Positions 1 through 29,280 of a stretch of 29,280 nt of DNA are shown here, piece after piece; the first letter of the stretch is position 1; every line of letters starts with the position of its first letter. This stretch comes from a virus, in the IMG/VR virus record IMGVR_UViG_3300026471_000376, positions 1 to 29,280 of that record; one strand, 5' to 3'. Position numbers and translations under genes: made by a program. The notes under the pieces are model-generated. The model did not search any database and was not told the DNA's origin. It saw only the letters and a list, made by a program, of their open reading frames with translations.

Positions 1-1175
1 GTACCAACAGAAACATGGGTTGTATCAGCACTTGAGCCTGTATTTGTTAAAACTAAACGTTTTGCTGATTGTATAGTACCAGTTGTTATTGTGTTACCAT
101 CAACCTCTAACTTAGCACTAGGAGCGCCAGTCCCTATCCCTACGTTACCTGTATTTCTAAATATAGTATTAGTATTTAAAGCACTTGAACCTATCTCTAA
201 TACGTTTGAAGAATTTAATTTTAATACATCTTTAAACACTCCTGAACTATCTTTAGTGATAATACCTATGTTATTGTTCATAGCTAAATCACCGGTAAGT
301 ATCTCTCCTGAACCAGCTGAAAGCGGTAGATAAGGACCACCGGGTAAAGTTTTTGTTGTAGTAACAATTTCAGCCCAGTCATTCCAAGTTCCGTCGTATC
401 TACTTCTATAATACATACCTGTATTATTGGTAGAGTAAGGAATAGCAAACTGCGTCATATTACCATCATTATCATAGCTAGCATATTCCCAAGAAAATGG
501 GTGGTAATATTCACCGCCAGCAGGTCCGTTAGTTGCGTTACCTCTTAACAACGTGTGACCATTACCAGACCTAGCATTTGTGCTATCGTTCCAGTCTAGA
601 GTTCCGCTAGTTGTTATTGCTCCAAAACCTCCGTATATTTGCCCATTAATAAAAGCTTTTCCATGCACATGTAGTTTCTCTCCAGGACTATCTGTTCCTA
701 TACCTACGTTACCTGATGAGTCTATAACCATTCTTTCTGAACCTGCTGTTTGAAATTGAAAATCACCGCCATTAAACCTCATTGTTTCATAAGCGGTTGC
801 ACCAGGCGTTCTATTAAAGCTTAAAATTTCATTAACTCCTGCAACATAATTTGGTTGAATTTCAATTCCAGAAGCTCCTCCGTTAGAAACAACAAACTTT
901 CTAGCAGGACTAGTCGTCCCAATCCCTACGTTAGTCCCATCATCATATATAACACTATCTGTTATTGTGTCTGTATCACTCCACTTGGTTACATAGTTTG
1001 CAGTACCACTACCATCTACCATTGTAGATATATTATCTGAAATACTTGCAAGTGATCCTGAGACTGATCCCCAGTCATCTATTTTAATGTCCGAACCTGT
1101 GATGTCCGTTATTATATTAAGGGAGTTTAGTGTAGCATCTGATCCGCTAACTATTAATTTTTTCCAATTTGGCAT
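1..1175 (-). CDS. Tail-fibre-like virion protein (3' end outside window)
   Basis: An uninterrupted minus-strand frame starts at ATG 1175-1173 and runs off the left edge, giving about 391 residues with no stop. The N-terminus reads MPNWKKLIVSGSD, nearly the same as the start of the 430-aa protein at 1711..3003. Three copies of the fibre motif NVGIGT-x-(S/A)P-x-x-K-(L/F)-x-V lie near residues 83, 157 and 345, separated by Gly/Ser/Asn/Thr-rich beta-type sequence. This motif is frequent in phage tail fibres and in proteins that end in an intramolecular chaperone domain, but any such C-terminus would be outside the window. The role is inferred to be a distal tail or fibre component for host contact. 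A promoter-like box lies 63 nt upstream. The product class is fairly sure; the exact fibre is not known. Confidence 0.7.
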   Translation of the reverse strand, partial: MPNWKKLIVSGSDATLNSLNIITDITGSDIKIDDWGSVSGSLASISDNISTMVDGSGTANYVTKWSDTDTITDSVIYDDGTNVGIGTTSPARKFVVSNGGASGIEIQPNYVAGVNEILSFNRTPGATAYETMRFNGGDFQFQTAGSERMVIDSSGNVGIGTDSPGEKLHVHGKAFINGQIYGGFGAITTSGTLDWNDSTNARSGNGHTLLRGNATNGPAGGEYYHPFSWEYASYDNDGNMTQFAIPYSTNNTGMYYRSRYDGTWNDWAEIVTTTKTLPGGPYLPLSAGSGEILTGDLAMNNNIGIITKDSSGVFKDVLKLNSSNVLEIGSSALNTNTIFRNTGNVGIGTGAPSAKLEVDGNTITTGTIQSAKRLVLTNTGSSADTTHVSVG

Positions 1176-1238
1176 ATCAATTTATTATTAGGTTGGTTAC
1201 ACAAAGTGCCCACTTCCTCTTATGAGGCCGTAATATCC

Positions 1239-1249
1239 ATTATAAATAT
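1239..1249 (-). promoter_or_regulatory. Late-promoter-like box ATATTTATAAT
   Basis: Exact copy of the recurring 11-bp motif, located in the 88-nt gap between the 63-aa gene and the partial fibre gene, 63 nt before the fibre ATG. The same gap has a small CCTC/GAGG hairpin at 1216-1227 with no T-run. Confidence 0.45.
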
Positions 1250-1263
1250 GTTTTAGTGTTTTC

Positions 1264-1455
1264 CTATTGAATAGGAGGAGGAGGAATTTTAGATTTTTCT
1301 TCTAATTGTTGTTCAATAACTTCAATTTTTTGGGTTAATTTTACTTGTAGAGTACCTATGAAAATAGCATCTATACCTGTTATAGGAAGGAAGTCTGTGG
1401 ATTTTCTAAGAGCACGTAATTCTCTTAGAGATAAGTTTGTTAAATTATAACTCAT
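1264..1455 (-). CDS. Small hypothetical protein, 63 aa
   Basis: Starts MSYNLTNLSLRELRAL and ends in the proline run IPPPPIQ. I do not recognise a family. The sequence is mostly helical by eye, with a Lys/Glu/Gln-rich stretch (residues 40-57) that could form a short coiled coil, followed by the Pro-rich tail. It begins 5 nt after the stop of the preceding 78-aa gene and is probably co-transcribed with it. The A/T-rich leader has no Shine-Dalgarno sequence, as elsewhere in the window. Its place between two fibre-type genes suggests a small accessory virion or assembly protein, but nothing in the sequence proves this. Confidence 0.55.
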   Translation of the reverse strand: MSYNLTNLSLRELRALRKSTDFLPITGIDAIFIGTLQVKLTQKIEVIEQQLEEKSKIPPPPIQ

Positions 1456-1460
1456 AACTA

Positions 1461-1697
1461 TTATTTTTTAATTTTAATATATGTTTCTTGCATTTTTAAA
1501 GTTAAATTGTAGAGTGTTTCTACATATTCACCTTTAAATAACCCATTTTTTATAGTGAGTAAAAGTAATTCAATTTCCTTTTCTGTTAATTCTATGTTGT
1601 GAGTTAAAGGAGTACCTACCTTATCAGTAGATACTCCTTTTATTTCAATATTGTTAGCTCTTAAGCCCATAAACCTTTTTAATTTTTCTAAAAACAA
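1461..1697 (-). CDS. Small hypothetical protein, 78 aa
   Basis: Unrecognised protein with a helical C-terminal half, from IELTEKEIELLLLTIKNG to the end, that looks like a small helix-hairpin. The start is uncertain. The longest frame begins with TTG at 1697-1695 (giving FLEKLKRFMGL as the first residues after Met), while the first ATG is at 1673-1671 (MGLRANN). The TTG version has a typical amphipathic phage N-terminus, so I list it, but the ATG start is equally possible. A one-mismatch copy of the late-promoter-like box (ATATTTATATT, 1720-1730) overlaps the end of the upstream 430-aa gene, 22 nt before the TTG. It probably forms a two-gene unit with 1264..1455. Confidence 0.55.
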   Translation of the reverse strand: MFLEKLKRFMGLRANNIEIKGVSTDKVGTPLTHNIELTEKEIELLLLTIKNGLFKGEYVETLYNLTLKMQETYIKIKK

Positions 1698-1710
1698 TTT
1701 TTTCTATATA

Positions 1711-3003
1711 TTATGAGTAAATATAAATATCCTCATTATTGGCTACAAATATATTTCCTTCTTTATCATATCTTTCAGGAGCATCATCTGGGTCATTTGT
1801 TGTTCCTACAACTACTGCTGCCATAAAGGCATCTGGTGTACATGCTGAAGTTGAAGCGTCAAATGATGATGTTAAAGCCCAACGTGTAGTAGCGGAATCA
1901 TATCCAAATAATTCACCGGTATTTTCAGTTGTTTGCTGTACAACAATACCACCATCACCCGCTGTTGTTGAACCTGAAGCGAATAGTGCGAATCTATCGG
2001 CTATTAATAAATTTTCTTGTTCTTGGAAAGATGCTGTTCCTTGTACTGTTAAATCACCACTAATGATTATATCATCTTGGAATGTTCTATCTCCAATAAT
2101 TGTATCAGCTAAACCAATAGTATATGAAGGAGCTCCACCTAAAGCCTGCGCCGCTGTTCCTGTGATATCAATTTCTCCTGTTGTTTGTGTTAATGTAATT
2201 TCAGTATTACCTTCTACTGCTGTTCCAGCTGTTGAACCATAATCTACATCTAATAAACCACTACCATCAGCAGATAGACCAGTTCCATCAATAGAATCTA
2301 CATCTAAACCAACACCATTAGCACCTACAGAAACCGGTTTTATATTACCTCCTGTAGTTGAATCTGCTTGTACTGAAACTGTTACATTTGGGGTACTTCC
2401 ATCAAATGAAAAGTCTGTAATACCATTACCATCTTCTAATTTATTAGCAGTATCTATGTTTACACCTGTTAAACCTGAACCATCTCCAACAAATGAACCT
2501 GTATATGATCCTGTAGCTTCAACTCCAGTTAATGTTAAACCATCAATTGTTGTAGCTGTAGCACCTAATGATACCGCTGTATTACCTAGTGTTAAACTAT
2601 CGTTTGCTAATTTAGCATTTGCAATACCATCATCAGCTATAGTTGCTGTAATGGTTTGTGCTGAAGCAGATAATTCTATTCCATCAGTACCTATAAAAGA
2701 TAATGTTTGACTATCAAGATCTACAGCAGTTGATGTACTTCCATCACCTATTAAATCAAGATCAGCAGCGGTTGCTACAGCATCAACATAAGCAGTTGTA
2801 GCTACTTTAGTTGAATTGTCTCCTGATGTTTGGGTTGTTGCGGTTGTACCATCTGCTAGAACACCTACAAATTCACCATCAAATGAACCGGTGAAGGATC
2901 CTGTTAATATTACACCATCTTGTTCATTTTCTAAAAAATTAAGATCGTTATTTAATTGAGATATATCCGATCCGGATACTATTACTTTTTTCCAAGTTGC
3001 CAT
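1711..3003 (-). CDS. Tail-fibre-like virion protein, 430 aa
   Basis: The N-terminus MATWKKVIVSGSD matches that of the partial fibre gene at 1..1175. It is followed by Thr/Gly/Ser/Asp-rich beta-type sequence with repeats such as LTGSFTGSFDG and SYTGSFVGDGSGLTGV, and the phage-tail signature SGDNSTKVATTAYVD near residues 60-74. The later part (about residues 310-430) has FQDDIIISGDLTVQGTASF and an aromatic/acidic C-terminus. No catalytic motif is visible. It is inferred to be a structural fibre or whisker-type protein; composition, repeats and position after the neck genes support this. A perfect late-promoter-like box lies 14 nt before the ATG. Confidence 0.72.
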   Translation of the reverse strand: MATWKKVIVSGSDISQLNNDLNFLENEQDGVILTGSFTGSFDGEFVGVLADGTTATTQTSGDNSTKVATTAYVDAVATAADLDLIGDGSTSTAVDLDSQTLSFIGTDGIELSASAQTITATIADDGIANAKLANDSLTLGNTAVSLGATATTIDGLTLTGVEATGSYTGSFVGDGSGLTGVNIDTANKLEDGNGITDFSFDGSTPNVTVSVQADSTTGGNIKPVSVGANGVGLDVDSIDGTGLSADGSGLLDVDYGSTAGTAVEGNTEITLTQTTGEIDITGTAAQALGGAPSYTIGLADTIIGDRTFQDDIIISGDLTVQGTASFQEQENLLIADRFALFASGSTTAGDGGIVVQQTTENTGELFGYDSATTRWALTSSFDASTSACTPDAFMAAVVVGTTNDPDDAPERYDKEGNIFVANNEDIYIYS

Positions 3004-3017
3004 TTATATATTATTTT

Positions 3018-3028
3018 ATTATAAATAT
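3018..3028 (-). promoter_or_regulatory. Late-promoter-like box ATATTTATAAT
   Basis: Exact motif copy in the 27-nt gap between genes. It ends 14 nt before ATG 3003, the same spacing as at the portal gene and at 19590. Confidence 0.6.
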
Positions 3029-3030
3029 TA

Positions 3031-3411
3031 TTAAATTGATGTTCCCACCCAAAAATCATCAGAACTATATGCTATTCCACCTTCTACTGCTGTAGGAAGG
3101 GAAGAAAATTCTAATAACTGGAATACACCATTATCGTTTATTTTTATTCCTTGATTATTATTATTTTTAATTATTAATAAGTCGTTACCTGTTGTATCAT
3201 TAATTTCGAATCTAGCACCATTTGAAGGACCTCCTATTCCAAAATTTACTCCATCAAATTGTAACCCTTCATTACCTTTAATTTTTTCATTACCCGTTGC
3301 TGTTAATAAATAATTATTAACATTATTATCTACTAGGAGAGATGCATCAGCACCATCAATGGCATATGCTCCTACTCTTAAGTTATCTATAAATCTAACC
3401 TTACTAGCCAT
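3031..3411 (-). CDS. Putative virion/fibre-associated protein, 126 aa
   Basis: Short Asn/Asp/Gly-rich protein starting MASKVRFIDNLRVGAYAIDG, with beta-type sequence throughout (for example GLQFDGVNFGIGG and FEINDTTGNDLLIIKN) and ending GIAYSSDDFWVGTSI. The composition, and the phrases FGIGGPSNGARFEIND and VEGGIAYSSDDFWVG, resemble segments of phage fibre proteins, but no named domain is recognised. It starts 5 nt after the gp15-like gene stop and is followed by the 430-aa fibre-like gene, so it is probably translated from the gp15 message. It is called structural from composition and context only. Confidence 0.6.
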   Translation of the reverse strand: MASKVRFIDNLRVGAYAIDGADASLLVDNNVNNYLLTATGNEKIKGNEGLQFDGVNFGIGGPSNGARFEINDTTGNDLLIIKNNNNQGIKINDNGVFQLLEFSSLPTAVEGGIAYSSDDFWVGTSI

Positions 3412-3416
3412 ACAAT

Positions 3417-4430
3417 CTAATTTTTTAAAGCATTTCCAGGAGTTACATCAGTTAATTCAGTTCCTGGTTTTACATCAGAGATACTTGATATTTCTCCATA
3501 ATCTTCTCTTTGTCTTCTTGTTCTACCATCTTTTGTTTTTGTAACTCCTTCTTTAAATATTTCTGAATTTGAGGTTGTTTCCATTGAAATAATAAATTTT
3601 GATTTTGTATTATATTTTGTTATGGAACTTAAATCTTTTTGTATTGTGTCTGGTATTATATATCCTCTTAATCTAATATTAAATGTACCTTTTACTAGTC
3701 TATCTTTTCCATTAGTTAAAGATGTTTCTGTTGAAAAACTATCAATAAAAGCTCTAAACTTAAATCTTTCAGGATTACCCCAATAAGCATCAGAAGCATA
3801 TTCACACGACTCAATTATTTTATTTAATTGTTCCATGTAATATGTCTGGATTAGACAACTATATTCTATATTAACAAAATCAGGTACAGCAACAGCATAA
3901 AATTGTTGTGTTGGGACTGAATTGTTTATAGCTGCAAAGTTACTATAGAAGTTTTTTGGGTTGTAAGCACGTTGGAAACTACCATACAAGTTAGGACTAT
4001 TAGCATCTAATTTATTGTATACTGTTCTATCCTTAGTTATTGAATTCCTTTTAAGTACTATAACAGGTAACATAATAGCACCATTTTTATCTCTATAGTA
4101 GTTATCTTTTTGGAATGATTTCCATCTTTCAGGAGAACCATATATTACAGGTACTTCTCTTCTTTCACCATTTTGATAAACAAAAGGTTTTATTACATTT
4201 TGGAAGTAATAAAATACCGCTTCATCTAAATCTTTTAACCCAATAGAGAATGGTTTTGTAGTATCTCCTGTCCATGATAATTTTTCGGATCTATTAAAAT
4301 CTATACCTGTTTCACTTAAGTTAGAAGGTGAAGACATATTAGGGTTTCCATATCTATCACTAGATGGGGATTGTTGGGATATACTTAATTCCTTTTGTGT
4401 TTTTGGTATTGGTTTTCTTATCTTAGTCAT
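3417..4430 (-). CDS. gp15: Tail sheath stabiliser / tail completion protein, gp15-like
   Basis: Three features resemble T4 gp15, which caps the tail tube and sheath and joins tail to neck. About residues 68-110 contain FYYFQNVIKPFVYQNGERRE followed by PVIYGSPERWKSF, equivalent to the 'pore strand plus VP-I-Y-x-S-x-E' start of gp15. The LPVIVLKR segment and the later tyrosine-rich YSCLIQTYYMEQLNKIIE helix also fit. At 337 aa it is longer than T4 gp15 (272 aa), owing to a Ser/Pro/Asn-rich N-terminal extension of about 60 residues. Its place downstream of gp13 and gp14 agrees with T4 order. A late-promoter-like box ends only 3 nt before the ATG, so the true start might instead be the internal ATG at residue 32 (MSSPSN). 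Family assignment is fairly good; precise function is by homology. Confidence 0.7.
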   Translation of the reverse strand: MTKIRKPIPKTQKELSISQQSPSSDRYGNPNMSSPSNLSETGIDFNRSEKLSWTGDTTKPFSIGLKDLDEAVFYYFQNVIKPFVYQNGERREVPVIYGSPERWKSFQKDNYYRDKNGAIMLPVIVLKRNSITKDRTVYNKLDANSPNLYGSFQRAYNPKNFYSNFAAINNSVPTQQFYAVAVPDFVNIEYSCLIQTYYMEQLNKIIESCEYASDAYWGNPERFKFRAFIDSFSTETSLTNGKDRLVKGTFNIRLRGYIIPDTIQKDLSSITKYNTKSKFIISMETTSNSEIFKEGVTKTKDGRTRRQREDYGEISSISDVKPGTELTDVTPGNALKN

Positions 4431-4433
4431 ATC

Positions 4434-4444
4434 GTTATAAATAT
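4434..4444 (-). promoter_or_regulatory. Late-promoter-like box ATATTTATAAC
   Basis: Exact motif copy overlapping the stop codon of the GIY-YIG-type gene. It lies only 3 nt before the annotated gp15-like ATG, so it would give a leaderless message or serve an internal start. Confidence 0.45.
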
Positions 4445-4989
4445 TGTCTACATTCCGTATAACCCGAAAAGTTTATTCCTTCTGGAAAAGTAAAGGATAA
4501 ATGGTTGGTGTTATGTTTAGTCTTAGATTCTAAAGCTTTTATATAAGATTTATTACCTACTTCCTCTTTTAATACTTTAATATTATAATCTAAATAGTTT
4601 CTATATCTATAGTTTATGCTATGTTGAGTTATTCCAAACTTATAAAAAGTAAATCCTAAAGACTTATGAGTAAACTTACACTCATAATATACCCAATCAC
4701 CACCCTTATTACCTTCGAGAAGTTTAGAGTCATAGATTTTTTTTCTTTGTTTACTTGCCCATACCTTATCATAATCTCGGTACTTTTGAAGTTTTTCTTC
4801 ATCGTGTTTGTATGAAGTGTGGTATAACTCTTTTTGCTGTTCTAAAATCGTAGGTTTATTCTTTTTATAATAAGATTTAGCTCGTTTAGACCAACAAGGT
4901 TTACAAGTGTAAAGGTGGTTTTTTTCCATAGATAAAGACCAATTATCACTTATAGTTAGAGTTTGATTACATTTATTACACTTCCTCAT
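4435..4989 (-). CDS. Free-standing GIY-YIG-type homing endonuclease with zinc-finger N-terminus
   Basis: The N-terminus has two Cys pairs (C4-x2-C7 and C29-x2-C32), a likely zinc-binding DNA-recognition module. A Lys/Tyr-rich linker follows (about residues 35-90). The C-terminal domain carries a GIY-YIG-like arrangement: WVYYECKF (99-106), FYKFGIT (115-121), Arg128/Arg130, Glu154 on a helix, and the closing GYTEC (176-180). The pattern resembles the T5orf172/MUG113 branch of GIY-YIG nucleases. Such proteins cut phage DNA near their own locus and promote their own spread. It sits exactly between the gp14- and gp15-like genes, with gaps of 2 nt and 4 nt, a typical invasion site of a mobile endonuclease. 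The zinc module closely matches that of the HNH enzyme at 7654..8238. Confidence 0.7.
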   Translation of the reverse strand: MRKCNKCNQTLTISDNWSLSMEKNHLYTCKPCWSKRAKSYYKKNKPTILEQQKELYHTSYKHDEEKLQKYRDYDKVWASKQRKKIYDSKLLEGNKGGDWVYYECKFTHKSLGFTFYKFGITQHSINYRYRNYLDYNIKVLKEEVGNKSYIKALESKTKHNTNHLSFTFPEGINFSGYTECRQYL

Positions 4990-4991
4990 AG

Positions 4992-5522
4992 CTAAAACCT
5001 TTCTTTAAAAGGTGAAATAGCAACTTTATCTGCTGGTATATAATATGTTGATACTAGAATAGATACACTTTCTCCAAATTGTTCTAAACCAGGATTTAAT
5101 GGGTTTAAAGTACCATCAGAATTATTATTTGGGTATGCAGGATTTTTCCCACCCCAATATTGGTTTCCTACTGTACCTTGTACTCCATAATATCCTTCTT
5201 GATATAAAATAATATCACCTACTTCAGGTACAACATTAGCTACTTTTAAATCATCTCGTAAAAAGTAAAATTTAATAGCTTGGTTAAATTGTATTCCATT
5301 TTCATCTTCACCATACTGTTGGTCTTCTCTATCTATTAAAACATTAAATAAGAAAGGACCATTATAAAATTTTTCACCAGCAGCTTCACCATAAATATTA
5401 ACTTTAGTTTCTTCTAGTTTAAATTGATATATAGCACATTGTTGAGTAATAATATTACCCATCAATTCTCTATTTAAATTTCTCAGGAGTGATACATCCC
5501 TGAGTCCTGTGTACATTGCCAT
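4992..5522 (-). CDS. gp14: Neck protein, gp14-like
   Basis: This 176-aa protein starts MAMYTGLRDVSLLRNLNREL. It contains PEVGDIILYQEGYYGVQ (about residues 98-114) followed by GNQYWGGKNPAYP, like the conserved 'GD-(I/L)-I-Y ... Y/F-E-V/I ... Q-x-G-x-N' core of T4 gp14, a head-completion protein that joins the filled head to the tail. KFYFLRDDL just before this core also fits gp14-type neck proteins. It is shorter than T4 gp14 (256 aa). The ATG is 1 nt beyond the stop of the gp13-like gene, indicating translational coupling. A GIY-YIG-type endonuclease gene interrupts the usual 14-15 adjacency downstream. The assignment relies on this motif and on gene order. Confidence 0.65.
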   Translation of the reverse strand: MAMYTGLRDVSLLRNLNRELMGNIITQQCAIYQFKLEETKVNIYGEAAGEKFYNGPFLFNVLIDREDQQYGEDENGIQFNQAIKFYFLRDDLKVANVVPEVGDIILYQEGYYGVQGTVGNQYWGGKNPAYPNNNSDGTLNPLNPGLEQFGESVSILVSTYYIPADKVAISPFKERF

Positions 5523-5523
5523 A

Positions 5524-6711
5524 TTATCCTATATAAATAAATGTTGGAACACCTTCTAATTCTTTATCTCTACTTTCTTTTTCATTTGCTCTTCGTTCTA
5601 ATAAAGAAGCACGTGAAGTTTCATCAAAATAAGCTCTTAATCTTTCTAATAGAGCAGTTTTTTCTGCCGTTGCTGCAGTTAATAAATCTGATTGGTTTAA
5701 GGTTATATCAGCATTAGGTATTGGTATACTACCATATTTTCCTCTTACATACCCTAAGATTTCTTTTACTAAAGCTAAAGTATATTCAAAAATCCACTGT
5801 CTACCTATGGAGTTAATCAAATCATAATTAGGGTTAGTATAAGGCATATTAGAAGCATTTGTTACTTGACCTTGAGCTGGGCTTACGCTTCCACTTATTC
5901 TATCGTTTACTTTAATATATTCAAACCACATATTTCCAGCATTAGAACCAGAGCTTTCTGATTCTATGTAGTTATTATTATTTGTTGGGATAGGAAATAC
6001 TCTTAATATGTTATCATGCATTTCAAAGCTGTAGTTTGATACCCTAATCATTTCATTCATTTCAATAGATTGAATTACCTGCATATCAAAACTAAGTGGC
6101 ATCATCAAATAACCCATTCCACCTCCAAAGCCTCCCATTTCCCTCATTCCGGCTGCTGCTGATCCACCAAATCCAAACCCATTATAAGGATCTAAATATC
6201 GTGCTGAAGCGGGGAGTGGTTCTTGATAAAATATTCGTTTAATTTCTATACTTCCTGTTATATTCTGTTCATCAGCCCAAGTGCTTAAATCATAATCTTG
6301 GACACTAGAAGTTAAAGGTATACATCCTTTATGCCAAGGAACATTACCCCCAGTACCTGCTTCGGCACCATATTGTTCTGACATTTTTATTATGGTTCCT
6401 AAATTAGGAGTGACTAAACTATTATTTAAAAAACTAAAATCCTCAATTTCAAATCCCTCTAATGTTAGCATATTATCTCTAACTAAGTAAGAATATAATT
6501 CATTCCCATATACTGTAATTGCTTCTTCAAAAGCAGTAAAAAATGAACTTGATTGTAATTCAACATCAACCAAAGGATAACCTAACCTAATAGCACAAAA
6601 TTCAGCAACTTTTATACAGTCAGCTTGAAATTCAAGACTATTATTGTAAAAACCAAAGGGTACTGAAGATGGATTCCATATTGGATTACCATCATATATG
6701 GGTACATTCAT
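5524..6711 (-). CDS. gp13: Neck protein, gp13-like
   Basis: The 395-aa protein has a conserved C-terminal part (about residues 293-345) with NSIGRQWIFEYTLALVKEILG, then VRGKYGSIPIPNADITLN and LLTAATAEKTALLERL. This is the signature of T4-type gp13 neck proteins, which close the DNA-filled head. The middle (about residues 170-205) is Gly/Met-rich (FGFGGSAAAGMREMGGFGGG) and probably a flexible loop. At 395 aa it is longer than T4 gp13 (309 aa), partly because of this insert. It is preceded by phoH, followed directly by the gp14-like gene, and has a late-promoter-like box 15 nt before its ATG. Confidence 0.75.
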   Translation of the reverse strand: MNVPIYDGNPIWNPSSVPFGFYNNSLEFQADCIKVAEFCAIRLGYPLVDVELQSSSFFTAFEEAITVYGNELYSYLVRDNMLTLEGFEIEDFSFLNNSLVTPNLGTIIKMSEQYGAEAGTGGNVPWHKGCIPLTSSVQDYDLSTWADEQNITGSIEIKRIFYQEPLPASARYLDPYNGFGFGGSAAAGMREMGGFGGGMGYLMMPLSFDMQVIQSIEMNEMIRVSNYSFEMHDNILRVFPIPTNNNNYIESESSGSNAGNMWFEYIKVNDRISGSVSPAQGQVTNASNMPYTNPNYDLINSIGRQWIFEYTLALVKEILGYVRGKYGSIPIPNADITLNQSDLLTAATAEKTALLERLRAYFDETSRASLLERRANEKESRDKELEGVPTFIYIG

Positions 6712-6726
6712 AATTTAATTTATTTT

Positions 6727-6737
6727 ATTATAAATAT
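6727..6737 (-). promoter_or_regulatory. Late-promoter-like box ATATTTATAAT
   Basis: Exact motif copy in the 30-nt phoH-gp13 gap, ending 15 nt before ATG 6711. Confidence 0.6.
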
Positions 6738-6741
6738 GGTA

Positions 6742-7479
6742 CTAATTTCTATTATTATAATTGTTGGAACCAGAAGTTATAATTGATATACCACTATCAA
6801 TTGCTTCTTGGTAATATTCTAATAAATCTTCAACAATTTCATTTCTATGGTTTGTAGTTAAAGTAATTGCCTCTAAATTTTTAATTTTTCTAGCAGCAGA
6901 ATACAAAAACTTAAAACCAGAATCTGATTTTTTCTTTAGATCGGTTTGTTGAGCATCACCACACACCATCATTTTACTTCTTAATCCTAAACGTGAAGTT
7001 ATCATTTCCATTTGTTGGTGAGTAACATTTTGTGCTTCATCAACAATAATCATTGAATCTAGGAATGTTCTACCTCTCATAAAGGATACAGGTACAATTT
7101 CTATTTTACCATCTTCAATAAGTTTTTCAATTTTAGATTTATCATATAATTGAAAGAAATTTTGATAAATGGGTTGTACCCAGGGATCCATTTTTTCTCT
7201 TAAGTCACCAGGTAAAAAACCTATTTCTTCTTTTGATACTGTAGGTCTAGTAATTATGATTTTGTCATATTGTCTTCGTAGTAACCCATCTAAGGCAATA
7301 TTACATGCAAGTAATGTTTTTCCACTACCTGCGCTTCCCCCTAGAAGGGTGATTGTGTTATCAAGTATTGTTTGTTTTGCTTCTTTTTGTTCGGCATTAA
7401 GTTGGAGTTTGAACTTAATTGGGTTTTTAGGAATTCTTTTAGGACGATATACATCGTCCGTATGGTGTTTACTTGCCAT
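6742..7479 (-). CDS. phoH: PhoH-like P-loop ATPase
   Basis: This 245-aa protein has the complete PhoH ATPase core: Walker A GGSAGSGKT (47-55), IIITRPTVSKEEIGFLPGDL (74-93) typical of the family, Walker B MIIVDEAQN (143-151), the SRLG and MVCGDAQQTDL sensor motifs (162-181), and a late TNHRNEIVEDLLEYY segment. The length matches single-domain PhoH proteins. Family members are cytosolic ATPases linked in bacteria to phosphate starvation and RNA metabolism. In marine phages the gene is common and its function is unsettled. Here it opens the neck-gene unit, after a 174-nt intergenic stretch with the HNH gene's terminator and a promoter-like box. That placement puts it in the late structural transcription unit rather than in a nucleotide-metabolism cluster. 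Confidence 0.92.
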   Translation of the reverse strand: MASKHHTDDVYRPKRIPKNPIKFKLQLNAEQKEAKQTILDNTITLLGGSAGSGKTLLACNIALDGLLRRQYDKIIITRPTVSKEEIGFLPGDLREKMDPWVQPIYQNFFQLYDKSKIEKLIEDGKIEIVPVSFMRGRTFLDSMIIVDEAQNVTHQQMEMITSRLGLRSKMMVCGDAQQTDLKKKSDSGFKFLYSAARKIKNLEAITLTTNHRNEIVEDLLEYYQEAIDSGISIITSGSNNYNNRN

Positions 7480-7587
7480 AAATTCTTGGAGTTAAGGGTT
7501 ATGTTATCAGTGAATGTAACCGTGGTAAATACGTTAAAAAACAGTAAATTAACAATATAACTATATAATGAGATACATATAGATTGT

Positions 7588-7608
7588 GTATAACGCATTT
7601 TGTTATAC
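7588..7608. repeat. Inverted repeat overlapping the phoH promoter-like box
   Basis: GTATAAC (7588-7594) and GTTATAC (7602-7608) form a perfect 7-bp inverted repeat with a 7-nt spacer. The right arm is part of the minus-strand late-promoter-like box, and the left arm creates a partial box facing the other way. It could be an operator-like site or chance. Confidence 0.4.
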
Positions 7609-7612
7609 ATAT
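7602..7612 (-). promoter_or_regulatory. Late-promoter-like box ATATGTATAAC before phoH
   Basis: Motif copy 13 nt beyond the terminator hairpin that follows the HNH gene and 122 nt upstream of the phoH ATG. It restarts transcription for phoH-gp13-gp14-gp15. Confidence 0.6.
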
Positions 7613-7618
7613 GAAAAA

Positions 7619-7646
7619 CAAAAAAAACCCAGTCAAAGACTGGGTT
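7619..7646 (-). terminator. Intrinsic terminator after the HNH endonuclease gene
   Basis: On the minus strand AACCCAGTC pairs perfectly with GACTGGGTT (9-bp stem, TTT loop) and is followed by a T-rich run. The stem spans 7626-7646, 7 nt past the end of the HNH gene. Confidence 0.85.
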
Positions 7647-7653
7647 AATTTTA

Positions 7654-8238
7654 TTAAGATATTTTATCACTTTTTAACCTATTTTCAAGTGCTTCCATAG
7701 GTTGTGTATTGGTATAATGGAAACATTTATATAATTCTTTCTCATTATTTAAGTCAAATGAAGCTATAGGTTTAATATGATCTATATGCCAATAACTCCC
7801 CTGGTTATTCCAATTCATTTTATCATCAAATTTTGATTCTAAGTAATTACAATAATCACCTATAGAACATCCTAAGTATTCAATAGTTCTATCTTTTTTT
7901 AATGTTTGATAAGTTTTTAATGCCTCATGGATTCTAGCAGATGTTAAATGTTTTATTCTGAAAGGTAAATCTGTTGCATATCTTTCTCTTTCCCATTCTC
8001 TATATAATTCTTTGTTGGAATGGTAGTGATTGTAGGAATATTTGTTGAAATATTCTTTATTTGCTTTTCGGTAGGTTTTGTAGTAATCACTATCTTTTCT
8101 CCCTGATGTATGGTAGTAGGTTTTGAATTTAGAATTCAAACAGGATTTACAATATCTATGTTTCCCATCCTTTTCTCCTTTACGATTACAATACTCAGTT
8201 AAGGGTTTTAATTGATTACATTTTTTACATTGTTTCAT
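7654..8238 (-). CDS. Free-standing HNH homing endonuclease with zinc-finger N-terminus
   Basis: The 194-aa protein has two Cys pairs at the N-terminus (C4-x2-C7, C30-x2-C33). The Lys/Tyr/Arg-rich middle (about 38-120) probably binds DNA. The C-terminal HNH nuclease reads WHIDHIKPIASFDL (150-163), then HYTNTQPM (174-181) and N186, containing the catalytic/metal residues expected of the fold (H151, D153, H154, N177, N186). Such enzymes cut cognate phage DNA and copy themselves by repair. It lies between the gp23 gene and phoH, with its own promoter-like box 20 nt upstream and its own terminator 7 nt downstream. It looks like a self-contained mobile cassette. Its zinc module resembles that of the GIY-YIG-type gene at 4435..4989. 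Confidence 0.88.
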   Translation of the reverse strand: MKQCKKCNQLKPLTEYCNRKGEKDGKHRYCKSCLNSKFKTYYHTSGRKDSDYYKTYRKANKEYFNKYSYNHYHSNKELYREWERERYATDLPFRIKHLTSARIHEALKTYQTLKKDRTIEYLGCSIGDYCNYLESKFDDKMNWNNQGSYWHIDHIKPIASFDLNNEKELYKCFHYTNTQPMEALENRLKSDKIS

Positions 8239-8258
8239 AGGCCGGAATATTCATGTCG

Positions 8259-8269
8259 GTTATACATAT
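8259..8269 (-). promoter_or_regulatory. Late-promoter-like box ATATGTATAAC before the HNH gene
   Basis: Motif copy only 4 nt after the gp23 terminator stem (merging with its T-run) and 20 nt before the HNH ATG. Confidence 0.6.
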
Positions 8270-8295
8270 AAAAAAGAGACGCAAAAGCGCCTCTT
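8270..8295 (-). terminator. Intrinsic terminator after the major capsid gene
   Basis: On the minus strand AAGAGGCGC, TTTT loop, GCGTCTCTT, then a T-run. The single non-Watson-Crick position is a G-U pair only when read as minus-strand RNA (on the plus strand it would be A-C). This supports function in the direction of gp23 transcription. Confidence 0.88.
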
Positions 8296-8323
8296 CTTAT
8301 TAAAGTATAATTTAAATCTCTAA

Positions 8324-9985
8324 TTATAGAGTGTTTAAACCAGCTACATTGATTGTACCATAGAATTCGGGACGAACCATTTTCTTAGCATATCTAGTTA
8401 ATAATCCTTTTCTTGGTACGAAAGTTTCTGGATCGTATACAAGAGGAGTCATGATTAACGGAATGTAAGGAGCAAATACAGCGCCACTTTCTAAGAACTG
8501 AGTACCACGGTATCCTAATAGGATTGTGTTAGCAGTCATGTAAGGGTTTTTGTATACTTTTTGGCGGCTATTTAAGCTACCTACTTTTTGTACACCAAAT
8601 GCATAGCTCGCTTTAGCAGCATCACCATCTGAATCAGCAGCAAATCCTGGAATTGATTCTAGGATAGTAGCTACAGCTGGAGATACAACCATAAAGTTAG
8701 CACCACCACGTAAAGTTTTCTGGTGGATTACATTACTTAATTTCTGGATTTTAGTTCCTAATGTTTGGAACCATTGTCCTTGAGAATTGTAGAATCCAAG
8801 ATCTGAAATAGTACCGTTTCCACCACCTACGATAGATTGGTTATTTACAGCAGACCAAGTTTCAGTTCCTGCAGCAGCACCATCGATTAACATAGAAAGA
8901 ATTTCTAAGTCAATTTCTAATGAAATGTACTCACTAAGGATAGAAGTCAATTCAGCTTCAGCATCTAATGCATGGTATGCATTTAAATCCTGTGCGAACT
9001 CTGGAGTCCAAACAGCTTTAAGTTTTCTAGTTTTAGCAACAATTGCAGATGATTGCATCTGGATGTTGATTTCTGGAATTACTTGGCTAGTTTCGTTGTA
9101 TTCATTTGGAGTTGCGTTACCAGCTTCAAAATCACCTCTAGCATTATCTTGAGGTTGGATTTGATAGTTAACGATTACTTCATCATCAGTGATAGCTGAA
9201 TCTAATACTACGAAGTTAATATTTGTTCCATCGAAAGATGTAAATTCAGATACTTGTACACCAGCTACAGAACCATCAGATCCAACTGGTACAGTAGTAG
9301 ATAAAGATCCTGTAAAGATTTGGAATCCTTTTACAGCTTCTAAATCAGCTAAAGCTAAACCTGAAGCAGCTACAGAAATTACTTGGTAATCACCAGCAGC
9401 AACAGAAGCAGAATAATCTGCGTTAAAGTTAACATCAGATAAAGTAGCCTCTACTCTACCAGCAGCAGTAACAGCTGATTCAGTATTTTGGATTGAATAT
9501 CCGAAACGACCTGATCCGTAAAGACCACCTGCGTTTGTGTTTCCAAAAGGAGTATTACTACCTTTATCACCATATAATGAATCACCAGCTGTGAATGGAG
9601 ACTTAGAAGATCCATATTGGAAATCTAAAAAGAATACAAGACCAGAAGGTAAATTCATTGGTTGTACTGATACAAATTCTTGTGCAGCAATTTGTCCGAA
9701 TACTTTACGTACTAATGGTAAAGCAACTCCAGCCCACTGTCCACCAACGTTTACGCCAGTTTGAGATGAGAAAGATCCACCACCACTTGTACCACCACTA
9801 GTTTGTGATGATTCTACTACAAGTTGTTTAGCTTGGTTTTCAAGAATAAGACCCATATTGTTTTTGTGGGCACCATCTAAACCTTCTAATAAACCTGTTT
9901 TTTCCCATTTGCTAGCTAATCTAGCCGCGTCAGACTGTAAAGACTGGTATGGGTTCGCGCTTTCTAAAAGAGTATTTAAGCTCAT
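8324..9985 (-). CDS. gp23: Major capsid protein, gp23-like
   Basis: This 553-aa protein aligns by eye with T4 gp23 (521 aa). The N-terminal propeptide region has KWEKTGLLEG (26-35) and LILENQAKQL (46-55), matching T4 'KWKPLLEG' and 'KIFENQEKDF'. VALPLVRKVFGQIAAQEFVSVQPMNLPSG, containing the hallmark VQPMN-x-P-x-G, starts the mature shell domain. The C-terminus has MTPLVYDPETFVPRKGLLTRYAKKMVRPEFYG, also typical. Processing by the gp21-like protease is expected near LVVE58|S59, but this site is inferred. Gp23 hexamers build the head shell. The gene follows the scaffold gene by 30 nt and is closed by a strong terminator, so scaffold and capsid form one transcription unit with a promoter-like box at 11187-11197. 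Confidence 0.95.
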   Translation of the reverse strand: MSLNTLLESANPYQSLQSDAARLASKWEKTGLLEGLDGAHKNNMGLILENQAKQLVVESSQTSGGTSGGGSFSSQTGVNVGGQWAGVALPLVRKVFGQIAAQEFVSVQPMNLPSGLVFFLDFQYGSSKSPFTAGDSLYGDKGSNTPFGNTNAGGLYGSGRFGYSIQNTESAVTAAGRVEATLSDVNFNADYSASVAAGDYQVISVAASGLALADLEAVKGFQIFTGSLSTTVPVGSDGSVAGVQVSEFTSFDGTNINFVVLDSAITDDEVIVNYQIQPQDNARGDFEAGNATPNEYNETSQVIPEINIQMQSSAIVAKTRKLKAVWTPEFAQDLNAYHALDAEAELTSILSEYISLEIDLEILSMLIDGAAAGTETWSAVNNQSIVGGGNGTISDLGFYNSQGQWFQTLGTKIQKLSNVIHQKTLRGGANFMVVSPAVATILESIPGFAADSDGDAAKASYAFGVQKVGSLNSRQKVYKNPYMTANTILLGYRGTQFLESGAVFAPYIPLIMTPLVYDPETFVPRKGLLTRYAKKMVRPEFYGTINVAGLNTL

Positions 9986-10015
9986 TTTTTTTAATTTTTA
10001 GGGTTAAAATAATTT

Positions 10016-11089
10016 TTAAACTAATCCAGCAAGTTTACGCATACGGTTGTATACATCATTGCTTTCAATAATTGGTTTTTTAGCTTCAGTTATTGTTCCT
10101 GTAGCTTTTGAAGCTGCACCTTTGATTGTATTATAATTAGGAGTAGATTTTGATGCTATTCCTTCATTTAATGTCTCAAAGACAACTTTTGCTTCTTTTA
10201 CTGAGGATGCTTTGTCAAATGCTTTAAGCACTCTAACTTTTTTATCTTCAGATAAATTTTTAGATTTGAAAATTTTGTTTGTGTAGAGTAATTTAGCATT
10301 AAGTAAATTAACTTCGTTCAATTCAACTTTAAGAGCTTCGATTTCATCTAATGCTTCTTTAAATTTAATATCTTCAGCTACTTCCTCGATTTCAGTAACC
10401 TCTTGGTCACTACCTTCGTATACAGTATCTTTTTCTTCGTCAATTGCTTCGTCAATTTCTACATCAACATCAACATCCATATCTTCAACGTCTTCAACGT
10501 CTTCAACGTCTTCAACTTCTTCCTCTTCAGAACCATCACCTGCTTCAATTGTTCCGTCTGCTACTAAATCTTTAATAACATCCTCAATGAATCCTTTTAA
10601 GTCATCTTCTGACATATCTTCAAGGTCAATTTCCTCGTCGTCTATGTCTTCTATGTCTTCTTTCTCGTCTTTTTCTCCGTCCAAGTAGCCTTCTTCTTCA
10701 GCATCAGTACGTTCGTCCTCTTTCAAGTCCTCTTTTTCGTCTTTGATACCATCTAAATAGCCTTCCTCTTCCGCGTCTGTACGAGCGTCTTCATCCAATT
10801 CAAGTTCAGCAATTAACTCATCAAGGTTAATTTCATCAAGCTCTTCTTTAGCTTCATCCATATCTTCTTTCTTTTCTTCTACTGTGTCTTCAGAAACTTC
10901 TTCTTTAACGTCTTCGTCGTATCCTTCGTCAACGTCTTCTTTGTCCATTTCTTCTAATTTTGCAGAAAGCATAGATTTTAAATGTGGTGTGAATGCTTCT
11001 TCAAGAGCAAGTTTTGCGTTTGCAATAGCAGTTTCTTTAACAGCTTTAGCATCAGCAATTGCTTCTTTTAACAAATCATTGTTTGCCAT
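10016..11089 (-). CDS. gp22: Prohead core scaffold protein, gp22-like
   Basis: Extremely acidic 357-aa protein immediately before gp23 and after the prohead protease, the T4 order 21-22-23. Helical ends (residues 1-48, and 243-357 ending YNRMRKLAGLV) flank an Asp/Glu-rich centre. The centre contains a tandem repeat, RTDAEEEGYLDG-x-KDEKED at 103-121 and 127-145, and a VED x4 run at 192-203 followed by DVDVDVE. Scaffold of this type forms the prohead core on which gp23 assembles and is then degraded by gp21; LEE and LNE-type sites are plentiful. It is somewhat longer than T4 gp22 (269 aa), the acidic repeats accounting for some of the extra. Function is inferred from composition, ends and position; confidence is high. 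Confidence 0.88.
   Translation of the reverse strand: MANNDLLKEAIADAKAVKETAIANAKLALEEAFTPHLKSMLSAKLEEMDKEDVDEGYDEDVKEEVSEDTVEEKKEDMDEAKEELDEINLDELIAELELDEDARTDAEEEGYLDGIKDEKEDLKEDERTDAEEEGYLDGEKDEKEDIEDIDDEEIDLEDMSEDDLKGFIEDVIKDLVADGTIEAGDGSEEEEVEDVEDVEDVEDMDVDVDVEIDEAIDEEKDTVYEGSDQEVTEIEEVAEDIKFKEALDEIEALKVELNEVNLLNAKLLYTNKIFKSKNLSEDKKVRVLKAFDKASSVKEAKVVFETLNEGIASKSTPNYNTIKGAASKATGTITEAKKPIIESNDVYNRMRKLAGLV
10482..10517 (-). repeat. 9-bp tandem repeat (x4) coding for Val-Glu-Asp
   Basis: The unit tcttcaacg (plus strand) occurs four times in a row at 10482, 10491, 10500 and 10509; the last unit ends in t. It lies inside the scaffold gene and is a candidate site of length variation by slippage. 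Confidence 0.85.
10655..10783 (-). repeat. Two-copy 19-residue repeat within the scaffold gene
   Basis: Copies at 10727-10783 and 10655-10711 (72-nt period) encode RTDAEEEGYLDG-x-KDEKED with one residue different, but many synonymous codons differ between copies. The duplication is old and conserved at the protein level. Confidence 0.8.
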
Positions 11090-11113
11090 AATCTCAAAAT
11101 TTTTTTTGTGAAA

Positions 11114-11133
11114 TACGATTATTAAGAATCGTA
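11114..11133 (-). promoter_or_regulatory. Hairpin in the scaffold/capsid mRNA leader
   Basis: TACGATT and AATCGTA form a perfect 7-bp inverted repeat around a 6-nt loop, 24 nt before the gp22 ATG. No T-run follows in the direction of transcription close enough for a terminator call, so a leader structure is more likely. Confidence 0.45.
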
Positions 11134-11153
11134 ATAGGGAATAATATATTGTG

Positions 11154-11179
11154 GTGTCATATCTAAGTATTCATGACAC
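11154..11179. repeat. Inverted repeat GTGTCAT-N12-ATGACAC
   Basis: Perfect 7-bp inverted repeat with a 12-nt spacer just downstream of the promoter-like box that serves gp22-gp23. It could be an RNA leader stem or a protein-binding site. Confidence 0.45.
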
Positions 11180-11186
11180 ATTGCGG

Positions 11187-11197
11187 GTTATACGTAT
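11187..11197 (-). promoter_or_regulatory. Late-promoter-like box ATACGTATAAC before gp22-gp23
   Basis: Motif copy 25 nt beyond the hairpin that ends the gp21 unit and 97 nt before the gp22 ATG. The core TATAAC is the same as at 7602 and 8259. Confidence 0.6.
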
Positions 11198-11216
11198 ATG
11201 CAGAGATATTAAAAAC

Positions 11217-11240
11217 ACAAAAAGCGCTCAAATGAGCGCT
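11217..11240 (-). terminator. Intrinsic terminator after the prohead protease gene
   Basis: Minus-strand hairpin AGCGCTC-ATTT-GAGCGCT (stem 11223-11240) followed by TTTTTGTGTTTTT, 40 nt after the gp21 stop. Confidence 0.82.
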
Positions 11241-11280
11241 CAATGTTTAAAGTCCGTCGGTAGCGTCCGAGGAAATATCT

Positions 11281-11886
11281 TTATATTATAGAACATGAAC
11301 CTTTAGAACAAAGGATTTCATGTATTACTTTATTTACATTTGTATAATCATATACAATAGTATTTTTTCCTTCATTTAAGGTATGCATAAAAGAACCTGG
11401 GTTTGAAGGGGTAGAAACAAAGTCCCAACATAATAACTCAAAGTCATCTTGTACTTCCATTACACCACCTCTTTGTTCTAATGAACCCATACCACGAGAA
11501 GATACACCTACTGTAACTCCACTTTTTATCAATTCTTTTAGTATATTACCTGAAGGAGTAGATAGTATTTCTATTTTACCCATTACATTATCTCCATCCC
11601 ACCAATATTCTGATATTAGATGTGATACATTCTTTAGGTTTATTACAGTAGATTCTGGATGGTCTAATTCCCCTATTGAACGTCTTTGTTCAACTAGTTC
11701 ATTATATTTTTCCATTTCTCTATTCCATAAGTCTTTTGAATAATAACGACCATTTCCGTTTTTAACTTCAGCCGTAGCTAAAATACCTTCAACTAAAAGA
11801 TTTCCACTCTCCTTATTAACATTTTCAGTTAATTGGGAGGGTGAAATTTTTACAGTATGAGTTTCTATTAATAGCTTTTTGCTCAT
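11281..11886 (-). CDS. gp21: Prohead maturation protease, gp21-like
   Basis: 201-aa serine protease of the T4 gp21 type (family U9/S80-like, herpes-protease fold). Catalytic His76 lies in GELDHPES (72-79) and the nucleophile Ser129 or Ser130 in GVTVGVSSRGMGS (123-135). NGNGRYYSKDLW (43-54) is the usual motif near the start, and FELLCWDFVSTPSNPG (149-164) the usual motif near the end. It degrades the scaffold and trims capsid proteins after L/I-x-E sequences in the prohead. T4 gp21 is 212 aa, so this is full length. The gene is the last in the unit starting upstream of the portal and is followed by a terminator. The start ATG lies 4 nt after the stop of the 409-aa gene. Confidence 0.93.
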   Translation of the reverse strand: MSKKLLIETHTVKISPSQLTENVNKESGNLLVEGILATAEVKNGNGRYYSKDLWNREMEKYNELVEQRRSIGELDHPESTVINLKNVSHLISEYWWDGDNVMGKIEILSTPSGNILKELIKSGVTVGVSSRGMGSLEQRGGVMEVQDDFELLCWDFVSTPSNPGSFMHTLNEGKNTIVYDYTNVNKVIHEILCSKGSCSII

Positions 11887-11890
11887 GTTT

Positions 11891-13120
11891 TTATTTATTT
11901 ACACTGTGGTCTCCTGTAGTTTGTCCTACTTTTTCTGGGGAAAGTTCCGCTGATGGTCCTTGTGTTGGGTTATTTTTATCATTCCAACTTACCTCATCCA
12001 TTTCATCTACCATTTCTTTTTTGGAATATTTTGATCCACAAGATTTTTCATAGATCCTTTCCATTTTAGCTTTTCTTCTTTCTAAATCTTTGATTTCTCT
12101 TTGCATTTGCTTCATCTTAGATTTATCAATTAATTCACTTAAATTTTCATCTTCTTGAATTGAATTAACTCTATTTACTTTTTCAGAAATATGATCATGT
12201 AAAAAGTCTAATTGAGCTTCCATTTTTACTTTTTCAGCTTCTTTTCCTATTTCAGCTAATTTAGAATCTATACTTTCTTTTTTCACTTTTTTCTTTTTAT
12301 CTTTAGCAGCTTGTTTCATTGTTTCTTTTTTATCTCCGTCTCCGTCGATATCTGCAAAGTCAGGTTTTGGAGATTCATCTACTGATGTTTTTCCTTCTTC
12401 TTCTTTTTCTGCCATCATCTGGCGAATAACATTTCCTGATTGGGCAGCTAATGAGTTTGGGTTTCCTGAAGTTACTACTTGACCAAAAGATTCATTGATT
12501 GATTCTTTTTCACAACCACAATCTTCTTTTGATTCTTTTACTACTTGCATTTCAGTACTACCATCTTTTAGTTTTTCACTATATCCACTATAAGAATGTT
12601 TACCATCAGCTTTTTGTGTTTTAGCTTCTGTATATCCTAAACCTTTAACTCCAAATTGTCCTTCTTTTACATAGTGTAATGGATCTTTAGCTAAGTTTTT
12701 AACTGCTAATTCCATTGCTTCATCTAAAGATAATTCTTTATTATATTTAATCTCTAATTGAACACCACTTAATAATTCTTGAGCATTAACGTTGTTAATG
12801 TTTTCTGATTTATAGTCGTAATTATGTGATTCTATATTTTCAACAGTTTTGTCTGTTTTTTTAGCTTCAACTTTAATCTTGTCATCTTCTTCTTTTGTAT
12901 TTACTTTTTCTTCAGTATTTACAATAGCATCTAATGTACCACCTTCTGCTAAGAAGTTTTCAAATTTAGTCCAGAATGGATCTTTAGCACTTGCCTCAAT
13001 AGTATTAATAGGCTTTAAAGTTACTACTTGACCTAATTCTTCATTAATTAGTTCTTTATCTTTTTTAGAACTAAATTCTTTTGAAAGTTGTTCGAATAAT
13101 TGATTTGGTGTTTGTTTCAT
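11891..13120 (-). CDS. Putative prohead core / internal head protein, 409 aa
   Basis: Very charged Lys/Glu-rich protein between portal and protease genes, where T4 has the core genes 67 and 68. It contains two copies of INE-x2-GQVV (residues 25-33 and 208-216), a CGCEKES cluster just before the second copy (201-207), a short Ca-binding-like ADIDGDGDKKE (256-266) before a Lys-rich run, and a predicted coiled coil (about 280-365, with KMKQMQREIKDLERRKAKMERIYEK). The tail is Asn/Pro/Gly-rich. I recognise the IDGDGDKKE-Lys block as recurring in marine phage virion-type proteins but know no assigned function. Several L-x-E sites would suit gp21 cleavage. The core/internal-protein role is inferred from position and composition. 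Confidence 0.65.
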   Translation of the reverse strand: MKQTPNQLFEQLSKEFSSKKDKELINEELGQVVTLKPINTIEASAKDPFWTKFENFLAEGGTLDAIVNTEEKVNTKEEDDKIKVEAKKTDKTVENIESHNYDYKSENINNVNAQELLSGVQLEIKYNKELSLDEAMELAVKNLAKDPLHYVKEGQFGVKGLGYTEAKTQKADGKHSYSGYSEKLKDGSTEMQVVKESKEDCGCEKESINESFGQVVTSGNPNSLAAQSGNVIRQMMAEKEEEGKTSVDESPKPDFADIDGDGDKKETMKQAAKDKKKKVKKESIDSKLAEIGKEAEKVKMEAQLDFLHDHISEKVNRVNSIQEDENLSELIDKSKMKQMQREIKDLERRKAKMERIYEKSCGSKYSKKEMVDEMDEVSWNDKNNPTQGPSAELSPEKVGQTTGDHSVNK

Positions 13121-13124
13121 AATT

Positions 13125-13361
13125 TTATTTATCTAGTAATATTTCAATATCTTTTATATAGTCTCCTATTATATCTGTAGGTTTTATTACAGCAAAAGTA
13201 TTAGGTTGTTCTCTATAAGCTTTTATAGTTTCTATTTTTGCTAAACGTAATAATTTTTTTATTACATCTAATTTTGTTTCTAAAACATCAAAAGCTTCAA
13301 TACGTTCTTTTTGGTATTGTGCTACTTTATCATCTTGTTCATTAATATTGCGATTATACAT
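13125..13361 (-). CDS. Small helical protein, 78 aa, prohead-gene cluster
   Basis: Mostly alpha-helical by eye (KVAQYQKERIEAFDVLETKL then KKLLRLAKIETIKAYR), ending DYIKDIEILLDK. No family is recognised. It has single-nucleotide spacing from the gene before (13363) and 4 nt to the gene after, so it is tightly embedded in the portal-protease unit. In T4 the same interval holds small core proteins (gp67 is 80 aa, gp68 is 141 aa). Being 78 aa, this is a positional candidate for a gp67-type core peptide precursor, although it is not as acidic as gp67. Function is unproven. Confidence 0.6.
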   Translation of the reverse strand: MYNRNINEQDDKVAQYQKERIEAFDVLETKLDVIKKLLRLAKIETIKAYREQPNTFAVIKPTDIIGDYIKDIEILLDK

Positions 13362-13362
13362 A

Positions 13363-13770
13363 TTAATAAGATTTTTTAAGTTTTTTCTTTAATTTAAAAG
13401 CATAGGGTGTTTGATAAGCTCCTGCTCCACCTGAAGTTGATATTTCTTCTATATCTTCTTCTCTAATTGCTTTTTTATATTCTTCTGGATAGTTGTTTCT
13501 TACATGAGTACGAATTACATTTCTTAATTGTTTTGCTTGTTCGTATATATCTAAGAATTTTTTATCACCTTTAGTTTTTTGGTATACACCTTTAGCTGTT
13601 TTTACTAATTCCATTGCGTCTTCAACTAACTTATCTATATTAGGAATGTAATCAACATCCCAAGATATAGAACCAGTATTAGGATCTATGTTAGTAACAG
13701 TGGATTTTACTCCATTGTCAATTTTTACATCACCTACTTCTACTTCTTTAAGTTTATATTTGTACGCCAT
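13363..13770 (-). CDS. Hypothetical protein, 135 aa, prohead-gene cluster
   Basis: The N-terminal 40 residues look beta-type (KYKLKEVEVGDVKIDNGVKS then DPNTGSISWDVDY). A helical middle follows (IDKLVEDAMELVKTAKGVYQ ... LDIYEQAKQLRNVIRTHVRN). The C-terminus EISTSGGAGAYQTPYAFKLK resembles a tail motif I have seen in marine T4-like phage proteins, followed by a basic KKKLKKSY end. Function is unknown. Its start overlaps the end of the 288-aa gene by 17 nt, suggesting translational coupling. Position makes it a core-protein candidate (gp68 of T4 is 141 aa), but this is inference only. Confidence 0.6.
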   Translation of the reverse strand: MAYKYKLKEVEVGDVKIDNGVKSTVTNIDPNTGSISWDVDYIPNIDKLVEDAMELVKTAKGVYQKTKGDKKFLDIYEQAKQLRNVIRTHVRNNYPEEYKKAIREEDIEEISTSGGAGAYQTPYAFKLKKKLKKSY

Positions 13771-14617
13771 TTGCTATTTGTATTTCGTTTACTAATTGGT
13801 AATAACGTAATAAATCAACTAAATTATCATCTCCAACTTTATCTGTTTTCTTCAATTCAGTTAAAAATTTGGCTACTTCAGTTATTTTAACTTGTGTTGC
13901 TTTATCTTTAATATTTTCTACTTGTTTAGATAATGTATTTTTTAACTCATTAATTTTAACATTGTAGAAATTTCTTAAATCTGGGGTTGAATCTACTGAA
14001 TTAATGTATTCTTTAAGGATTTGTTTTTGTGAGGTGGTTAATGAATCATATTTGTCATTAAACTTTTCTAATAATACCTTATAAGTAAGAGTTCTTACAT
14101 CATTATCATAGGTTGAAAATTCTTCTAATACACTTTGTTTTGAAGATGGAGTAACTTCTTTCTTAGTCAAATGTTCTAATAAAGTTACTTTATTATCTAC
14201 CAATTGTGTGGGGTTAGAAACAGAATTTGAATTACTATTTTCTATTAAAGTATATAAAGCAGCTAATTCTTTATAATTAGTAATTTTAGAACCAAAGAAA
14301 GATTCTAAATTGTAGTGTTTTTTAATTTCATTAATTAAATTGTACTTTTGCTTTTTTAGAGACTTTCTATTAAATTTAGTAGATGCTTCTAATATAGTAT
14401 CAATAACTAAAGTAGCTCTGCTTTCATTTATTACTTTAGATTTAAGTACAGATTCATATAATTTATATTCTTTACCTAAAGAGGTATTTACAAAATATTC
14501 TTTTAAGATATCTATGGCTGGCGAATTACCTCCTTTAAGTGTATCAGCGGTAATTTGACGTACTAACAGTTCAAATAAAATCCCTGTATTCTTGTACTTT
14601 GAATGTTTAATTTTCAT
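13754..14617 (-). CDS. Conserved-looking protein downstream of the portal gene, 287 aa
   Basis: Starts MKIKHSKYKNTGILFELLVRQITADTL; I associate this N-terminal pattern with marine T4-like phages next to the portal gene, but no function is known to me. The rest is helical, Lys/Leu/Asn-rich and hydrophilic with no catalytic motif, ending YYQLVNEIQIANGVQI. I chose the ATG at 14617-14615; a TTG directly upstream in frame (14620) would add one Met. The ATG puts the late-promoter-like box at 15 nt, the same distance as at gp13, which supports this start. The gene overlaps the 135-aa gene by 17 nt. It is likely involved in head assembly or core formation, judged from context. Confidence 0.65.
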   Translation of the reverse strand: MKIKHSKYKNTGILFELLVRQITADTLKGGNSPAIDILKEYFVNTSLGKEYKLYESVLKSKVINESRATLVIDTILEASTKFNRKSLKKQKYNLINEIKKHYNLESFFGSKITNYKELAALYTLIENSNSNSVSNPTQLVDNKVTLLEHLTKKEVTPSSKQSVLEEFSTYDNDVRTLTYKVLLEKFNDKYDSLTTSQKQILKEYINSVDSTPDLRNFYNVKINELKNTLSKQVENIKDKATQVKITEVAKFLTELKKTDKVGDDNLVDLLRYYQLVNEIQIANGVQI

Positions 14618-14632
14618 CAAAAAATATATTTA

Positions 14633-14643
14633 TTTATAAATAT
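14633..14643 (-). promoter_or_regulatory. Late-promoter-like box ATATTTATAAA
   Basis: Ten of eleven positions follow the consensus (last base A). It lies in the 36-nt gap after the portal gene and ends 15 nt before ATG 14617. Confidence 0.55.
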
Positions 14644-14653
14644 GTAAAATTTT

Positions 14654-16570
14654 TTACTCCTTCAATTGGTTTTCATCTAATAGTTTACTATCTTCTTTAT
14701 CAGACTTAAATACTAAATTCTTTTTATCTAAAGCTTCAAATAATTGTTTGTTTTTTAAAAAAGATACTTTAGCACTTTCAAGGGATAATGGGCTACCTCC
14801 TTTAAAATTATTACGTAAAGAATCAGAATCATTTTTATCTTTATTTTTCATACCCGCAACTCCTAATCTATCTTTACCAAAGTTAGAATCTTGTTTGTTT
14901 CTACTAGTAACAGTATCTTGTGGGCGACCTAATTTAGGTTCATCTTCATTATAACCATCAGGTACATTACCTGGGTCTGACATTGTTCTTCCTTTACCAT
15001 ATAATGAAGCTAAATCATGAGGTGTACCATAGGATTTACCTGTCTCTACTGGGTCATTACCTTCTGCTTCAATTTGAGTTATTCTAAATTTACGTTTAGC
15101 ATCTTCCCTAGATAAATCTCTATATTCATCATATTGATCTTCGCTAAAGTGGTATACATTATCATAGATCCAATCTGAAGGTACTAAACCTTGTTCTAAC
15201 AATTGTTGAGATAATTCTGTTTTTGATTTTAACAATTCAATTTTTTCTTGTTCTAATACTATTGATGGGCTAGCCATTTCTAATGTAAAATTAGTTAATG
15301 TTTCATCTGTATAACCTTGGGTATACAAATGTACTAAAGCAATTTTATTTAATTCTGATAGTATTATTCTTTGGAGTCTTTCAATAGTACGAGCGAATCT
15401 AATATCTTGGGCTGCTAACGTTGATTTACCTTCAATATCTTCTTCATATCCTAAGAATGCTTTTGGTATTTTAAGTGCAGCAAATAACTTACCTCTTAAA
15501 TACTCTACATCTTGAATACCATCATATTGTAATCCAGGTGCAGTCTCAATTTTAGTTGTTTGATCATTTCCACGAACGGGGATATAAAAGTCTTCCAACA
15601 TATTTTGTTGGTTAAATTTTAAATTGTAATCACCTGTTTTATTATCCTGGAATGGAGTACGTTTTAGGTTACTAATTGTTTTTTGCATAAAGGCATCTAT
15701 CTCATTTGGAGGGATAGAACCAACATTCATATAAAAAATACGTTTTTCAGGAGCACGTGAAATTCTATGAATTAACATAGCATCTTCCATTAAAACATAT
15801 TGTTTAAATAATTTACGAGCGGGTTCGATATATGATCTACCATATGGTAAATAGTTAACATCAGATATTAATCTAAAATGAGCCATTTCATAATTATCGA
15901 AAAATATTCCATTTTCATTAGATAAATTACCTGAAGTAGATCCAGGAACTGGATACATACCTGAACTTATGTTGTCCATTCCATCTATAGCATATCTATA
16001 TCTAATAGCTGATGGGTTTTTTGGATCAAACCCTTCTTGTCTTTCAATGTGATAAGCAGTATAAGGAACTACGTTATAAACACCAAATTTTTCTGCTATG
16101 TCTAATTTTAAGAAAAAATCACCATACTTACACATTTGACGTATCCACATCCATAAATTGAATTCTACATTTAATACATCATAAAATAAATTATATAATA
16201 TTTTTTGTATATCTTCATTAGCACTCCTAATTTGAAGTACTTCTCCCATATCATTTTTTAAAGTAGACTCATCAGCTAAAATATCTAAAGCAGAGGCAAT
16301 AATTGCATCATTATCCATTACATCATATTCTGAATATAATTGAGGTCTTAAATATTGGTAGTTAATATTAAATTGAGCCCCATATAAAGAGGAAGGACTG
16401 GTAGAGAATATTCTATTATATCTATCCATTAATGAATTGGTTTCTAATTCACCTGTAGATTGGATTTTACCACTATCAATTACTTTAATTTGATCACCAC
16501 CAACATTTCTGATTATTACGTCAGTTGAGAATAATCTTTTTAATCTTGTAAATACGCTTTTATCAGCCAT
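14654..16570 (-). CDS. gp20: Portal vertex protein, gp20-like
   Basis: 638-aa protein of T4 gp20 type (T4: 524 aa). Recognisable blocks include YGAQFNINYQYLRPQLYSEYDVMDNDAIIASALDILADE (about 63-101), the MWIRQMCKYGDFFLKLDI block (139-156), APEKRIFYMNVGSIPPNEI (273-291), the conserved EDFYIPVRGNDQTTKIETAPGL (334-355), and KALKIPKAFLGYEE-type sequence with KSTLAAQDIRFARTIERLQ (387-410). Twelve copies form the ring at the head vertex through which DNA enters and to which the neck attaches. About 110 extra C-terminal residues (from about 525) are polar, rich in Asp, Asn and Gly. The gene follows the terminase by 28 nt and carries a late-promoter-like box 14 nt before the ATG. Confidence 0.94.
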   Translation of the reverse strand: MADKSVFTRLKRLFSTDVIIRNVGGDQIKVIDSGKIQSTGELETNSLMDRYNRIFSTSPSSLYGAQFNINYQYLRPQLYSEYDVMDNDAIIASALDILADESTLKNDMGEVLQIRSANEDIQKILYNLFYDVLNVEFNLWMWIRQMCKYGDFFLKLDIAEKFGVYNVVPYTAYHIERQEGFDPKNPSAIRYRYAIDGMDNISSGMYPVPGSTSGNLSNENGIFFDNYEMAHFRLISDVNYLPYGRSYIEPARKLFKQYVLMEDAMLIHRISRAPEKRIFYMNVGSIPPNEIDAFMQKTISNLKRTPFQDNKTGDYNLKFNQQNMLEDFYIPVRGNDQTTKIETAPGLQYDGIQDVEYLRGKLFAALKIPKAFLGYEEDIEGKSTLAAQDIRFARTIERLQRIILSELNKIALVHLYTQGYTDETLTNFTLEMASPSIVLEQEKIELLKSKTELSQQLLEQGLVPSDWIYDNVYHFSEDQYDEYRDLSREDAKRKFRITQIEAEGNDPVETGKSYGTPHDLASLYGKGRTMSDPGNVPDGYNEDEPKLGRPQDTVTSRNKQDSNFGKDRLGVAGMKNKDKNDSDSLRNNFKGGSPLSLESAKVSFLKNKQLFEALDKKNLVFKSDKEDSKLLDENQLKE

Positions 16571-16584
16571 AATTTATTATTATT

Positions 16585-16595
16585 GTTATAAATAT
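16585..16595 (-). promoter_or_regulatory. Late-promoter-like box ATATTTATAAC before the portal gene
   Basis: Exact motif copy in the 28-nt terminase-portal gap, ending 14 nt before ATG 16570. Confidence 0.6.
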
Positions 16596-16598
16596 TAC

Positions 16599-18170
16599 CT
16601 AAAGGAGCCATCTAATATCTTCTTTATTTCCTCCCATATCTTGATGGTAAGGATTATCAGACCCTTTTGAAAAACCATACCCTCCTTGATATCCTGTTCT
16701 GTTTACAGTCATACCACCTAAGGCATTTTTAGTAGCTTGTAATCCTTGTTGTCTTAATTTTAATGCTGTATCTCTAATATACATAGCTATTCCAAAAGAC
16801 ATTACTAAATCATCATTATACCCACTTTGAGCTTCTGCTCTATTATTTTTCCATATAAAGGTTTTCATTTCTTCTAACAATCTTTTTGATTGGATTGTTA
16901 CTCCTTTATCACTAATATATTCTTGGAATTTACCTATCACCATAGGTCTAGTCCTAGAAGACATTGTAAAACCAGCTACCATTTTTGAGTGGTCTTGATA
17001 CTTATCAAAATACGAACTAGCATTTGGGGAATCACTCTTTTGTGAATAATAAAGGTTAGGATATTGTCTATCTAAAGCAACTTGTATAGTTGCCCAACCA
17101 ATATTAGCGTTTTCTATTACTAACATTGCTTCATTATATTCAGTAGCTAAACCAACTAATAAATGTCCATATTCTTTTGTACCTAATTGTCCTTTATATT
17201 CGGCAACTTGTACATTATTTGCTACATCAATTACATGACACGCTGAATAGTCTTTTCCATCGCCACGAGCAACGTCTGCTACTACTACATAATCTCTGGT
17301 GTAATCTGGTGATTCCCAAACCCATAAATTTTGGTCTGCTCCCCTTCTTTCCATAGGATCTTTTATATACGTTTTTTCATAAAAGTCTAAATATTCAGGG
17401 TAGAATACTATATCACCAGAGGTACTAAAATCACAATCACATTCCTGTGCCGCTAATCTAGGGTCACCTAGTAAGGAGTCTTGGGCATCTCTCCATGCTT
17501 GGTCTCTTTCAGGGTGTACATACCAAGGTAGTTTTATTGGTAAGAATTGGTTTTCTCTATTTTCAGCCCTAACCCATGTTTGGTGGAACCAATTACCAGT
17601 ACCATAAGGGGTAGATAATGCTATACAACCTCCCCCAGTTGCTAGGGTTTGTTGTGCTGAAGCCCATATTTCACCAATATTATCAATAAAAGCTGCTTCA
17701 TCAATTAGTAGTAAAGATACTGCTTCGGATCTACCTGCATCACTTGAAGCTGAGGTTGCTTTAATTTGTGAGCCGTTATTTAATCTTAAGGTTAATTTGT
17801 TATTTTCGGGAGCATCAATTTTAAGCCATGAAGGTAAATTTTCATACATGAATTTTACCTTTGTAACCATGTTTTTAGCTGTTTCTTGTTTTGTTGCTAT
17901 ACAAAGTATATTTTTATCCTTATGGAATATCATTAACCATAATGAATAACCTGCACCTAATGTTGAAATACCTAACTGTCTAGATTTTAATACTACATTA
18001 TAAGGATTATCTTGGAATAATTTAAGTACTTTTTCTTGAAAAGGGTATAAATTAAATTGTATGCGTCCACGTTGTGGGTGCTGTATATAACAGTATTTAC
18101 GCATAAAATGTACTGGGTCTTGAGCACATTTTAAATATTCTTGGCGTATTACTTTTTTTAAATCAGACAT
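16599..18170 (-). CDS. gp17: Terminase large subunit (DNA-packaging ATPase/nuclease), gp17-like
   Basis: 523-aa packaging motor with both domains. ATPase: adenine-binding FNLYPFQEKVL (39-49), Walker A-like KSRQLGIST (62-70), Walker B LLLIDEAAF (153-161), and coupling motif LSTPYGTGNWF (185-195). RNase H-type nuclease: VVADVARGDGKDYSA (296-310, Asp299), LVIENANIG (350-358, Glu353) and GYNDDLVMSFG (450-460, Asp453/454). It translocates DNA into the prohead through the portal and cuts concatemers. It is shorter than T4 gp17 (610 aa), mainly at the N-terminus, which begins close to the ATPase domain. The gene starts 1 nt after the stop of the membrane-protein gene at 18172..18576. Next to it T4 would carry 18 and 19 (sheath and tube), which are absent here; the portal follows directly. 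Confidence 0.96.
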   Translation of the reverse strand: MSDLKKVIRQEYLKCAQDPVHFMRKYCYIQHPQRGRIQFNLYPFQEKVLKLFQDNPYNVVLKSRQLGISTLGAGYSLWLMIFHKDKNILCIATKQETAKNMVTKVKFMYENLPSWLKIDAPENNKLTLRLNNGSQIKATSASSDAGRSEAVSLLLIDEAAFIDNIGEIWASAQQTLATGGGCIALSTPYGTGNWFHQTWVRAENRENQFLPIKLPWYVHPERDQAWRDAQDSLLGDPRLAAQECDCDFSTSGDIVFYPEYLDFYEKTYIKDPMERRGADQNLWVWESPDYTRDYVVVADVARGDGKDYSACHVIDVANNVQVAEYKGQLGTKEYGHLLVGLATEYNEAMLVIENANIGWATIQVALDRQYPNLYYSQKSDSPNASSYFDKYQDHSKMVAGFTMSSRTRPMVIGKFQEYISDKGVTIQSKRLLEEMKTFIWKNNRAEAQSGYNDDLVMSFGIAMYIRDTALKLRQQGLQATKNALGGMTVNRTGYQGGYGFSKGSDNPYHQDMGGNKEDIRWLL

Positions 18171-18171
18171 A

Positions 18172-18576
18172 CTATTTTACTAAAAGTATAGCAGCTATTA
18201 CTGCTACAGCTCCAGCTCCAGCTGTTAATTTATTTTTGAATTTTTGCTTTTTAACTTCAAGTCTTAATTTATTATTTAATTCTTGAGTAAAATTTAATTG
18301 AGATGTTTTTGAATTCAATATGGAATTGAAATTATTAATTTGGAAGTTAAGATTATTAATAATACTATCTTTTAATACAACTTTATTTTCTAATAAAGAG
18401 TATTTTTTTGCAACTAAACTTAATTCTTGTTTAAAACTATCCCCAGTTATCAAGTCTTTAATAACTAACCTGACTATTGGTTTTTTTAATTGAATCGAGG
18501 TGCTGTCTATAACGTTCTGTGAAAAACTGTTTAAGCTCATCATCCCCAAAAGAATCAACATTATTAACTTTCTCAT
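18172..18576 (-). CDS. Exported coiled-coil protein with C-terminal membrane anchor, spanin-like partner
   Basis: 134 aa. A signal peptide (1-19; basic MRK, hydrophobic LIMLILLGMMSL, then NSFS) is followed by Q20. Gln at +1 is the pattern reported for Bacteroidetes signal-peptidase I substrates. The mature part has a long coiled-coil stretch (about 50-112, rich in Leu/Asn/Lys) and ends in one membrane segment (TAGAGAVAVIAAILLV, 118-133) with one Lys after it. There is no lipobox Cys, unlike classical Rz1 or u-spanins. Its first 119 nt overlap, in another frame, the 3' end of the TM/coiled-coil gene at 18458..18841. The architecture and nesting suggest an envelope-disrupting lysis pair. An alternative is a periplasmic or inner-membrane protein of unrelated function. 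Confidence 0.65.
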   Translation of the reverse strand: MRKLIMLILLGMMSLNSFSQNVIDSTSIQLKKPIVRLVIKDLITGDSFKQELSLVAKKYSLLENKVVLKDSIINNLNFQINNFNSILNSKTSQLNFTQELNNKLRLEVKKQKFKNKLTAGAGAVAVIAAILLVK

Positions 18577-18841
18577 TTGTTTGTTTTTTTAATGTAACTA
18601 TTTTACTATCTTGTTTACTAATTTCTTGGTCTAGTTTGATTATTTGACCGTTTAAGGTATCAATTTCCAAGGTTAATTCTTCATTTATGTTATGTAAAGA
18701 ATTAATTTTACTTTCTAATGCCTCTATTTTACTATTATACTCATTGATATATTCATCTTCATTTGAAGAGTACATATTAATTAGGTAGTAAGCACCAAAA
18801 AATACTATAGCAATATATAAAAACCTTTCCTTAGATGACAT
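18458..18841 (-). CDS. N-terminally anchored coiled-coil membrane protein, i-spanin-like
   Basis: 127 aa with one N-terminal membrane segment (FLYIAIVFFGAYYLINMY, 7-24) preceded by MSSKER. A long coiled coil (about 30-92, with heptad-like I/L spacing in KIEALESKINSLHNINEEL and LNGQIIKLDQEISKQ) leads to a conserved-looking end, FGDDELKQFFTERYRQ (98-113). This is the plan of Rz-type inner-membrane spanins, which join an outer-membrane or periplasmic partner to fuse or break the envelope in lysis. The ATG overlaps the stop of the upstream gene (TAATG), so translation is coupled. The 3' third encodes the next protein's signal peptide in another frame. No endolysin or holin is seen nearby. Confidence 0.68.
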   Translation of the reverse strand: MSSKERFLYIAIVFFGAYYLINMYSSNEDEYINEYNSKIEALESKINSLHNINEELTLEIDTLNGQIIKLDQEISKQDSKIVTLKKQTNEKVNNVDSFGDDELKQFFTERYRQHLDSIKKTNSQVSY

Positions 18842-19590
18842 TATATCTTCTTTTTATCTAGAATACTTTCTAGTTCTTTTTTTAATTTAGTTTTTGCCTT
18901 TAAGATTTTTACTAGTTTTTCTTTTTCTTCACCTTCAGCTTTAGAATATTTCTTAGCTAATGACTTCATTTCACGGGTTAATAAAGCTAATTCATCCTTT
19001 GCTTTAGCTAAACCCTTAGTTTTTTTCATATCAGATTTAGATGGTTCTTTATCATCATCTTCTTTTATATCATAGGGGTTTTTATGGGGGTTTACAACGG
19101 CATCATATGCTTTACCAATATCACCACCATAAAATTCATCAGTAATTTTTTTACCCAACTTTTCTAATTGGTCACTAGGTAAATTACTTTCTTTTCCAAA
19201 TCCTTCTAGATAAAATTGGCCTATATCTTCATAGTCATAAGTAAAATCTTTCATTAATGGTGTTGCATCTTCATCTAAACGAAGTGAACCTGCACTATCT
19301 ATAATAGCTTGAACAAACCCCTTTTTATATGCTGTGGTATCTGGTCTGTTATCTAGGATGGATTTATCAAAATGCATATCAAATGCCTTTTCTCCAGCAT
19401 CATACCCCATTTCTTCTAAATATGCTAAACCTATATTAGCTTCTTCTATACCCGCTTCTTTTTTAGCTGCATCTAAATCTTTAACTGCTGCAGTTAATTC
19501 TTTAGTTTTTTTAATTTCTGCATCAGTATCCTCAGATAGGGTAGAGATAATGTTTTCTTTAATATATTTTTGTAATTCAGACTTTTTCAT
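18841..19590 (-). CDS. Putative core/internal virion protein, 249 aa
   Basis: Starts MKKSELQKYIKENIISTLSE, an amphipathic helix ending in an L-x-E sequence, followed by an Ala/Asp/Lys/Glu-rich middle (about 22-165) with GLAYLEEMGYDAGEKAF and FYLEGFGKES, and a strongly basic, coiled-coil-like C-terminus (DELALLTREMKSLAKKYS to KTKLKKELESILDKKK). No catalytic motif is visible. The N-terminal helix resembles ones in the other unrecognised proteins at 26239-29280 and 25781. It might be a capsid-targeting sequence removed by gp21, as in T4 internal proteins; this is hypothesis. The gene begins the unit that continues into the spanin-like pair and the terminase, with a late-promoter-like box 14 nt upstream. 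Confidence 0.62.
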   Translation of the reverse strand: MKKSELQKYIKENIISTLSEDTDAEIKKTKELTAAVKDLDAAKKEAGIEEANIGLAYLEEMGYDAGEKAFDMHFDKSILDNRPDTTAYKKGFVQAIIDSAGSLRLDEDATPLMKDFTYDYEDIGQFYLEGFGKESNLPSDQLEKLGKKITDEFYGGDIGKAYDAVVNPHKNPYDIKEDDDKEPSKSDMKKTKGLAKAKDELALLTREMKSLAKKYSKAEGEEKEKLVKILKAKTKLKKELESILDKKKI

Positions 19591-19604
19591 TATAATAAGG
19601 TTTT

Positions 19605-19615
19605 ATTATAAATAT
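19605..19615 (-). promoter_or_regulatory. Late-promoter-like box ATATTTATAAT before the 249-aa gene
   Basis: Exact motif copy in the 26-nt gap after the P-loop gene, ending 14 nt before ATG 19590. It would drive the 249-aa gene, the spanin-like pair and the terminase. Confidence 0.6.
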
Positions 19616-19616
19616 G

Positions 19617-20147
19617 TTAAAGATTAGTAAACTTTAATATTTGTTGAATTCGTTCTTCTGTAGACCCTGATATTACCTCTAAACCTCCTGCTTTATGTCC
19701 ATGTTTTCTGATGAGGGATGTAATAGTAGAATCAATTAAATTTCTATACTGTTCATTTGTTTCTCTAACCCCATTATCTTCAATTGGGATTCCTTTAGGA
19801 GAAATGTAAAATATACAATCATATTCTCTAACAAATTCACTGGCATATGTTTCAAATGCTTTCTTATCTTGGTAAGATATTGACTTAGCATTTAATGTAA
19901 AAGCCATAACATCAAGAACTGTTCTATCTGTAATGATATCTGTTTGGATCAATTCAGCACAACGTTCAGCTAAAAATATGGTTTGTCCCTTTAATGTTGA
20001 ATCAGTATTTAAGGGGATACCTTGTTCCATTAAAAATTTAGAACGTTCTGTTCTAAACATGTAATCTTTAAATTGCTTTGTATTTTTTAAAGCATTTACT
20101 AATGTAGTTTTACCTACACTCATTGTACCACATAAACCTATTTTCAT
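19617..20147 (-). CDS. P-loop ATPase/kinase of the NadR-like (AAA_28) type
   Basis: 176 aa beginning MKIGLCGTMSVGKTTLVNAL, with Walker A G7-T-M-S-V-G-K13-T-T. Further conserved-looking blocks are RTERSKFLMEQGIPLN (32-47), an aromatic-rich IFLAERCAELI helix, IITDRTVLDVMAFTL (71-85) in the place of the Walker B/kinase DR segment, and FYISPKG near 113. This resembles the NadR-type nicotinamide-riboside kinase/AAA_28 group of small nucleotide or nucleoside kinases. Substrate cannot be told from the sequence; nucleoside, NMN/NR or nucleotide kinase are options. It is the last of three genes in the non-structural island with the FAD oxidoreductase, starting 3 nt after the 89-aa gene ends. Confidence 0.75.
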   Translation of the reverse strand: MKIGLCGTMSVGKTTLVNALKNTKQFKDYMFRTERSKFLMEQGIPLNTDSTLKGQTIFLAERCAELIQTDIITDRTVLDVMAFTLNAKSISYQDKKAFETYASEFVREYDCIFYISPKGIPIEDNGVRETNEQYRNLIDSTITSLIRKHGHKAGGLEVISGSTEERIQQILKFTNL

Positions 20148-20150
20148 ATC

Positions 20151-20420
20151 TTAGTTTCTATAATCTGAAAGATGAGCTTTCATTGATTGGTTTTTATAAA
20201 AAGGTAATCCTTCTCTTTGTTGTCTAGCTTCATTCCATTCCTCTTTAGTATGTCTAATACCATATAAATGATATTCTCCCAATTTTTCTTTACCTTCAGG
20301 AAGTAAAGCATACCCTTCCCAATTATGTAATTTACCATCCCAGGTATAAGCGATAGTACCATCTTCGGGTTTAATTAATCTTCTACTTTGTGGAAATGGT
20401 GTTTTTGATGATTTTGTCAT
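20151..20420 (-). CDS. Hypothetical protein, 89 aa
   Basis: Small protein starting MTKSSKTPFPQSRRLIKPEDG. A central block, GTIAYTWDGKLHNWEGYALLPEGK with GEYHLYGIRHTKEEWNEARQ after it, looks like two short beta-hairpins plus a helix and ends FYKNQSMKAHLSDYRN. The W-G-K-x-H-N-W-E-G-x-A-L-L-P pattern resembles small MORN-like or 'toolkit' proteins of T4-like phages, but I cannot name a family. It begins 34 nt after the FAD-oxidoreductase stop with a second-class promoter-like box 11 nt before the ATG and is followed by the P-loop gene at 3 nt. Confidence 0.6.
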   Translation of the reverse strand: MTKSSKTPFPQSRRLIKPEDGTIAYTWDGKLHNWEGYALLPEGKEKLGEYHLYGIRHTKEEWNEARQQREGLPFYKNQSMKAHLSDYRN

Positions 20421-20431
20421 AATTTTTATTT

Positions 20432-20447
20432 GTTATCAATATACGAA
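20432..20447 (-). promoter_or_regulatory. Second-class promoter-like box TTCGTATATTGATAAC
   Basis: Shares TTCGTATATTRATA with the box before the FAD-oxidoreductase gene (21765-21779). It lies 11 nt before the 89-aa gene ATG. The last 11 bases (ATATTGATAAC) are one mismatch from the late-type motif. Confidence 0.45.
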
Positions 20448-20454
20448 ATTTATT

Positions 20455-21747
20455 TTAGTTATCCAAAAGTGATTCAGCAACATATACCCCTTGTGCACCA
20501 CTTACCGTTATACCTCTAGCTGATAAAGCATCGCCTACGAAGTGTACGTTAGAATACTTAGTGAGTGCTAAATTGGTATAATCGACAAGTGGCTCAGGTG
20601 ATAGATATTTTACTTCAGGTACATAAATACCCCAATCATCTTTTAATGTTGGGAATACTTTTTTCATATCCTCAATAAAATCATATACATACATAAAGTA
20701 TGGTTGCATTGATTTTGAAATTTTATGTAATGTATCTACTTGAATAGCTGATACATTTACACCTTCTGATGTTGTTGAAGGTTTTCTACTTGGACTATAA
20801 TATAATCCTGTACCATCTATTTGTAAATTTTTAACTACATCTCTTGACCAATCAAATGGTTTATCAATACCTTGCACTTCCATTAATATACCAAAATTGG
20901 TCATATCATTTCGGAATGCTTCATCTTTTTTAGCGTGTCCATTATATGAATGATCACCATATGTTTCTTCAACTGCTACATATGCTGCGTTATTGTTAGT
21001 ACAAAATGATCTTAATGATACACCTTTATCTTCAAATTTTCTATATAATTTGAAATCATAAGATACGTCAATTAATTTTTGGAAGTGTTTTTGTGGTGCT
21101 TCAAATCTAACACCTATTTGTACTGGTTTTGGTTCTGTGGGTAGATCATATTCTTCTGCTAATTGTTTGCCAAAATCAATACCTGATTTACCTACACCAA
21201 AAATAAGTTTATCATATGGTCTTCTAATTTTAATATTATTAGTTTCAACTATATTTTGATTAAAATGTATTTGAGTTACTTTAGTTTCCCAAATAAATTC
21301 TACACCACCATCAACTAAAAAGTCATACCAATTTTTACCTATTTCATGTAAATAATCTGTACCAACGTGCCATACTGGAAATAATCTTAATCCAAAATAT
21401 GGTTTAATAAAATCTGGTTCTGCAACTGGATTTGAACATTGTACTTCTTCTGGTTTAGGATGGAATCGTTTGAAATTATCAATTACTTGATCCATTAATT
21501 CCATTGCTTTTTCTTCACCACAATATTTAGATAATTGACCACCAATTGAAGTATGATAAGTTAATTTACCATCAGACCAACCTCCTGCTCCTAAGAAGCC
21601 TGTCATTACCTCTTCATATGGTCTTAAATATGGATCTTTACCCATATCAATTATGGTGATTTTACCTTTAAAACCATTATCAATTAGCTTAGTAGCAGCA
21701 TTTACATTTGCTACACCTGCTCCAATCATTACTACGTTTTTACTCAT
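20455..21747 (-). CDS. FAD-dependent oxidoreductase, COG2509-like
   Basis: 430-aa flavoprotein. The N-terminal Rossmann fold is VVMIGAGVANVNAATKL (5-21) with GAG at 9-11; the third Gly of G-x-G-x-x-G is replaced by Asn14. The acidic end of strand 2 lies in IIDMGKD. GAGGWSDGKLTYH (53-65) and KLIFGVGKSGIDFG (about 181-194) follow the pattern of COG2509-type dehydrogenases. The FAD-closing C-terminus is VHFVGDALSARGITVSGAQGVYVAESLL (about 399-426). The usual Cys-x-Cys-Pro-Gly-Gly centre of COG2509 appears altered to RSFCTNNNAAYVAVEE, so chemistry may differ. Substrate is unknown. It is cytosolic with no signal peptide. It heads a three-gene island between virion-type blocks, after a strong terminator and a second-class promoter-like box. 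It is a likely auxiliary metabolic or modification gene acquired by transfer. Confidence 0.78.
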   Translation of the reverse strand: MSKNVVMIGAGVANVNAATKLIDNGFKGKITIIDMGKDPYLRPYEEVMTGFLGAGGWSDGKLTYHTSIGGQLSKYCGEEKAMELMDQVIDNFKRFHPKPEEVQCSNPVAEPDFIKPYFGLRLFPVWHVGTDYLHEIGKNWYDFLVDGGVEFIWETKVTQIHFNQNIVETNNIKIRRPYDKLIFGVGKSGIDFGKQLAEEYDLPTEPKPVQIGVRFEAPQKHFQKLIDVSYDFKLYRKFEDKGVSLRSFCTNNNAAYVAVEETYGDHSYNGHAKKDEAFRNDMTNFGILMEVQGIDKPFDWSRDVVKNLQIDGTGLYYSPSRKPSTTSEGVNVSAIQVDTLHKISKSMQPYFMYVYDFIEDMKKVFPTLKDDWGIYVPEVKYLSPEPLVDYTNLALTKYSNVHFVGDALSARGITVSGAQGVYVAESLLDN

Positions 21748-21764
21748 ATTGTATTTTTCTTTAT

Positions 21765-21779
21765 GTATTAATATACGAA
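21765..21779 (-). promoter_or_regulatory. Second-class promoter-like box TTCGTATATTAATAC
   Basis: Lies 17 nt before the FAD-oxidoreductase ATG and 6 nt after the terminator hairpin. It shares TTCGTATATTRATA with the 20432-20447 box. Confidence 0.45.
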
Positions 21780-21782
21780 CTT

Positions 21783-21810
21783 AAAGTGGCGTCTCCAAAT
21801 GAGACGCCAC
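21783..21810 (-). terminator. Strong hairpin/terminator after the cupin gene
   Basis: Perfect 10-bp stem GTGGCGTCTC / GAGACGCCAC with a 5-nt loop (21786-21810). On the minus strand only TTT follows directly, so the U-tract is weak, but stem strength and placement 54 nt after the cupin stop support termination or mRNA 3'-end protection. Confidence 0.7.
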
Positions 21811-21863
21811 AGATATCTGTTTATTTTTTAATCACGACAGGCTATGAATCTGTCTATATGTTT

Positions 21864-22115
21864 TTATTTTAAGTTTATTTTTATTTTTAGATCTGTTTTA
21901 CCTTTTAATACTCGGTGCATTTGACCTTCCGCTATGAATATACGATCTCCCTTACGCATAACCAAGGGTAATTCATTATCTCTTTGAAATTGCCATCCTT
22001 CTCCTTCTAATACTTCAACATTACGGTCTTCTTTATCCTGATGCCATACTAGCTCCATGGGATTTACATCTTTTGAGAATGTTCTTATGTTACCTTTATT
22101 TTCGTATGGGTTCAT
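21864..22115 (-). CDS. Small single-domain cupin-like protein
   Basis: 83-aa protein with a compact cupin fold by pattern. ELVWHQDKEDRNVEVLEGEGW (21-41) gives the first strand pair with His25 and Glu36/38. KGDRIFIAEGQMHRVLKG (55-72) matches the second cupin motif, G-D-x-I-x-I-x-x-G-x-x-H-R, with His67 as a possible metal ligand. The start MNPYENKGNIRTFS resembles a family I know as conserved but uncharacterised in marine T4-like phages. Cupins bind metals or small molecules; substrate here is unknown. The start codon overlaps the stop of the fibre-type gene (TAATG), so it is translated with a virion-type gene. A strong hairpin ends the unit. Confidence 0.75.
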   Translation of the reverse strand: MNPYENKGNIRTFSKDVNPMELVWHQDKEDRNVEVLEGEGWQFQRDNELPLVMRKGDRIFIAEGQMHRVLKGKTDLKIKINLK

Positions 22116-22624
22116 TATCCGGCTTTTGTTTGAATTCTATACCATTCAACTCCATCTGACCATATCATTATGCCTTCATATGCTTTATTAATGGTGTAAG
22201 AATTAGCACTTCCATCTAATGTTTGACCAGGGAGGGGAGTTAACTCAGCTCTTGTATTTGTGGCAAATGTATTATCACTAATAAACCTAATTGATCTATT
22301 AACATTAACAGCAGCGGTAGCATCAGGTAAAAATAAATCCATAGTACCATTTGCCCCCGTCCAATCTAAATGAATCATAGCTGTATTAGCATAGGCTGAG
22401 CCTGTAAGCCATTGGTTTATATTTTCTTCAACTGTTATATCAACCGGCACTAAATAAGAATTATTGGTATTATTTTGATTATTAGTTTCAATAGAGCTAG
22501 TTACATAATTAGTAACATCATTTAAAGTAGTGTATTTAGTTACACCACCTTGTACATCAGCAAATAATTCATCTCCTTGAAGGGTAGAGGAAGCTGGTAA
22601 TCCTGAAATTGGTAAATTAGACAT
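22115..22624 (-). CDS. Fibre-type virion protein, 169 aa
   Basis: The N-terminus SNLPISGLPASSTLQGDELF with ADVQGGVTKYTTLNDVTNYV (22-41) is the common phage-structural pattern in which a short peptide precedes 'V-x-Q-G-G-V-T-K-x-T-T-L'. The rest is Asn/Thr/Gly-rich beta-type (for example FLPDATAAVNVNRSIRFISDN and PGQTLDGSANSYTIN), ending GIMIWSDGVEWYRIQTKAG. No enzyme motif is present. It is probably part of a tail fibre, spike or capsid decoration. Its first 8 nt overlap the end of the 90-aa gene upstream and its stop overlaps the cupin start. Confidence 0.7.
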   Translation of the reverse strand: MSNLPISGLPASSTLQGDELFADVQGGVTKYTTLNDVTNYVTSSIETNNQNNTNNSYLVPVDITVEENINQWLTGSAYANTAMIHLDWTGANGTMDLFLPDATAAVNVNRSIRFISDNTFATNTRAELTPLPGQTLDGSANSYTINKAYEGIMIWSDGVEWYRIQTKAG

Positions 22625-22889
22625 AGGCTGTTATAAAAATATTATTTCCGTCTTCTTGTTGTATATTAAATAGATCCTCTTGTAATAAAAAACCTACATT
22701 TTGGAGAGTTTTCTTTTTATCTCCTTTTTTATGTCCTTCTAACCAATGTAAATAAACATTACGTTCATAAGTAAGTTCGCTTATGTATTGGTTATATTTT
22801 TGTGTTTGTTCATTTAACGATAAAGGTTGTATTTCAGGTAATTTCCTAAAATGTAACCAATGTATCTCGTTAAATATATCTATTTTCAT
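22617..22889 (-). CDS. Hypothetical protein, 90 aa
   Basis: Starts MKIDIFNEIHWLHFRKLPEIQ, with a Tyr/Gln-rich helical middle (LNEQTQKYNQYISELTYERNVYLHWL) and a short C-terminal part (LQNVGFLLQEDLFNIQQEDGNNIFITAYV). The phrase LLQEDLFNIQQEDG resembles one I have seen in small marine phage proteins, but the family is not named. It is linked by 1-nt and 8-nt-overlap junctions to its neighbours, so it is certainly part of the same unit as the 583-aa and fibre-type genes. No function can be given. Confidence 0.6.
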   Translation of the reverse strand: MKIDIFNEIHWLHFRKLPEIQPLSLNEQTQKYNQYISELTYERNVYLHWLEGHKKGDKKKTLQNVGFLLQEDLFNIQQEDGNNIFITAYV

Positions 22890-22890
22890 A

Positions 22891-24642
22891 TTACCAAAAA
22901 GTATTCATTTTAGCACCTAAACCTAATGCTTCAGCATATCTAGGTAAGTTACAAGACCAATATCCTGCTTTTGTTCTATCTTTTTTAGTTGAACATTTGT
23001 GACGTGCTGCAAATGCATTACGGGCTTCTTTATTTTTAATTTTAGCTCTTAATCCACCTGATCCAAATGATACTTTTTTAATTTTTTTAGTTTTAGGATC
23101 ACGTACATAAACATAATATGCTTTTGAACCACCACGTTTTGGTTTATTTAATGGTGGGTCTTTTTTTTCTTTTTTCTTTTCGTCTAATTGCTCCTTTATA
23201 GGTAGTTTTCTTTTAGCTATGGCCATCAAAGCGCTTCTTAACTGTCTTTTCATATTACCTGCTTCCCATTCCCAGTCTCCTTTACCTCCTTCTTTCCAGA
23301 AAATCATGTAATTTTGATCTTTACCTTCTCCTGCTATTCTAATTTTAAATTCACTGTTTTTTAGTTTATCGAAAGGGAATTTTGATTTACGGTGATCGTC
23401 TTTAGTTACAATATATTCAGGTATAGATTTAGCTTCACTTACTGCTGAAAAGTCTGGTCCTCCTGGTTGTGAAGATATTTTAATGTTGTTTTTAGTAATA
23501 TACTTTAATATATACTTTTCTTCGGGTTTTAGATTGTTTTTACTAGCGAATCTATCTACAGCCATTGATGAGGCATTATCCCCATATTCTTTTGTAAATT
23601 TTAATATCAATGATTTTGCCCTACCCTTTGGTGAAGATGGATTATCTAAAAATTTATCGTATATGTCTTGTTTAGCTTCTTGTAAAGCTTCCTTAACGCC
23701 AACTTTAACTTTATCTTTTAAGACTTCAGCTTTTTGTTCGTCAGTACATTTTTCGTAATCACAATCAAATTTACGATGAGCAATTAAATCTAATTTAAAT
23801 AATTCTTCTTGGTTATATTTTCTGTTTTCATCTAATGATTTATCTTGGATTGATATTAAACTCGTTGGAATAAAAGCATTAGTTCCATCACCAAATTCAA
23901 CATGCGTTCTTTTATCATTTTTATCTAAGATATAAACTTGTTCTCTTTCTCCTGCTTCAAAATATTCAAAGCCATCATCATACCCTTCACCGGTATTCAT
24001 TTTAACTTCATAATCATTTTTGAAAGTAATTATTGCTTTAGATTCGTTTAGACTTTTAGGATATATTACTTTGATTTTATCCTGATTATCTTCTTCCCAT
24101 TGTTTAATTTGTTCTAATGAATCAGAAGTCCATTGAGCTTCACCTGTAGTGTAATTGTAAGATGTATAACCTACATTTCCATCACTGCCTAAATCTATAA
24201 AAGCATCATAACTGATGTCCATTGGTTTAGGTTCAATCGTGTAATAATTTCCACTCCATCCTTTTCTCGCAGTTACTTCAATAGGAAATTTATCTTGGAT
24301 TTTCCAAGTCTTTTCTTTTTCGTAATCTATTTCAGCTTCTAACATAGGTAAATCTAATGGTACAGATACACCTTCATATAAACCAAATTCACCTAAATGT
24401 GTTTTGATTAATGCTTCATCATCTTCACATAAATCAATTACATTGCGTGAATACATTTTTCTAGCTTCTTTAATTAAAGCTAAATGTTTATCTGAACCAA
24501 TACGATATATTGTTTCAAATAATGGTATTTTTTTATCTATATGATATTGAAGACCTTCAGATAGTAAAGACTTAACTTTACCTTCTGTTAATAAAGGTCC
24601 TTTTGTTTCAATTTCACAAGTATTACATCCGCATTTACACAT
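22891..24642 (-). CDS. Modular Cys-rich-ended phage protein, 583 aa (C-terminal DUF5872-like)
   Basis: Three parts are visible. First, a Cys-cluster start (MCKCGCNTCE; C2, C4, C6, C9) followed by LLTEGKVKSLLSEGLQYHIDKKIPLFE and IYRIGSDKHLALIKEARKMYSR, a helical block recurring in marine phage proteins. Second, a long Lys/Asp-rich middle (about 105-500) with no catalytic motif. Third, a compact C-terminus, AYYVYVRDPKTKKIKKVSFGSGG with ARHKC (about 546-550) and GYWSCNLPRY (about 560-569), resembling the DUF5872 pattern of phage proteins in which paired Cys probably bind zinc. It is likely a virion or internal head protein rather than an enzyme. The leader has no Shine-Dalgarno sequence, and the ATG is 9 nt after the stop of the 372-aa gene. 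Confidence 0.68.
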   Translation of the reverse strand: MCKCGCNTCEIETKGPLLTEGKVKSLLSEGLQYHIDKKIPLFETIYRIGSDKHLALIKEARKMYSRNVIDLCEDDEALIKTHLGEFGLYEGVSVPLDLPMLEAEIDYEKEKTWKIQDKFPIEVTARKGWSGNYYTIEPKPMDISYDAFIDLGSDGNVGYTSYNYTTGEAQWTSDSLEQIKQWEEDNQDKIKVIYPKSLNESKAIITFKNDYEVKMNTGEGYDDGFEYFEAGEREQVYILDKNDKRTHVEFGDGTNAFIPTSLISIQDKSLDENRKYNQEELFKLDLIAHRKFDCDYEKCTDEQKAEVLKDKVKVGVKEALQEAKQDIYDKFLDNPSSPKGRAKSLILKFTKEYGDNASSMAVDRFASKNNLKPEEKYILKYITKNNIKISSQPGGPDFSAVSEAKSIPEYIVTKDDHRKSKFPFDKLKNSEFKIRIAGEGKDQNYMIFWKEGGKGDWEWEAGNMKRQLRSALMAIAKRKLPIKEQLDEKKKEKKDPPLNKPKRGGSKAYYVYVRDPKTKKIKKVSFGSGGLRAKIKNKEARNAFAARHKCSTKKDRTKAGYWSCNLPRYAEALGLGAKMNTFW

Positions 24643-24651
24643 ATTATTTTA

Positions 24652-25770
24652 TTATATTAGTTCGTTATAGGATAATTCAATTCTATTTCCTGTAGGTTTA
24701 TCTTTACCTTTATAGACTAAAATTTCTGGTTCTACTATTGATCTTAAGCCTCTTTGTCCTTGTCTTGTAGAATCATGCCTTATATTTAATACAGGTTCTA
24801 GGTTGTATTTCTCTACATCATTCATATCTGTAAGTATTTTACCTACATTTATTATCAAGTCATCTCCTACTAATTCAAAACTATTATCAGTATAAGTACC
24901 ATATATTACTACACAATTATCAGATCCAAAAATTATTGATTCTTCTTGTTTATCTGGTAAGTCAGTAACGATTACACCTGATATTTTTTTGTTTGTATTA
25001 GTATCATACATAACAAAAATTCCTTTTTTTTCATTACCTTGAACATCAAGATATGGTCTTAATCCTAACCCTTCAATATCCCCATCATTTATTTTATCCA
25101 ATAAATTCATAAGAACTTGTTTATATCTTCTATCTGCACTTTCCCAAAAACCCGCATTTAATGCTTTAATCGATATAGGATAATCTTCATTTACCCCTCG
25201 TAAGATAACATCAGCTTTTTTACCTGAAGTTACATCATACCCTACATCATCAATAGCTGTTATATCTTTACAAACATAATTTTTATTTTCTCCTTTAAAG
25301 ATTATATTTTTAACCCCTTCATCCAAATACTTTCTTACATTGTTAACTAATACATCCTCATTACCTAACCCAGGAGCATTTCTTCCTTGTAAACCTTCAG
25401 GTTTAATTAGGAATCTAGCACCTTTGTATCTCATCCCACCAATAGAAGAACCAGACATTGAACCATCATATTCAAATCCATCAATGGCACTCATTTTATT
25501 AATATAATCGTTTCTTTGGTTTCGTGGGACTAATACTCTATATTGAACACCACTTTTCCTAAGGTATTTATCATCAGGTAAATCTAATTCTTTTTTTAAA
25601 ATTTCGAGACCTTCTTCGGCATCTGTAATTTCTTTTAGATTAAATTTTTCTTCAGTTAATTCACTAATAAGTGATTCCAATAATAAAACATCCTGAGCAT
25701 TATTCATGTCAGGATATCCTTTGTCAAATTTATAAGCAAATTTTGTAAAAAATTTATCGAATATACTCAT
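24652..25770 (-). CDS. Probable PD-(D/E)XK-fold nuclease, 372 aa
   Basis: A helical N-terminus (MNNAQDVLLLESLISELTEE, 22-41) precedes a core whose residues fit a PD-(D/E)XK nuclease: helix Glu138 in GLGNEDVLVNNVRKYL, then Asp187 in GKKADVILRG, and Ser200-Ile-Lys202 in EDYPISIKAL. The D-x(12)-S-x-K pattern is that of the 'S-x-K' subgroup. Upstream, SMSGSSIGGMRYKGARFLIKPEG (104-126) looks like the strand-rich segment seen in phage restriction-endonuclease-like proteins. An FWESADRRY segment follows the Lys. The remainder (about 230-372) is beta-type. The substrate could be host DNA, unpackaged DNA or RNA. It lies among virion-type genes, not DNA-metabolism genes, so packaging in the head or action late in infection is possible. 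A degenerate, inactive fold cannot be excluded. Confidence 0.55.
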   Translation of the reverse strand: MSIFDKFFTKFAYKFDKGYPDMNNAQDVLLLESLISELTEEKFNLKEITDAEEGLEILKKELDLPDDKYLRKSGVQYRVLVPRNQRNDYINKMSAIDGFEYDGSMSGSSIGGMRYKGARFLIKPEGLQGRNAPGLGNEDVLVNNVRKYLDEGVKNIIFKGENKNYVCKDITAIDDVGYDVTSGKKADVILRGVNEDYPISIKALNAGFWESADRRYKQVLMNLLDKINDGDIEGLGLRPYLDVQGNEKKGIFVMYDTNTNKKISGVIVTDLPDKQEESIIFGSDNCVVIYGTYTDNSFELVGDDLIINVGKILTDMNDVEKYNLEPVLNIRHDSTRQGQRGLRSIVEPEILVYKGKDKPTGNRIELSYNELI

Positions 25771-25780
25771 TATTTTGTTT

Positions 25781-26239
25781 TTATGCTTCTACATCTACGT
25801 TAACATCTACTTCTTCTTCTTCAGCAGGTACTTTAGCTTCTGTATCAGTTGCTTCACCTTCCATTTCAGCACCACTAGCTGGTCCTACTCTTAAAAGTCT
25901 GTTAATCGCTAGAGCGCATCTTTCTTCCTCGTCGAGGTTTAATAGATAATATTTTTTTCCTTGTACTTGTGCTATCCAACTACGTTCCGTGAACATAAGT
26001 AAGAAATTTTGCCCATTCAACAAATTTATACGAAAAGTTGTAGGACGTGGAGCTACCCAATCAACTGATTCTATAAATGAATCAAATTGGTCTGTAAGTA
26101 AATCTACTATAATATCTTTTAAAGCAGGAAATTTAACTAACTCATCATATGCTAAAGCAGCATCATCTGTTTTAGCTTTTTCAGCCATAACAGTAACTGC
26201 TAATGTCTTAATTTTCTGTCTTAATTCTGCTTTAGTCAT
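25781..26239 (-). CDS. Hypothetical protein with acidic tail, 152 aa
   Basis: The N-terminal helix MTKAELRQKIKTLAVTVMAE resembles those of the 249-aa and 202-aa proteins. The middle, DWVAPRPTTFRINLLNGQNF then FTERSWIAQVQGKKYYLLNL (about 61-101), is a compact beta-rich domain resembling an uncharacterised marine-phage family. The C-terminus is a strongly acidic EEEEVDVNVDVEA tail. No catalytic residues are visible. The ATG overlaps the stop of the 791-aa gene by one base, so translation is coupled. The acidic tail and N-terminal helix, in this context, suggest a core or internal virion protein. This is inference. Confidence 0.62.
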   Translation of the reverse strand: MTKAELRQKIKTLAVTVMAEKAKTDDAALAYDELVKFPALKDIIVDLLTDQFDSFIESVDWVAPRPTTFRINLLNGQNFLLMFTERSWIAQVQGKKYYLLNLDEEERCALAINRLLRVGPASGAEMEGEATDTEAKVPAEEEEVDVNVDVEA

Positions 26240-28614
26240 TATTTTGATGCTTTAATTTCACCATCTTTGTTATAGATGTTTGATGCCTTAGTTTTACCCG
26301 TACCTTTATCATATAATACATTATAGTAAACTCTATCCATTACATCTTTATCCGCTTTAGTAATTTCAGCTGGATGTCCTAGATATGTTACTTTTTGACC
26401 TACTTTAAATCCTTCAGCTACTTTTTTTTTACCTTGTTTTTGTAGAAATGATGCTAAAGCCATCTGCTTAATTTTCTTTAATGATTTACCTTTAAATTGA
26501 GGTGCATCTGAATCTTTAAAATCTTCAATATGATCTTCTACTGAAGAGGATTTTGTAAGTTTTTCTAAAATTTTACCTGTACTATCTTCTAATCGAATAT
26601 TAGCATTAGGGTATTTTTTAGACATTACGTTGTAAGCAGCAGGAGCTATTTGTGGAGTTTCTACTTTTTCTTGAGCTATTACTTTACCATTTTCAATAGC
26701 TACTAAAAAAGCAGGATAACTACCTTTTTTAGCTCTTTTATGTATTTGGGAGCGTGTAAGTTTTTCTTTAACTATTGATGATATTTTTTCATCTATAGTA
26801 CCTGAAGTACGCCCTCTAGCACCATAAAAATCTCTTTGTGCTTTAGCTTCTCGGCTTAAACCACCCATTACATGGTCAACTATATCTTTTAAACCTTCAG
26901 CTGAAATAGGAGTTGGTGAGTAATTTCCATCTACCATATAAGAATCTATCCCAGCAACACGTGTTATACCTGTTTCTCTCATTCCAGCTTTAATAGCATC
27001 TTTTTGATCGATTCTATAACCACCCATTTGTCTAATTTGGAATTGATCTTTATCTTTATCGTAATCAAATATTACATATTGATCTTTTCCAGATGGTTCT
27101 CTTTTAACAATGTAACTGTCATCACTGTGAAAATGATCACCTACCACATATTCTTTATTGAAATAATCAAATAAAGTACCACCATCCATTACTTCATTTA
27201 CTCCTTCTTTTAAATCAGCATCTATTTCAAACTTTTTAAACTTATCTACATCGTTTAAACCTTTTAATTCAACTCTCTTACCGTCACTGTCTAAACCATA
27301 CACTTTAGATCCATCATTAGATGGATTCTTTAAATGGGATTTTGCTCTACTTTTAGAGATTGATGATACCATTCCTAGGTCTTGTCTAGTGGATTCATTC
27401 ATATCATAATCAGAAAGTTGTCTACTTATACTGAAGATTCGATCTTCAAGTGCTTGTGCTTCCTCTGCATATCTATCGGCAATTGGACCACCTTCTGGTT
27501 CTGCTTCTTGTTCCATATCTATGAATAATTGGTCTACTTGATCCATTAACTCACGTCTCATTATTCTTAATGATAAAGCTTCATCATAATCAATTCCACC
27601 TCTGGATGGTTCTGGTTTAGATGCTCGCATTCTCATGAGTACAGGATCATTCATATCTATTTCATCTAGGTTTTCACTAAATGATTGCATCCAATTAGCT
27701 AATACTTGTCTTGCCTCTCCTTTTTCTAAACCAAATTCTTTTTGTAAATAAGGAGCAGCACCAAACATATTAGTTACACCTGAGTCTCTTAAAGCATCTA
27801 AAAATACATGCATATCTTTTACTACACCCTCATCAAGTATTTCATCAATTTTAGCTACTCTTTCATCTAAACTATCAAATTTTCTTTGTTTTAAAGCAGC
27901 CTGAATAGCGAATACAGCATCTTTTTCACTGTAACTATATCGTTTAGCCATTGCCTTAATAAAACGATTTACAGCGTTAGATACTTCTGGGTTGAGTGAT
28001 TCGTTCATTTTTCTTATTAAATGAAGTTCTTGATTTTTATCCCATTTATAATTTTTAGGATCGAATCCTTTTAATTTTTTAGCTTTTTGATATTCTGCAG
28101 AAGATAAGGCATCTTGTTTAAGTAAATTATTAGCTTCTTCTACTTTACCTTTAGATAAATCTTTTGTTTTGTCTTGTAGTATATTAGATTTAATTATGAA
28201 TTGAAGGACTTTTTTTATTTTTCGATCTTTTACTTCCGCTCTGTCTACAAAATTTTGTAGGACATCTATATCACCTTGGTCTAAACCATGACCTTCTAAT
28301 TTAAGTCTCTTTTTTAAATCATTAAAGTTAGTTTTCATCTTTCCAAGATCCTTGGCTACGGGTTTGGGTAAAGGTTTAGATAAAGGTTTTTTATCATCTT
28401 TACCTTCTAAGGTTTGTTGGATTAGTTCTTTGAGTTTGTTCAAATTCATTTTTTCGATTTTTTTCTTTGCCTGTTTAGTTGCTATCCCATACATAACTTT
28501 TTCCGCATCTTTCCCATACTTTTTAACTAGAGTACGTTTGTTTTTCAATAAACCTTGAATAGCTTCAGCACGTTTATCTAGTTCTCTTTCCGTAAGTTTG
28601 CGTTCGTTAAGCAT
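26239..28614 (-). CDS. Large modular phage protein, 791 aa
   Basis: A mosaic of small blocks. 1-55: basic helical module ERELDKRAEAIQGLLKNKR with KRTLVKKYGKDAEKVMYGIATK. 56-70: NLNKLKELIQQTLEG. About 205-245: LNPEVSNAVNRFIKAMAKRY, helical. About 268-312: VVKDMHVFLDALRDSGVTNMF plus YLQKEFGLEKGEARQVLANWM, a block I associate with several marine phage proteins. About 455-560: an acidic, aromatic segment. C-terminus (about 738-791): FKVGQKVTYLGHPAEITKADKD, like a small SH3/KOW-type barrel. There is no enzyme motif. The large size and repeated phage modules suggest an internal virion or injected protein, but position and composition alone do not prove this. Confidence 0.65.
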   Translation of the reverse strand: MLNERKLTERELDKRAEAIQGLLKNKRTLVKKYGKDAEKVMYGIATKQAKKKIEKMNLNKLKELIQQTLEGKDDKKPLSKPLPKPVAKDLGKMKTNFNDLKKRLKLEGHGLDQGDIDVLQNFVDRAEVKDRKIKKVLQFIIKSNILQDKTKDLSKGKVEEANNLLKQDALSSAEYQKAKKLKGFDPKNYKWDKNQELHLIRKMNESLNPEVSNAVNRFIKAMAKRYSYSEKDAVFAIQAALKQRKFDSLDERVAKIDEILDEGVVKDMHVFLDALRDSGVTNMFGAAPYLQKEFGLEKGEARQVLANWMQSFSENLDEIDMNDPVLMRMRASKPEPSRGGIDYDEALSLRIMRRELMDQVDQLFIDMEQEAEPEGGPIADRYAEEAQALEDRIFSISRQLSDYDMNESTRQDLGMVSSISKSRAKSHLKNPSNDGSKVYGLDSDGKRVELKGLNDVDKFKKFEIDADLKEGVNEVMDGGTLFDYFNKEYVVGDHFHSDDSYIVKREPSGKDQYVIFDYDKDKDQFQIRQMGGYRIDQKDAIKAGMRETGITRVAGIDSYMVDGNYSPTPISAEGLKDIVDHVMGGLSREAKAQRDFYGARGRTSGTIDEKISSIVKEKLTRSQIHKRAKKGSYPAFLVAIENGKVIAQEKVETPQIAPAAYNVMSKKYPNANIRLEDSTGKILEKLTKSSSVEDHIEDFKDSDAPQFKGKSLKKIKQMALASFLQKQGKKKVAEGFKVGQKVTYLGHPAEITKADKDVMDRVYYNVLYDKGTGKTKASNIYNKDGEIKASK

Positions 28615-28617
28615 ATA

Positions 28618-29280
28618 TTAGTCTGTACTATCACCTACTACAAATTGTCTTGTAAAGAAAGTAATTGTATTACCAATTTGGTCTGCTAATTTATCACTAC
28701 CTAATGCTTGAGCAGCATCCATAGCAGCTTTTAAAGAATCTTGTACTATTTCTTCTTCTGGGGATAAACCAACATTTACTGTTGTTTTAACTCCTGGTTT
28801 TTCGATTTCAATATCATCTGCTTCTGCATCTACTTCAACTTCATCTTCAACATCGATATCAACGTCTACTTCTTCATCAGCTTCCCTCATAGGAGATCCA
28901 GCATATTTATTAGCTAATTCTTCAGGTGATAGTTCATCATCTTCTCTATCATCTTCTTCATCTTCTTTTAAAGTTAATTCAGCTAATATTGTTTCTTTAA
29001 TTTTTGCTTTAAGTTCAGATACACGCATTTTTGATGATTGTTCTTTTACTGAATCAATATCATCTTCATCATACATTGGCATGTTACCTTCTTCTATTTC
29101 TTCATTTCTAACTTGGGCAACATCTCCTGCTGCTACTGCTAAAGCTGATTCATCAATTTCTGAGGATTCATTGCTCATTTTTTTAAGAGGTGTACCATCT
29201 GCTTTATGAGGAACTCCATTCTTCATAAAATACTTAGTTTTTTTCTGTTCTTTATCTTTTAAAGTATCTTTAAGATCCGA
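28618..29280 (-). CDS. Acidic, helix-containing hypothetical protein (5' end probably outside window)
   Basis: The first ATG in the window (29226-29224) gives 202 aa, but the frame stays open for 18 more codons to the right edge (including LKDTLKDKEQKKTKYF), so the gene may begin upstream. The protein has MRVSELKAKIKETILAELT (from residue 67), then a long acidic run (EEVDVDIDVEDEVEVDAEADD) and a helical C-terminus (QDSLKAAMDAAQALGSDKLADQIGNTITFF) ending RQFVVGDSTD. The acidic DVD repeats match those of the scaffold gene and the 152-aa gene. No enzyme motif is seen. It is probably a core or internal head protein. The stop lies 3 nt before the ATG of the 791-aa gene. Confidence 0.65.
   Translation of the reverse strand, partial: SDLKDTLKDKEQKKTKYFMKNGVPHKADGTPLKKMSNESSEIDESALAVAAGDVAQVRNEEIEEGNMPMYDEDDIDSVKEQSSKMRVSELKAKIKETILAELTLKEDEEDDREDDELSPEELANKYAGSPMREADEEVDVDIDVEDEVEVDAEADDIEIEKPGVKTTVNVGLSPEEEIVQDSLKAAMDAAQALGSDKLADQIGNTITFFTRQFVVGDSTD

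Follow-up and report, generated by a model that had tools for sequence, protein, structure and literature searches.

A conserved overlapping gene pair lacking a lipobox as a candidate spanin-like module in phages of Bacteroidetes-type hosts

Spanins are the proteins known to pair a type II coiled-coil inner-membrane protein with a partner whose gene lies out of frame at the end of the first gene, both being located in lysis cassettes. Two-component spanins are usually, though not universally, clustered with holin and endolysin genes, and in T4-like phages they are not. In the classification of Kongari et al. (2018, PMC6139136), T4 pseT.3/pseT.2 are two-component spanins of the overlapped class and lambda Rz/Rz1 represent the embedded class. 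That study also showed that about 96% of known two-component spanins have periplasmic Cys residues for disulfide linkage and that T1-type unimolecular spanins (u-spanins) are beta-rich in the periplasm. Its list of "spanin-less" phages includes Bacteroides phage B124-14 and Croceibacter phages P2559S/Y, and the authors noted that proteins with other anchors could serve as spanins. In a 2025 survey where o-spanins counted only if they carried a lipobox, Bacteroidetes phages yielded u-spanins alone (PMC12596118).

We analyzed a pair of overlapping genes, here called P1 and P2, in a 29,280-nt stretch of viral DNA (the window; IMG/VR record IMGVR_UViG_3300026471_000376), a partial genome (29 kb) of a T4-like virus. 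Its nearest isolate is Flavobacterium phage vB_FspM_immuto (immuto), with a terminase large subunit (TerL) that is ∼60% identical. The pair and its surroundings are arranged as follows.

16599..18170, minus strand: TerL, directly 3' of P2 (1 nt gap)
18172..18576, minus strand: P2, putative exported partner, 134 aa (ORF, relatives, AlphaFold2)
18175..18228, minus strand: P2 hydrophobic C-terminal tail, residues 117-133, plus the terminal Lys (AlphaFold2, hydropathy)
18229..18252, minus strand: P2 basic cluster KKQKFKNK, residues 109-116 (net charge before the tail)
18445..18483, minus strand: helix near the P2 N-terminus, residues 32-44, around KPIVRLVIKDLIT (conservation within mature P2 is highest here)
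18458..18576, minus strand: out-of-frame overlap of the P1 3' end and the P2 5' end, 119 nt
18458..18841, minus strand: P1, i-spanin-like, 127 aa (ORF, relatives, AlphaFold2)
18509..18559, minus strand: P1 C-terminal motif VDxxxxxELxxFFTxRY, residues 95-111 (alignments; encoded inside the overlap)
18520..18576, minus strand: P2 signal peptide, residues 1-19, predicted cleavage S19/Q20 (S19 and Q20 invariant in 72 diverse members; Q-rule)
18554..18739, minus strand: P1 coiled-coil helix, residues 35-96 (AlphaFold2, heptad periodicity, coiled-coil matches)
18770..18823, minus strand: P1 transmembrane segment, residues 7-24 (hydropathy, sequence)
18841..19590, minus strand: gene of unknown function, 249 aa, upstream of P1 with a 1-nt overlap

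TerL is followed by a T4-type portal gene, and neither an Rfam family nor a tRNA was found in the window. Upstream of the pair are an AAA_28/thymidylate-kinase-like NTPase (19617-20147) and an FAD-dependent oxidoreductase-like gene (20455-21747); one relative (L229) has genes resembling both in the same order. By eye we also noted two homing endonuclease candidates with Cys-rich N-termini, one HNH-like (7654-8238) between the PhoH-like and major capsid genes and without a Pfam match, and one GIY-YIG-like (4435-4989) among the tail and neck genes.

P2 begins 119 nt ahead of the P1 stop and is read in frame +1 with respect to P1. When P1 codons were reshuffled synonymously, the P2 frame was open across the overlap in only 0.8% of trials. 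Among 56 ungapped relatives, the synonymous divergence of P1 was 0.44 outside the overlap compared with 0.18 inside it. Both genes are under purifying selection outside the overlap (pn/ps ∼0.42), and the P2 frame inside the overlap gives a pn/ps of 0.40 in the same relatives. The same +1 frame occurs in 147 of 147 distinct complete pairs, with overlaps ranging from 74 to 128 nt. The conserved frame, synonymous suppression and purifying selection show that the overlap is real and beyond chance.

Iterated profile searches recovered about 290 loci, with P1 present in 289, P2 in 289 and both together in 288; the two loci with one gene alone are both cut by a contig end. As the loci were collected using P1 or P2 as bait, the informative part of this result is the co-occurrence of the partner. 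Neither protein matched any named family, and a search of bacterial host genomes for the pair returned a single MAG contig. A scan for the P1/P2 architecture picked out only the pair itself in immuto and gave no hit in ∼400 kb of other sequence; it did not detect the architecture in crAss001, B124-14, 6H or FCL-2. Our search of the open-access literature found no description of the pair.

In P1, one hydrophobic segment at the N-terminus leads into a helix with strong heptad periodicity (median z of 5.8, with z >2 in 97% of 71 representatives). An AlphaFold2 model built on an alignment of 72 sequences (pLDDT 86) consists of a helix at residues 3-96, a kink, and a second helix at residues 100-121 that contains the conserved ELxxFFTxRY. 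By prediction only, P1 thus meets the definition of an i-spanin, namely a type II protein with an N-terminal transmembrane segment and a periplasmic coiled coil. Periplasmic Cys was found in 0 of 67 P1s. Attempts to assign P1 to a family failed, as Pfam gave coiled-coil-type matches alone, and the Rz-like spanin family phrog_739, which matched 12 of 72 P1s with a best value of 1.5e-5, did not outperform other coiled-coil families. A search of solved structures with P1 likewise returned coiled coils alone.

The predicted signal peptide of P2 in the window terminates in SFS|Q, and the protein contains no Cys. S19 and Q20 are among the four invariant columns, the only such columns, in 72 diverse P2s, and an S-Q junction (usually SFS|Q) occurs near the end of the signal peptide in all 147. 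In Bacteroidetes, Gln directly follows the signal peptidase I site (the Q-rule, PMC5837995). P2 meets this criterion and is predicted from its sequence to be a Q-rule substrate of signal peptidase I. No Cys was present within the first 35 residues of the first 72 P2s, and in the set of 147 an early Cys occurs in only six, as single-residue replacements just before the S-Q site or after it. No common canonical lipobox exists among the 147, indicating that the missing lipobox is a family-wide trait and not a local loss. No lipoprotein ORF was detected in the window, and candidates were found in just 4 of 71 representative loci. We also considered a separate o-spanin lipoprotein near the pair and rejected it, as none is conserved and the immuto candidate lies 25 kb away.

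The AlphaFold2 model of P2 (alignment of 72, pLDDT 82) has a short N-terminal part, a helix at residues 32-44, and a long helix at residues 46-133 that runs through the tail. The long helix is only weakly heptad-periodic (median z of 1.25). Each protein was modelled alone, and the low pTM of both models is what single long helices would be expected to give. The periplasmic helices measure 74-80 residues in P1 and 70 or 73 residues in P2, so that at 1.5 Å per residue each stalk of ∼70 residues would extend ∼10.5 nm. This length varies too little for covariation of the two stalks to pick between geometries. The P2 tail consists of 15-20 hydrophobic residues, mostly closed by a Lys, and is preceded by a net charge of at least +3 in 71 of 71 representatives. 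Its median hydropathy is 1.82, compared with 1.94 for the P1 transmembrane segment. Its approximate insertion energy is marginal (median +0.4 kcal/mol, versus −1.6 kcal/mol for P1), an estimate that is rough because we combined a published scale with our own weights. Because the basic cluster precedes the tail, a tail anchored N-out/C-in in the inner membrane would contravene the positive-inside rule. We infer that the tail enters a membrane and leave undecided whether it is the inner or the outer one. Pfam gave no match for P2. PHROGs gave scattered matches for the pair; those to Rz-like PHROGs were no better than other coiled-coil matches and were discarded as evidence for a spanin. A fold search of viral structures with P2 found nothing (best E 2.4), and a search of solved structures gave nothing convincing.

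A first-pass annotation made from the window sequence alone had reported the coordinates, strands and 119-nt out-of-frame overlap, which held exactly. It had called the start of the second gene embedded in the first, and in the terms of Kongari et al. this is corrected to the overlapped class. Its N-terminal membrane anchor and long coiled coil in P1 are upheld by hydropathy, periodicity and AlphaFold2, its signal peptide on P2 by the conserved S-Q site, and its remark that P2 lacks the lipobox of Rz1 extends across the whole family. The coiled coil it assigned to P2 is only partly supported, since a helix is predicted and the weak periodicity makes "coiled coil" less sure. Its description of the P2 C-terminus as an inner-membrane-type anchor remains uncertain, as the hydrophobic tail is real but the basic cluster opposes the positive-inside rule. 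The paired occurrence in other phages that it had suggested looking for was found, and is near-obligate.

In the window and in 115 of 157 distinct pairs, TerL adjoins the pair. Among the remaining 42, Amidase_2 is nearby in 25 (∼0.6 kb upstream in 18 and ∼3.8 kb downstream in 7), GH19 with or without a holin in 13, and a holin in 1, leaving 3 with none of these genes. For one of these three (L265), a phrog_33083-type endolysin lies 39 nt before the pair, another (L229) belongs to the terminase lineage and is cut at the contig end, and the third (L266) is a 3.5-kb contig. In immuto the gene order is GH19 endolysin, holin (Phage_holin_4_1), a small transmembrane gene, another gene, P1 (immuto_84) and P2 (immuto_85). 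A more compact order is found in the relative L159, where a transmembrane gene, GH19 (matching the phrog_181 endolysin, E 7e-61) and a holin are followed by P1 and P2, the holin gene sharing 14 nt with P1. In one further context a holin lies together with a DUF5675 gene beside the pair. We infer a lysis role for the pair mainly because varied endolysin families in varied arrangements surround it. The lineages concerned are related, and these cases are thus not fully independent. The lysis role of the window copy is itself inferred, being carried over from relatives. We did look for an endolysin in longer contigs of the terminase type, and rejected the Amidase_2 matches found there as they fall within ORFs of ∼1,180-1,470 aa that are probably tail proteins.

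Several additional observations were made at these loci. The long Amidase_2 ORFs, in L310-L313 (the records of L129, L022, L064 and L220), probably encode a tail-associated peptidoglycan hydrolase. The deposited TTG start of immuto26A_85 (MW353175 46129-46488) falls inside the signal peptide; starting instead at an in-frame ATG that lies 42 nt earlier (46087), within immuto_84, recovers MKKLILLIPILLLSLSSFSQ. Near the endolysin and pair of L265 is a 59-aa ORF (6844-7023) that combines a lipobox (TFSC) with a run of hydrophobic residues at its C-terminus. Its product resembles a very small u-spanin and may be an extra lysis component there. Directly 3' of P2 in several lineages is a conserved multi-transmembrane protein with a coiled-coil-like region (L265:8646-9869, L270:8665-9858, L196:8361-9536, immuto_86), the function of which is possibly lysis-related. 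In jumbo phages, small genes with an N-terminal transmembrane segment and a Cys just after it (FFKTC in L137:2506-2775, FFKGC in L190:10399-10692) precede a multi-transmembrane gene near the amidase. A small lipoprotein family (MKKVFL..LVSC) is present in GH19-type relatives away from the pair (MW353175 19887-20114, L261:11771-11938, L262:12918-13097).

The endolysin of the L265 type led us to the Crassvirales. In cr127_1, crAss002, cr271_1, jaberico, ctcc615 and cr8_1 the endolysin is accompanied by a P1-like gene and an overlapping P2-like gene, annotated as hypothetical. The overlap is in the +1 frame in all six, and in the five records with following sequence TerL lies downstream, directly in four and after a few small genes in cr127_1. 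Profile comparisons of the matched families gave a probability of 95 (E 2e-8) for P2 and 89 (E 2e-6) for P1, versus 0.2 and 22 for mismatched controls; signal peptides and tails can inflate such scores. The cr127_1 pair (QOR59816/QOR59815) resembles P1/P2 in gene order, overlap, +1 frame, signal peptide, basic cluster and hydrophobic tail. It differs in that identity is too low for BLAST significance and P1 is shorter, and some crAss-like versions carry LLSC near the cleavage site (cr271_1, ctcc615 and cr8_1, but not the other three). We consider the crAss-like pairs likely to be homologous to P1/P2, and it is possible that the LLSC-bearing P2 versions are still lipoproteins.

Compared with two-component spanins of the overlapped class, the pair has the same layout of a type II inner-membrane coiled-coil protein followed by an overlapping, out-of-frame exported partner, and in relatives it stands at the end of an endolysin-holin cassette. 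The gene-arrangement criterion is met by all 147 distinct pairs, and co-location with holin or endolysin genes is met in immuto, jumbo and other relatives, though not in the window. The differences lie mainly in P2, which is a predicted signal peptidase I substrate without a lipobox, is helical, is as long as the i-spanin, and carries a basic-hydrophobic C-terminal tail. P2 thereby fails the o-spanin criterion of an outer-membrane lipoprotein with a lipobox. The disulfide criterion is also not met, as P1 lacks periplasmic Cys and only 7 of 72 P2s have one. Because the lipobox is absent in the 147 pairs, the pair is not a two-component spanin as defined, and a survey that filters on the lipobox would miss it. 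Unimolecular spanins such as T1 gp11 resemble P2 in having a signal sequence, a periplasmic domain and a C-terminal transmembrane-like segment; all P2s do have the hydrophobic tail, with marginal approximate energy and the basic cluster on its N-terminal side. Unlike these proteins, P2 has no Cys for a lipid anchor, is modelled as helical instead of beta-rich, and is invariably paired with a second gene. It is not a u-spanin because the N-terminal lipobox is absent and because P2, always accompanied by P1, does not meet the expectation that a u-spanin acts alone. The source phages share with the "spanin-less" phages of Kongari et al. their Bacteroidetes hosts and the lack of a detectable lipoprotein-based spanin. 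They differ in that P1/P2 supply a candidate replacement, an architecture that our scan did not detect in B124-14.

Taken together, we believe that P1/P2 are likely a lipid-free, two-component spanin-like module for outer-membrane disruption in Bacteroidetes-type hosts, with the lysis function inferred from synteny and topology. The genes, their conserved overlap, the export signal, the missing lipobox, the lysis-gene neighbours and the predicted helices are shown by computation. We infer P1-P2 contact, the target of the tail, the fusion step and the function itself. In the proposed mechanism, P1 would use its N-terminal segment as an inner-membrane anchor, with its helix reaching ∼70 residues into the periplasm. 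P2 would leave the cytoplasm through Sec, and cleavage by signal peptidase I would give a mature protein that starts with (pyro)glutamine. The P2 helix, equal in length to that of P1, would end in the basic cluster and the tail of 15-20 residues, which would enter a membrane. The conserved far ends, the P1 C-terminal motif and the P2 N-terminal helix, are proposed to meet, and once the endolysin opens the peptidoglycan the complex would bring the membranes together and the outer membrane would be lost. A bolder version, which we consider less likely than not, is that P2 swaps the o-spanin lipid for its basic-hydrophobic tail, which would penetrate the outer membrane in the manner of a fusion peptide. 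The heads of the two proteins, each ∼10.5 nm long, would meet mid-periplasm to span the envelope, a design that T4-like, jumbo and crAss-like phages of Bacteroidetes would share. The first-pass annotation had proposed probable non-canonical spanins from topology alone. That reading faced a synteny test and passed, and is also supported by the family-wide lack of a lipobox, although the lysis role remains inferred. Its statement that the pair fits neither two-component nor unimolecular spanins held by the lipobox and pairing criteria, and its Bacteroidetes link is upheld by the Flavobacterium isolate, the remote crAss-like versions and the Q-rule signal peptides.

Several points weigh against the preferred reading. 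The lipobox and the periplasmic Cys of P1 are missing, the Rz-like PHROG matches do not stand out, and TerL and not lysis genes adjoins most pairs. If the P2 tail sits in the inner membrane, nothing defined anchors the pair to the outer one, whereas an alpha-helical anchor in the outer membrane would be unusual. The question of the anchor also separates the sub-cases of this reading. Both proteins could sit in the inner membrane, P1 through its N-terminus and P2 through its tail as a type I protein, forming a single antiparallel stalk whose head either works on the outer membrane or brings in a further protein, without spanning the periplasm. The near-equal periplasmic helix lengths are as such a stalk needs, the tail hydropathy is near that of a transmembrane segment, and Kongari et al. 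(PMC6139136) propose that a type I inner-membrane protein could serve as an i-spanin. The balance nevertheless tips modestly against it, as the charge of at least +3 would lie in the periplasm in 71 of 71 representatives against the positive-inside rule, the insertion energy is marginal, and contact with the outer membrane is unexplained. It is also possible, though less likely, that P2 descends from a unimolecular spanin that was delipidated and later became dependent on P1, a claim about origin that is compatible with the preferred reading. The order of elements is the same, some crAss-like P2s retain LLSC, and the survey finds only u-spanins in Bacteroidetes phages (PMC12596118); against this, T1-type proteins are beta-rich whereas P2 is modelled as helical, P2 always occurs with P1, and other crAss-like copies lack LLSC.

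Readings that depart from outer-membrane disruption fare less well. The pair could instead time lysis, as an antiholin-like periplasmic sensor with a membrane partner, given that it adjoins or overlaps holin genes and that a cleavable signal peptide is also a feature of the T4 antiholin RI (PMC8385771). We regard this as unlikely since the pair is retained next to endolysins of unrelated kinds and, where TerL is the neighbour, has no holin close by, and since the overlapped arrangement and a type II coiled-coil P1 are typical of spanins. Least plausible of all is that the pair is unrelated to lysis and serves as an envelope pair for DNA entry, superinfection exclusion or virion assembly, with its lysis neighbours arising by chance. 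TerL as the usual immediate neighbour and the lack of any functional annotation speak for this view. Away from TerL, though, an endolysin or holin adjoins the pair in nearly every case and in several arrangements, and the crAss-like phages have both kinds of neighbour at once.

The means by which phages of Bacteroidetes breach the outer membrane are largely unknown, with surveys describing them as spanin-less or as having lipoprotein u-spanins only. P1/P2 provide a concrete and widespread candidate, including related genes of crAss-like gut phages that are now annotated as hypothetical. With immuto on Flavobacterium sp. LMO8, a cultured phage-host system carrying the pair is available, making it testable whether a spanin works without a lipid anchor, as Kongari et al. 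(2018) suggested.
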